Assembly (NCBI GenBank): GCA_902728285.1
Contig: CACVBU010000803.1
Span: forward strand, 378,396 to 442,395
DNA from: Clytia hemisphaerica
Taxonomy: Eukaryota; Cnidaria; Hydrozoa; Leptothecata; Clytiidae
Length of the DNA stretch: 64,000 bases
Direction: 5' to 3'
The position numbers and the translations under genes are program-made. The notes under the pieces are model-generated. The model made no database searches and was not told where the DNA came from. It saw nothing but the letters and a program-made list of their open reading frames with translations. Positions 1 to 64,000 of this stretch are shown piece after piece; within the stretch, counting starts at the first letter, position 1, and each line of letters opens with the position of its first letter.

Positions 1-470
1 TGCAGATGAAAAATTGATGAAAAACCACTATTTTGAAGATTTCGAGACAAAGAAGCATTTACAAAAATTTTCCGCAAAAATCTTTATTGTTTGGTAAAAG
101 ATACACCAACTACTGCAAAAAAATTTTCAAAATGTTTTTTCTTCGCCGAAACTAAGCTCTTCAAAGTTGATATACTCTTCCTTGCAAAAGTCTTCATTTT
201 CTTCTTCATCAAATTTTTTCAATGCAATTTTTGAATTTTCAGATTCGGGAATAGTTTGTCTAACAGAAAATGTATAACATTCCATAGTTTTGTTGGTTAC
301 ATCAGTCAGAAAACACATTTTAAACACGGCAATTATGAAAAATTCACTATGGTCAGAGCCCTTAATGCGAGCGAAGCGAGAAAATAATCTCCGGGGAAGG
401 GTTAGAGTCAAACTTTGAAGATATCTTTTTATTCATTTGATCGTTTTTTTAAGCCAGCTTCAACATCCAA
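1..470 (-). repeat. Dispersed coding-derived repeat, uninterrupted copy
   Basis: This unit recurs at 12229-12478 plus 16397-16550, where a transposon splits it. On the minus strand, 127-411 is open and reads as a hydrophilic protein piece with a GSDHSEFF start region, a DVTNKTMECYTF core and an acidic stretch (KKFDEEENEDFCKEE). The reading continues past 127 to a stop. The second copy keeps GSDHSEFF, VTNKA and TFSVR but is frameshifted, so the family was once protein-coding. I do not recognise the protein. It could be part of a transposon protein or of a host multigene family. The unit may extend to the left of the window. Confidence 0.55.
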
Positions 471-829
471 AGGACTTTTAGTGCATTCAGCCACAGCTTA
501 ACCGGCGTTCGACGTCGGGTACTACCGGCTAGTATATTATATTATATTATTGTTATATTATAATCTCTGAATTGCAAATTTTTACAACTTTAGTGAAAAA
601 GATATTGAATAGTCTTAATTGAAGTTACATTCGGGTAAACAACAACATGTTCTCGGTGGACGAGGCTAAAATTAGTCTAGTACACTCGACTACTAAATCT
701 AAGGTAGATTGCGGTATTATGGGTGTAATATAAACAGAATGGCATTATTAGATAAACTAAGATTTTTGACGTCAATTGTTTTCGCAGACACACGCTTTTC
801 TGGATCTGAAATTATTTTTTTTCTGCACA
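471..829. other. Intergenic stretch before the LINE
   Basis: I see no gene here. It holds a short TATAT-type low-complexity run near 533-555. From about 780 it may be the 5' untranslated region of the LINE that follows. Confidence 0.4.
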
Positions 830-901
830 ACTTCACTAAAATTCATCAAATTTCGATAAAAATCACCAATCCTTCTGGTTTACCCGAGCTTGGAAGCCGG
901 C

Positions 902-1872
902 ATCATGATGCCATCAAGGCCAGAAGAAGGTGGTGGCCGATTGCTGGTTTGCCCCGCGTACCAGATACAGCAGTTCATTGACAAGACGAAAAACACTCAT
1001 TACAGGTTCACCTGCCAAAATTGTGTAGAAGTTAAACCTGTACTCTCAGCCCTCATCATCACCCCCAATCATCTCTTAAACTTGAACAGAAACTCGAAAA
1101 CCTACGAAGAGAGCTAGAAGCCTGTAAGGGGCTTCTCAAGCAAAACGAAGTCGATAGAGTTACTATTGCATCCCAAAAGAAAGAACTGGCGAACCTAAGG
1201 AAAAATCTCAATGAAGATCCGGGTTTCCAAACCATAGAGTAGGTTGAGCAAAAGTTTGAAGAGAAACTCGAATCACTCAAACCGACTATCAAAGAAATGA
1301 TTGAACAAACAATCAAAACAGAGTGTAAAGCATTCTCAGAAAAGACGTATGCTTCCGTTACCTCCTCCAAAACCACTAAATCTTGCTACCCCGAATCAAG
1401 ACTCACTAAAGGAAGTCATATAAGATACCTGGCGCCAAGAGGGAGCAGAAGAGGCAGACAAGAGAAGACGTCACCAAATGTCATCGTTCGTGGTTTACCA
1501 GAGAAAGATGACAAAAGTTGGGCATCAGATTTTGTCAAGGATACCCATGCCTGAGATAACATTCAGCGTGTCAGAAGATTAGGCGTAGCAGATGGAAATA
1601 AAAAGCAGCCCTTGTTGTTATCACTCAAAAATGAACAAGAGAAATGGAGTGTTATCGGAAATTTATCAAGTTTAAAGGGATTAGAAAACTACAAAGGTAT
1701 CAGTATTACAGAGGACCTAACACCCGTACAACGGAAAGTATATAAGGAATTCTCGAACGATGCAAAGAAGCTAAACTCTGAGGAAAAATCTCAAACTGAA
1801 ATTTATCGAGTCAGAGGTGATACAAAAAACGGTTTCGCTGTAAAGAAACTGAAAATCAAAAAACAACAATAG
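902..1872 (+). pseudogene. LINE ORF1 remnant
   Basis: The ORF1-type nucleic-acid-binding protein of the LINE begins at an ATG-ATG pair near 904. An N-terminal zinc-finger-like Cys pattern is followed by a heptad-rich coiled coil (LEQKLENLRRELEAC, then VEQKFEEKLESLK). An RRM-like segment starts with NVIVRGLPE and runs to KKLKIKKQQ and a stop at 1872. A TAG interrupts the coiled coil near 1240, a TGA falls near 1553 and at least one frameshift separates the pieces. ORF1 proteins of this type bind the element RNA and assist retrotransposition; this one cannot be translated whole. Confidence 0.75.
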
Positions 1873-1934
1873 AAACAAAACACTATAAACAAGCACCAAA
1901 TTGCAATAAAGCAAACCCTACCCCAAGAACTATA

Positions 1935-2726
1935 CCTGAAATAAGAATCCTATCAACAAATGCCGATCAATTTACGAAAGCAAAGAAAGGAATATTAAAT
2001 AAAATAAATCAACTCGAAAAACCGCACCTAATCGCAATTTGTGAAGTAAAACCCTAACATGGTGAAAAATGGCAAATCCACGAATACGAAATGAAAGACT
2101 ACAAAGTTGTTAACTACGCGCTAACACCAATAACAACAAAGGTCGAGGAATCGTCATATTGGCACACTCATCAATAGACCATCTAGTTGCTGACATCGAA
2201 AGTCCAGTTGAATTCGAAGAAACCTGTATTATCGAGATTGGTCTAGCAAAGAAAGACAAACTTGTATTTGCGTGTATATACATAAGCCCTGTGAAGCAAG
2301 CTAACTCGCACGAAAACAATTCTATGTTAAACAGCATGTTGAAGTCATTGAGTCAAGACAAGAGATATTCACACAAATGTATAGTTGGAGATTTTAATCT
2401 GACAACAATAAATTGGGAAAACTGGACAACCCCCCATATTGAGGATAGTAAAGAAGAAAAATTCTTGGATGCACTACGAGATTCATTTCTTTATCAATAC
2501 GTCAAAGAGCCGACAAGATGTAGAGGAACAGACGATCCGTCTCTAGTAGACCTCATTCTAACCAGTGAATATAACCAAGTCAACAATCTCAAATATATAG
2601 CCTTCCAACATGGAATGCACTGCCGCGATTTGTCATCGAGTCGACCTCAATCAAATCGTTTAAAGAAAGCCTTAACAAAGCGTGGGAAAAACACCAACTA
2701 AGATACTTGACATTAATATTGTAATT
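1935..2726 (+). pseudogene. LINE ORF2 remnant: endonuclease fused by deletion to the C-terminal tail
   Basis: The endonuclease half shows ILSTNADQ at the start, a GDFN motif (VGDFNLTTINWENW, about 2387-2428) and an SLVDLIL segment (about 2540-2560). It ends at NLKYIA, just before where the family's SDH catalytic motif should stand. From about 2608 the frame that carries the family's WNxLP and FKxxLxxxW tail takes over. All seven RT blocks are therefore missing. The endonuclease itself has an in-frame stop near 2057 and a frame change near 2145. It is non-functional. Confidence 0.8.
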
Positions 2727-2910
2727 AGAAATTGGTTCGTAGAGGTCCTCGGGCCTGTGAGCTTGTATACATCATCATCATCAATATATCCCGTAACAAT
2801 TATCGTATTATCATATAACACGGTTATAAAAGACTCCCGCCTTGGCTAATAACATAATTTGAGTTGAAACCGAAGATTTTGTAGAAGAAAATAGAACCCG
2901 GAAAAGCGTA

Positions 2911-3813
2911 TCATTTCGTGGTAAATATTTTCCGGTAGAAATGTCGGAATTCTTTCATTTGCGTCCAATAAACGAACACATTCACAATACTGTTCAAGAA
3001 AATGATATTATCAATAATTTCAACCATTTCATCAGGAACGTTTGACAATTCGAATGAAAATAACTTTCTCGTGATGAACAGTGTATGCAGGCCTGTTAAT
3101 AAGATATTTGGCATAAAGACAAAGATAGTTGCTACAACTGTTAGACACCTGATGGTTGCAGAGGCTCTGGAGTTTCGCCGGAACATCTCTGATTGTTGAA
3201 TCATTTGATCCGTTCCTTGCTTTTTAAGTGTTTTGTAAATTTTGATATTGAAGTATAAAATCAAAGAAGCAGGAATGATGAATAAAATGAAGGCTTGGTG
3301 CAAATAAAGAACTATATCTAACGCCGGTACATTTATTGGGTACATACGACATAGTTTTGAATTTTTCGTAATAATAATAGATCCTCGATTGATATACAGG
3401 AAAGTTAAGGAGGCTCCAGCCATTATAGAAGAGATACACAAAACATGGATGCGCCATTTTGGTAATTTGTTGGTTAATGGTTTTGTTATCTTACGATACC
3501 GATCATATGAAAGTCCACAAAGAATCATGATTGAGGATGTTGCCAAACCAACGTCTAGCAGCCACATGTATTTACAAACAAAGAAGTTAATGATCGATTG
3601 GGGAGCTACCAACCCCGGTAATTCGGTGAAAGGTCTGATAACGCAGATAAACAAATCCAATAGAGCAAGATATATGATGAACATGTGATACGAGTTTATA
3701 TTCTTCCAACCTTTGATCAAAAAGTAGTACAATATGGAAATATTTCCTGGAATCCCAATGCATATCAATAATATGGTTGGCACAAGTTTAATCCAAAAAA
3801 TTGGGCTAGTCAT
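2911..3813 (-). CDS. Rhodopsin-class G protein-coupled receptor, copy 1 (intronless)
   Basis: The product is 300 residues with seven membrane spans and no intron. Visible landmarks: GN in TM1 (23-24), LxxxD in TM2 (49-53), a TM3 cysteine (80) that should pair with ECL2 Cys155, DRY at 104-106, an FIIP proline in TM5 (178-181), FVFMP in TM6 in place of CWxP, and NVFVY (278-282) where NPxxY is usual, followed by a helix-8-like KEFRHFYRKIF. I start at the ATG at 3813; the open frame continues nine codons upstream without another ATG, and the paralogue at 19418 has the same start. It should be a plasma-membrane receptor; its ligand is unknown. It is about 86% identical by eye to copy 2 and lies in an inverted duplication. 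Confidence 0.88.
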   Translation of the reverse strand: MTSPIFWIKLVPTILLICIGIPGNISILYYFLIKGWKNINSYHMFIIYLALLDLFICVIRPFTELPGLVAPQSIINFFVCKYMWLLDVGLATSSIMILCGLSYDRYRKITKPLTNKLPKWRIHVLCISSIMAGASLTFLYINRGSIIITKNSKLCRMYPINVPALDIVLYLHQAFILFIIPASLILYFNIKIYKTLKKQGTDQMIQQSEMFRRNSRASATIRCLTVVATIFVFMPNILLTGLHTLFITRKLFSFELSNVPDEMVEIIDNIIFLNSIVNVFVYWTQMKEFRHFYRKIFTTK

Positions 3814-4557
3814 TATAAAATTTTCGCCAAAATATTGCAAGTTAAGCGTAAAATGAATTATTTTTAAGGCGAAATGCTTAATTTCAAATATTGAAAATTA
3901 GAGAAAAATAAATTTATGTTTTCAATTCTAATTTCTATCATTAAATGCTGGGAAAAAGGACCAAACAAATCAGTGTGAATTTTAATCAGCTGCTAAAGAA
4001 TTAATCAAATCTTCTCGAATTTTTTAATGAAAATGTTAATTTAAAAAGTATTTTGCTTTCAAAACCTTTTAAACCATTTTATCATTTTTAAGAAAAAGAG
4101 GGGTTTCTTGTTTACCTTCATCTCAGGCATGCCGCGGTATTTAGTTAAATTGAAATTTTCATCAAAAGAAAAATAGTTGGCTTTTTTTAAGCCAATTTCA
4201 AATTCAGTGTATTTCTCTCAGTGTAAAAAAAAGCTTAAAAAAGCAAAATACTCTGAGGTGTGGGGCGGGGTGGGGGGGGGAGGCAAGTAAGAGTCCCACT
4301 TTAGACGGTCATTTTCACCTACTCAGGAAACAAAAGTATAAAATTTTCACTGTCACAAATGTCATGAATGTATTTCATTTAATGTCGCAAGGGTTAATTC
4401 GTTAGAGGAAGAAATTATTATGAAAATTTTGCAAGAAAGGTTTGCAATTTTAGCGATTTCTCGAGATATCTTTAAGATAGTAATACAGAATTTTGACCAT
4501 AGTTTTGAAATGTGATTTAGAGGGTTTTGGGCATAAATTAGTTTGATAAAATTTTTA

Positions 4558-5443
4558 CAGTATACCCGTGGTTGTTAGAACGCAGGTTTGGGGACCCCAA
4601 AACGGAGGTGTAGTTAAAATCAAATTATTAAGCCCAGTGGTAATAGGAGGAAAACCTATGAACATATTTGTGTTTACCCTTAAATTTACGACCCGATAGA
4701 TGTAAAATTTATGATTTTTATGAAATATTTCAAGGTTTTCGGTATTGCAAAGTCCAAACTGAAAATTTCGAAATTTTCAAAATGACAATTTAGATTTAAC
4801 AACGCCTTAATCAAGTTTCTGAAAATCAATGTCTTTTGAAAATAGTTCCATTCATGTATTTTTCAAGGTATTTTTCTCCTTTATTTTGCAGAAAAATGAC
4901 AGAATTTGCCATTTTTGCTGATTCAGCGAAAATTTTTATATATAATGTTAATTTTTTGTTATAAGCTATTAACTCAACCTGATAGGAATGGAATTCCAAG
5001 ATTTTTTTGCTGTTTCTCATATTTAGAATTTTCGGTTTTATCAATGCTGATTCTAGGGTCCCAAAATACTGGTTGACCTTTAAGATGCTATATCTTTTAC
5101 CCATCCTCTAAAGTCACAGACGTATCTGCATTTTCTGAACGGCATTAGGTGTATTAAGTTTCCTATACCCCATTTTCATAACTTATTTTCAATATCCAAG
5201 GAGCTAGAGTGAGTTATATGCAATTTTTATCTAATTTTGGTGTTAAAATATCTCCTTCATACGCAAATATGTTATTTTGAATCTGTCTCAAACCATCAAA
5301 AACATGCTCATTTTTTAGTATAACCATCATTCTTTCTAAATAAACAAAAATCGTTTAATTCTGATAAATCTACAAGTCAGAATCCTCATTTTAATGACAA
5401 CCTCCGTTTTGGGGGCCGTCTCCGTTTTGGGGGCCATATACTG
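4558..5443. mobile_element. TA-flanked inverted-repeat transposon, CAGTATA ends (886 bp)
   Basis: The left end begins CAGTATACCCG and soon has CCCCAAAACGGAGG. The right end, read on the other strand, begins CAGTATATGG and has the same CCCCAAAACGGAG block twice. Both ends abut a TA dinucleotide (4556-4557 and 5444-5445), as for Tc1/mariner-type insertion. No transposase frame is visible, so it is a non-autonomous copy. It sits inside the block missing from the other duplication arm. Confidence 0.65.
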
Positions 5444-5800
5444 TAAGTAAAAAAACTGATTAAGGTCCGGAATAGCACACATCCATTTGGGAAATGAAAA
5501 AAATCAAATCTGGCAGGAAATTAATTTTCTGATGGACGAATAAATTATATTATTTTGGGCAGGAACTTGATTTACCGGTTTTCGACTAAATCCCCAAAAT
5601 CCACCAAATTTTCTTCCTTTAAATTAATTTCACAAGACCCCTAAGATCCGAAACGAATATCAAAGAAGCCGTTGAATATAATAGGAAAACAATTTTCATA
5701 ATACACATAAAGAATTAATTAAAAATTGAATGAAAACGATATAATTTTGAATTGATGTCTGCCATACGGCTTCATTCAATTTATCTTGAATCAGGAACCA

Positions 5801-6099
5801 CTTTTCGCCACATTTTGGTCTAAAATTGACCAAAAATTGCATCTTCTGGGTGAATTATCTTGAGTTAGGTAATGAAATCAGCTATAACCGTTAAAAAGTC
5901 TTCTATATAGTTTTTCGAAAGCTTTCGAATGGTATACATGATATTGTCTGAAAATGAGTTTGAAATTTAAAAAGAATTTCGGAAAAAAAGAAATTGCCGA
6001 AAAAAGGGATGTTCCACCAGTGGGATTTTTTCCTGAAGCATAAGCATCCTATAGAGAAGGACTGGAGAAAGTTTCAGCTAGATATTATTTTTTCCCTGT
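5801..6099. other. Unannotated intergenic stretch
   Basis: AT-rich sequence with no gene, RNA or inverted-repeat element that I can recognise. Confidence 0.4.
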
Positions 6100-6335
6100 A
6101 AATTATGCTAAACGACCCCACTGTTGGGGGTAATTGGCAACTTATAATTGAAAAAGCTCTAAAAATGGCATTCTTAGCTTGAGTAGCCAAATTCCATGAT
6201 GATGGTGATATTCTTAGCATTATTCCAGATTATTCTTAATTTTTTGGCCATTTTCATCATGGACATTCTTATAAAGTGTATTCTTATAAAGTGTATTCTT
6301 ATAAAGTGTATTCTTATAAAGTGTATTCTGATTGA
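6100..6335. mobile_element. Degenerate ATAAGAA-type MITE with a 15-bp tandem repeat
   Basis: The sequence from about 6165 to 6280 matches the interior and right half of the complete MITE at 50527-50796 (GGCATTCTTAGCTTGAGTAG, then the CATCATGGACATTCTTATAA block). At its end, TTCTTATAAAGTGTA is repeated four times in exact tandem (6266-6325), whereas the 50-kb copy has a single unit followed by A-run and GCGTG. The terminal CACGC sequence is lost. Confidence 0.65.
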
Positions 6336-6392
6336 TGAGATCGTGCAAATTTCAAGGCCGTTGAATACTTGCCTAGTAATATTCGTGTAATA

Positions 6393-6515
6393 CCTTAACG
6401 GCCAAAACTTAGTCGGCCCTAAGTGACTAAATTTTGGCTTGGTGACTAAAATTAGGGCCGACTAAAATTTGGGCCGACTAAAAATTTGGGCCAAATTAAA
6501 AGTTTATAATTAAGC
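6393..6515. mobile_element. One end of a TA-flanked transposon of the 12479-16396 family
   Basis: From 6393 the sequence reads CCTTAACGGCCAAAAC, then TTAGTCGGCC and repeats of GACTAAAATTTGGGCCG. It matches the right end (reverse complement) of the 3.9-kb element at 12479-16396 almost base for base for about 110 bp. A TA precedes it at 6391-6392. I found no opposite end nearby, so this is a truncated copy or one whose partner lies elsewhere. Confidence 0.6.
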
Positions 6516-7319
6516 CTTCCTTATTTTTGCAGTATTTTAAGCTTTCTCCTATATTTTCCAGCCGGTTTACAAGCCGGTTTCTCATTGTCAGAGAAATGCG
6601 CATGACAAATTTTGACTTTGGGTCAATTTTGGTTTAGGAAATATTCCACTTTTTGGTAACTTTTGGGTAAGAAAATCGGGCTTTTTGTCGATTCAGCAGA
6701 ACTTCATTATCAGAAAATTAGCCTATAATCGGTTAGTTAGCCGATGGATATTAAATTTATTCATATTTCTGTTTCCAAAATTGAGTGTTATAATATCAGT
6801 TTAAATGAAAAATATTCTTTTGGCTTTGGGCAATGAAGTAACGGGGAAAAATAGACGCGACTATTTATATTTCGTCAGAAATCGAGGTTTTTATCGATTT
6901 TCGGCTAAATAGCCTATATAAAATAGTCTAAATAGCCTATGATAGGCTAATCAGCCTATGATAGGCTAATTTGAAGGTGTTCTTGACTGCCCGACCGACC
7001 CTGAAATTCCGAAAATCGTAATAAAAATAAAATTCATTTCGGTAATAAATTTTTATTTTCATTGCTTTACAGACTACCTAATTTTCAAAATTTTGAGGAT
7101 TTTATGTTGAATTTTTCATTTTATCCATAAATTCTACCTTTTTGTGTCTTTTTATTTTCTATTTTGCATTTTTGTCAAGATGTAGTTGTTTTTGCTGCCT
7201 TTTTAGGAGATTTAATTCTACTTTTATTTTTATTTTTTTGCCGACCGACCGATCCTCATTTTTGGGTAGCTTGGCCCGTAAAACAACAAATTAAATTAGC
7301 CTCACTTAATATTAAGCTT
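6516..7319. other. Unannotated stretch
   Basis: No gene is visible. There are local duplications of a TAGCCTATGATAGGCTAAT motif (about 6910-6970) and two CCGACCGACC runs (about 6990 and 7242). This may be the interior of the transposon whose end is at 6393. Confidence 0.35.
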
Positions 7320-7467
7320 GGTATCAAACTTTCAAATCCAATATCCCGATGGAATTTTAGCCATTATGGATAATTTGATATTGATCAATACTTCAGTTAA
7401 TGTATTCGTGTATTGGGTACATGTGAAAGAATTCAGACAATATTATTGAAAGATATTTTACAAACTG
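7320..7467 (+). pseudogene. Receptor pseudogene fragment, TM6/TM7 loop to C-terminus
   Basis: The frame reads VSNFQIQYPDGILAIM, then DNLILINTSVNVFVYW and VHVKEFRQYY before a TGA. It aligns with residues about 257-293 of the two intact receptors, including the unusual NVFVYW. The stop replaces an Arg codon six codons before the normal end, and KIF follows it in frame. Everything upstream of the last extracellular loop is missing. Its first 50 bp also occur inverted at 16552-16602, where the preceding part of a related receptor is found. Confidence 0.8.
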
Positions 7468-7877
7468 CAAAGTACAGAGTATGAATTGAACTTGAAAGAT
7501 CATACAAGCGTTTCTTCGTCTTTTCGGAGAAGCGACACTATAATATTTGATTTTGAGCATTGTGATATTTTATTAGGGAAGAATATTCGAATCTATTATA
7601 AAGCACCGCCTCTAATTTTTATAGATTTTAGAAAAAGATTGAAGAAAAGCAGACCTAAAGTTTGTCTAGATCGAAATTTTGATATCGGCTTTCAGTGTTT
7701 TTTTGTGACGCAACCCAATTAAAATTAGAAGCTGGCTGATAAGTCAATAACGAGTTAATGTATTTACAATTTTTGAGTCGGAGACGGAGTGACTGAAACA
7801 ATTTGAAAAACCCGCAGTTCTGCCCCACAAAATCAGAGACGGTTAAAAGTGCTCATTTACCTTCGTCCTCAGTCATT

Positions 7878-8140
7878 GGGCTTTTCCAGAAAAAAACCGT
7901 ACACCCCCTGTTGAGGAGCTCCAACCTTTTGTAAACTACCCCCTTGGAATTCTAGGCAATTTTAGGATCATACCCCTCTGGAATTCCGAATTTTTACAGA
8001 TTTTCAATCATTACCCCCATGGAAATCCACTTATTTTTGACGGATTTTTGTCTACTGCTATGGAATTCCACTGCATTTCAAACCATACCCCCTTGGAATG
8101 GAAATGGACTCCTGTGCACGGTTTTTTTCTGGAAAAGCCC
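7878..8140. mobile_element. Harbinger-like MITE, GGGCTTTTCC ends, ATT target duplication
   Basis: The terminal inverted repeats are GGGCTTTTCCAGAAAAAAAC and its counterpart ending GGAAAAGCCC, flanked on both sides by ATT (7875-7877 and 8141-8143). A 3-bp duplication with GGG-starting ends is the PIF/Harbinger pattern. The 263-bp interior is non-coding. Relatives in this window are at 51171-51449, 56466-56749 and 62754-63181. Confidence 0.7.
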
Positions 8141-8377
8141 ATTCAGGATCTATACAAATCAAAAGCTAAGCCTCTCCTTTGCATAAACTCACTATATTAC
8201 CTAAGTATTCAAGGACTTTGTTTTTTCAGATGACGATTATAAACTGACGTCAAATAAAAATTGTGAATTGATAAAACTTCGAACTTTGCAAAAAAAAATT
8301 TCATAATCACTCATTCAGTAGAAAGATTGGTAGTTTGTGCTCATAGAATTTTCTGTTCTTCATTTCAAAATATAAGA

Positions 8378-10847
8378 ATGAAGAAATTTTTCAATAAACT
8401 TTGCTGTCTTGCTGTTACTGGTTCAGTCAATGAGATCGGAAGTAAGTATTTGTATTTTTTATTTCTTTTTAAGCGCGTCAGTAAAAGTTCAGTGCAGTAC
8501 AGAGTCCGGATACGGCTACTTATATTATAAGGTTGCGGGTTTAATCTTCCACTAGATCATACCAAACTGGGAAGCCTATTACAGCAGTTATTGCATTTGG
8601 GGGTAATCAAAAAGTTCCAGGTAAAAAAAGCAAAACATTTCCTCAGCTTCAGATAGATCCCTAAGAAAGTTTGCGAACGCAGTCGCAGTCGACCTGAAGC
8701 ATCGCCTTTCGAATGCCATCTACCATTTGGGATACCATCTTTGGTATGCCCTGACTGTAGCCGAATGCTTTACGTTTACAATATGGCTCGAAGATAGATC
8801 TTTAAACATAGTAATTATAAAAACACTGGTCTGGAAGCCTTTTGTCTCTTTTTATTGTTAAAAGAGCTTACGTACCAAAATCGATTTATTTTGCATATTT
8901 TTTGATCATGTGATTTGACAAAAGACCAATCTCAAGAGGAGATTTTGGTAACGTGATCAAAAAGTATACAAATTACAACTTGTCATTTGTTTGTAACAAA
9001 AGAAAATTTCACAAAAAGCTAAAACGTGGTTTTTATAATGAATACAGGGGGGCACGCAGTTACTACAAGACATGATGTGTAGTAAGTGCTTTTCAACACC
9101 TTTTTTCAGGACCACCACCCTTTGCAGTTACTACACCTTGGTAGTAACTGTTTTCAGAAAAGATTTCCAGGTACCACCCCTGTTTTTGAGTGATATCATC
9201 ATAAACATGCTCGAAATTACCCTAAATTGCGATTATTTTCAACCTAAAGCCATTTTTGTGCTAGATTTTCTTTTGATTTACTTGGTTAACAGCTGTTGAG
9301 AACATTTTAATGATAATTAGGGAAAGCAAAATTTCAAAGTTGGGTCTGAGAAAAATTTCAAATTTTTTTTCGTCCATTTATAACAAAAATATTTTTTTTA
9401 ACAAAGAATTTTTTCACAAAAAAATCATTTTTTGTGAAAATTTTTGAAAGTTCTTTAAAAATAATTAAAATATAAGCACTTACTACACCAAAAGTGCTAG
9501 CTTTAGTGTTTGGCACCACCCCCAAACAGCAGTTACTACACTGTGTAGTAACTGTTTTCATAACTTCTGAATACAGTACCACCACGGTAGTAAGTGTCAT
9601 ACTGTCTTGTAGTAACTGCGTGTCCCCCCCCCCCTGATGAATATGCTTTAAATCTCAAATATCACCCTCAACTGAGATAATTTGATCTTACTTTTGTTTT
9701 TTACTAAACAGATGATGCCTACGGGAGCAGTACTCAAATGACAAATGCTCAACGTAGGGAAAATCTTCTTGTAGCAGAGAATGCGAAGAATACAGATACC
9801 GACAATCAATGTCCTGGCAGATATGTTGTCAATAGTGAAAGACAAATTGTCGCCAGAGAAGTTGTTCTGGCTCGTCAAGGTACATTTATTTAAATTTCCA
9901 GATTTGAATACTACCTTCCCAAATGTTATGTCGAAAAATCATTATCTTCGATTTATAAGCATCTTTCGGCAGCATAGCTATGTAACTTAAGCGTATATTT
10001 TTTGTACCAATAAATGAAATACGAGTTTTTTTCCTACTAAAAATGATATTTATTAAGAGATGTAAAATTAATATGCCGTTATTTTACAGATCAGAACGAC
10101 ATTTACGAGATTGATCGCCTTCAAAATGATAGGGATCAATTTACCACTGTGGTGGATAAAACATTGTTGGATTCACTTACTGTTGAATTAGCAGAAAGTG
10201 AGAGAGTCAATGAGATTCTCCTCAAAAAGCTTTATGAAAAGGAAGAAAAAATGCTAGCCAGTGAAAAACTCTATTCCTGTTGGCAGAAATCACTTAGAGA
10301 TGAAATGGAGGACTATGAATTAGATCTTTTCTTCGAACCATTTGAAGAAGAATGGTATTCGAATAATCAGTTCGAATACCAATATGGGGCAAGAATTGCA
10401 GACGAAGACCCATTAATCCGGGAGCTGAGGGTGGTGGTCGACTATGACAGTCGCCGGACTATATACGAGAACATGAGCTTTGAAGAACTTGTACGCTTTG
10501 TCTACGGTGACCCTATTGAAGTAGATACTGATCCCGACGAGGAAGAATTTGATATCAGTGACGTCATTGATGATGGCGATGATGTTGAAGTGGATACAGG
10601 TTCCGACAACGACGTCAGTGAAGATTCCGACGACGAAGAGTTCGAAGTTCGTGACGTCATGGATGATGGCGACGACGGCGAAGAGTTCGAAGTCGATGAT
10701 GACGAAGACGACGATGTCAACGGTGAAATGGGATCAATCGGTATTGAATTTGCCTTGATCGGAAACGACAAAGCCGCCATGATTATTTTCGTCGTGAACC
10801 TCTCCCTTCATTCATCTTCAAACCACGTAAAGAGAAGGGAAAAATAA
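8378..10847 (+). CDS. Unrecognised three-exon gene for a 329-residue acidic protein
   Basis: Proposed exons are 8378-8441, 9712-9879 and 10090-10847. Both introns are phase 1 and begin GT (GTAAGT, GTACAT) and end CAG, and the 990-nt join is open throughout. The product starts MKKFFNKLCCLAVTGS (a short hydrophobic, Cys-containing head). A charged helical stretch suited to a coiled coil follows (about 80-140), then an EEW/YGARIADEDP region. A strongly acidic block (about 225-290) contains two near copies of a DVxDDGDD unit. No known domain is recognised. Intron 1 holds the MITE at 9045-9636. Near the 3' end another frame also looks coding (RHDYFRREPLPSFIFKPRKE), so the true C-terminus is uncertain. 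Confidence 0.6.
9045..9636. mobile_element. MITE with CAGGGGGG ends and 7-bp target duplication (copy a)
   Basis: The ends are CAGGGGGGCACGCAGTTAC and, on the other strand, CAGG(n)ACACGCAGTTAC, continuing as ACTACAAGACA on both sides. ATGAATA directly flanks both ends (9038-9044 and 9637-9643). The 592-bp interior has repeated GTAGTAA motifs and no coding potential. It lies in intron 1 of the acidic-protein gene. Confidence 0.75.
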
Positions 10848-11097
10848 CTCAATCTATATTTTTTCCTGTAAAATACTCCATTCATATGTCCCTTGTTGCT
10901 CAGTAAGCCTACAGTGGGGTCCACGTTACTTCACACCAGCGTGAGCACGGGGCATGAACCCCTCAACAAAAGTCAGAACGATAGAGAGATCATATCAGAC
11001 GGCTAAGAAACATCACTTACATAAACAAAACATGAACAACTACAATATAAAGATGCATAATGTGACGAGTGATGACTTTGGACCAAACAAAATGGAC

Positions 11098-11470
11098 AAA
11101 CAATTGTTATCACCAGTACCATCAAATATCACCATTTGAGAGGGAGGCCAAACCATGATCAACTATGATACTGCAATGCGGAAGAGCAAATCCAATCTTA
11201 CGAACCAAACAGAATGGGTCAACAATTGTTATCACCAGTACCATCAAATATCACCATTTGAGAGGGAGGCCAAACCATGATCAACTATGATACTGCAATG
11301 CGGAAGAGCAAATCCAATCTTACGAACCAAAAAAAATGGGTCAACAATTGTTATCATGGGTACCATCAAGCATCACCATTTGAGAGGGAGGCCAGACATG
11401 ATCAACTATGGTACTGCAATGCGGAATGCGATGAGTTGAGAAAGCAAACAGGTTTTATCATGAGTACCAT
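11098..11470 (+). repeat. 122-bp tandem repeat, about three units
   Basis: CAATTGTTAT begins at 11101, 11223 and 11345, an exact 122-bp period. Units share CACCATTTGAGAGGGAGGCC and GATCAACTATGATACTGCAA. The first two units are nearly identical; the third is shorter and more diverged. A frame through the units reads SPFEREAK and NYDTAMRKSKSNLTN, but a TGA interrupts it in units 1-2. It lies about 250 bp after the acidic-protein gene. Confidence 0.8.
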
Positions 11471-11499
11471 CAAATTTAGAGAGGGACGAGGCAGGTGAT

Positions 11500-12228
11500 T
11501 CAAAACGAGAAACATGTCATTTCAGGAACGAGGCTTTGGGGGCTTTGCTTCGTTTCCGTAGTTTCATGTGGAAAGGGAAGAAAATCCTCCTGCCATGTCA
11601 ATTGTTCTATATTGTTATATTAATCGAAATAATATTACCATCATAATAAAATCAAAATATAGTCTATTTGAATGAATTCGTACTTTCCCACACTAACTAC
11701 CGTCTTTGTGAAGTTTGAAAATGTCTTTCACACCGACAAAAATGTTTTACACTCCACGTAAGCAAAAGCTCAAGACTTAGAACTACCATATACAGTACGG
11801 GGCCAATTTAGTGTGGACACAATCTTGTCAACATATCTTAGAGTTTATGATACACAGATTTGCTCTGTTGTCTTTGACCTTTGGAGACAGTCTAGACGAT
11901 TCGCAGGTTCTAGATATAATTCTACGAGTGCCGTCAAATTATCATTTAAAGGGCTCTGATCATAGTCAGAAAATATGTTAAGGGATTTGAAGATAAAACT
12001 TTTGCTTTGGGTTCCTTGACAGTTTTAACAAAAAACTGCCTTTACAAGTTGTTTGGTAATTTTATCCTGTCAAGAGTAATTAAGAGTTTAGTTACAAAAA
12101 TGACGTTACGAACTTTAAAAAGACGTTAATAAAATGTTATATTGTTACATATGTTTCAAACTTTTTTTAAATTGTCCGCAAAGAATTAAACAGTATTTGA
12201 AATTTTTCGGTTTTTCTACGAAAAATTA
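11500..12228. other. Unannotated intergenic stretch
   Basis: No gene is visible. At 11793 the sequence TACAGTACGGGGCC, followed by AATTTAGTGTGGACA, looks like one end of a Tc1-type element, but I see no matching second end. A short GGGCTCTGATCATAGT piece near 11950 resembles the repeat at 1-470. Confidence 0.35.
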
Positions 12229-12478
12229 GGATGAAAAATTGTCAAAAAACACTATTTTCAAGATTTCGAGACAAAGAAGCTTTTACAAAAATATTTTCGA
12301 AAATCTTTTTTTAGTTTGGTTAAAGATACACCATCTAACGCAAAAAAAATTTCAAAATTTTTTTTCTTCGCCAAAACAAGGTCCTCGAAGGTTGAAATAC
12401 TCTTCTTCGCATAAATCTCTATTTTCTTCTTTCGTCAATTTTTTTTTCATTATGATTTTTTAATTTTCAGATTGAATA
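12229..12478 (-). repeat. Dispersed coding-derived repeat, left half (interrupted copy)
   Basis: This aligns with 8-255 of the window (for example AAGATTTCGAGACAAAGAAG in both). It is cut at 12478 by the transposon at 12479-16396 and resumes at 16397. It carries several indels compared with the uninterrupted copy and is not translatable. Confidence 0.75.
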
Positions 12479-14006
12479 CCTTATCGGCTAAAAGTTAGTC
12501 GGCCTTAATTATTAGTCGGCCCTATTTTTTAGTCACTAATATATAATCAACAAGACGACTTAGAGTCGAACATTTCGCAAAGTGCACGATTATTCAAAGA
12601 TGATAGATAGATCATAGAATGAAATAATAATATTAAAAGACTGAAGATGGTTATTTTTGGCCATTTCTGGCTGTGTTAGGCCTACTTTTATCCAAGAAAG
12701 ATACAAAAATCTGAACACAGATTGCATGAATAGCGGCTGTGAAAATGTCAAAAAAATCAAAATATATCAAGAAAGTTTTAAATTAACACATACATTAAAA
12801 TACACACATGCTTTTGAGACGGACTTTAAAGAAAAAATTTATTTTAAAATTATCAAATTTCTTAGTCAAAATAAATCTGCAAAGTATTAAGGCACTGCAT
12901 ATAGATATAGATAGAAATGTAAAATAGCCAAAAAGACCAGCCAGAAAATATCTAAAGTGACTCCAAAATTGGGGACAAAAACTCAGACTGTGGAAAAAAA
13001 CTCAGGGACTACAAAAAAAGAAAAAAAAAGTGGTATCAAAAATAACTATAAAGTGAAAGTTTGCCTAAATTTTAAAAGCTCAAAGTATATATTTTGCTAT
13101 ATTTTGGTCATTTTTGGGTGTTATAGTCCTACTCCACAGGGCTCGTAACTTTTTATCTTAGTATAAGGTACGTAAAATTTGTGCAGAGAGAGATTCAAAA
13201 TCCTCCATGTTCAAATGTGTCATCGCAAGCAAGAAGTAAGAAGCTTCATTTTTCAATCTTCTTTCACTTTTCCTCATTTCCTCAAAATTTCTCAATATCT
13301 AAATTTAAAAAACTTTTAATCTTTTAGATTATTCAACCCTCATATAATATATAACGATGCTGAACGATGAATAAATTTTTACTTTATAGTAGGGTCCTGA
13401 GAAAATGATTAAAAAGTAAAGTATCCACATACTTTTTAATAATGGTTAATGAAATTAGAAACAATACTACCTAAATCAAACAAAATCAAACACGATCAAC
13501 TTTGGCAGGTATTTTATTTGGCTGATACCTTGAAAAATAAATATACAGCTAAAACTTTGCTTGCCCTGGATTCATATCGTCGTATTGTATACCTCAAGGG
13601 AAGAAATTTTGGAATTTAATTTTGCGGTTAAATACCACGAAACACAATATTCTCGCCTATTTAGGGAGGAATGGGCCATATTTTAAACAAAAAATCCTCT
13701 CAACCGCGAAATTTCAGAATTTTGAGCTGTGAGCCGCATTAAATTCTTCAAAAATTTCTTCCCTTAAGAAGATTCTCATTACCGCACTAACATTCTTGTC
13801 ATTTTTCCAGAATCTTTGAAACTTAATTTTCCCCGGGATAACCGGGAATGATAATCTTAATGAAATTGCCCAACTTTCAGAAGCTTGGTCTTTTTTCACT
13901 AGAAAAGTGGCAAATGAATCTTAGTGCGGAAATGAAAGTCTTATGCAAAACGACGTAATACGTTTTTAAATCAATAACCAGTCAATTGGTTCCCTTCAAT
14001 ACTGTA

Positions 14007-14157
14007 AATTTGTCTAATGTTGACATCACTCATCTAATTCCAATACCCTTCTTTAAACATGTGAATAATAAAATAATAAAATGTTGGAATCGCTGATAAA
14101 GGCAAAGGGTCAGAGAGGGAAACATCTTTTTTAGGGATGTTGACATTAGGCCGTATG
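14007..14157. mobile_element. Palindromic TA-flanked MITE, GTCTAATG family (copy 1)
   Basis: The left end has TTTGTCTAATGTTGACATC and the right end, reversed, CATACGGCCTAATGTCAAC, with TA on each side. It is a short and diverged relative of the copies at 27207-27524 and 59346-59550, which share GTCTAATG..GACATC and ACCCTTCTTT. Non-coding. Confidence 0.6.
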
Positions 14158-14186
14158 TAAAGAAAATAGCTTGGTTCCTGTCACCA

Positions 14187-14784
14187 CAGGGGGGGGGGTA
14201 CAGAGGCAGGGTACTAACCCATAGGGTACTAACTTGATTTTTCACTCAATTTCTTTTTAGTACCACCCACCCATATTTAGTACTGGGTACTACTTCATTT
14301 TTGCTGTAAAAAAATAGAGACACCACCCCCTAAAATCTTATATTTTACAGATTAGACCAAAAGAGAGGGTACTATGTTAGTTTTTCTGACTGAAATGGAC
14401 AGATAATTCAAACAAATTATCATTGATTAAGTCGAGGCTTTTGTCCTTTGATTTTAATAACATACTTCTTTCGGAAGTTTTGTCTTCACAAAAATCAAAA
14501 AAGTTTCTCAAAAGAGTAAAAAAAAGTTTCTCAATTAAAAAAATTTCAAATCAAAAAAATAATATTTAAAAAGAAGTCAAAATATTACAAAAGACTGCTT
14601 TTTTTATTGAAAAAGGAGCAAAACTCTGTGAAAAAGTACCCAAATAGTACCCTGTACTTGCTAGAAGAGTGAAAAATACACACCCCCACCCCTAAAGTAG
14701 TACCGGGTACTAACTTTTTTGAAATGCAAAAATAGACACCACCACCCGGCTATGGGTTAGTACCCTGCCTTTGTACCCCCCCTG
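14187..14784. mobile_element. MITE with CAGGGGGG ends and 7-bp target duplication (copy b)
   Basis: The ends are CAG(G)nTACAGAGGCAGGGTAC and, reversed, CAG(G)nTACAAAGGCAGGGTAC, continuing as TAACCCATAG in both. GTCACCA flanks both (14180-14186 and 14785-14791). The interior is 598 bp long with many GGTACTA motifs and no coding frame. It is nested inside the 3.9-kb transposon. Confidence 0.75.
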
Positions 14785-15892
14785 GTCACCACGACTTTGA
14801 AAAGACAGTCAGTTGGTCTTTATAATAGAGCAACTTATGGTAGGGCAATCGAGCCTATTCTAAAATCTTGTAGAGCATTCATATCACTCTGACTGATTGA
14901 AATGATTTATTATGAACTTGCAGCCGTTTAACAATCAGTCTGTCTTAGAGCTTAAAGCCAACCGCTGAAAAAGCAATCAGCTGGTATGTAATTGAACTTT
15001 CCTTAATCCCATCCAGACCTGATGAACCAGAACTGATAAAACAAACTTGCCGAAAATTGAAAAACTGTACTGATCGAACCGCAACCCATTGATCAAACTT
15101 GAAACAAACACTCGTAATTTTCTAAAAAATCTTAGAGTTCAATTAATTTTTTTTACTTGAACATTAATCGTTCAATGATAGATGGAGTTCAATTGGTTTT
15201 CGACAAGTTCGATTGATCCGGGTGGTCCTGGCTTAATGTCATTACAATAGATTATTATTGATTATTGCCCAAATACCCAAGTACCCCTCCCCCCTCCTCC
15301 GGATAACCCCTGCCATCAATTTCTCTTTTGAAATACTTAATAACTGATAATCTGTTATACACAACTAAGTCCCACACCTATTTCTACGTAAAAAAGATCA
15401 TACCTGCTGTGTTGTTGTAGTCATATGGTGATGTTCAAGAGTAACTCTTTAATTGCAACTGCAAGATTCCTATCACTTTATTGGTGCATTTACTAACTAT
15501 ACAAACATAAAATACTATGCTAAAAGAAATAAAAACCTCTTTAAAATGCTCTAAAAAATACAAAAAGTACAAAAAATTCAAACAAGCAGCAGCCTGACAG
15601 CATGCTGAAAACCACCATATTTAAAAACGAGCAATGTTTACAAATGCTTGGTTATGTATACCTGGACTTGCGGACTGACAAAACATTAGATTTTATCTTA
15701 GCGAGTGAGTCGATCTTTAAGATTTTCGAGAATGTTCGAGAAGGCTCAATAACACTTTCGTTTTCTAAATTTTTCATTACACCGCGAAAGACGATCGTAA
15801 TACTTTCGCTATGCGAAATTAATAATAATAGCGGACGAAATAATGAATTGTAACGGACGTAATGATGTGGTATTCAAAAAAGTTGGTTAAGT

Positions 15893-16215
15893 AAAGCTTA
15901 GTCTAGCAAGCTAGACGACTAATCTATACATAGTAGAAATAAAGCAAAAAGTAATGAATGGAACAATTTTAGTCGTCTAGAAACCTTTGTGCACTAACTC
16001 CAAACAAAAGAAAAGTGTCAATATTGCAATTATAATTTTTTCCTGCTCAAAATAATTCTTGAGAAAAAAAATATGTGTGGATTTGTGTATTGAAAGTTTT
16101 TCATTTGAGTTGATTTCGTTTTGAGAGTTTGTTGTTGCTTGATAAATTGTTTCTCGCTACGCAAGTTTCTGCGTAGCTAGCCCCTGTATCTATAAGGCTG
16201 GAACACCGGATTCTT
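15893..16215. repeat. Dispersed repeat with GTCTAGCAAGCTAGAC hairpin
   Basis: The hairpin GTCTAGCAAGCTAGAC (about 15900-15916) is followed by a TAGAAATAAAGCAAA segment and, further on, TTTCTGCGTAGCTAGCC and GGAACACCGGATT. The same series of blocks occurs in reverse orientation at about 48945-49095. It is probably a non-autonomous transposon; its ends are unclear. Confidence 0.5.
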
Positions 16216-16396
16216 CCAGTCGTTTATACAAACTAAATCCCGTATTATTATTAGTATTGGTATTATTAGTATTACACGCATTATAAACGACTCCAGTCTA
16301 AGGAAAGCTTAGTTACAAACTTTTAATTCGGCCCAAATTTTAGTCACCAAGCCAAAATTTAGTCACTTACGGCCGACTAAGTTTTAGCCGATAAGG

Positions 16397-16550
16397 TAGT
16401 TGGCCTAACAGAAAATGTATCAAATGCCATTGCTTTGTTGGTTACACCAGGCAGAAAAACTATTTTTACATATGGCAAATATAAAAAATTCACTATGGTC
16501 AGAGCCCTTAAATCATTTGATTATTTTTCATGAAGCTGCAATAACATAAT
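16397..16550 (-). repeat. Dispersed coding-derived repeat, right half (interrupted copy)
   Basis: This continues the copy broken at 12478 and aligns with about 255-460 of the window. Shared sequence includes CACTATGGTCAGAGCCCTTA. At about 16550 it passes into receptor pseudogene sequence. Confidence 0.7.
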
Positions 16551-16880
16551 GGCCAAAATTTCATCGGGATATTGGATTTGAAAGTTTGATACCAAGGTTG
16601 CGATAGAAACTGTTACTAAAAAAAATATTTGGTATAAAAACGAATATAGATGAGATGAGTATTGAACACTTGATTGTTTTGGATGCTTTTAAATGCCGTT
16701 GAAATCTGTCTTGTTGCTGGATGGTTGGGAATGAATATGGCTAAAATTATTTTTTGAGCGAACTTGATGTTTGTGACGTAATTTATGAAAAGGTCTATGA
16801 TCAGTCGGAAAAATCAATCCTTTGAAAATATATTGAGATTTTTCTTTGTGATCCGTATTTTCCTGATTCAAGATAAATTG
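16551..16880 (-). pseudogene. Receptor pseudogene fragment, TM5 to third extracellular loop
   Basis: Read from 16880 down to 16551, one frame gives FINYVTNIKF (TM5 end). After a frameshift it gives TIQQQDRFQRHLKASKTIKC, then SSIFVFIPNIFLV (TM6) and FQIQYPDEILAIM. These align with residues about 186-267 of the intact receptors (MIQQSEMFRRNSRASATIRC, TIFVFMPNILL, VPDEMVEII). The C-terminus is missing and is found, in opposite orientation, at 7320-7467. It is not functional. Confidence 0.75.
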
Positions 16881-17185
16881 AATAAGCTGTGGCAGCAGGG
16901 ATATGTTATAGCGGAGCTAATTAAGGTGAAGGCTTCTTCATAAAGACGAAAGACATGCATCTATTTTTCGGATCCTGTATGCGGGAGTAGTGTCAGGACC
17001 TGCAGGCGACCTGGTAGGGTTGGGTATGGGTGTGGTTACGTATCAGATTGGCTAGGAATTGGGTTATTATCAGTTAGGGTTAGGGTTGGAGCTCGAAACA
17101 AGCACTCTTTTGTGATTTTCTCTTAATACAGTCTGGTCTGCAGTTTGTAAAATATAAATAGCCATCAGAAGCGCTATCCTGGCAT

Positions 17186-17430
17186 GAATCCGTGGCGCAG
17201 TGGATAAGGCAATGCGTTTCAAAACATTGGAACATTGCATTTAGTGGGTTCGAATCCCACCGGTGGCGATCTGTCGGTAAGTCATTCAGTAAGTTAGAAA
17301 ACATAGAAAATAACTCACAGAGAACCAGAAAGTCAGGAAAACTACGAACAAGAGACTGGAAATTACGAAATAAGTCCAGATCTGTCTTTCGTCTTTGTGA
17401 AGAAGCCACGACCGCTGGATAACGCACATT
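17186..17430 (+). mobile_element. tRNA-derived SINE
   Basis: A tRNA-like head (about 17188-17270) has an A-box-like GGCGCAGTGGATAAGGC and a perfect T arm, GTGGG with loop TTCGAAT and CCCAC, which is the B box. The acceptor stem pairs in only three positions and the anticodon arm has an oversized loop. It therefore looks like a SINE promoter region and not a working tRNA gene. The following 150 bp are an unrelated body. Its 3' boundary is a guess. Confidence 0.6.
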
Positions 17431-18114
17431 TAAAAAAGCCTTGTTCTATCTCTGTCCCTGACATTAAAATTTGATATGAAATTAAACTTTTTTAATTACA
17501 AATTCGTGAAATTTGGATTTTTTTTAGCCAATGATTCTGCTGCTGCATTTATTGTTCACGATTAAAAACTTTTAATTATCAAGAGTAAAACATTAGTGAA
17601 TGACAATATAAAAAAATGAAAAACATTGTTTTCATTAGTAAAGTTGTAAGAAATTTCTTCAGTAAGATTATAAATAACTCTTTTTCATTTGAAATACCGC
17701 GCTACACCGCGGGGTGCCTCACTTTCTAACTGATATTTTCAGATAGCAAGTCGGTATGTCTGATTATGAAAAAAATTTCAAGTCAATTGAAACAATATTT
17801 GTAAAAATATTTACATCCGAAATTTTTAAAGAGAAATCATGGAAGCTTCTCAAATTCATAACACACGCTGATAAAATTAGATTTTATTTACAAAGAAGCT
17901 TTTGGGGTATCTTTTGCAAATATTATTTTGATGAAAAGCGGGAACATCATAGCAAAATATATGCAAACGTACTGCATCAATACTTTGTCTGCTTTATTTT
18001 TCTTATAAAAACAGAACACTCTAGGGGACAGAGATGGATTTCTATTATGAACAGTTTACAATAGAAAAGACAAAGGAGCAATCCGCTAAGGAATTCTCGT
18101 CCTTCATCCAGCTA
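17431..18114. other. Unannotated stretch
   Basis: AT-rich sequence. I see no gene or clear element. An open frame at 17756-18064 has no recognisable motif. Confidence 0.4.
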
Positions 18115-18301
18115 CGCTATAACATATCCCTGGTGGCAGACATCAATTCAAAATTATATCCTTTTCATTCTATTTTTAATTAATTCTTTATGTATTATGA
18201 AAATTGTTTCCTTTGATATTCGTTTCGGTTTTTAGGGGTCTTGTGAAATTAATTTAAAGGAAGAAAATTTGGTGGGTTTGGCAGATTTAGTCGAAAGCCG
18301 G

Positions 18302-19083
18302 TGTAGCGGATTATTTTAACTCCCTGTAAATGTTGACCCCCCCGGTTAAAATAAACTAGGAAATAATGACTCCCCTAGAGTAGAAATTTCCTAGGAAATA
18401 TGGACTCCCTTAGTAAATAATGACTCCCCGTAAAAAAGCCGAAGGAGTCAAGATAAACTAGTTTATCATGACCCCCCCCCCAAAGAACTGAAGTCATTGC
18501 AGTGCTGTTCGATCGAATGTTTAGAATGTTTTGAAAGATTCGGACAATACATATAACATCAAATGAAAGTAAATGAGGACTATTTGACGTGCGTTGTCAA
18601 TTCAGTCAATTCAATTGTCCAAAAGTACAACAAACCCCACCTCATTAGATAAATCTAGGTGCGCAGACAAAAGTTTCCTAAAGAAGAAAATTGGCACCCT
18701 CCAGGCAAGAAAAATGATAACCACCACACCTGCACAACAGAGTTTTTATCTCAGATACATTTTGAAACAGAAATCACCTAGTAATGGGATCATTTATTGA
18801 TTCTAGTGACTCTGTGAGTAAGTCGAGATGAAGTTCTCAAAAGCAAAAGCAGAAAAAGCTTGTTAAAAGCATTCTAAGTCAAAAAAGGCGAATTTCCAGG
18901 ACTCCACCTTAAGGTAGATAATAGGGGGAGTCATTTTAAACCAAAGGGGGTCAAGATTTCCTAGGAAATAGCAACTCTAGGGAGTCTTCATTTACTAGTT
19001 TATTTTGAGGTGGGGAGTCACTATTTATTAGTTTATTATGACTGGGGAGTCATTATTTAGGGGAGTTAAATTTTTGTGTGACA
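18302..19083. mobile_element. 782-bp foldback transposon, TGT..ACA ends, CCGG target duplication
   Basis: CCGG occurs at 18298-18301 and again at 19084-19087, while the other duplication arm has a single CCGG at the matching point. This gives exact borders. The element begins TGTAGCGGATTATTTTAACT and ends TTTTTGTGTGACA. Both 200-bp sides are packed with inverted copies of GACTCCCC and TTTCCTAGGAAAT, so the whole folds back on itself. The interior has no transposase. The 4-bp duplication does not match the common TA or 8-bp classes. Confidence 0.75.
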
Positions 19084-19417
19084 CCGGTAAATCAAGTTCC
19101 TGCGCAAAATAATGTAATTTATTCGGCCATCAGAAAATCTATTTCCTGAAAGATTTGATTTTTTCCCCAAATGTGTGCTATTCCGGCCCTTAAAACAGTT
19201 TTTTTTTATTCGAGAAAATTGATTAATTCTTTAGCAGCTGATTCACACTGGTTTGTTTTGCCTTTGTTCCCAGCATTTAATAGAAATTATATAGAAATTA
19301 GAATTGAAAACATAAATTTCATTTTCTCTAATTTTCAATATTTGAAATTTTAAGCATTTTGCCTGAAAAATAATTCATTTTACACTTAACTTACGATATT
19401 TTGGCGTAAATTTTATA

Positions 19418-20320
19418 ATGACTAGCCTCATCTTTTGGATTAAACTTGTGCCAACCATATTATTGATATGCATTGGGATTCCAGGAAATATTTCCATATT
19501 GTACTACTTTTTGGTCAAAGGTTGGAAGAATATAAACTCGTATCACATGTTCATCATATATCTTGCTCTATTGGATTTGTTTATCTGCGTTATCAGACCT
19601 TTCATTGCGTTGCCAGGGCTGGTAGCTCCCCAATCGATCATTACCATATTTGTTTGTAAACACATGTGGCTGCTAGGTGTTGGTTTGGCAACATCCTCAA
19701 TCGTGATTCTTTGTGGACTTTCATATGATCGGTATCGTAAGATAACAAAACCATTCGCCAACAAATTACCAAAATGGCGCATCCATGTTTTGTGTATCTT
19801 ATCTATAATGGCTGGAGCCTCCTTAGCTTTCCTGTATATCAATCGAGGATCTAATATTATTACGAAAAATACAAAACTGTGTCGTGTGGGCTCAACCAGT
19901 GTAACGGAGTTACATATAGCTAATCTTTTGTTCCAAGCCTTCATTTCATTCATCATTCCTGCTTCTTTCATTTTTTACTTCAATATCAAAATTCACAAAA
20001 CACTTAAAAAACAAGGAACGGATCAAATGATTCAACAATCAGAGATGTTCCGGCGAAACTCCAGAGCCTCTGCAACCATCAGGTGTCTAACAGTTGTAAC
20101 AACTATCTTTGTCTTTATGCCAAATATCTTATTAACAGGTATTCATACACTCTTCATCATGAGAAAGTTGTTTTCATTCGAATTTTCAAACGTTCCTGAT
20201 GAGATGCTTGAATTTAATGATAATGTCATTTTCTTGAACAGTATTGTGAATGTGTTTGTTTATTGGGCGCAAATGAAAGAATTCCGACATTTCTACCGGA
20301 AAATATTTACCACGAAATGA
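19418..20320 (+). CDS. Rhodopsin-class G protein-coupled receptor, copy 2 (intronless)
   Basis: The product is 300 residues in a single exon starting at the ATG at 19418, collinear with copy 1 without gaps. The same landmarks are present: TM3 Cys80, DRY 104-106, ECL2 Cys155, FVFMP in TM6 and NVFVYW in TM7 instead of NPxxY. About 40 of 300 residues differ from copy 1, and 13 of these lie in the 21 residues right after the ECL2 cysteine (157-177). A possible AATAAA lies at about 20485. The ligand is unknown. The gene is intact, with no sign of decay, so both copies may be functional. Confidence 0.88.
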   Translation: MTSLIFWIKLVPTILLICIGIPGNISILYYFLVKGWKNINSYHMFIIYLALLDLFICVIRPFIALPGLVAPQSIITIFVCKHMWLLGVGLATSSIVILCGLSYDRYRKITKPFANKLPKWRIHVLCILSIMAGASLAFLYINRGSNIITKNTKLCRVGSTSVTELHIANLLFQAFISFIIPASFIFYFNIKIHKTLKKQGTDQMIQQSEMFRRNSRASATIRCLTVVTTIFVFMPNILLTGIHTLFIMRKLFSFEFSNVPDEMLEFNDNVIFLNSIVNVFVYWAQMKEFRHFYRKIFTTK

Positions 20321-20779
20321 AACATTAAAACCATAAAATTGGACAAAATAAGATCTCTCGCTTACCAGACCTCTTTTTTGAACGCGGTCTTGTATTTGTA
20401 CGGTACAATATGAAATACAGCATTTATGTACCCGTTTTTAGCTAATCAGATTGCTCATATTTTTCATGTTGATGATAAATTAAAATAAATGATCCAGAGA
20501 CTCAATTTGCTTTTTGATGGTTTTTGTACCCCTCCTGAGGAACTTTCGAGGGTGTGAAAAATGGGCCCTTATAATAGCTCGCACATACCCGGCACTCATT
20601 TTGCCTGGGGTAGCCCTCCTCCCGGGTTAAAACTCAGAAAATTCTGAAAGCTTTAACAACTTTGGATTTTCTTACAAAAAAACGTACCAACCATAGTTAT
20701 TGAATTATTTAAAAACTTTTTCCAACAAAAATACTTTCGGATACCTAAAGATTAGAAAATGGATAATAACACAACACAC
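20321..20779. other. Stretch between receptor copy 2 and the WARS2 exon
   Basis: If WARS2 is transcribed through here, this is intron. I looked for its next exon on the minus strand and see none. There is a GGGTAGCCCTCCTCCCGGG stretch (about 20600-20625) that resembles MITE ends but has no clear partner. Confidence 0.4.
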
Positions 20780-21049
20780 CTTCGATTGTTGGAATAAGAG
20801 ACTTTTGTTTGGATTGATACCACAAGCCAATAAAAAAGCAACCATATTTGTCACATTCTCCTTCAATTGAACTGGATCTTGGTGTGTAGTGCATGAATGT
20901 TGGTCAACAACACAGAAGATTATAAGGTCATTTCTTGAAGCATTATTTTGAAGATTCACCCAGTTTCGGATTGCACCAAGATAGTTTCCAATATGAGGAA
21001 CACCGGTAGGTTGTATGCCAGAAAAGATTCTTCGCCCAGCAACATTCAT
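20780..21049 (-). CDS. WARS2: Mitochondrial tryptophanyl-tRNA synthetase, first coding exon only
   Basis: The exon encodes 90 residues of a class I aminoacyl-tRNA synthetase Rossmann fold: [19 protein letters not shown] carries the HIGH-type ATP-binding signature (here HIGN). [13 protein letters not shown] and [17 protein letters not shown] are typical of bacterial-type, organellar TrpRS. The enzyme charges mitochondrial tRNA-Trp. The exon ends at a GTGTGT donor after codon 90. The ATG at 21049 leaves almost no N-terminal extension, so a transit peptide is not evident; the open frame runs a few codons further upstream. The remaining three quarters, including the KMSKS loop, is not seen in the window. 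It lies either beyond a long intron to the left or is lost. Confidence 0.8.
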
Positions 21050-21479
21050 AATTGATTCAGCACACAATATTATTATTTCATTTTAAGTTCTTCAAGACTT
21101 CATTTGTATGTTTCGTTTAACTCTAAAATAACAAAAAGTAATAATTTTAAATACCAACAAATTATAGCCTGTCAAGAAAAGATTTGCAGAAAATTCACCT
21201 AATTTGTGATGTGATCAATAAGTAATTACTTGGAGACTCGACTTTGGGGTCAACTAATACCTTAGTCATTGTCATAAGGAATGTAGCATGTTTGTGGTAA
21301 ATTTCCTTTCATTCTATAATCTTATTTCCATTAATTAGTTGCTTTGTCTATTGCCACATTCGTGCAAATAATGATACACTTAACATCTACTATCTAACAT
21401 TGATAACAAAATCTGTCGGTTCTTTGTTTTGTTATTGAAACTATTTAGAGATGACAGCTTTTTTACCAATTAGAGTATA

Positions 21480-21734
21480 CACGTTTTTTTTTTATAGGAA
21501 CAAACTATATAAGAACATAAGGCTTCGAGGCCTAAAACTTTAAGAACATTCTAAGAACATACTAAGGCTTTGGAGACTTAAAAACATGCAATTTCTTAAG
21601 AAATTGCATCAAAATGCTCAAAAAATGCTGAAAATAAGAACATTTTAAGAACATTTTTAGGCTTCAAATCCAAAAAACTAAGAACATCCGAAGGCTTCGA
21701 AAATTTTTGACGTTCTTATAAAAAAAAAAACGTG
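21480..21734. mobile_element. ATAAGAAC-type MITE, copy A (CACG..CGTG ends, TA-flanked)
   Basis: It starts CACG followed by a T run and ATAGGAAC and ends GTTCTTATA, an A run and CGTG, with TA on both sides. Inside are paired TAAGGCTTCG and GAAGGCTTCG motifs and several AAGAACAT repeats. It lies between PTRHD1 and the WARS2 exon. Non-coding. Confidence 0.75.
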
Positions 21735-21870
21735 TAAATGAAAGTATTTTCAGATGCAAATTACCCTTCCCAGAAAGAATGTAAAAAATATTCTTTGAAA
21801 TAATAAAAAATGCATATTGTTCTTATTAAATAATTATTTTTAAAAAATCTCCTAAAATTACATCAAAGTT

Positions 21871-22872
21871 CTATTTAAAAAGCTTCAGTTTTTTCAGATA
21901 TTTATGAACGTCGTCTTTAGGGTAAGGTTTTAATGCAAGGCATGTTGGGTAATTTTCTGGTTGTTCAGTCCATAATTTATGTTTGATATCATTGTCAACT
22001 AAAACCTGACTTATTTTGGCAATCGTTTCTTCGTCTTTTGCCTGAAATAAGAAGAAAATAAATAAATAGACCCATTTGGATATACTTTTAAATCATAAAA
22101 CCTACTTAAATTCATTACACAGTGCTTACATATAAGTTTTCCAACTTTGGATTAATGTTTGAAAAAATCTCTTCATGAAATTTTCATAGACGTTGATATT
22201 GTTTACAAACTAATCCCAATAGGGTCAAGTGAACACAAGATTCGAAAACTTTGCCAATGCAGTTGATATCAAAATTGAGAAGTCACAATTGAAAAACTAT
22301 TCCTGAACAAATTAGCCACTGCATTATCCCCTTTGTAACATTATTGCATTGGAAGTATTGCTCACAATGAACACACGTTTTTTTATAAGAACATCCATCA
22401 TTTTTTTAAGCCTTCAGATGTTCTCAACTTTTCAGGTTTCAACCCAAAAAAAGTTCTTAACATGTTCTTATTTTCGCCATTTTTTGAGTATTTTGTCCAT
22501 TTTCCTAAGAAAACAGGTGTTTTAGAGCCCACAAAGCCTTAAAATGTTCTTAATTTATTCTTAAGATTTTGGCCACTGAAGCCTTATATTCTTATATAGT
22601 TTGTTCTTATAAAAAACATGTATTCTCATATGAAAAGTTCATGGAAGTTAATAAAAGTAACCAATAAAAACCTCTAGTACAACTTTATGCATATTATCTA
22701 GATCTTTTAAATATTCTTGTGTATGATCATCCCCATAGTTCAAGTGAATAACAGCAGTACATGCATGACAAGCTTGTGCAATGACAGCACCAACAGGCCA
22801 TTTCATGATATCTAATAAATCTCTTCTGATAACAACATACTGAACCAATTTTAATGCTTGAGCAGTACTCAT
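21871..22872 (-). CDS. PTRHD1: PTRHD1, peptidyl-tRNA hydrolase domain-containing protein (two exons)
   Basis: Exons are 22672-22872 and 21871-22041, joined in phase 0 by a GT..AG intron, giving 123 residues. The animal family is about 140 long. Diagnostic stretches are LVQYVVIRRDLL, WPVGAVIAQACHA, MHKVVLE|AKDE across the junction, LWTEQPENYPTC and the C-terminal LKKLKLFK. The family has the Pth2-type hydrolase fold; whether it has hydrolase activity is unclear. A strong pyrimidine tract and splice acceptor lie 22 nt before the ATG (exon edge 22894), so a 5' leader must be spliced on. The intron hosts the MITE at 22374-22620. The gene follows the POU gene on the same strand. Confidence 0.9.
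22374..22620. mobile_element. ATAAGAAC-type MITE, copy B, in the PTRHD1 intron
   Basis: It starts CACGTTTTTTTATAAGAAC and ends GTTCTTATAAAAAACATG before TA. Inverted AAGCCTTCAGATGTTC-type blocks inside match copy A. It is slightly diverged at its right end (CATG for CGTG). Confidence 0.7.
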
Positions 22873-22894
22873 TTTCTCTTTTCAATTTTTCTAC

Positions 22895-24352
22895 CTAGGA
22901 TTGAATGAAAAAAAAAATATTAGGTTACAGATTTGGAGATACTTCAGTTTTTTCAGTTAAAAATAAATTGCAATTATACAAAATACAGTTTTGGACTACT
23001 GCTCTTTCTTTTTTCAGTTTGGCAAAACTTTTTAGATTTCATGTTTTGTTTACATGCCTATATAGCTATTCCATGTTTACTCATTATTTCAGTATAAGAA
23101 AGTAGTTAGAGAAATTATATTACGAACAAGCAAAGTAAGTTTTTTAATAAGGGCATGAAAATCAGCTATCAAATAATCTTTTTTGCTCAAAATAAATAAA
23201 AATGCATAAAAATTTACAGTAATATGAATAAAGATTTTGGCTTAAAATGAAAATAATAATAAATGTTCTACCAAATCAAGAATAAAAACACGATTAAAAC
23301 TAACCAACGAACTCAAAAAAATAACTAATTTTATATCAATGTGAGTGCATCATTAATCAAAATTAAAATTTTAAATAAATATTTACAGAAAACCATATGA
23401 AATCGCCAGGAAAACAGGGACCTTTGGTTAATCCTAATAACATAATTACTGGAAATATTTATGTGTTAAAAACACTGGACTACAGTGTCTTAATGTAAAC
23501 TTAAAAGACATAGAGTAATGGCTACTTACGAACTTACCATGTAAGGAAGTCTGCAAATTAAAGAAGACTCTATTGTAAACATGAAATGAAGAGGATTTAG
23601 GGAAAGGGTAAATAATAGGAAGCCTAGAGTGGTGAGTTTGATAATCATGTAGTACACTTTCTGTATCAGAATTACAACAATTAGAGTAGAGTCTCAATTA
23701 ATCCAGTTTTCAGGTCTCTGTAGCTGAAATAAATTTAAATGCCTTGTGTGCGGTTGAATTATAAAAACTCAAGAACAAACATATTCAAAAATGTAATCAA
23801 GAATGAAAAATATGAAAAAACTATCAAACTAAAACAAATTTCACTGAAACTCAACATTCGTGCATCATAAACAAAATGAAAATTATAAATAATTATCTAC
23901 AGAAAAGTACACCAAATGCCAGAAAAATTAAAAGGTTTGATCAAGTCTGATAAAAAGGAAAAATGAATCCTATATCAGAATTAAAAAAACAACACTAATT
24001 GCATATAATTTCCATAGCTTACAATAATTTCTTAGTATGCTCATAAAAATCAAAATAAAAAATTTATAACTTGAAAATATTCATTATTATATATAAAGTT
24101 ACTTTCAACAGACCTCTAACGACTTTAAAAGTATTTGGTTGCAGAGACTTATTTCGTCTTACAAACTCAGAACCATTTTCATCTCAACAATTTGATCAAA
24201 AATTAAAAAGTTTTTCTTTGCGACTACTTGATTTTAAAACAGAATTTACCTTAATGTACCTATTAAGGACGATGCTACCAACATCTACAAGAGAGAATAA
24301 AATAACTAAAATCTAATATGAGAATATAACATGGAAACATAATCAATAACGA
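22895..24352. other. Intergenic between PTRHD1 and the POU gene
   Basis: About 1.4 kb of AT-rich sequence with no recognisable exon or transposon. Both neighbours are on the minus strand. I see no clear polyadenylation signal for the POU gene. Confidence 0.4.
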
Positions 24353-25744
24353 TCAACTGGTAGGTTCCATTGGATCAATATTAATAAACATTGGTTTGGG
24401 TTGTAAGGACATAGAACCAGGAAACATACCAGCAACTTCTACGTTTTTCTTTTCACGTTGTCGCCGATTACAAAACCAAACCCTAACAACTTCTTTCTCA
24501 GTTTTTAAATGATTTGCTATTTGACTCAATTGTGATCCATTCGGCTTTTGATTTGTCATAAAAAGAGCTTCTAAATTTCCTTTGAGTCCAAAATCTAAGG
24601 AAGTCCGTTTCCTACGTTTCTTAGCTCGAATGTTTGTCTTCTTTTGCTTTCCGCTAGTGCTGGATTCATCACCTTTTAACTTACTTTCTACTTCATCCAG
24701 CCATTTTGAAAACAAAGGATACAAGTTACACATACTGTTATGGCTTAATTGCATTGCTTCAAACCGACAAACATGAGTTTGACTAAACAAATTTCCAAGC
24801 ATATTCCCCAAACTAAGGCCTACATCAGCCTGGGTGAAGCCAAGACTGACTCTTCTTTGCTTAAACCTTTTAGTGAATTCTATGATTTCCTCTTCACTGA
24901 TTGGCTCTTCTTTTTCAACAGTCGATTCATGTGTTTCTTCAGTTAGAATACGATCCTCTTTGGTACTCAGTTTCAAATCAATATCAGTATCATCATAGTC
25001 ATCAATAATGTTGTCATCCTTTTTTACTATAGGTTCTGCTTTGGGAAGACCTTCTTTCATATTCACCATTTCAACACTTTTGCTGCTTCTTGTTGAAGTA
25101 GAAGAGTTTTCATCATCACTCCATGCTTTTTTGAAATACGGTGGAGTGACATCTACTAACTCAGGTACTAATGATTTTAAATTTTCAGTTGTTAAAATCT
25201 CTTTCTGAAACTTGTCATTTTCAATATCCCTATCCTTTAATTTTTCTAATTTCTTTGTGTAGTTTTTCAAATTTTTCGCTGTTTCTTTAGGGTCTGGAAG
25301 TAATAATGAATCTTCTGGATTCTGACACACGATAGAGGTAGTCGGTACTAACCCAGAATTTAGAGGGTTATAGATAGTTTGGGTGAGGTCAATAGGTTGA
25401 CCGATCACTTGGTTAGCTATTAAGGGCATATGAACAGGTTGTTGTTGAATAAATGTTGCAATAGGCTGTCGCAGTTGAAACCTGTCTCCTTGTATTGTCA
25501 CCAAAGTATTATTTGTCATAAATTGTGCAGGTGGCGGTATAGTGTTATGTATAACAACGTTTGGTGGTATTTGATGTTGGGAACCCATAATTGTTGGTTG
25601 TTTTATGTCATCATTTGTCAACAGTATCGTTTGCATTGCTGGATAGGATTGTTCACCGATAACCGCTTGGTCTTCTTTCAAAGAAATCAAATTACTTTTG
25701 ACATCAAGGTCAATATCCAATTCATTCATATTGCTCAATTCCAT
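24353..25744 (-). CDS. POU-domain homeobox transcription factor
   Basis: This 463-residue frame is a nuclear DNA-binding factor. The N-terminal half is rich in Gln, Pro, Thr and Ile (about 60-150), as in activation domains, followed by an acidic Ser-rich linker. The POU-specific domain spans about 282-354 (FKQRRVSLGFTQADVG, FSQTHVCRFEAMQLS). A 20-residue basic linker and a homeodomain (about 375-433) with helix 3 EVVRVWFCNRRQ follow. The first POU half resembles classes 2, 3 and 5, but several usually constant positions differ, so I leave the class open. The start ATG is 2 nt after a TTTTTCATTTCTAG acceptor, so at least one upstream exon or spliced leader exists and the N-terminus could extend into it. 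Confidence 0.9.
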   Translation of the reverse strand: MELSNMNELDIDLDVKSNLISLKEDQAVIGEQSYPAMQTILLTNDDIKQPTIMGSQHQIPPNVVIHNTIPPPAQFMTNNTLVTIQGDRFQLRQPIATFIQQQPVHMPLIANQVIGQPIDLTQTIYNPLNSGLVPTTSIVCQNPEDSLLLPDPKETAKNLKNYTKKLEKLKDRDIENDKFQKEILTTENLKSLVPELVDVTPPYFKKAWSDDENSSTSTRSSKSVEMVNMKEGLPKAEPIVKKDDNIIDDYDDTDIDLKLSTKEDRILTEETHESTVEKEEPISEEEIIEFTKRFKQRRVSLGFTQADVGLSLGNMLGNLFSQTHVCRFEAMQLSHNSMCNLYPLFSKWLDEVESKLKGDESSTSGKQKKTNIRAKKRRKRTSLDFGLKGNLEALFMTNQKPNGSQLSQIANHLKTEKEVVRVWFCNRRQREKKNVEVAGMFPGSMSLQPKPMFINIDPMEPTS

Positions 25745-25746
25745 GT

Positions 25747-27206
25747 CTAGAAATGAAAAAGAAGAATTTTAGCTCGTACATCCTGAAAATCAATTGAAAA
25801 TTGACCATGAAAGTGAAGCCTGTAGCTGTTCAATCATCATATTGAAAACTGCATTTTGGTGAAAAACATGCCATGCCATGCAATGAAAAAATAGAGATTT
25901 TAGCATTTTTGCTGTTCATTTTGCAGACGATCCGAAAATAAAATGTTGGAATTTTGGTGTTTGCATCCTGTTTACCCAATGTTTTTATAAAACATATGTA
26001 CAAGACTGTTTGAGGCAAACGCTCCTAATGAAAATGGCAGTTTTAATGTTATAACGAATATTTAAGCTGTAAATTTTTTCATGCTGTTCGCAATGTAAAT
26101 TTTTAGCTTTATGAAATAACTGAATCAAAAAAGTATACATGTGTACAGCGCTCTGATATTGTGATGCAGTTTGCTTATCTTTGGCTAGGATTGCAATTTG
26201 GTACATTCTCCATTTCCAATTTTACGGCACTTTATTGTCATTCTAACTTGCATCAATTTCCCGCTTTCTTCAGAAAATTGAAGATGAGAAAAAGCCTAAG
26301 CTTTAGGATCACAGATTGAAACAAATAAAAGAAGTGTTATGAAATTTGATAGCTAAACAGTCCGCAAAGGGGCACCAAGAATCAACAGAAAAAGGGGCTT
26401 GAAAACAACTATTGATATCATTTTATCCAGACGGTCATAATTGATAAAATTGAGCAACTGATTAGCCATGCAACAATCGAAATCGATGAGCAATCAATTA
26501 TTGAGATATCGATTACTATCCATTACCTAGCGGTATCTACTATTACATATCTATTATAGATTTGGTGAACTAATTCAATAAATCTTAAATACAATTTATA
26601 ATTTAAGATTTACTCTTCTGTGCTTAATTGTAGAGGGGTGGAATAAACAGGGGGTTGGTTGGTACTCTGGTAGAAAATCCAAAAATGGGGGGTCAATATT
26701 AAGTGATTTTGGGGTGATTTTCCCAAAAACCAATCGATTGCATTACTGATCTCATTGATTGGATCTATGACAAATTGATGATGATAATTTTTGTTCAGTC
26801 AGTCAGTCAAATGTAGCCTGGATATCCAAGCTTAAATCTTAGAAAAAACAAAATTTACCTCAACATACAAAGTTCTAAAATTATAGAGCTTGGTCTTCCT
26901 AGAGAATAAAAGTGCAAACCCATGTTTACAAAACTTTTCTAGCCAACTCAGGGCAGCAAAACAGAAATTAATAAAAAGCAGCCTTACAAGCAGTTACAAG
27001 ATCTAAAACCATTTAACACATCCAAAAATTACACCCAAGTCCCTTAAAAAGTTGGCATGTATTATATATCATGACCAACCATGTTTTCTTCAAAAATGAA
27101 CTTGCCTCTGTTTTTTCTTTTTCATGTTTTCATGCCATGTAACAGAAAGCTGTATCTTTAGGATTATCCTTTTTTGTGTTTCAGAATTTTTCTGCGCCAT
27201 ACTTTA
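25747..27206. other. Upstream region of the POU gene
   Basis: No exon is recognised; 5' leader exons of the POU gene may lie here. Near 26645 an AAACAGGGGGTTGG run resembles the CAGGGGGG MITE ends but has no partner. A cluster of ATCGAT/ATTGAT motifs lies at about 26450-26530. Confidence 0.35.
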
Positions 27207-27524
27207 AGTTGGTCTAATGCCCACATCCCTCTTCTAATTTTGACACCCTTCTTTGGAGATAGGAATAATAGGAAGGTCAGGGGGGGTACTAAGTTGTTTT
27301 TTACTTACCTTATCAGACCACCACCCGGCACTGGCCCCCACAACTTAGTACCGACCCCCCCTGGGAAGGTCAGAATTACTGATTGAACCTAATTACTTTT
27401 GCTTAGCAATCAGAGAGGAAAACTCTAGTTTCTCTATCAGAGATTCTGACCTTCATACTGTATTATTCCTATCTCTAAAGAAGGATATCGGAACTAGAAA
27501 AGGGACGTCAACATTAGACCAACT
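27207..27524. mobile_element. Palindromic TA-flanked MITE, AGTTGGTCTAATG family (copy 2)
   Basis: The ends are AGTTGGTCTAATGCCCACAT and, reversed, AGTTGGTCTAATGTTGACGT, with TA at 27205-27206 and 27525-27526. The ACACCCTTCTTTGGAGATAG block pairs with CTATCTCTAAAGAAGGATAT. A second MITE (27278-27363) has inserted into it together with a 7-bp duplication. Confidence 0.8.
27278..27363. mobile_element. Miniature MITE with CAGGGGGG ends and 7-bp target duplication (copy c)
   Basis: Only 86 bp long: CAGGGGGGGTACTAAGTTGT at one end and ACAACTTAGTACCGACC then CCCCCTG at the other. GGAAGGT flanks both sides (27271-27277 and 27364-27370). It sits inside the palindromic MITE 27207-27524. Confidence 0.75.
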
Positions 27525-27631
27525 TATGGTATATACCATGAAGTCGGGTAACTTGGATCAGTGGAGGGTAACTTAACAATCTGAAAGTTTCTGACTTTTA
27601 ATATAATCTTATTAGCAGCATGTATACCAAA

Positions 27632-28104
27632 TGGGTCCATTTGTTTCATCACCATTTATGCCACTTATGCCACTTATACCACCTTTTTCCCATTTGTTTC
27701 ATCAAAATGTGTTCAAAAGTGTTAAAAAATACTTACATTTTTACCACCTTAATTTACATTGGTCATTTGTGTTCTTTGTGTCAAAAGTGGAAGTTTGCCA
27801 AGCTTTTCCAAGCAAAAAGAAATTCGCATTTGTTTCTGCATTCTGGGTCAAAAGTGGAAGAATGTTATTGTAAATGGCGGCAATAATCGAATGCATAATT
27901 ACGATGCGTTTCACTTTCGTTTTCTTGTTAGTTTGTTTATATTTCCGACATAATTTATGCGGCCATTATTGACGTAACTAAGAGTTCGCAAAATGGTAGA
28001 CTTTTGCCATTTTTAACACGGTTTCCATTTGTTTCACACGATGGTGGCATTTGGGGAAAAGATGGCAAAAATGGAAGTTTTGAGGTAAGAAACAAATGGA
28101 CCCA
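27632..28104. mobile_element. Inverted-repeat element with TGGGTCCATTTGTTTC ends
   Basis: TGGGTCCATTTGTTTC opens the element and GAAACAAATGGACCCA closes it. Inside are repeated ATGCCACTTATGCC and AAAAGTGGAAG motifs in inverted arrangement. The target duplication is not clear. Non-coding. Confidence 0.6.
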
Positions 28105-31019
28105 ATTTTACAATTATACATCAACCAGATCAGGTTTTATGACTTTTTTGTGCAGGCATATCATAAAATCCAGCTAAAACACTGTACAATCGGAAAATCT
28201 TAAATTTAGCATAACTTTTGATCGAGGCATCCAACAAATTTTGACAGGTTTTAGGTATCAATAGTAAATTTTAAAAAATATTTTAAAAAATTTCAAAAAC
28301 TGATGACGTCATCAAAAATGACGTCATTGTTTTTTGAAAAAATTTACTCATTTTCTGCATGGATTTTAAACACCAATTTTATTAGTATGTTAAAAACCGG
28401 CAATCAAGTTAAAGATATTCTTTTTTGCTTTTAGAAATTCAAAACAGAATTGAAAAATCTCCATTCGTTCAACTTTAATTGCTATTTTATTGAATAGTAC
28501 TTTTTCACTGATCAGCGATAATTGTGAAACTTTGTGATGACGTCATCAACCCAAATTTTTTTCTATGAACTCCTTTTATGGTAGAGAACATTTCTGCCAA
28601 GTTTCAAGTCTATATCTTTTCTAGATCAAAAGTTATGCAAGGCTGGTGGAAACACCCCCTTGGCCTTGAGAATACAAAACGCGAAAAAGCCTAATAATAA
28701 TAGGGTTAACTTTGTATTTTAATGACCAGCCAGGTCATTCATTCAGTATAGACCTAACTCTTTGTACAAAAATTACGGGAACGCATATTTGGACTTTTTA
28801 CCCTATGCTGCACGCAAGTACTTAAGCTAAAGTCCCGCAAAAGCAGGACAAAAAACGCCACATAGAAGATCTTTCAAATTCAGTATGTGAATAGAGCAGT
28901 AAAAAATACAACTTTTTTATTTTTCCTTTTTTTGCATAAGTTCTAGGAATGAAAATAAAAGTATAATGATGATTGAATACTTTCCACTGATGATCCGCGG
29001 CAATATCGTAAAGCTAGAATCACTTCGAGTACTCTTTGCTTAAAAAAATGATTGACAGATTGAAGTTTTTCACCCGCCCGGGAGCTTGCGGGCACGTTCT
29101 CGGCTCAATCCTAGGATAGATAATTTCGATGGATGGAAGTTGTTTGAATGTTTACAAGGCTCTTGACAGAAAATTGTTTGTTTTATTGTCAATGATGACA
29201 GTGCCGTTATCAATTTTGTTAGATCTGACATATTGATGTTTGTAGGTGCAATTTATAGTTTTGATTCCCATTGAAGAATCGCATTCTGGTTTTCATGTTA
29301 TTAGATGCTGTTAAAGCTTTAGAGCTAGCCTGTCGTTTGACAGCTAGTCACACTAGGAAATCAAGCTTTTAGAAAAAACAACATCACATCAGTCATCTAC
29401 AGGATGTATTTGCAACAACAAGGATGAGAGTTACCTGAATCAAGTTCGCAAAACAATTTAAAATTAAAACTTGAAAGTTTGAAAAAAAATAAAACGTGCA
29501 GCAGCCAAAATCAACCAACCAAAGTTTGTCATTCAATTCCCGAGACATTGAGGTCTGGCAAAATTTCCGGGAAATACCCTATCCGGCAGTGCGCGTATTT
29601 AGGTGGGTTCTGCCTCCCCCATAGATCTTTTTCTTGGGAAGTTGATCTTCAAATTAGTTCTTAAGGTTGGCTTGGCTCAAATTGTTTCATCTATGGCTCA
29701 AATTTTAGGTAATTTCTCATAGTTTTTTAATACATTTATTTTGTACATTTGAAAAGTGCAGTAGCATGAAACTCGGAGTAGTGTACTCTTTTAATTTTTG
29801 TGATGAAAGATATCTTTTAATATTTTACTTGGCTCTGGTTTTCATTGAGCACTCTGCAACATCAATCACAAACAATACTTTAGTTTTTGAGAATGTTAAT
29901 TTCATTAAAAAGCGCCGGGTTATTTTTTCATGAATCCGCATTTTTTTGCTTGAGAGTCAGGTAAACGATTTAGCGCTTTTGCAGCATTAATCTTTGATAC
30001 GCATTTTGGCGGGACGCACGCTAGATTGAGGGATATGCATGAAGATATATCTTCCACTACTGATGCAAGTTACTGTACCTGATCTCACAGTAGGGTAGAT
30101 CGGTCCTCATACGGCTGTTACCTTTAGCGAAGTAAATGAGAATGTAAAACACTCTAGAGGGAAAGCAGGCACTGTTAAACCAGAACATAAAATATTAAAA
30201 AGTAGACTGTGAAATAGATTTTACAGCCTGGGATATCCAGGCTTAAAGTCAAATACCTTGTAGTAGTAGTGGGAGTCTTGAGCCCTGAACATGGGATTGT
30301 GCAGCGTTTGGGTAAATGAGACAAAACTTGGACAGTCCGGCAAATCCTTGCATTTGCACGGGGTCCGCTACGTTGCATTTGCAATGCCAATGGGTCGAAA
30401 TCGAAAGTAGCACGAAAACCCGGTGCAAATACACAGGGTTTTTGAAATTCTGTGCATTTGCACGGGGTGGAAAATTAGAAAATTTAAGATTTTGCAATGG
30501 TTTTACAATCAATTAACACCATTATTTTTGTTTAGAATCAATATTTAAGAAGATGAATCAAATTCAATAAGATATACCAGGTAATCCTTCTTTATTATCT
30601 TTATATTTTGATTTGGAAAACATGAATCGTTCCTTCTTATGTTGGCGTAAGGCTGTGGCGAAGAAGTTTATCCGTGCAGCTATACTTTCGATTTTCGAAT
30701 GCGGAACATACGAAACTTAGAATACGGGCATTTGTAGAAATAGAAATAGGTAGAAAAATAAAAACACTGCACTGTTAAACTTGAACTGACAACTGATAGT
30801 CTGCTAGCAAAAAGGTTAGTACTAGATTAATCCATGAAGAACGTTGAAGAACACTGTACTGATAAACAAAAATGGTTACAAATGGTTGAGTGAGAAAATA
30901 GACGAGCTGAACTGCTGAAGAGCTGTAGAGCTGAAAGGAGAAGGTTTGTCCAATGAACTTCAATCGCGGTACAAAACAATTTGGATATGGGTCTTTTACT
31001 ATATCGGGAGAAGATCGGA
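28105..31019. other. Gene-free stretch with minor repeats
   Basis: No gene is visible. TGATGACGTCATCA, a palindrome containing the CRE core, occurs at about 28301 and 28537, and another TGACGTCA at about 28319. ATAACTTTTGATC and GATCAAAAGTTATG at about 28209 and 28623 suggest an old inverted-repeat element. TGCATTTGCACGGGGT occurs twice, at about 30348 and 30451. Confidence 0.4.
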
Positions 31020-31040
31020 AGAAATCGGGAAATACAGACG

Positions 31041-31066
31041 TGGGCGGGGGCGGGGGCGGGGGCGTA
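31041..31066 (+). repeat. GGGGGC simple repeat
   Basis: A short run of GGGCGG/GGGGGC units lies just before the G-rich MITE at 31101. It is strongly G-biased against the AT-rich background. Confidence 0.7.
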
Positions 31067-31100
31067 GTGCTATATAAGATAAGAGGGGTAGGGGCAGAGC

Positions 31101-31410
31101 CCCGGGGGGGGGGGGGGTACTACCCTTGTCGACCGACGGGGGTGCTCTGCTGAGGTTCGAAAAATGGACCCTCCTCTACGTGGGACTCGAAATTTGCGAA
31201 AAAAGTGACCCTGAATGGGTCTGAAATTCCAAAATTTTCTCAAATTTTCTACTTTTTCCCCAAATTTTCCAAAAATAGGCACCCTACGAGGGACTGATTT
31301 TTCTATTTTGGTGTTTTTGCGACCCTATCTGGGACTCGTGGAGGTTAAAAAAGGTACCCTGACCAGCGGATCATCCCCGTAACCCATTTTGCCCTAGTAC
31401 CCCCCCCGGG
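31101..31410. mobile_element. MITE with CCCGGGGG ends and 10-bp target duplication
   Basis: The element begins CCCGGGG(n)TACTA and ends TAGTAC(n)CCCCGGG. GGGGCAGAGC flanks it on both sides (31091-31100 and 31411-31420), 9-10 bp given the G run. The length is 310 bp and the interior has repeated GGGACTCG motifs. A lone end of the same family (CCCGGGGGTACTAGG) is at about 34627. A 9-10 bp duplication is Mutator-like, but the ends are not diagnostic. Confidence 0.65.
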
Positions 31411-32138
31411 GGGGCAGAGCACACTAGAGACTGGTTACATATACGGTGATTCCATTACTACAGTACCTTATTTCTATCAAACCCTGTTTCTACACCTTTG
31501 ACACAATAATCAAGTGAGACTGGAACTTGGTGTTCTAAATCTAGTATTTACATTCAGTCCCCGCTACCCGCCCGGCGGGCGGGGCGGGCACTTCAGGCAA
31601 AAAATAGGGTGACTGACATTCTCCAGCCCCTAGGACCACCGGGGTTTTGTACGCTATTGCTAAAACCAACAAATCTTTTAGATTTAATCATTATTCTTTT
31701 AAAGAAGTTGGGATACACTCATAAGGTAAGTGGGACGTCTCCCCCTTCGGTGGGTTCTAGGCCGCGTTCTAGGCTATATTGGGGCTATATTGCAAGCCTT
31801 ATTGGAGGAATTTGAGCTTTAAAATCCTGAGATCCTAAGGTCTTAAGGTGGTAGTTACCTGAGATTTGAAAAGTTACCGAAAAAATTATCAATTTCTGTT
31901 TTTTCGGTGTTTTCGAATCTACAACCATTCCTGAGAGTGCCTTGAAAATTTCAAACCCGTATCTCAAGTATTTGGGTCACAGGAAGCATTTTTGTGTACC
32001 ATGGTAGTCCAAAATCCCCCTAGCAACCAAATTTCAATCGGTTGCTATGGCCTTAACCGCTCAATACCTGTCCCAGCGTAGCAAAGTAGCACGCCAAAAG
32101 AAAGCTTATTTAACGCCCTTTCCGAGCGTCAAAGTTCC

Positions 32139-32459
32139 TCATCTACTTTGGTTTACGGGTTGTTTCAAAATATGGGTTTTAGTTCCATGATAAGCGAGCA
32201 AAAGTGTAAACAAAATGGAAGCAAGTTCTGTGACTTTGCAAAGCTTTGCAACTGTATTTTGTTGGTGTAAAGCCATTTTATTTGCATGAAATGACATTGC
32301 TGATGGATTATTCTTATTGTAATTTGTTGTTGAAGAGTTCTTGGATGTATTTGGACAAGCTTTTGTGTTGTTAATATCCTGAAGAGTTTGGCTATCCGGT
32401 ACAAAACCATTTGTCGTTATGTGATTTTTTGGAAGGATTTCTGCAGCTCTTCTTGACAT
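32139..32459 (-). CDS. Uncertain 106-residue open frame (MSRRAAEILPKN..)
   Basis: The frame starts at an ATG (32459) with a hydrophilic Asn/Ser/Thr-rich sequence (LQDINNTKACPNTSKNSS) that looks less random than most frames here. No domain is recognised. It lies about 420 bp from the CCAAT array and points away from it, so it could be a first exon driven by that promoter. It could also be chance sequence inside the element. Confidence 0.2.
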   Translation of the reverse strand: MSRRAAEILPKNHITTNGFVPDSQTLQDINNTKACPNTSKNSSTTNYNKNNPSAMSFHANKMALHQQNTVAKLCKVTELASILFTLLLAYHGTKTHILKQPVNQSR

Positions 32460-32876
32460 TCAAACTATTTTATGATATACTATGAACCACTAGTTAATTG
32501 GAGTAACCAGAAAATTCCATTGTACCATCAATTAGACGTCCACAATGAATGCAGTACAGTCAAGTATCAATATTTGAGGTATTACGAAAATCACTACTTT
32601 TTGCCGTAATCGCTTTCGTTTTTAATATAAGGTCTTAGCAACGGGTACCCCGGGCATAGTTACGGGGCATTGAGAAAAAATCCTGACATAGAATTTCAAA
32701 AAGATTCACGCTATCACATTCTACATTACAAAATACACCTGTTCTATGTTGGGTTTTTTCCTCAGTGTTTTGTAGGCTTAATTATCGTCATGCAAAGTAA
32801 ATGAAACCCCCTGGAAATCTTTAGGTTTTGATAAGCAAAATACTTACATACTATTGTTTACTTTTCAGGTATTTAT

Positions 32877-33013
32877 CCAATCAGAATTCACGCTCAGAAA
32901 CTTTCAACCAATCAAAGTTCAACCGTGACGCGGGAGATGATCCAATCAGAATTCCGAATCTAAAGACTTACAGCCAATCAGAATTTGTTAGCGAGCAGTA
33001 TTCATCCAATTGG
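32877..33013. promoter_or_regulatory. Array of five CCAAT boxes with about 32-bp spacing
   Basis: CCAAT occurs at 32877, 32908, 32942, 32974 and 33006, spaced 31, 34, 32 and 32 bp. Four of the five read CCAATCA, the preferred NF-Y site. The array ends in CACGAAAGCGAAAGTGAAAG (33022-33041), a GAAA-repeat like an interferon-response element. An AAGATGGCGGAG YY1-like motif lies at 33369 and a splice donor at about 33462. Regular three-turn CCAAT spacing is typical of NF-Y promoters of cell-cycle genes. The gene it serves is not identified. Confidence 0.5.
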
Positions 33014-34448
33014 AATCGCGTAACACGAAAGCGAAAGTGAAAGTCAAGGCGGAAATATATTCTTTTTTCGACGTGATTTGCATGTATTAGAACAGAAAGA
33101 AACGCCAATTTGTCAAAATTTTGTTTGAAACCACCTTATTTTTTGTTGAGTTCCGCCTAAATTTATCGAAAAAATATGCTTTTCAACATTAATCTTAAAA
33201 TCTCTTTTATTGTTAAGTATCCCCGGGGCGCTCAACGCCGAAAGAAAAATAAGCGGGCGGAACCGCCATCGTAGTTTAATCCCGGGATTGAAAAAACCTG
33301 GAGAAAACCTTTTCCGTTCATATAATGTAGCTAAGGAATTTTAAAACACGGCATTTAAAGAGAAACAAGATGGCGGAGAAGTAGTGATTGGAGGTTTTTG
33401 TAATTAGACAGCATGACAAAGGTTTGTTGTATTTTAGCATAACAAAGACAAACTCAGGAGGTAAGGTAAATTGCGTTTTGACTGCTTTTAACTGTTTTTC
33501 TAATAAAGAATATCTTCAAACTTGACTTCACTGGAATGGTGTACTTATATGGCTTCGCGAGGGTTGAAATCTGGTATGAGCAACCGGTCGCCGTCGCGCA
33601 GACCTCGCACCTTGACCGACGACATAAAAAAACCCTAATTGATAGTCAGAAACTGACTCCATTTGATTGAAAATGCATGATAATATTTCATTGAGTGAAC
33701 TGAAATGAAATATACCCAAGATTTGGTGAATAAAGAGTCAAAATGGACTTTGCGCAAGCCAATTACATGATTTTTGTTAGTTTGGCGCAACACGAAATAG
33801 GACAAAATGCAAGGATTTTGGACGTTTTTGATGATTACACTGGTTATGTGATATAAATTATGGATTGTTTTACAAATACAGTTAAAAGGCTGAAAAAACT
33901 AGGTTAAAAAATACATTTTGTCATAAGATATTACGTTTTCTTTACTTTTTTGCCCTTTTCCCGGAAACGCGTTTCCGGGGGTTTACTAACGCCTCGACGG
34001 ATATTTCTCAGGATTGGAAAGTGCTAGCTTTATGAAATTTTCAGGGAAGGTTTCTTTCACCATTTGCCAGAAAACTAATGAAAAATTTTCATGAATTTTT
34101 TCTACTCCTTCAAACTCAAAAAATCTATATATTACAGGTTCCAGACCCCCTGGAAAATAATTTCAAAAAAAATTTTCATTAGTTTTCTTTGTTTTCTCAT
34201 TACAAAGCTGTGTGCCAAAAATCTCTAATTGAAATGATCTAGAACTCTAGAAAAGCCTGTCGAAAGAAAAATATAGAACGTTACCCCCTGGCCAATATTA
34301 CCCCCGTCTTTGCTATTTTCATTTTTGACATTGTTAATAGTTGTGTTACATTTGTGGAAAGTTTCATCAATATATCTTTGATATTTCAAAAGTTATGACT
34401 AAAAAGGTAAAAAAATGACTTTTCCCATTTCTCAGGTAACTACCACCT

Positions 34449-34962
34449 TAACTCTTAAGTCCCATGTTAAAACTCAGAGTTAAAACTCTACTTTCCAACT
34501 GTGCTTAAAAATCAGTTGTGGTGTTTAAAATTTCGCAGGGAAATCTCCTTTTGTCTCAAATATTTTTTTTCCACGATTGTACTTACGGTCATTGAAAAAA
34601 CAGCATTACTGATTACTGATTACTGCCCGGGGGTACTAGGTTTGCGAGATGATAGGGTATGTCTGAGCCAAAGTTCGAAAATCGATCCTTACTTTAGCTG
34701 GAGAGACCGAATTTGTTCGTTTTTATCACCTTTTTTTATAAGAACTCTTTATTTTAAGAACTATTCCCGCGTTCCTGTGCCCAAGGAAACACAGACGCTT
34801 GCTAGTCTAAGTTTGACAGGGATGGATCTGAAAGCTTTACTTGAAAAATGGCTGAAGTTTTTGGCAACTTTTTCGGGATTCCACAGTAACAGACTATTCT
34901 TTCTTGGAGTTTTTATTAGAAACGTATGACGTATAGTTTTTGTGAACATAGGTTTGTCACCT
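34449..34962. other. Unannotated stretch with a lone MITE end
   Basis: From about 34627 the sequence CCCGGGGGTACTAGG is one end of the family at 31101-31410; no second end is visible. Two overlapping open frames here (142 and 92 codons) have no recognisable motif. Confidence 0.35.
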
Positions 34963-35178
34963 TTAGGTGATTTTCGCGAATTTTGGCCTTTTTCGCGAAA
35001 GTAAATGTCTTTGAAAATTCTTAACAGGGAAGTTCGCAAAAGTTTATGCTGGCGAAAAATTCTCCAAACAAATTTGAAATCTATAAAACCTCAAAATTGA
35101 AATAAATATCAAATTTTCGGCATATTATTATCCTTTTAATGTCGAAGAGCAACCGTCTTTAGCAGATTTAAGACAATA

Positions 35179-35385
35179 CACCTATTTCCTATTAGCAGAT
35201 TCATGCAAAAGTCACGAAAAAACGTCGAGTAAACAAACTTTTGATTGGCGGAGGCATGCAAAGATTACCTCATACTCTGGACATTTTGAAAAATATGCTT
35301 GTATATGCAATATTTCAGCCAATCAGAGACTTTCTCGACGTTTTTCGTGACTTTTTTACACGAATCCGCTAATAGGAAATACGTG
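35179..35385. mobile_element. 207-bp TA-flanked palindromic MITE
   Basis: CACCTATTTCCTATTAGC at the left pairs with GCTAATAGGAAATACGTG at the right, and both arms continue through AGTCACGAAAAA and ACGTCGAG. TA is present at 35177-35178 and 35386-35387. The surrounding TTTCGCGAA-rich sequence (34963-35474) may be an older element into which it inserted. Confidence 0.65.
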
Positions 35386-35474
35386 TATTCTTTCCTCAAA
35401 TTCAAAAATGTCGCAAATTTCGTGATTTTTCGACCTCGCGAAAGTTTCTGTTTGCGAAAGTTTGTACGCCTAAA

Positions 35475-36253
35475 GTAATCTGGATTTTGAATAATATTAT
35501 TAGTAGAATTCGAAGATTGACAAACAAGAAAATGAAAGAGTGAAATAAAGAACATGACGTTTGTAATATTAAAATGCTGATAACTTTTTTTTGACATTTT
35601 CAGAATCTATAATCTAAAAGAATTCCCTTCCCTAAAACAAAATATTAGAGAGGAAAAATAATGCTCCATTCAAACAAACTAAAAAAAATGCTAAATTATA
35701 TACAAAATATACAAAGCAAGAATCAATGAAGGAAAGATTGAAAGATTTCAGGGCTAAATTACTTTTAAAAGAATATTTTGAGAATATTTTCAGAATATTG
35801 CCTTCATTAGATCTTTCTTTTTTTTTTCTACAATATTATTATATTATTAATAACTTTTTTCCAAAGCATTCAATGTATTTGAAAACGCATGCGCGATTAT
35901 ACCATTTTTTCTACAAATTAACATTTTTGCGTGCGATGATGAATGCTTTGAAAATGTTTTTCTCCTTTTTTTTTCGAATTTTCTATTTCTACATAAGCCA
36001 GTAAGAAAGGAATAAATGTTGAATAAATTTGTTATAGTTTATCTAAAGAACAAAGACTTTGAGCGTAAGAACGAATAAAGGAATCTTTTTCCGGGACTTG
36101 GCGGAATAAACTTGTATTACAGACGGCGATGCGACGACACGGCCTCGAAATCGCGCATCTGCTAAATAAGCAGGCGGGAAAATATTCAACGGGCGGGAAC
36201 GTTCAATTAATCAACTTGACATAACAAACAAAAACTGATTTCATTAAAAAATA
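35475..36253. other. Stretch 3' of the PP1-regulatory gene
   Basis: AT-rich, then unexpectedly GC-rich at 36085-36215, with GGCGGGAAAA and GGGCGGGAAC motifs that resemble E2F sites. No gene is recognised. Confidence 0.35.
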
Positions 36254-36961
36254 CTATAGACATTTGTTGGATGATTGGTATTTATAGTTGAGTCCACTGT
36301 TATTGTCCCAGTGTTCAACACCATCAACTGTAAAACATACAGCAAATTCAATGTCATTACAAACATCATCAAAATCAAGTTCGCCGAGTGGCTTCATGAA
36401 AAAGAAGCGATCTATTTGTCCGTTAAATTCTTGTTGAACAAACTTTGCAGGTAAATCTGATGACGTTTTCCAGCCGTCTAACGTGATACGTACTTTAACG
36501 TCCTTACGGAAGGCAATATTACGTACGGCAATAGCACCGAATAAATTAGAGCCGCCGACGAGACCGTAAGCTACCATGCATACATTCTTTAATGACAATT
36601 TGGTCTCGTTGTAAACAGTCTTGTAATTGGTTAAGTTCGTTTTGGAAAAAGCAGGTGTCGTGTGTAGCCTCGGTTGATAGACGAACGACTTTTCTTCGAA
36701 AATTTTGACGGAACATAATAAACCACCCTCGTCATCTGCAAAGCGAACACGTTTGCGTTCTTTCTGATGTACTTTTTTCGGATCGAGTTGAAAAATATCA
36801 TTTGACGTAGTTTTCTGTTGAATATTGACGGTGAAGCGACGTGTGTAAGTACACCGTATCAACGACGCTGTATCTTTGCCAGCACCGACTCCACCATAGC
36901 AACCGATTGTTTGCTTCTGATCGACTGCACAGCAACCGATGGTTGTATTTGAATAACGCAT
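36254..36961 (-). CDS. Glycogen-targeting protein phosphatase 1 regulatory subunit 3 (CBM21)
   Basis: This 235-residue intronless frame belongs to the PPP1R3B/C/D-like group, which tethers PP1 catalytic subunit to glycogen and promotes dephosphorylation of glycogen synthase. The PP1-binding RVxF motif is RVRF at 71-74, in the usual KRVRFADDEG context. The CBM21 glycogen-binding domain occupies about 120-228, with VRNIAFRKDVKVRITLDGWK and the signature WDNNSGLNY (218-226). It is somewhat shorter than vertebrate members (about 285-317). The N-terminus has a small internal repeat (TIGCCAVDQ/QTIGCYGG). The vertebrate paralogue to which it corresponds cannot be told, so I give no symbol. Confidence 0.9.
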   Translation of the reverse strand: MRYSNTTIGCCAVDQKQTIGCYGGVGAGKDTASLIRCTYTRRFTVNIQQKTTSNDIFQLDPKKVHQKERKRVRFADDEGGLLCSVKIFEEKSFVYQPRLHTTPAFSKTNLTNYKTVYNETKLSLKNVCMVAYGLVGGSNLFGAIAVRNIAFRKDVKVRITLDGWKTSSDLPAKFVQQEFNGQIDRFFFMKPLGELDFDDVCNDIEFAVCFTVDGVEHWDNNSGLNYKYQSSNKCL

Positions 36962-37984
36962 TTTTCGTGAACGTTAATAATGACAGATCAGGTTTAATTT
37001 TATCCTTGATAATTGACAGTTGACAGATCAATGATAAATGATTATCTTTAAATGATGCTTGGTCCTTTTATATGGATTATATTTTAAAAGGGTAGCAGCC
37101 TCCTTTCTTCCACTTGTTTACACTCTTTTGTATTGTTTAGTTTCGTCACACACACAATGCAAACACCAACACTTTTGTTGTCATTTACTGTAATTGTAAC
37201 CTGAGAAAAGAAAAACAACAAAATATTAAAATTATGTGCGATACAAACAGGCTTGCTTTTTTGTCAAGCAATGAATTTTAAGAACAACACATAAACAATC
37301 TAATCATGATTGAAGCATGCATCCAAAGCATGCCAGGGAAAGATATAATGAAAATTATGCGACAAGAAAAACAAACTTTAGAAACCTCAAACGTCCGTCG
37401 TAAACTCTCATATCATAACACAACTTTTACTTCCCCCTCTCTCGCAAGATATCGTTTAAAATTGATTGACCGATTTCATTTTTTTCTGCTGAAATACCAT
37501 TTTATAATGGTGTAAATCGTTTAGGATAAAAAAAAAACAGTCAATAAACGACAAAAAGTAGTAATTATAAAGAACAATCAAATTTTAACTGTTTCATGTT
37601 TTATTCATGTTTTATTTTTTTGTTATGAATTAACTGTCATCATCAAATCATTAATTAATTTTGGGTAATTAAAGTACATCAAAATTTGTTTTTGACGTGT
37701 AAAAGGTCTCTGGAGGGGTCGAACTATTTATTCAAAAGATACCGACAAATTGGGCGCGGTTTGCATCAAAAAGCAAACAAATTTTCCTATATTGCGGAGA
37801 ATTGTAGAAAAAAGATCCCACTGGACAATTTCGAAATTAATTTTCAAAAGGTTTTTTACATTTATCAAAAAATTCGCGAAAACATTGACATTGAAATCCT
37901 CTACCCTCATATATTTTACTTAACATTTTTCGAATAAGAAGTCGATATCGTAAAATTATTATGTATCCAAAACCTTCACATTTC
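36962..37984. other. Upstream region of the PP1-regulatory gene
   Basis: No further gene is visible. Unlike PTRHD1, COQ3 and the POU gene, this gene shows no obvious splice acceptor just before its ATG. Weak open frames at 37306-37515 and 37686-37937 have no motifs. Confidence 0.35.
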
Positions 37985-38251
37985 TTTATAAGAACCAGTA
38001 AATTTTTTATGAGGCTCGGCTGTTCTTATTTTTTTGGCACTTTGAGCCTCAAATTGTTCTTATCCTGTTCTTATTTATAGGGTGAAATTGAGTTATTTAA
38101 GCTTCATACCCAATTTTTACTACTTTGTCTCCTAAATTGCTTGAAATTTAGTAATTCCAGGCTCCGCATTGATCTTAAATTGATCTTATTTTTTGGCAAT
38201 TTTGAGCGTCTTCTTGTTCTTATAAAATTTTTCTAATAAAAAAAAAAAGTG
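37985..38251. mobile_element. ATAAGAAC-type MITE, copy C
   Basis: TTTATAAGAACCAG at the left and CTTGTTCTTATAAAAT, then an A run and GTG-TA at the right. Inverted GAGGCTCGGCTGTTCTTAT blocks inside match the copy at 51871. The left end is eroded. Confidence 0.6.
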
Positions 38252-38439
38252 TAGCAATTGACAAGCATTCATTAATGGGGACAGCGAAAAACACTAAAGG
38301 CAGTCTCGCCATGATTGTGCTAGTTATTAACCTTTGACGATCGTACGAACCAAAGGAAAAACGACATGGATTTCTCTGCATGAAATTTTAAGCCAACCCA
38401 TCAAATTTAATAAGCTAAGTTTTGCTTTAATCTTCCAAT

Positions 38440-39551
38440 AACGGTTTTAAAGCGTATGTCTGAGAGACACAAGGTTGACAAGCGAGTACGTAATGTACCT
38501 CACCAAAAAATGTTGCTCTGCTTAGACCGCACAAAAAAAACCTCAAAGATGTAGGTCAACTTGGAAGGCACGCTGCTTTTGAAACGCGTGAAAGATTTCA
38601 CGAACTATCTAAGTGCAGTGACGTCCATAAAAAAGTAATTATGGAAAATCCATAATTTTGGTGAAAGCATCTTTAATAAAACAGCAACACACTAAAAAGT
38701 TATATACGCTTTTTTTATAAGAATATACTTTTTTTTATAAGATTATTCATGATGAAATTGGCCCAAAAATTTAAGAATATGTTTTAGATGATTTTCCCCA
38801 AAAAGCTAAGAATAACCATCATGAAATGAAAAAACACCATTCTTTAAAAAAAAAGCGTGTAGGGAAACAATCGAAGTCCACTTAAAATTACCATTCACCT
38901 TCATCAAGCACCTACCAGCAGATAATTGTAAAGCTTTTATTTAAGCGAACAAAAATAACTTATACCAAACACTTAAACTCAGAATCTTCACATTATGTAG
39001 AATCTTTTCCCAGCAACGGTTTTAAAGCATATGTCTGAGATTCACAAGGTTGACAAGCGAGTACGTAATGTACCTCACCAAAAAATGTTGTTCTGCTTAG
39101 ACTGCACAAAAAAAACCTCAAAGATGTAGGTCAACTTGGAAGGCACGCTGTTTTTAAAACGCGTGAAAGATTTCACGAACTATCTAAGTACAGTGACGTC
39201 CATGATAACCTAAGACTATTTCGGTAATCCATAAAGAAAACATTCCAACAAATAAAGGATGAACAAAATACCATAAACAATATCTGTGTGTTTACTCATA
39301 AAATATAGTATCGCAATGCTAGACATGACCTAGAAAACGACAGAAAAAAACCTGTGATTCTTTGGAAACTGGAAAATCCATAATTTTGGTGAAAGCAACT
39401 TTAAATCAGCACCACAAAAAAGTTTAAACTATTGTAGTCCACCATTCACCTTCATCAAGCGCCTGCTATCAGCAGATAATATAAATCGTTCAAAAATAAC
39501 TTTTACCAAACACTTAAAATCAGAATCTTCACATTATGTAGAATCTTTTTG
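38440..39551 (+). repeat. Tandem duplication (unit about 570 bp) with a conserved 190-bp core
   Basis: Copy 1 spans 38440-39010 and copy 2 39015-39551. The first 190 bp (AACGGTTTTAAAGC to AGTGACGTCCAT) differ at only about nine positions. The second halves (ATAATTTTGGTGAAAGCA to CACATTATGTAGAATC) also match. Copy 1 carries a MITE (38705-38859) that copy 2 lacks; copy 2 has about 150 bp (39205-39357) that copy 1 lacks. No open frame spans the core, and I recognise no RNA family. Confidence 0.85.
38705..38859. mobile_element. ATAAGAAT-type MITE, copy D, inserted in tandem copy 1
   Basis: It starts near CGCTTTTTTTATAAGAAT and ends TTCTTTAAAAAAAAAGCGTG, with TA on both sides. The second tandem copy has no insertion at the matching place. 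The interior has inverted CATCATGAAAT motifs. Confidence 0.75.
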
Positions 39552-40752
39552 CACCTCGCCACCACTTGCTCAACTTCAGTATAAAATTTCGCGCACTTTT
39601 TCTTACCAACCTCTGTTCGAGCTGATAATGCGCGAAATATAATAATATCGCAGGAAAAAATCTACACAAACTCCATCTAGCAAGGAGCTCAATACCCACA
39701 AACAGACATCAACAAACCATATGAATCTAGTATTGGTAGCAAAGACGACAACACACTGTTTGCTTCAAAGCTTGAAGAGGAAGTTCAAAACAAAATTGTT
39801 TGTCGTTTTGCTTAATTTCCTGTAGTTCATATACATGATTTTATGATCAATGGATTTCGGACAGAATATCGTTTACCGGAACAAATTATAAGACAACAAG
39901 CTTGATAAACTTTTCGTCGTCACGACCAGATTAGCTTTACATGACTAACGAAGACGCGAATCTTTTACAGTTGAGCCTACTCATAACGTGAATTTCTACA
40001 ACTTGATTGTCTCCTGGAGCTCCAACAAGTTTTATGGTCCCTTCAGTTCACGATGTCATATAAAAACCTTACTACATATCTAGGAATTTCTCTAACTCGA
40101 ACAAACTTGTGTTCCCGTGCATGTCCGAGTTATGGAGACACCATTGTATTAATTTGAAGATCTTGCGCTTTGCTTCGCTATGTTAGAGGGTCAAATATAC
40201 GGGTGTAAACCCAACTATCCTTCTTGGGACACCCTTTTTTGGTTGTTTGATTGCGGTTTCAAAATTTAGGTAGGAGTCAGAGGAGTTCAATTCTGGGTTT
40301 CAGTACAGATAATTTATATTTCTCCTGTCTTCAAATTACACATATAATTATCCACTTGCCAAAGACCAAAAGACATCCCTATGGTTAAAGCACTATCCCA
40401 TATATTTAACAAATTTTTGGTACCCGTTTCCAAATGACGTCTAACGTAACCTTTGGACACGATGAACCGATAGGAAAATTTTTGAATGTTTGTATATTGT
40501 TTCCTTTTAGAAATGAAGCAAAAATCGATCGCATAGTAAAGTTTCCTGCTACTAAAGCAATGACCGGGTAATTGATCTTAAGTAGAGTATTAGTGCAGTT
40601 CAATTTTAAGTAATTGAAGGATTGGTAATGACGCAATAATGAAGAAGGATCAAGGAACAAGCTCATAATCTTTAGACTCGTTAGGTCTATGCTCAGATCT
40701 TCAGAAATAAAGATTTTCAATACGTTGTTCTATGAGACACCATGGAATTCCA
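39552..40752. other. Gene-free stretch with a TATA/TTTCGCGC patch
   Basis: Just after the tandem duplication lie TATAAAA (39580) and an inverted pair, ATTTCGCGCA (39586-39595) and TGCGCGAAAT (39629-39638), which include E2F-like TTTCGCGC sites. A 104-codon open frame on the minus strand (40406-40720) has no recognisable domain. Confidence 0.35.
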
Positions 40753-40926
40753 ATAATAGACCTTATCGGAGTTTTTTCTCTAAAACAGCGATGCATTGTG
40801 GGATTGTTTCGGGGGTATTACAATATAGAATTCCATCAAAGAGATTTCTATTGTAATACCCCCGAAACAATCCCACAATGCATTGCTATTTTAGAAAAAT
40901 CAAAAGCTCTGATAAGATCTATTAAT
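40753..40926. mobile_element. Foldback element with a near-perfect hairpin
   Basis: About 75 bp on the left pair with the right half. The inner arms, GCATTGTGGGATTGTTTCGG and GGGTATTACAATA, are matched without mismatch by CCGAAACAATCCCACAATGC and its neighbours around a loop of about 25 nt (centred near 40843). The outer arms (AATAGACCTTATCGGAG) are a little more diverged. The borders are probably at TAA/TTA. Confidence 0.75.
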
Positions 40927-41452
40927 GTGGTTTGTGTGGCGAGGGTTAGTTCTGGGGGCACAAAAGATAAAGAGTTTAATGTTAGATCTTAAGCTAGTTA
41001 ACATGGGTATCCTTCTCACTTCTGATTGTTTCTCAGTCAAGCGGCTTCTCACACTATTCGGCTATCGACCCTTAAAAATTGAGTCTTATGAAACTAGATC
41101 CTTTTGTTGGATAAGTTTGTTCTTATAACTAGTTTTGGAATTATAAACAATCAAATGCAAAGCTTGCCAAACCAACACTTCTAAATGACATCCAATGAAA
41201 TATTACATCAACTGTCAAACCTATGGCAAACGTATTAGCAGCTTGAATTCAAAAATTTTTGGAAATTGAATTCAACAGAAGAACAACCGGCCGGGTCTCT
41301 CAATTCAAAACAAAAACAAAAGTGTTTTATTTTTAATTCGCTGACTAACCTGGCAGTTGCAATGTGCCAACATGTTTGTTATTATCAATTGAAAGTCTTA
41401 AAAAAGGCTCGACTTGATCAGGATCGAATAGAGAAACATATACCGGGTGCGC
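40927..41452. other. Unannotated stretch
   Basis: No gene or element recognised. Confidence 0.4.
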
Positions 41453-42302
41453 CACAAAAAAGTTTCTCTCTTTGAAACTAATTTTCTCGAAATCTAAAAA
41501 TTTTAAAATAACCATTGGACCATTGAACCATTTCTATTTCATTGGAAAGAAGAAAAAAAAACTTAAATTTTAATGGGTCATTTATTAAATTCGATTCATT
41601 AGATCAAAAGTTATGTCCAATTGAATAAAGATGTTACTTTCAGAAAGTGCTCGAAAACGTTAAAAATCGACCTATCAAATTTTTACTTTAAATTTGGCAA
41701 TCGCAATAGTAGCCTTTACATGATTAAGAGCATTTTTCATTAACTAAACACATAAATTTTGAAACTGAAGGGTCCAAAGGTTTCAAAATCTTCATCAAAA
41801 TTAATTTGATTTAGTTTTACCGAAATTTTACTCAGACTTTTGGTTATAGACTGGATTATAATAAATAAGTCTATATATAAGGCTGAATCTACCTCGAAAC
41901 CCATATTTGATGTATTGTTATGAATTCTACCAGATTTTTTGGCCTTTTTCGACGAATTTTCTTCCTTTCATTGAAATTCAACCTTCCTTTAAATAACAAA
42001 AGGTCATTTAGACAGCTAATTATCATTTTTAATGACTGAAACAAAAATACTGATAAATCATGTAATTATGCTTCTGAATAATTTGATAGGTCGATTTTTA
42101 ACGTTTTTGAGCACTTTCCAAAAGTAACTTTTTTATTCAATTGAGCATAACTTTTGATCTAATGAATCGAATTCAATAAATGACCCATCAAAATTTAAGT
42201 TTATTTTTCTTCTTTCCAATAAAATAGGAATGTTTCTTTTAAAATTTTTAGATTTCGAGAAAATTACTTTTAAAGAGAGAAACTTTTTTGTGGCGCACCC
42301 GG
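41453..42302. mobile_element. 850-bp TA-flanked element with long inverted repeats, CCGGGTGCGCCAC ends
   Basis: Both ends read CCGGGTGCGCCACAAAAAAG inward and stay inverted-repetitive for about 240 bp (for example TTTCTCGAAATCTAAAAATT and GATCAAAAGTTATG). TA stands at 41451-41452 and 42303-42304. There is no transposase; it is a non-autonomous Tc1/mariner-type insertion judged by TA alone. Confidence 0.8.
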
Positions 42303-43663
42303 TAGCATAAACTTATGAAAGAGCCTCGTTCGGGGTTCAGCAATTAATCGAAGAAGTTTTGCAGAAAAAGATATCTTAGTATGCTTCATACAAATCCAGC
42401 CTGCAACCGCTGCAGCCCAATAACTTTTGAAGCGAAGTCATAGCCCTGCAGTTATACCGATTATAAGAACCATTGCATACCAGAAAATATCTGGTGCAAT
42501 GGAGGAAATCATAAATTGTAAGAATGTAAGAAAAAGGAGAATAGAGAAAAACACAACATAAACTTAGAAAAGAACCTCGCGGCGCCATGACCCTGCAGTT
42601 TTACCGATTATAAAAACCAGAGAGAATCCGGTGCCATGGAGGAAATAATAAATTGCAAGAAGTGATGTAAGAAATGGTGCATAAAATCAAGAATAGAATA
42701 GAATCAAAAATGTGGTTTTAGCACCAAAGAAATGCGCAACGCAAATTTCTTGAACAGAAAGTAATAAAAAGATTCGGTTAAACATCAAAGGATATAGAAC
42801 TGACCGTGATGAAATTGCAAACAATTTCCGGGATGAAACTATTGGGGCCAATTAACGGAAGTAATTATCGAGTCACCGACAAGCGGAAAATTGAGTATTT
42901 TTTAGCAAACCTGCGTACACTCAAATAATGTGGTGTTGCAAAAATTAAAACTTTGTGAATGAATCCAGCACAGCCTACCTTTATATAGGAACGGTTTAAT
43001 TTTGAGGCTGGGATGTTCTTACTTCAGGGCATAAATGCGGCGTTTGAGACTTTTTAGCCTACTTTGATCTCTTTAGCCTCTTAATTTGCTTCATTTTTGC
43101 CTTAGGTTTGTTCTGTAATAAGGTTCACTTTTTAGTAGCGTTAAAAGCAATCAAAGCATAACTAGCCAACCAGCTGCAACCAACTAAAGAATCGGTTAAA
43201 CTGATATACCGGATGGATGAATAGATGGAAGGAGAGATAACTGAATTGCTGTGTTAATGAAAGCCATGCCAAATACACTTACTAGGTCAAGTATTTTGGC
43301 ATGCGCTAAAGAAACAAATGAAACAACAATATAGCGTAACAAAATTCAGTGCAAAGCCAAATAGCGTCATTGTTCGAAAGGTTTTAGGCTTCTGGATAAT
43401 GAAAAAAGTAGCTAGTTTCGAGGCCAGTTTAAACGAAATTCCCACAATAGAAGAAATAAGTCCTGGCCTGATAGACCAAGACATACGTACATACGGTAAG
43501 AAGTCCTTGTAAAGAGTAAACATAAAAATTGCATAAGATCTTTAGATTGTATGATAAAGTTATAAGCAAAGTAAACAATCCAGTGCAGTTAAAATCCTTT
43601 TGCACGTGAATTAGGTGAAAAAGCGTGATTTTAAAAGGATGTCTTTTTAAGGAGATCTGACTA
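42303..43663. other. Gene-free stretch with a 148-bp direct duplication
   Basis: CCCTGCAGTTATACCGATTA (about 42442) recurs at about 42590 with CCGGTGCCATGGAGGAAATA following, giving two imperfect units offset by about 148 bp (42436-42680). No gene is recognised in the remainder. Confidence 0.5.
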
Positions 43664-44229
43664 ACCCTTTAAGTGCCAATGTCGTATATATCAGACATGG
43701 GCTATGTTGGAGGGCGAAGCCCTCCTGTAATGCAGTGTAATGCAGTTTGAGTTAGAAATCGTCATTTTTGGTCTAACTCACAGTAATTGGATTGGGCTTC
43801 ATGGTCAAGCAAAAAAAAAAATCAAAATTAGCGAGATTTTAAGCTAAAAAGTCAAAAAAATGCAAAAATTTGACAAAAATCCACTTTTTTAAGATTTTGA
43901 CCGTTTTTTGACCATTTTTGGTCAACGAGTGAGCCAAGAACCTCCAAATTTGGCCCTGATTTACTTCTGTCCTCCAGCGAATTAATTTGAAGTTTTACCA
44001 CTGGGCACCTTTCTATCATTCAGATAGGTCCGCGCAGCTTTAGCCGCCGCCCACCTCACCCTTCCTAAATCGGGCGGTGCCGAAGGCGCCAAAAAAGAAA
44101 GAGGAGACTCTAAACTATCCAACGGACTATAATAAAAGAGCTTCAAACTCCTTCTAGGTTCGGAGATATAAGCCTTTAATTTTGAACAAGCAATTTTCTT
44201 TAACAAAACGACCGTGGCACTTAAAGGGT
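43664..44229. mobile_element. 566-bp TA-flanked element, ACCCTTTAAGTGCCA ends
   Basis: ACCCTTTAAGTGCCAATGTC opens it and TGGCACTTAAAGGGT closes it, with TA outside each end (43662-43663, 44230-44231). A GGAGGGCGAAGCCCTCC hairpin lies near 43709. Non-coding. Confidence 0.8.
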
Positions 44230-44627
44230 TAACAAAAGACAAATTTTCAAGGAAAGTTTAAACACGGATGAAAAAAAAAACATTCACGTGAAATTTATTA
44301 GATTTGCGGTTGATTTGGACAACGTCGATTTCTAAATATATTATACGGCAATTAAAATGAAATAATGGCATTGCGAACCGCAACGATATCCTAAAGCTAT
44401 TCAAAAAGAAAACCTCAGAAACAAAAATTTGTGTTAGTCAATACAAAACATTTGAGCGCATTGAAGTAAACAAGTGTAACCAAGTCACAGAACGCCGACT
44501 TCTGGTGCACCCGTTAACCAACATTTCCGAGGGTGGAAAACCTCTTGAAAAAGAGAAAAAAGTCTGTGCTCAAGAGGATTTAAGTGTTAAATCTAACATC
44601 GTGTCTTCTAACTTTGTGTTTGTCAAT

Positions 44628-44665
44628 TCGTTCGTTCGTCCGTCCGTCCGTTCGTCCGTTCGTCC
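44628..44665 (+). repeat. TCCG/TTCG tetranucleotide microsatellite
   Basis: Tandem TTCG and TCCG units form an uninterrupted run of about nine repeats. Confidence 0.85.
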
Positions 44666-44669
44666 TGTT

Positions 44670-47131
44670 AACGCACAGGAAATAATGCCCAAACACATAC
44701 CAAAGAATCTACGCTTTCGCTTTAACTCAAAGGTAAACCGTTTTATTTTGATAAAAAATATTTTTGCGCCCAAATGACGTCAAAGGGAACATTCTCGCCC
44801 GCGTATTAGAATGTTATAGAAAGAGTATTGTATTGCTACTACGAGAAGGGTTTGCCGTTTCAACAAAAATGAGGCAATACGTCTTTAACTACTTACAAAA
44901 CTACTGTTTACACTAAAAAAATCTTGTATTCAGGTCAATAAATGTCACAAACAATACAAATTTTGAAAGTAAACAGTTATGTAACGGGACAAGGCAAATT
45001 TTTTGGCATTCAAAGATTATTTGCCAACATGTCTTAAGCAATGCCAAAAGATCTACATTATTAAAGAGAATCTATAGAGAATCTATAGAGGATTTAAGAG
45101 AATCAGAAAAGTACACCACACTGGAAAATACGTTGGTACTTTATCATCTCTTTTTTTTCAAGCCGGTCCTTATTGGCGCTATTTTTTGGCCTTTGGTGTT
45201 ATAAGGGCCGGTGTAAAAAGGGAAGATATGGTTATACCTGATCAAGGTAGCGAATCAGGAGTAAGTGATTCAACTTTTGAAGAGGTGACTCAAGTAGCAT
45301 GATAATTTAAATGTAAGGAACTTCGAAATGAAAAACTTGAATGTAAATTCAAAGCAATATCAAGGGCCCGTGTTATGCTCAGGTAAGTGAAGAGGCTAAT
45401 AAACATAGTGACTAAGGAGGCGTTACCATAGTTTAAAATTCGCTTTTGACCCCTAATAATATACCTTAAAATGCCCTTCCAGACTAACTTTTTGCTCTTA
45501 ATATTTTATTTGAAAAAAGTAATGGGGCCATGGCCCCCTGCCTCCCCCTCCCCGATTGCATGGGACATGACATATTATTGATCATTGAGTTGTTCTATAG
45601 ATTACACCGTTCATTCTCTATAATAATTTTCATTATAGAGCCTACAGAAAAGATCTTTAGTACCCAATCCTCTCAACATTTACATAATATGTTTAATAAG
45701 TATATTTATCCAAAGTGAAGTAATTACCTCGTATAGTTCTGGTCCTCAATTAATCAATTTAATTAATGGTCCAAGGGGAAATATGAGGCAAACAAAATGA
45801 TGTAACTATATAAAACAAAAATGAAAAACAAAATTTCTGTTATTTACCAGTATGACAAGATTCAACAGCTTCAACCAACAACGACATATTCGACACAATT
45901 CTTGTTTCTTCTACACTAACTACTCCGACAACGACCACTCTTTGTTTTTGTTGATATACTTCCGACATGTTCCGATTAAATATAAAACACCTTCGACCCC
46001 GTCCGTCTGTCCACCTTCTTCGAAAGTAAATTTTCTTACGAAGTCTTACGAAATCATCATTTCGACAGAATGTATCATCATAGATATGACAGACGACACA
46101 ATAATCTTTAAAACTTTTTTCTCATTAAATATATGAAGGGATTTTGAATTGAATGACGGTTACAAAATAAATGTAATATGATCAGATTTAATATCTGAAA
46201 TTCTTTGTGTCTGGTTTTCGTGACCTTTATACAATTTATTTTCATCGAACACAAAAACAGTAGGTGGCCACCAATTTCACCCTAAAGTTACAATAGTTTA
46301 ACGCGCAGCTTTAAAAAGGGTTTGAATAAAGCTAGTTAAGATTTCATTGGACCGCTACTTAAACTTTGAATGAAATTTGCCATCATAAAACTTTAATTAA
46401 AATCAGAGAGCTCCATAGACATAAAAAATGAGTGCTTATAACTAAAATCAAATGTGAATGTCAGACAATGACTTTATTTGGTGTCTTAATACCTTTCAAA
46501 GCCAAATTCTCCGATAAAGCTTTTAATAATAAACCATCAAATTTCACCCCCGATGGAGTGATTTATTAGTGGTGCCTCTACTATGTCACGTGGAAAAGAG
46601 CTCTTCTTCACAAAGTTTTTTCCTGTGTTACACAACTTTATGAGGTCATTTTGAATGTTATTCTTTCAGGTAACAGATTCCAAGCAGCTGAAGATATGAC
46701 CCAACAACCAGACATTATAAAACAAAAATATTTTTTATAAGCACATCAAACTGAGTAAAAAGATTTCGAATGAGTACACCTTTTCGACCGAAGTCACGCG
46801 GTCAGGCGCGTGCGACTTTATTATTTAATTTTCTATTGTCTTTAGGTGCGAAAAAATACTGGGACGGTTTTAGGATGGGAAAACGGACAAATAAATGCCG
46901 GCAATTGGTGGCTACGGTCGAAAAGGTGTATACTAGTCAACAAAGATAACTATTTAATAAGAAAAAATACTACACTGTAGTAGGCTTCGAGACCAGCTAG
47001 AGTTTTTAAGGAAATACTTAGTCATTATAGATTATTTATAGACCTAACTAACCAGCCGCCAAAGATTCGCTATCAATCAAATAAAGAATAAAGACCGAAT
47101 GTCAAGACTTCAGAGTACCTCAACAAAGTTA
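44670..47131. other. Gene-free stretch
   Basis: About 2.5 kb with no recognised exon, RNA or transposon. A 94-codon frame at 45852-46136 shows no motif. Confidence 0.4.
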
Positions 47132-47498
47132 GGCTGCGCGCATTCCCAGAATTGATTTTGATATAGGGGATGCGTATCGTGTTAAAAAATTCCTGTCCGA
47201 GAGTTACCTCAATTTTGAAGAAAGAGAAACCCAATGATTGTGTTAACCTCTAGCTATTTAAATTTTAAAAAAGTCCTTCGGACCTAGATCGAAGGATGAT
47301 GATGATGATTTAAATTTTTGATTGAAATTTAATGAAATTGAAAGAAATTGAAAGATCTCTCATAGAAAACTTATTAATCAAGCTGATTAAGTTTCTAAAA
47401 CTCAAAAACACAAAGACGGGGGGTAACTCTCGGACGAGAACTTTATACACGATACACAGCCCCTATATCAAAACATATCAGAGGGGATGCGTACAGCC
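47132..47498. mobile_element. 367-bp TA-flanked MITE, GGCTG ends (copy 1)
   Basis: GGCTGCGCGCATTCCC at the left pairs with GGGGATGCGTACAGCC at the right. Further in, GGGGATGCGTATCGTG and TCCGAGAGTTACC repeat in inverted order. TA flanks both (47130-47131, 47499-47500). A relative is at 52010-52338. Confidence 0.75.
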
Positions 47499-47548
47499 TA
47501 CAAAAAAAGGTTTGATACAGTATCTCGGTACGTTGGGTATGTAAGTTT

Positions 47549-47646
47549 CCCAGCTGACACACGATGTTGTTTTAACGTTTATCTAACATTTACAACATCC
47601 ATATAACGTTAGATTAACGTTGAATAAACGTTGTGTGACAACTGGG
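47549..47646. mobile_element. 98-bp palindromic MITE, CCCAGCTG..CAACTGGG
   Basis: CCCAGCTGACACACGATGTT at the left and AACGTTGTGTGACAACTGGG at the right, with GTTAGATTAACGTTGAATAA between. Nearly the whole length folds on itself. The target duplication is not clear. Confidence 0.75.
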
Positions 47647-49649
47647 TTCTTATGAAAAGACAAACGAGTGAATATTCTCTTGCAAACAGATTTTCCTTGG
47701 AAAAAGATTCACAATGTAAGATGATACAACAAAGCTGGAAATGTGATATCCAAAATGATCGATATCGTTGACCTCCATTGTTTAAAGCCAGAAAAACAGG
47801 TTTGAAACTCGATACATGTCTCAGTGTCGGTATGATTTTGAAAGGCATTGTCTTCGATAATTTTAGAAAAAAGTCTAAAGCAATCAATAATAATCTGTCT
47901 TGTAAAGTAAATAAGCAAATACATAAATATACAGACCGATAAAAAGATACATGCATAAGAATCGAACACAATAGAGGAACGGATGTAATATCCTCCGATA
48001 TTTCAGAATGTGTCCAACCTACGAGGGAGTAGAAACCAGAGTAGTTATACCCAATAATTCTTCTCAAATAACATTGGTTGAACCGGAAGAAGCTAAATTC
48101 ACAAGTATAATTATACTACTAAGCTTTACAGTTTTTTCTCTCTCTAATTCGATCCTCAAGGGGTCTATAATTTAAATCTTCGAATTAGGAGAAAGATTCG
48201 AATTAAGGAAAGTATTTTATACGAGAGTCAAACTGAGGGGACTAATGTTTTAGCTCGAACTATAAAAAGAATCGAATTATAGATGTTCGAGTTAGTGAGA
48301 GTTGACCGGCTAACAGAAGCAAGAGCACTAGTGGATTTGAGACAATAGAGCAAGTACGTCAGAAACATGCAAAGGAGTGCAACGCTCATTAAAAGACAAT
48401 GAAATTCCAATTATAAATCTCTTTCTCTAAGGAAGGTCGACATGGTCTAAAACCGCCTATGAAGAGAACAAGAGGATACCGATATTACCAGTCAATCCAA
48501 ACCTACATTCAGAAGTAAGTTTCCAGATCGCTTTACATACAATGTATCAACTAGGTCAAAATGAGAAAACGCGGCAGAGAAAAACCGGAAAGTGCACTTC
48601 CGATACCCACTAAAATTGACCGTGATGAGTGAATAATAAGTAAAAATTGTAACCATGCCTTTTAGTTCACCGAAAGTTTTGGCAAGAAAAACGGTTTCAC
48701 AAATATTGGGATTGGTAACCCTAAAGATAACGTAAAAAGTAAACCATGGGTCAAGACCGACACCCTATATGAGGTCCAGAGAAAAATAGGAACGGAAATG
48801 GGCCACAGGTCACGACCTGACATCAATGCTTTGCAATTGCCGCAAAACCAGTGAGGTTTCCAAGGATTTGGTCCCCCAAAGATTTTGATAACGATAAACC
48901 TTTTTCCTTTCGTTTTCTAGCGGATTTAAGCTTTCGACTGGAGAAATCCGGTGTTCCGGCCTTTTATAGAGTCCCCGGCTAGCTACACAGAAACTTCAGC
49001 TAAAGTTTGTTCCCTCCATTATTATTTGCTTTATTTCGACTATGCCTGACTGTGTCGTCTAGCTTGCTAGACTACTGAAAAGGCTAGGAATAAATAATGA
49101 GTTATATAATGAAGAAGGCCTAGTTTTGATTAGGTCACAGGCGCGTTGAAAGTCTGACTGACAAACGTCCTAAGAAAGTTAAAAGTACAAGTAATCCAGT
49201 AATCTGAAAATATTTCAACAGATTTTAAACATAATATTATTGTCCACGGCTAAACTGGAGATGAGAGGCTATGAGTATTGTCACAAAAAAATTATGAAAC
49301 ATTACATAGCGTTCAAATTACACGTCTACTTTCACTTTCGGATGCTCAAATGTCGTAAGGTTTTCATCTGATGTGTCTAAATATAACATGATACGTGGCA
49401 GTTAAAAGGAAATAACAGGAATATTTCTAAAAGCCAAGTAACTTTTATCATGTCTAAGATTATAAAGTTATAAGACCAGATAATAAGCAGGGTATTACAT
49501 CAGATAAGCTCTATCATAGACATTTTAATACGAGCTTTGATTGATAAAAACTTAAAACGGTCTCTGAAATCGATACTCAAGAAACTTTCAAAATAATTAT
49601 GGTATTGGTGAAAAAATTTATCCCTTGGTGGTCATTTTAAAAGGCAGAG
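47647..49649. other. Gene-free stretch
   Basis: No gene recognised. A 152-codon minus-strand frame (47609-48067) overlaps the MITE before it and has no domain. The dispersed repeat at 48945-49095 lies here. Confidence 0.4.
48945..49095. repeat. Dispersed repeat, inverted relative of 15893-16215
   Basis: AAATCCGGTGTTCCGG, GGCTAGCTACACAGAAAC and GTCTAGCTTGCTAGAC are the reverse complement of blocks found in order at 15893-16215. It shares the same hairpin at the corresponding end. Confidence 0.6.
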
Positions 49650-49875
49650 AACAATCTATATAAAAATATTAAGGCTTCGATTACAGAGCAAGTTAGACCA
49701 TTTTAGGGCTTTGCGGACTCTAAAACACCCGATTTCTTAGGAAAATGGACAAAAAATACTCCCAAAGAGGTTAGAATAAGATAATTTTTAAGAACATTTT
49801 TAGGCTTTAAAACTTAAAAAAGTTAAGAGCAACCGAATGCTTTAAAAAGTTTGGACGTCCTTATAAAATAACGTT
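49650..49875. mobile_element. ATAAGAAC-type MITE, copy E (degenerate)
   Basis: It retains ATTAAGGCTTCGATTAC, TAGGGCTTTGCGGACTC and GACGTCCTTATAAAATAACG in the family order, but both ends are eroded. Confidence 0.55.
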
Positions 49876-50326
49876 TACACTGAATGCATCATCCATTGCG
49901 ATAATGCTAAATTATTGTTTATTGATTTGAACAAGATATACACATACAGGGAGTTTCGAGAACCCATTTTTCGTAGGTCAGAACAAGGAAAAGACTCTCA
50001 CCACACGTAATTGGGAAATGGCACAGCAGGTAAACAGAGGAAGCACTTCAAAGTTCTTGAGTGGTGGTTTACCTTTTTTTTGCTGACGTCATCAGTTTAT
50101 TGTTTGTTAATCGAAATGTGTCAACAAAAAATCAGAAATAACTCTAAGAATTATCAAGAAAAGTAACAAAGATTTGACACCTTGAACTCTTTAACTTACA
50201 TAAGTCATTTAAAATACAGCATAGGTTACTTAGTTAATTTGTTAATTAGAGGTCTGAAAATTATTCATAGTTAAAAATTCAATGTGAAGTTAAAAGATCT
50301 CATGCTAGCATTATGGTTTATTCTAG

Positions 50327-50512
50327 ATGTTTTTTAATAAGAACAAACTATAAGAACATAAGGCTTCGAAAGCCAAAATGCTAAAAACAAGTTAAGAACC
50401 TTTTAAGGCTTAGCAGACTCGAAAACACCCGAAATGTCTCAAAATGGAGAAAATAAGAACATTTTGAAGGCTTAAAATTTTTTGGATATTCTTATTAAAA
50501 AAAAACGTGTAG
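50327..50512. mobile_element. ATAAGAAC-type MITE, copy F
   Basis: AATAAGAACAAACTATAAG and AACATAAGGCTTCGAAAGC at the left; ATTCTTATTAAAAAAAAAC then GTG-TA at the right. It is separated from copy G by only 14 bp. Confidence 0.65.
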
Positions 50513-50526
50513 ACGAAAAAACATTA

Positions 50527-50796
50527 CACGCTTTTTTTTTTATAAGAATGGTGTAAATCCATTTCATCATGGATATTCTTAGCTTTTTTTGGGAAAATCA
50601 TCCTAAAATATTCTTACAGCATTCTTAGGTTAGGATCCTAATTGACGATTTATAGTTTAAAATGGTCTAAAAATGGCATTCTTAGCTTGAGTAGCAAAAT
50701 TCTATGATGGTGATATTCTTAGCATATTCTTAATTTTTTGGTCATTTTCATCATGGACATTCTTATAAAGTGTATTCTTATAAAAAAAAAAGCGTG
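50527..50796. mobile_element. ATAAGAAT-type MITE, copy G (complete reference copy)
   Basis: CACGCTTTTTTTTTTTATAA opens it and TTATAAAAAAAAAAGCGTG closes it, with TA on both sides (50525-50526, 50797-50798). Paired TTTCATCATGGATATTCTTA and TTTTCATCATGGACATTCTT blocks sit inside. It is the best-preserved member, 270 bp. Confidence 0.8.
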
Positions 50797-51170
50797 TAAT
50801 GGAAATTATTCGGTTATTTTAAATTTTCAGACAAAAATTTTGTCCTGTTTGAACTTGTGAAGTCTATCTGTACTCCAAAGAGCTGACCCTATTAGCTTGT
50901 TTCATTGCAGAAAAATGTCATATGAAAGTCGAAGAAGTTCATAAAGAAGTCACTACCCACGTCAAGAAAGGGCTTAAATCCCTTGCTGACGTCATTGGAA
51001 GGTCTAGGGTCTAAAAACAAAAGACCACTCTCCGGCGTGAGTTCCAGAGTTAGACAAATAGGGATTTGCGTCAGCTGGTTACATTCTGCGGTCAAATAGA
51101 AAGAATAAATTTCAAGTTTTACTAGTTTCTAAATAACTCTGAAGGTTATCGAGTCTGCGGGCTGCAGAAT

Positions 51171-51449
51171 GGGCTCTTCCAAAAAAAAATTTAAATATGG
51201 GAGGGGTTGAGGAATTAACTTTTTTTTTTTAATTTACCCCCGGACAATAGATATCACCCCTGGACAATAGATCTCACCCCTCGGACAAGCATCAATTGAC
51301 CCCCCCCCCCCCCGACATTCAAAATTACCCCTAAGCAGAGCAAATTAGCCCCAAAGCAAGGCAAATTTGGAAGATTTTTCACTACCCCCCGGAAAAAATA
51401 TCTAATACATCCTCCACCCCCGGTGTACAAAAAATTTATGGAAGAGCTC
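51171..51449. mobile_element. Harbinger-like MITE, GGGCTCTTCC ends, AAT target duplication
   Basis: GGGCTCTTCC opens it and GGAAGAGCTC closes it, flanked by AAT at 51168-51170 and 51450-51452. TTGAGGAATTAAC and the paired CATCCTCCACCCCCGG, together with several CCCCGGACAA motifs, match the copy at 62754-63181. Confidence 0.7.
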
Positions 51450-51870
51450 AATGGAGCAGTTAAAAATGAAAAAAAAAATGGGATGAGCTGGAGTTTTTAT
51501 AAGATACTTCACTAATTGGTCATTTAAAATAATAGAGATGACGCGTTCTTTAGAAAAAGCAATAAAATCCTTTGTCTCAAGATTCAACGACCAACCGAAT
51601 CATCAAAAACCTTGTAAAAACTCCAGCTTGACCCAAAAAAATAGGGGAAATACACCGGGATTCACTGTCCCAAACGAAATTAAAGAAGAAAGAGGGAATT
51701 CTCCTGATCTCCATAAATCGGTGTTCCGACCCTCTTAATTCCTTTAGTCAAAATATTTTCACGAGGTCTGACAGAAGGGTACCATATGTAATAAGAAATC
51801 CGTAACATTACATGGTTAAGCGTAAAACTTAACAACCTTTATTCCGTCCATGATAGAATGAAACACACTC

Positions 51871-51983
51871 CTTTTTTTATAAGAACAGCGAAAAATCTTT
51901 TAAACTCTTGATGAGGCTCGATTGTTCTTATTTTTGGGCGACTTTTGTTCTTAAAAAAATGTTCTTATTAAAGCAAAAGATTG
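51871..51983. mobile_element. ATAAGAAC-type MITE, copy H (short)
   Basis: TTTTTTTATAAGAACAGCG at the left, GAGGCTCGATTGTTCTTAT inside and ATGTTCTTATTAAAGC at the right. About 110 bp; it resembles copy C with an internal deletion. Confidence 0.6.
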
Positions 51984-52009
51984 TAGTAAAGCAAGAACTG
52001 TCAACATTA

Positions 52010-52338
52010 GGATGCATGCATCCCCTCTGATATGCTTTGCGATATAGCTAGGGGTTGCATATCGTATAGAATTCCCGTGCAAGAGTTACCCTAAATTTGA
52101 GATAGCGTGTTTCAATTTACAGCGTTTTCATTGCCTGCACAAATTTGATGATAAGACTGGTTTGTCACTCTCCTTCGCTTTTCGAGTTTAAAGAAACACA
52201 GAAGGCGTAACGTTCACTCAGCCTGTTCGGTAAAATATACCCCTCGAAAACATAAAGACGGGGGTAAATTTCTGGCGGGAATTTTATACACGATACGCAT
52301 TCCCCTAAATCAAAATCAATTTCAGGGATGCACACAAG
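52010..52338. mobile_element. MITE of the GGCTG/GGATGC family (copy 2)
   Basis: It shares the inverted GATATAGCTAGGGGTTGCAT and ATACGCATTCCCCTAAATC blocks and AAGACGGGGGTAAAT with 47132-47498. The ends are more eroded and the TA flanks less certain. Confidence 0.6.
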
Positions 52339-52426
52339 TTATGTCATTATGAGTAAGAATCTTTTTTCCTATCCAATTTTTTCCTATTCAAAGTAACGTA
52401 TTGACGAGTTGATATTAAAATGGCTA

Positions 52427-52674
52427 CACTTTTTTTATAAGAACATTAAAAAATTTTGAAGCCTTCGGATGCCCTTAACTTTTTGAATTTTAAGCCTTGA
52501 AATGTTCTTAGAATGTTCTTAATTTCGCCATTTTGTGAGTATTTTTGTGCAATTTCCTAAGAAATCGCGTGTTTTAGAGCTCGTGAAACCTTAAAATGTT
52601 CTTAACTTGTTCTTAAGATTTTGGCCATCGAAGCCTTATGTTTCTATATAATTTGTTCTTATAAACAAAACTTG
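52427..52674. mobile_element. ATAAGAAC-type MITE, copy I
   Basis: CACTTTTTTTATAAGAACAT at the left and TTGTTCTTATAAACAAAAC then TTG-TA at the right. The interior GAAGCCTTCGGATG and CGAAGCCTTATG blocks are inverted relatives. TA flanks both sides. Confidence 0.7.
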
Positions 52675-55600
52675 TATTGATGAGATGATATTGAACTGGC
52701 TATTCTAGGTCTTCTAGTAAGAAAAAAATTACTCCTATCTCCTGATCCATTCTTCGTAAATACATGACAGCTGAAAAGTTCTTCGAGAAGAATTATTTTT
52801 TCCTATTTTCTAGAAAGTGGATGGAATAGATACGGTATCTTTAAAGTCTAACGTGTTATAAAAGATAATTTAAAATTAGTGAGAAAAAAAATAGTGATAA
52901 AAACGTCATCTGTAAAACGCGCAAAATTAATTTCAAGAAGAAAAATTTCCCAAATCTTCTTTTCGGTTCGCAAAAGGTGTGAGAAAAAATCACTATGGTA
53001 ATAGTTACAACTTAAAAAAACAGAATTCCTTATCTTCTAACACAAACTCAAAATATAAACTTTTGACGAAATTGACTTTTTCCTAACCATCAGAGTTAAT
53101 CCCAAAGGTATAAATATTTCGAGAAAAAGGGAACAAAAACTGTCCATAATTTTCACAATCGCCTCCCAAGTCTTTAGGCAAACAACTCACTACGCTACTG
53201 ATTTGATTGCCACGACGTTTTGGTTTCAGAGTTTCGTTTGCACATCTAGAATTTTAAGTCACGGTTAATATTTTACCATAGTTTACTCCGACCCTTCATA
53301 ACAGCCGAGAAGATGGAATGAAATGCAATAAATCGCAAAATTTCGTACAAAAACGTAAAAAAAAAAAACAATATATGGCAATAAAATGAATAATATATCT
53401 CGCATTCGTGAGTCAGACTTTAAACACACCCCTTTTCGGACACAGCACGATACGGGGGTGATCAATTGAAAAGAAAAATGAAAAGCCTCAGTAAAGGATA
53501 TTGAAAAATGGAAAATTGATAATGAGCAATGCAAATTAAAAAGCAACAAAGTTAATTTATTTTATGACACAGTTTCCAACTTAGATTCCAGTATATTTAA
53601 CGGTCTTTTCAAGTGAAAAATCCAAAGCCAAAGAACGTAGAATAAATGAAAAAAAAAAGTAAAAGAAAATTATGAAAAACTGTGAGCACACTGAATAGAT
53701 GCTTCGTGTTTCAATACCAATCACAGTTAGCGCGAGTCCTTTGGTAGTTTGTGTATGGGGTTGAGGCATTTAAACATTTATAAAGTCGAAGTCATGCTGT
53801 GCGAGTATGGTCGCGTGAAGAAATTGAAAATACAGAAAGAAATATTATTGTAGTAGTGGTGTTATATTTGAAAACCCTGTCAAAAACTTAGATCAGTGCT
53901 CCAAACGTCCAAACCAAAGGGTGCAAAAGGAAGTGAAAGACATAATGGTAGAAATGAAAACAGGTTCCGTATACATTTAAAGGAGATCAAAAAAGGGGTG
54001 CTTCTGAGTCAATCAGACGGTGCGATATAGGCCGAGAGGCATTAAATAAGTTTTCGGATTATCAAAATAAAAACTTCACTCGCGAAACACAAAACTGTGA
54101 GGTAATAACTGCAGAGATGAATTTTAATTTAATTTTGTGCTTCGCGTTACCATTTTTTCGTGCGCATCTATCCACCAAATTAAATTCTTGCCTTAGGGTA
54201 ATTTGAGCGATACGGACACGGAACCCGACAGGGATTCGATGTGCATCGCTAAAATTGATAAGGAAACCTGTTTCATAATTTCTTAATTTCTAGGAACTAT
54301 TTCACTTGATCTACCCAAGATACGCCTCTCAAGTTTTCTGTGAGGTTTTTTACTACCTCAGCAATGCCTGCAAAAAAGATAAATTTCAAACTCATCCGAA
54401 AATCAGACCTTTTTGTTTCGATAATCCAAAAATTCATAATAAAAAGTGGGTGTAAAATCAAAAGCGAAAAAGAAAACGCGAAAAGAAATCAATGCCGACG
54501 CGCTCCAATAGTTGGACATTTTTACGACGGAGATTTAAATATTTATCGTTAGTCCTTATATGGAAGTTAACAGCCCTCAACCGTTGTTTCTAAACTCCCT
54601 CCTGGAGGGTTATCACTGACGTCATCAGTCAGCATGAAACTTCGTGCTACACAAAAAGAACAGTGAATGCATGCTGGAACCTGGGGAGAAGGAAGGAAAA
54701 TTAATGCATTTTTCATGCACTGCCTGCTGATTATATAATCACAAAAGTGAATTTGAAATCTAGAAAATGTACTATGTATAACATCAACCCATTCTTTAGA
54801 AATGAAGATTTGACTTTCTCAATGACAATGCCTAATGCTGAATAACATCATCGGCCTTAGCAGCCAGGGGCAAGGACTAAAATGTCAGACAATTTTTGGT
54901 AAAAGCAACAAAGTCACTATAATCTGCCACTGCATTTTGGCATATACAACGGGTTTTTTTAATTGATTGTAGACCTCTAATAATGAAGCGTGGAAAAAAG
55001 TGAGAAGGGAATATCTTAAGTGGATTAAATTTCGCGATTTTCGCGAATTTTTTCCGTTTTCGCGAAATTAGTCCTCGCAAAATATTTAAAATCCTGAAAC
55101 TGGCCAAAGAAATCGAGTGAAAAGGATGCCGATTCCTGAGATTTGTGCACACGATGATATGTATACAGATGAAAAACTGGAAAATTCTTATCAAATTCAA
55201 AGTTAGACAATAGCATATTTTTTCATCATTATTCGAAATTTTCAAAGAAGATTTTATAAATTATTCCCAAAATGTTGAGAGTCTAATTTCTTCAACACAC
55301 AGTCAAAATTTCTAAAACATTTTTTCATTTTGAAAAGTAGTAACATTCTAAGGAATTAAAGCATCGAATGTACACTTAATCATACCAGAAATATCCGAAA
55401 CATTTAAGTACATACCTCAAATACCTCTAAACCCTCTAAAAGTGGAAAATCCTTTTAGTTCTCTGAGATTTTAGTACTGAACAATTCTGTGTTAAGAGGT
55501 ATAAAACCTTTTAGCGAAATAATTTTGATAACCTTTAACACTAATAAGGTCTTAATTTATCTTTGATACCATTGAGCTTACTGACAAATTTAGTTAGCAC

Positions 55601-56465
55601 CCAAATTAGTCCCCTTAAAAAGTATTGCATTCTATTTAATATGACGGAAAATCCTTTGAAAGATTTTAAATTATATAATGGAAATAAAATGCAAAGAGCT
55701 GTTTACTTCAGTATCAAAACTTAGAAATTTCATCATTTTTCTCATCGACATACAAAAAATTCGTGCGCGACTCCATCAATTTTTTCATAAAAATGCCGAA
55801 ATTTAAAAAAATCGTGCCTTTGATACAGGTTTGCAGATCTTGATTATCACGCATACAAGTTTTTTTACTCTTTATTTCATTATAAGGAATATGGCTAAAA
55901 AACACTCTCCGCAATAAATGTGAGCACCCCCCCCCCCCATAGATTCGTCATTGAAGGATGTTGTGGTCAGCAATATAACATGGGTAAGAAATTTAGATGA
56001 GCATGGATTTCGTACACTTAAGAAAAATCGCTACGAAACCTCATTATCCCTTTAAAGTAAGTTTTTATCTGGCCACTCAATTGTCCAAAATAAGTCCAAA
56101 ATGAGACATCCAGGAGCCAAAATGTCTTGTTAAAATAATGCACGTCAATGATTATACCATAAAATTTCGTTTGGTAAAGTAAGGCCGTGATAAGTAATAG
56201 ATGATATGTATCTATCATCTGTCAAATCAAATCCTAATTGAGCTTCCAAACAGCAAGCTAGCGATCCCTGAGACAATGTCAGAAGGTGGTGAAACACTGA
56301 AAGTCACTCACTTGACGAAATCCGGAAAAATGAGATATTTTACGAAAATTTTGTAGAGAAAATATCTTGAGCATAATGTTCTGAACGGAAAAGACTTTTG
56401 CAAAAAAAAACACCCAAATTCAAAGTTGAATTTAATAGCTGCTTTCAGGATTAAACAGACCGATT
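52675..56465. other. Gene-free stretch
   Basis: Nearly 3.8 kb without a recognisable gene. TTTCGCGA-rich sequence at 55030-55075 resembles that around 34965-35010. Open frames here lack motifs and I do not call them. Confidence 0.4.
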
Positions 56466-56749
56466 GGGCTTTTCTAGAAAAAAAAACCGTATATCCCTGT
56501 TGAGGAGGACCAAACTTTTGTGGCTGGAAATGCTGTACAGCCCTGGAATTCCAGCCAATTTTAGGTTTAAAATCTTCTGGAATTCTAAATTTTTGATAGG
56601 ATTTAAAAAGTTACCCTCATGGAATTCCCGTTATTTTTGACAGATTTTTGTATATCCCAATGGAATTCCATGACATACTTAAACCTTACCCCTTGGAACG
56701 AAAATGGACCTCCTCAATAGGGGGCATACGATTTTTTTCTGGAAAAATC
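56466..56749. mobile_element. Harbinger-like MITE, GGGCTTTTCT ends (diverged copy)
   Basis: GGGCTTTTCTAGAAAAAAAA, then CCGTATATCCC and TGTTGAGGAGGACC at the left; GACCTCCTCAATAGGG and TTTTTTTCTGGAAAAATC at the right. It is a close relative of 7878-8140 by interior sequence (repeated GGAATTCCA motifs). The right target copy is eroded. Confidence 0.65.
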
Positions 56750-58051
56750 AAAAAAAACTTTGGGTAAAACTAGGTTTGAAAGTATATTTAGACTTTTCTC
56801 ACTGATATTTGAAAAAGCTACATCATTTTGTCCAGGACAGAGAGGGTTCTAGGTTTGATTTTGTAAGAGGTATAATCTGAATTTACCCTAAGGTAATCTT
56901 TTTAAAACAAGTAATCCCCAAAACTTCTGAGCTTTAAAGTTTCATCGTTAAAATTTATGCCAGCAACTAAGGTTTATTTTTGCAAAAGTCTCTATATTTT
57001 AGAACCATAATTCTAGACAGCTCACAGTCTCACGCCTCCCCTTGTTACTGCACTACTAGAACTTAATACCCCCAAAATAAATAAAAGAATAAATTAAAAA
57101 AGAAACATGTAATATTATCACCTCAAATAGTAGAGTACACTTTATAAACGACGTCAGAGTTGTAACAGCAGTTAAGCAGTCTCGTAAAAAAGTAAGAATT
57201 CTATTTAGCTCTATGAAACATCTCGATTTATATCATGAAAAAAGATACTCGCTCTCCCGTCAATACTTGTCAAAGTATCATAATGTACGCAGGTGCTTTT
57301 AAAAAGTATAACATTTTTCGTTTGGATTCAAAAGTTGAACATTAAAAGAAATCTCATAAAAGAGAATATTTAATTATTTCGGGTTTTCAATAATTCAAAA
57401 TCTTCGTACAGATTCAGAATCGTATTGAAAAATACAGAAGTGTGAATTTTCGACGCAATAAATATGCATTGAAAAATGCCGGTATTCATGATATGGGCAT
57501 AATACCGATATTACATAGATCATAAAAGTTTCATGATTTAGGTGAATATATTACAAAATATAGACGAGGGGTAAATGACTTCCAAAAAGGAGTTAAATGA
57601 CCAAATAAACATGAGATCGGAAACTTTTTCAAACTTTTTTTAGTGGGATTTTTAGAGATGAGGTTTTAGTGGGGATTCAAGATTTTGACACTTCATAGAG
57701 ATTTAAGGATAGATTTCGGATTTTTTAGAAGAATGTGTCAGTCCTTTTCGTTTTTATTAAGAGCTGTTAAACAAGAAAGGTTCCAGGCGCTAACCGACAA
57801 ATCACGCTTCTTAGCTTTTGATCCATAACACCCGGCACTCTCTGCGTGAGAAGCCGTGATGTCAATTAATGCCTGATGACAGCAGTAAACACTTTTAAAA
57901 CATTAATTTGAGGTAAACAAGAGGTGCTAAAGTGAAACATTCGGTATCTTTTGTTGTGCTTGAAGCGAATCTACATTAAAAACCATTGCCATGACTCTTA
58001 AGTGAGAATGCAAACAACGACATTTTAACTTTACGCAATAAAATTACATAA
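56750..58051. other. Gene-free stretch
   Basis: No gene or clear element recognised. Confidence 0.4.
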
Positions 58052-58273
58052 CAGTGCCGTAGCAACTGGGGGGCAAGGGCAATAGTTTTTTCAAAAATGG
58101 TTATTTGCAAAATGCAAAGTTTTTCTTTTTTAATTTGTCATAAATGTCACAATTGAGTGCATTTTCAAGCTATCTAGAGCTCAAATTTTCAAAATTTCCC
58201 CCCTCGGGCCAAACCAGTTGGCCCTCGCGGTGTCAGCCCCCCCCCCAATATGGAAATGCTTCCTACGGCACTG
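58052..58273. mobile_element. 222-bp hAT-like MITE, CAGTGCCGTAG ends
   Basis: CAGTGCCGTAGCAACTGG opens it and CTTCCTACGGCACTG closes it, flanked by CATAA at 58047-58051 and 58274-58278. The CAGTG-type ends suggest hAT, though a 5-bp duplication is shorter than the usual 8 bp. The interior is G- and C-run rich and non-coding. Confidence 0.7.
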
Positions 58274-58991
58274 CATAATATTACCTAAAGTAGTTTTTCC
58301 TGTTCAAAGGCTAGCATAATTTGATCGGCTACTGATTAATTTGGTCCCCGGCTAATATTAAACCCGATTTTCAGGCATAAAGGTTTTTAAATTGTTCTTA
58401 GTAAGCTTACTTTATCCACTTATTGGCTGAAGAACGGCTTGAATCAGCATTTTCTTAGCCATTCTGAAAACGATGTTGGAATTGTTCCGAAGGATTGTTC
58501 TTAAAAATTAGTTGGCCAAAATTGAGCCTAGTGTTGTTTGAAGATTTAATATTGTTCTTATGACAAATTAAAAAGTCTAGTATGTTAGACCTAGACTTAT
58601 TCAGATAAAGTAGAAAATGAGCGAAATATATAATAGTTGAACCAAATCAGGACAAATTGTAGCTTATACAAATTCATTATCGTCCTGTTACACGTTATAA
58701 TTATCGTGCTATCCCATAATACCCATATTATTGTTTTACACGTCTTATAAACAACTTTAGACTGTATAAAAAAGCATGCGTCCATCTTCAGCAGACTATA
58801 ACCCTGAGTTTCAACTGCCTCAATACCCGTAAATATCCACTAAAATTGTCTTAAAACTGAAAAAAAGAAGATAAATTCAGCAAAGTCTCCTGATAATTTG
58901 ATGCTAATCCATGATTTTATTGAGGAATAGTTTTGGATAATAAAAATAGATTATTTACCTGTCATTGTCATAAATCATTCGTTTAATTTAT
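58274..58991. other. Stretch 3' of COQ3
   Basis: No gene recognised. TTGTTCTTAG and TTGTTCTTATG motifs at about 58395 and 58553 may be an eroded ATAAGAAC-type MITE. Confidence 0.4.
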
Positions 58992-58993
58992 TC
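58987..58993 (-). promoter_or_regulatory. Polyadenylation signal overlapping the COQ3 stop
   Basis: On the minus strand the terminal codons read TTTATTGAATAAATT: the A of the TGA stop is the first A of AATAAA. If used, the 3' UTR would be only about 20-30 nt. Confidence 0.45.
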
Positions 58994-61900
58994 AATAAAC
59001 CGGCTTTCTTGCCGTACAAGCATAATTCATCAGGTCAATGGATGTCCAAGACCATTGGTTTGTTAAGGGGTTCAACATCATGCCTTTGAATTTGATATCG
59101 ACCATATTGCCTATAGAAAGGAAAGAGGTTTTCTTTGTTTAAGAATTGCAAATAAGATCCATAGATCAGGCCAAATACACGTTTGTTATATAGTTTTAAG
59201 CCAAAGATGTTCTTGACACGTCCTTAATTTCACCATTTTGAGAGTACTTTTGCTCATTTGATTTCGTGGCATTTGAAAAGTTCATTTCGTCCCCAACTAA
59301 TTAAATTGAGTAAGCCCGATACGGAGGGTGATATTGTCTACCGTAAGTTGGTCTAATGTCGACATCCCTCATTTAATTCCGATGCCCTTCTTTTAGATAG
59401 CATTAATGGTAGGTTGAAGTCACTGATTGCCAAAGGATTTTTTTTCTCTTTGACCGGCAATTAGCAACCAGCGATTTCAACCTTCCTAATATTTCCAGCT
59501 CTAAAGAAGGGTGTCAAAATTAGACAAGGGATATTGACATTAGACCAACAACGAGAAATTAAAGAAAAATTGATCAGAGCCATGTAGTAGATCGGCAAAT
59601 CGTGTTTAGTCTAAAAGCTGCTGATAATATCACTTAAAGTCAGGACGGTCCTTTCAATATATGATGACCCCATTTCTCCTATTCTCCAAGTAAAGATAGT
59701 GGAGTTAATTGGACTCGTTGAGGATACAATTTAAAGCTTATCTCTCTGAAAAGGAAAGAGTGTATTATACCAACCACTAAAAAAGCTTGGAAGACTGTTT
59801 ACCTTTTCGTAACATATCGGTCACTTCATAGGGGGTAACAAATTTATTCTCATCGTGTGTATTTTCCGGAACGATTCTCAGCACATATTCTGCCATATAT
59901 TTGACCAGAGCTGTAGATAGCAGTGTTCGGTTGATTGTTGTCAGCACAATGTACCCTCCAGGCTAGAAAGTTTGAGAAAAAAAAAATTTTAATTATTATT
60001 TTCAACACTAAGGGAAAACTGTATTAAATTAATAGGTATGATTGTATTAGTTACATTGGAAGCAGAACGAAAAGCAAACTCCGCTCGCTTTGCTGAAACC
60101 AGCCAGTCTATAGGGTATTATATCCGAAGCTGTGGTCAAATATATACTCTATTCTTTCATATAAAATGAAGATGAGAAGCCAGCCAACTTAATTCAACGT
60201 TTGACACAAAATAAAGAACGTTGTTGAAAAAAATGTGGAATTATACTGGTATAGTAGTGACAAGCCTTCGCTTGAAGAAAGAATTGAATTATGACCATCC
60301 TCAGTTGTTAAGGTTTTTTGGCACGTTTGAAATCAGAATCGGGCTTCTCTTTATGCAATCACGTGCTTTCTAACATTGCGAAAAGAAAATCTCACGATTT
60401 TCCATGTGAAAAGAATGCTATCTTTTGTGCAGGCGAACATGATTCTGTTATTAAACTCGTGTGCGAAATGGCACGATTTAGAAATTTTAGTGTTTTTAGC
60501 CTTTAATATGAAATAAATATATAGAAACCGATAGAAACTGAGATTGTTTTTACAAGGACTTACTCCTTCCGAATCTAACTTTCATATTTTGGAAAAATTA
60601 GACTAGATAAGGTAACTGTGGGACAAATATAGACTTTCTGATAATTCCTTCAAACTTCTTTTTTAGTCCTAGGGCTTTGTATAAAAAAAAAAAAATGAAA
60701 GGTTTTGTAATCGTGTCATTATCCGGAAACCTCTATAATTTTGGTCTGAGTTAAAGATTCTAGGACAATTTTCCCGGGGCGATTGTCTGGGGGCATTTGT
60801 CCTGGGGGTAATTGTCTGGGGGGTATTGTCTAGGGGGTTATTATCCCGGGGCAATCGTCACGGGGGGCAATTGTCCTGTTACCGAGTTAAAACATAGTTA
60901 CACATAGCCTAAAAAGTCACGTGCAAAACATGTGAATAGCACGCAATTAAAAAGAAAGGTATACCGCCATAACAACAAAGTTCATTTTTTGAGGGTTTTT
61001 TTTGTTTATAAGGAAGTTTATGGTAAAAACTGTGTGTTAGCAGTTTTTACCCGTTATGACAAGCTTTAGACATATCAAGGAATTATGTGGTCACCATGAA
61101 AATAAAAACAAAAACAATCAATTATACTACAATAATGAGCTATATTTGGGTTTTCAAGAGTGTATGCGTATGCATCAAGTGTGGTTTAGTGTATTGGTGC
61201 ATGGATAGGAATTTGGCGTACTAAAAGTCCCATCTACATAAAGTAAGGCAATAAAGTAATAAGAAAGCTTGGTAATAAATGACTGAAAGTGGTCGTTTCG
61301 TAGATATGAAATCGCAATTTAAAGTAAACAAAAGTTTTCTTTGAAGCAAGGTTTTTTCCTTCGAGAAGTCAGCTTCTTCTTCCTACGTCAGACTCAAAAA
61401 CGTAGTTAAAAATTATATACATACATACCTTTACAGCATTGCAGCAAGCTTCAACAAAAATTGAAGGATTATTGACATGTTCAAGAACTTCTGATGCAAT
61501 CACTACATCAAAATGGTTTGGATGGTCTGATGAGATAGTTTCAATGTCGGTGCATTGATATGTCAGACTGTCAATATCTGGATCTTGGTCAGCATGTTTT
61601 TGTGCAGCTTGTACATTTTCTTCTAATGGATCAATACCAGTCACTGTCCCTCCAAGCCGTGATAAAGGCTAAAAGGATTCAAAATAAAAAAATAAAAAAT
61701 GAAGACAAAGTTATACAGTTTGATTCTATGAAAGTTACCCCCTAAGCAAATTTAACCCCTCAGAAAATAGTCCCCATTAATTTTACGCAACAATATAACT
61801 GATAGAATGAAATATAAATTTGTCACATGAATACACTTTAGAATGACTTGCTTGATATATAATCAAATTCAGTTCTTAGTCTCATTTCAAGTTGCCTACA

Positions 61901-63494
61901 TTCAAATTATTGGAATTTAATTTGGCTATCAAAAAGATTAGGTAAATTTAAAATTCAATTCAATTGCAATTTCAACAGATTTCAAAGCAAAAAGTTCAGT
62001 GTAAAATGATAGAAAACAATCTGTGCTGTTTTACATGACGTACTTTAGAAATCTATTTAAAAAACGATGAAAAACAGGAGAATTTATCCAAAATCTATGC
62101 TATCTGTCAAGAATAAAAACCCATCTGAATGGTAATTTCTCAAAGCTTTTGATAATATAAAACCACAAGTCAATTTTTAAACTCCTATGCTATATGGAAA
62201 TATGGTTCTTCTTTACCTCAGCAAGAATTCCACCACCACATCCAACGTCCAAGATATTGAAATTCTTCAGCGGTTTAGATCCTTCAATATTTCTTCTCTT
62301 CTGCTTGTAACACATATCTTGAATCAACAGAACTCTCAACTCATTCATTGAACGCAAAGAATCATATGGGCCACCTGGCCGCCACCATTCACCGACAAAC
62401 TTTTGAAATTGCTCCATCTCTTTGGTTGAAACTGTTTCACCTACATAAAAAACAAATTTAAGCTATCATCTGCTATCATGGATGATACCTTCTGAAAGAC
62501 AAATTCAAGGTAATTAGTTATAAGTTGGTTATTTTACCAGAGCATGAATTGCATAGAATTTTCAGTCCGTTTCTTCAAGTAGTATTCTACCATTGAGATA
62601 AAATCAACAAAATACCTTGCAAATGTGAAGAGGAGTCTCAACCCCCACCCCCAAATTATATTACTTACCCCTAGATACATCCTCTTATTTTTGAAATCTC
62701 ACGATTTTGCATTTTTTGCATTTCACCTGAAATTCTCATCTTCAACATATAATGGGTTTTTCCAGGAAAAATTTTAATATGGAGGGGGGGTGGAGGATAT
62801 AACTTTTTTTGGAAATTTCCCCCGGACTTTTGAACCCCCCAACAACAGGTCTAACCCTGGTAACAAGCATCAGCTGACCCCGGGAAATTCATAATTACCC
62901 ATAATTAATAAATTAAAATACCTATCATACAGCGACAATATATATTCATCCTAAATAGCTTGAAAAATACTATTATACTATGTATAATATACAAGGTATA
63001 TCCAAAACCTGCTTAAGATCAAATTTTTAAAACTTTGATGGAATTATTCTAGAGAATAAAATCACTTTAACCTTTTCTAACTGAGATGGAAAATTCTGAC
63101 AAAAACTTCTGTGAGACGAAAGAACTTTGATCACTGAATATATCCTCCACCCCCATGTATAAAAGTTTTCTAGAAGAGACCAATCATTGATCTTATTTTG
63201 CTGAAATTTTGGTAGCAAGCTTTTATCATTACTTGTGTCAAAAAAGGCAATTTCTGCCTGTCTGTAGAATACAGGATTTTGACAGCTGGCAAAAAAATTG
63301 GCCCTATCTCAAATTTGAAAAAAAATAAATAAAAAATAGAGGTTGGGCCTATTATATATCAATAGACGATGAGTTCATCAATGCTGTCAAAATTGGAGTT
63401 ATGACTTACCTTTTCCAGCTAGTTTATTTGAGCTTGTCCGCAGAAGACGTTGTGTTGACTTCAGCGGGGACCTTCTTAATGCGCTTTGATACAT
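58992..63494 (-). CDS. COQ3: COQ3, mitochondrial ubiquinone biosynthesis O-methyltransferase (five exons)
   Basis: Exons in reading order are 63494-63410, 62440-62217, 61668-61429, 59962-59803 and 59110-58992; all introns are GT..AG and the 828-nt join is open (275 residues). The enzyme does both O-methylations of coenzyme Q synthesis using SAM, in the mitochondrial matrix. Exon 1 encodes an Arg/Lys/Ser-rich, acid-free presequence (MYQSALRRSPLKSTQRLLRT). SAM-fold motifs are ILDVGCGGGILAE, VTGIDP, FDVVIASEVLEHV and PGGYIVLTTIN. The C-terminus keeps the family's GMMLNP, WSW and NYACTARKPVY. Human COQ3 is longer (369). A splice acceptor lies 24 nt before the ATG, and an AATAAA overlaps the stop codon. 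Introns 1, 3 and 4 hold repeats. Confidence 0.93.
59346..59550. mobile_element. Palindromic MITE, AGTTGGTCTAATG family (copy 3), in COQ3 intron 4
   Basis: AGTTGGTCTAATGTCGACAT at the left pairs with ATATTGACATTAGACCAAC at the right; GATGCCCTTCTTT pairs with AAAGAAGGGTGTC. The left end abuts TA; the right flank has drifted. Confidence 0.75.
60763..60877. repeat. Minisatellite of about 15-bp CAATTGTCCTGGGGG units, in COQ3 intron 3
   Basis: Eight imperfect units of the form (G)CAATTGTC(C/T)(T/C)GGGG are arranged head to tail. The first unit begins GGACAATT and the last ends AATTGTCC, so the ends are mutually inverted. Confidence 0.8.
62754..63181. mobile_element. Harbinger-like MITE, AAT target duplication, in COQ3 intron 1
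   Basis: GGGTTTTTCCAGGAAAAATT at the left and AGTTTTCTAGAAGAGACC at the right, flanked by AAT at 62751-62753 and 63182-63184. GGTGGAGGATATAAC pairs with ATATATCCTCCACCCCC. It is longer than its relatives (428 bp). Confidence 0.65.
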
Positions 63495-64000
63495 TTTTAA
63501 AATATTTTTACGAATTATCTGTATTGTTTAAAACCAAATTAATATTATTTCAACAAGCAGATGATGATAAACAAAAGGTACATTAAAAAAAAGACTAGAG
63601 CAATTCTTTAAATCTCTATTATTTGTTATCATTATTAAGAGTATTGAGTTAGGCTTTGAAAGCCTGGCAGACAGGCGGTTAACTAGAAGACTCGGATTTT
63701 TTGTATAAAATAATAAAAGGCTTTGTTCCTACTTATCTAACAAATATTCTTCCTCCCCAGAGAGGAGAGGAAGAACGCAATGCAGGGCAAAGGATAAAAC
63801 CACCACGCAAGGCACCTTTCTGAAGAACCGAGCGTTATCGTGCCTCTTTCTTTCCTTTTTGCATAAATGAATGGAAAAACCTCGGAGATCATATTACTCT
63901 AGGGCTGATTTATGTCATTTTTTCTTTTGATCATGAAAGTATAGTCCTTGAAGAGTCAGAAAACGTGTGTGGCGTTATTTGGATCAGGCACAAATTTCCA
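63495..64000. other. Upstream of COQ3 to the window end
   Basis: The 24 nt before the COQ3 ATG follow a splice acceptor (CAATACAG, exon edge 63518). Beyond that I see no gene. Confidence 0.4.

Follow-up and report, generated by a model that had tools for sequence, protein, structure and literature searches.

In the 64,000-nucleotide window (i.e. the whole stretch of Clytia hemisphaerica DNA analysed here), two intact copies of a class A receptor, hereafter c1 and c2, display amino-acid change in one short stretch in excess of the neutral yardstick. This divergence was probably produced by positive selection on ligand recognition, acting after the inverted duplication from which the two copies originate. 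The pair constitutes a compact natural experiment, with 40 of 300 residues differing, 13 of them gathered in one stretch of 21 residues, and with matched flanks providing the neutral yardstick.

The receptor pair and its locus

Both copies are single-exon genes covering the entire class A (rhodopsin-type) domain, positions 1-260 of the 260-position Pfam 7tm_1 profile being aligned in c1 (E 1.8e-23, profile run on the reading frame 2911-3840) and in c2 (E 8.5e-22). Class A receptors share a set of anchors comprising N1.50, D2.50, DRY, the C3.25-C45.50 pair, W4.50, P5.50, P6.50 and NPxxY. N24, D53, D104-R105-Y106, C80, C155, P181 and P235 are common to c1 and c2, and residues were numbered by these anchors (C155 = 45.50, P181 = 5.50), while I130 at 4.50 and NVFVY at the place of the expected NPxxY represent departures also common to the two copies. 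The original prediction had described all signalling motifs as nearly fixed, which is true between c1 and c2, but the N-V-F-V-Y of TM7 departs from the class A motif.

Position 3.32, which we take to be the amine counter-ion position of aminergic receptors, is occupied by an Asp in c1 (Asp87) and by a Gly in c2 (Gly87). The aminergic consensus further includes W6.48, F6.51, F6.52 and Y7.43, and both copies carry F233, N236, I237 and F272 at these positions. The top solved-structure match of c1 was a 5-HT7 chain (E 6.7e-11, best 60 of 98 matches) and that of c2 an LTB4 receptor chain (E 6.8e-7, among the 40 matches listed), with amine and peptide receptors mixed below the top match for both copies, among the matches listed. 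An aminergic identity of the pair, considered on account of Asp3.32 in c1, was rejected, and the copies were not filed as aminergic because c2 is devoid of Asp3.32 and the other amine-pocket residues are missing in both. Relatives of c1 were also sought in viral contigs, where none of nine pattern matches was confirmed.

Table 1 Features of the receptor locus, in window positions
Feature	Position	Strand	Description
Receptor copy 1 (c1)	2911..3813	-	Intact single-exon class A GPCR reading frame, 300 aa, ATG at 3813
Receptor copy 2 (c2)	19418..20320	+	Intact single-exon class A GPCR reading frame, 300 aa
c1 divergent stretch, residues 157-177	3283..3345	-	13 of 21 residues unlike c2; dN 0.50, dS 0.063
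c2 divergent stretch, residues 157-177	19886..19948	+	13 of 21 residues unlike c1
c1 codon 87	3553..3555	-	Asp at 3.32; the 5-HT7 receptor chain has an Asp at the aligned site
c2 codon 87	19676..19678	+	Gly at 3.32, from the c1/c2 alignment
Left arm of the inverted duplication	2908..5764		Matched pieces 2908-4020, 5449-5579, 5574-5764
Right arm of the inverted duplication	18134..20323		Matched pieces 18134-18302, 19083-19205, 19208-20323
Receptor remnant, about ECL3 to C-terminal end	7314..7458	+	In-frame stop; tblastn 58% over 38 aa (260-297), E 3e-9
Receptor remnant, ICL3/TM6 part	16545..16722	-	Frame broken after; tblastn 46% over 37 aa (205-241), E 5e-7

The arms of the inverted duplication lie about 16 kb apart (Table 1), with 2908-4020 paired to 20323-19208, 5449-5579 to 19205-19083 and 5574-5764 to 18302-18134. 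No counterpart was found on the right arm for the left-arm stretch 4021-5448 (1.43 kb), nor on the left arm for the right-arm stretch 18303-19082. The latter, of about 780 bases, contains many inverted repeats of GGGGAGTCATTATTTA-like units with CCGGT at both borders, and resembles a mobile element that would have entered the right arm once the duplication had taken place; it occupies 336-1115 bases upstream of the c2 start codon. On the other side, the similarity between c1 and c2 ends about 3 bases past the stop codon (2908 / 20323); the 3' flanks look unrelated, and short blastn searches with them returned chance-level matches only. This end may represent a duplication breakpoint or a replacement that happened later.

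Two broken receptor remnants are located between c1 and c2. The one at 16545-16722 shares 94.5% identity across 55 nt with the other at 7314-7368, in opposite orientation, and the two may be part of that inverted duplication as well. With two intact and two broken copies within 2.9-20.3 kb, the locus has the mixture of whole and broken copies expected of a chemoreceptor-like gene family, to which the pair may belong, and shows gene birth and death. The remnants were considered as outgroups for the pair and dropped: they span residues ~205-241 and 260-297, miss the divergent stretch, and their informative positions favour neither copy consistently.

Several other features were observed in the window. 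Close to c1, some 200 bases past its 3' end, a reading frame at 2159-2701 encodes an endonuclease-reverse transcriptase domain (Exo_endo_phos_2, E 4.1e-12) and is likely a piece of a retroelement, and a tandem array at 6265-6324 consists of four copies of the 15-base unit attcttataaagtgt, 26 bases recurring at 50759-50784. A single-exon POU-homeodomain gene of 463 aa is present at 24353-25744; a class 3 POU domain heads its solved matches (E 8.2e-49), ahead of a POU protein of no assigned class and of domains from class 2 (E 1.1e-44). The reading frame at 36254-36961 carries a CBM21 carbohydrate-binding module (E 7.5e-25), a module that occurs in glycogen-targeting phosphatase subunits. Together with the class A receptors, the POU and CBM21 genes suggest an animal source. 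Scans of the window for Rfam families (gathering thresholds) and for tRNAs were both empty.

The two receptor frames stayed under constraint. Six gap runs interrupt the 449 flank sites, whereas the 900 coding bases, for which the flank rate predicts 12, contain none (P ~6e-6), and it is because of this lack of indels that both reading frames are considered to have been kept. Outside the divergent stretch, dN/dS of about 0.6 agrees with this constraint while not being significantly below 1, 28 of the 45 changes altering the protein (P 0.13). A stop-free open frame was retained in 6.9% of unconstrained simulated runs at 8% divergence.

A cluster of amino-acid changes and its neutral yardstick

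The alignment of c1 with c2 is gapless over 300 residues, bearing out the original prediction on the overall number of differences (about 40), on the 13 that fall within residues 157-177, on the lack of indels between the copies and on the exact coordinates of the stretch in each of them (Table 1). The prediction had further placed the divergence almost only in the ECL2 loop. The cluster is real, but "almost only" was too strong because 27 of the 40 changes fall outside; similarly, residues 157-165 do form the end of ECL2, but residues 166-177 (12 of the 21) belong to the outer half of TM5, at 5.35-5.46 by anchor numbering. For convenience, the whole stretch 157-177 is called the loop below.

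When the 40 changes were placed at random, none of 100,000 placements gathered 13 of them in any 21-residue window. The cluster remained once adjacent nucleotide changes were merged into single events, the best 63-base window then containing 14 events (P 0.0004). Furthermore, under neutral simulation with dN/dS of 1 everywhere and 8% divergence, 0 of 5000 runs reached 13 changes in any 21-residue window, a level attained by unconstrained simulation in 0.36% of runs at 12% divergence and in 7.3% at 16%.

Substitution rates were obtained by pairwise Nei-Gojobori (NG86) counting on the two sequences, with kappa set to 2. The loop contains 17 amino-acid-changing differences and a single silent one (dN 0.50, dS 0.063), and the other 279 codons contain 28.5 and 16.5, respectively (dN 0.047, dS 0.081), yielding a dN/dS outside the loop of 0.58, or of 0.50 and 0.64 with kappa at 1 and 3. 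The matched and cleanly aligned non-coding flanks differ at 15 of 200, 10 of 169 and 7 of 80 sites, for a total of 32 of 449 (7.1%); the third piece in full, its misaligned tail included, gives 18 of 122, 7 of 80 being its cleanly aligned part. With dS of 0.063 in the loop, 0.081 in the rest of the gene and 7.1% in the flanks, silent divergence in the loop is therefore on a par with that of the gene and of the flanks, all three lying at 0.06-0.08. By contrast, the amino-acid sites of the loop are about six times as diverged as its silent sites or the flanks. In the c1/c2 pair, dN/dS is thus above the rest in the loop, where the original prediction had expected it.

The distribution of changes among codon positions follows the same line. 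The 18 nucleotide changes of the loop fall at codon positions 1, 2 and 3 in the proportions 8/9/1, against 15/9/21 for the 45 changes outside (Fisher P 0.0026), and one third-position change in 18 departs from the one-third expectation (P 0.0068). After merging adjacent changes, none of the 13 loop events is silent, compared with 10 of 38 outside, and the balance of changing and silent differences distinguishes the loop from the rest with P 0.014 (0.023 at kappa 3). Both the rates and the codon positions lend support to the diversification by selection that had been suggested for the loop. A change of residue class accompanies 8 of 13 replacements in the loop and 20 of 27 outside it, and is thus no commoner in the loop.

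In class A receptors, both ECL2, in its second half, and TM5, in its outer half, lie along the ligand pocket. By analogy with class A receptors in general, the loop may thus determine ligand specificity. On a list of 31 pocket positions, chosen after the data had been seen, 10 of 31 differ compared with 30 of the 269 other positions (P 0.003); leaving the loop aside, this becomes a mild enrichment (6 of 25 vs 21 of 254, P 0.023, with the same list picked after the data were seen). Given from c1 to c2 with no direction meant, the pocket changes in the loop are M157V (45.52), L169N (5.38), Y170L (5.39) and L177S (5.46), and those outside it are T63I (2.60), E64A (2.61), D87G (3.32), T137A (4.57), V264L (7.35) and I267N (7.38). 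The outer half of the receptor differs at 30 of 156 residues and the inner half at 10 of 144 (P 0.002, loop included), an enrichment that is not significant without the loop (17 of 135 vs 10 of 144, P 0.16). Acidic residues are present in c1 at 2.61, 3.32 and 5.35, the c2 counterparts being Ala, Gly and His, and Glu164 (45.59) and Ser177 (5.46) of c2 correspond to Ala and Leu in c1. The exchange of Asp for Gly at 3.32, absent from the original prediction, hints further at an altered ligand chemistry.

Candidate causes of the divergence

The history that we favour starts with the inverted duplication of a receptor-bearing segment, by which a short single-exon class A receptor came to exist in duplicate. 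The frames of c1 and c2 were both kept under constraint, while at least one copy would have accumulated a series of residue changes in ECL2 (second half), in the outer half of TM5 and at some further pocket positions (2.60, 2.61, 3.32, 4.57, 7.35 and 7.38). Positive selection towards another ligand, or another range of ligands, presumably drove these changes. Selection as the driver of the loop changes is supported but not proved by pairwise counts on two sequences, and a ligand change between the copies is what we infer from the position of these changes. The tests that oppose selection to a mutation hotspot are of moderate, not overwhelming, statistical strength.

A local mutation hotspot, or a few multinucleotide or template-switch mutations, combined with relaxed constraint in the loop, would be an unlikely source of the cluster and fits the data poorly (P 0.003 to 0.03). 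Two adjacent changes are present in 5 of the 13 changed loop codons, and because of these multinucleotide mutation may inflate the selection signal; codons 168-170 could moreover reflect a pair of 3-base indels that compensate each other. Numbers in the loop are small, with 18 changes and some 16 silent sites, and P against a pure hotspot is accordingly no lower than 0.03, 0.023 (kappa 3) and 0.014. When the loop alone was simulated with a raised rate and dN/dS of 1, 1661 of 4000 runs were retained, and 3.1% of these were as extreme as the observed pattern. Such a hotspot is nevertheless at odds with the near absence of third-position changes, relative both to the one-third expectation and to the rest of the gene, and with the lack of any silent event in the loop.

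The original prediction had also proposed, as an alternative to selection, that one copy received its present loop through a local conversion tract whose donor was another member of the family, taken here to be a diverged one. The sharp edges of the cluster and the proximity of remnants of two further receptor copies suit this proposal, and conversion was tested and discussed for the V1R family in PMC3914689. We nonetheless regard it as improbable: conversion from a distant donor is disfavoured because the silent sites of the loop are not raised and because no donor was found within the window. A donor diverged to dN of 0.5 would be expected to bring in numerous silent differences, but only about 1 of 16.5 silent sites differs, and the probability of finding at most 1 of 16 silent sites changed is 0.010 at 35% silent divergence and 0.003 at 40%. 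Loop peptides and nucleotides searched against the whole window found, among the matches listed, only themselves, each other and short weak matches, with no nucleotide match longer than 13 nt besides themselves and each other at E up to 20, and the two nearby remnants do not span residues 157-177.

Chance, or a relaxed constraint over all of one copy as in a decaying duplicate, is very improbable as well as largely contradicted by simulations and indel counts: whole-gene dN/dS of 0.89 (kappa 2) is no different from neutral (P 1.0, kappa 3), the 40 changed residues approach the 45.4 expected by simulation without constraint, and the remnants show that copies at this locus do decay, but unconstrained simulation at 8% divergence gave such a cluster in none of 5000 runs and the coding bases are free of the 12 indels expected from the flanks.

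Returning to selection on ligand recognition, a difference between the copies in their preference for cationic or non-cationic ligands is a specific and testable guess. We tentatively propose that c1 might bind a cationic ligand through Asp3.32, Glu2.61 and Asp5.35, and c2 a neutral or hydrogen-bonding ligand through Ser5.46 and Glu164, this split having possibly arisen at about 7-8% neutral divergence by the remodelling of one pocket wall, in a family that stands outside the aminergic consensus.

Comparison with known receptor systems

Loop-centred divergence of this type has counterparts among animal chemoreceptors. Unlike the TAARs, c1 and c2 do not carry the aminergic residues at 6.48, 6.51, 6.52 and 7.43, and Asp3.32 is found in c1 only. 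In mammalian TAAR7 and TAAR8 (PMC4786312), 13 of 16 selected sites are located in extracellular loops, especially EC2, and at outer helix ends, and they include 3.32, 4.57, 5.36, 5.38 and 5.42, around the ligand pocket. Our receptors resemble these in being duplicated class A genes in which 3.32, 4.57 and 5.38 differ too; however, the TAAR result rests on many sequences and likelihood tests, whereas ours relies on one pair and pairwise counts (PMC4786312).

A similar pattern is described for V1Rstrep of strepsirrhine primates (lemurs), whose lineages differ in the amino acids of TM4, TM5 and the second extracellular loop, these variable regions being read as part of the ligand pocket and conversion being tested with silent sites (PMC3914689). 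The differences between c1 and c2 in TM5 and the second extracellular loop, as well as the test of conversion on silent sites, follow this example. By contrast, V1Rs form a separate vertebrate receptor family studied over many loci and species, and TM3, a quiet helix in V1Rstrep, differs between c1 and c2 at 3.22, 3.27, 3.32 and 3.41 (PMC3914689). Among invertebrates, the putative olfactory rhodopsin-type receptors of the crown-of-thorns starfish occur in genomic clusters, with an extracellular-loop variation proposed to permit the binding of new molecules. They are likened here by their description, as clustered invertebrate class A genes with variation in extracellular loops (PMC5442662).

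The general pattern is thus documented in vertebrate chemoreceptors, and c1 and c2 extend rather than change current knowledge. TAAR7/TAAR8 and the lemur V1Rs show the same pattern, and the pair described here therefore provides a clean and fresh example of it.
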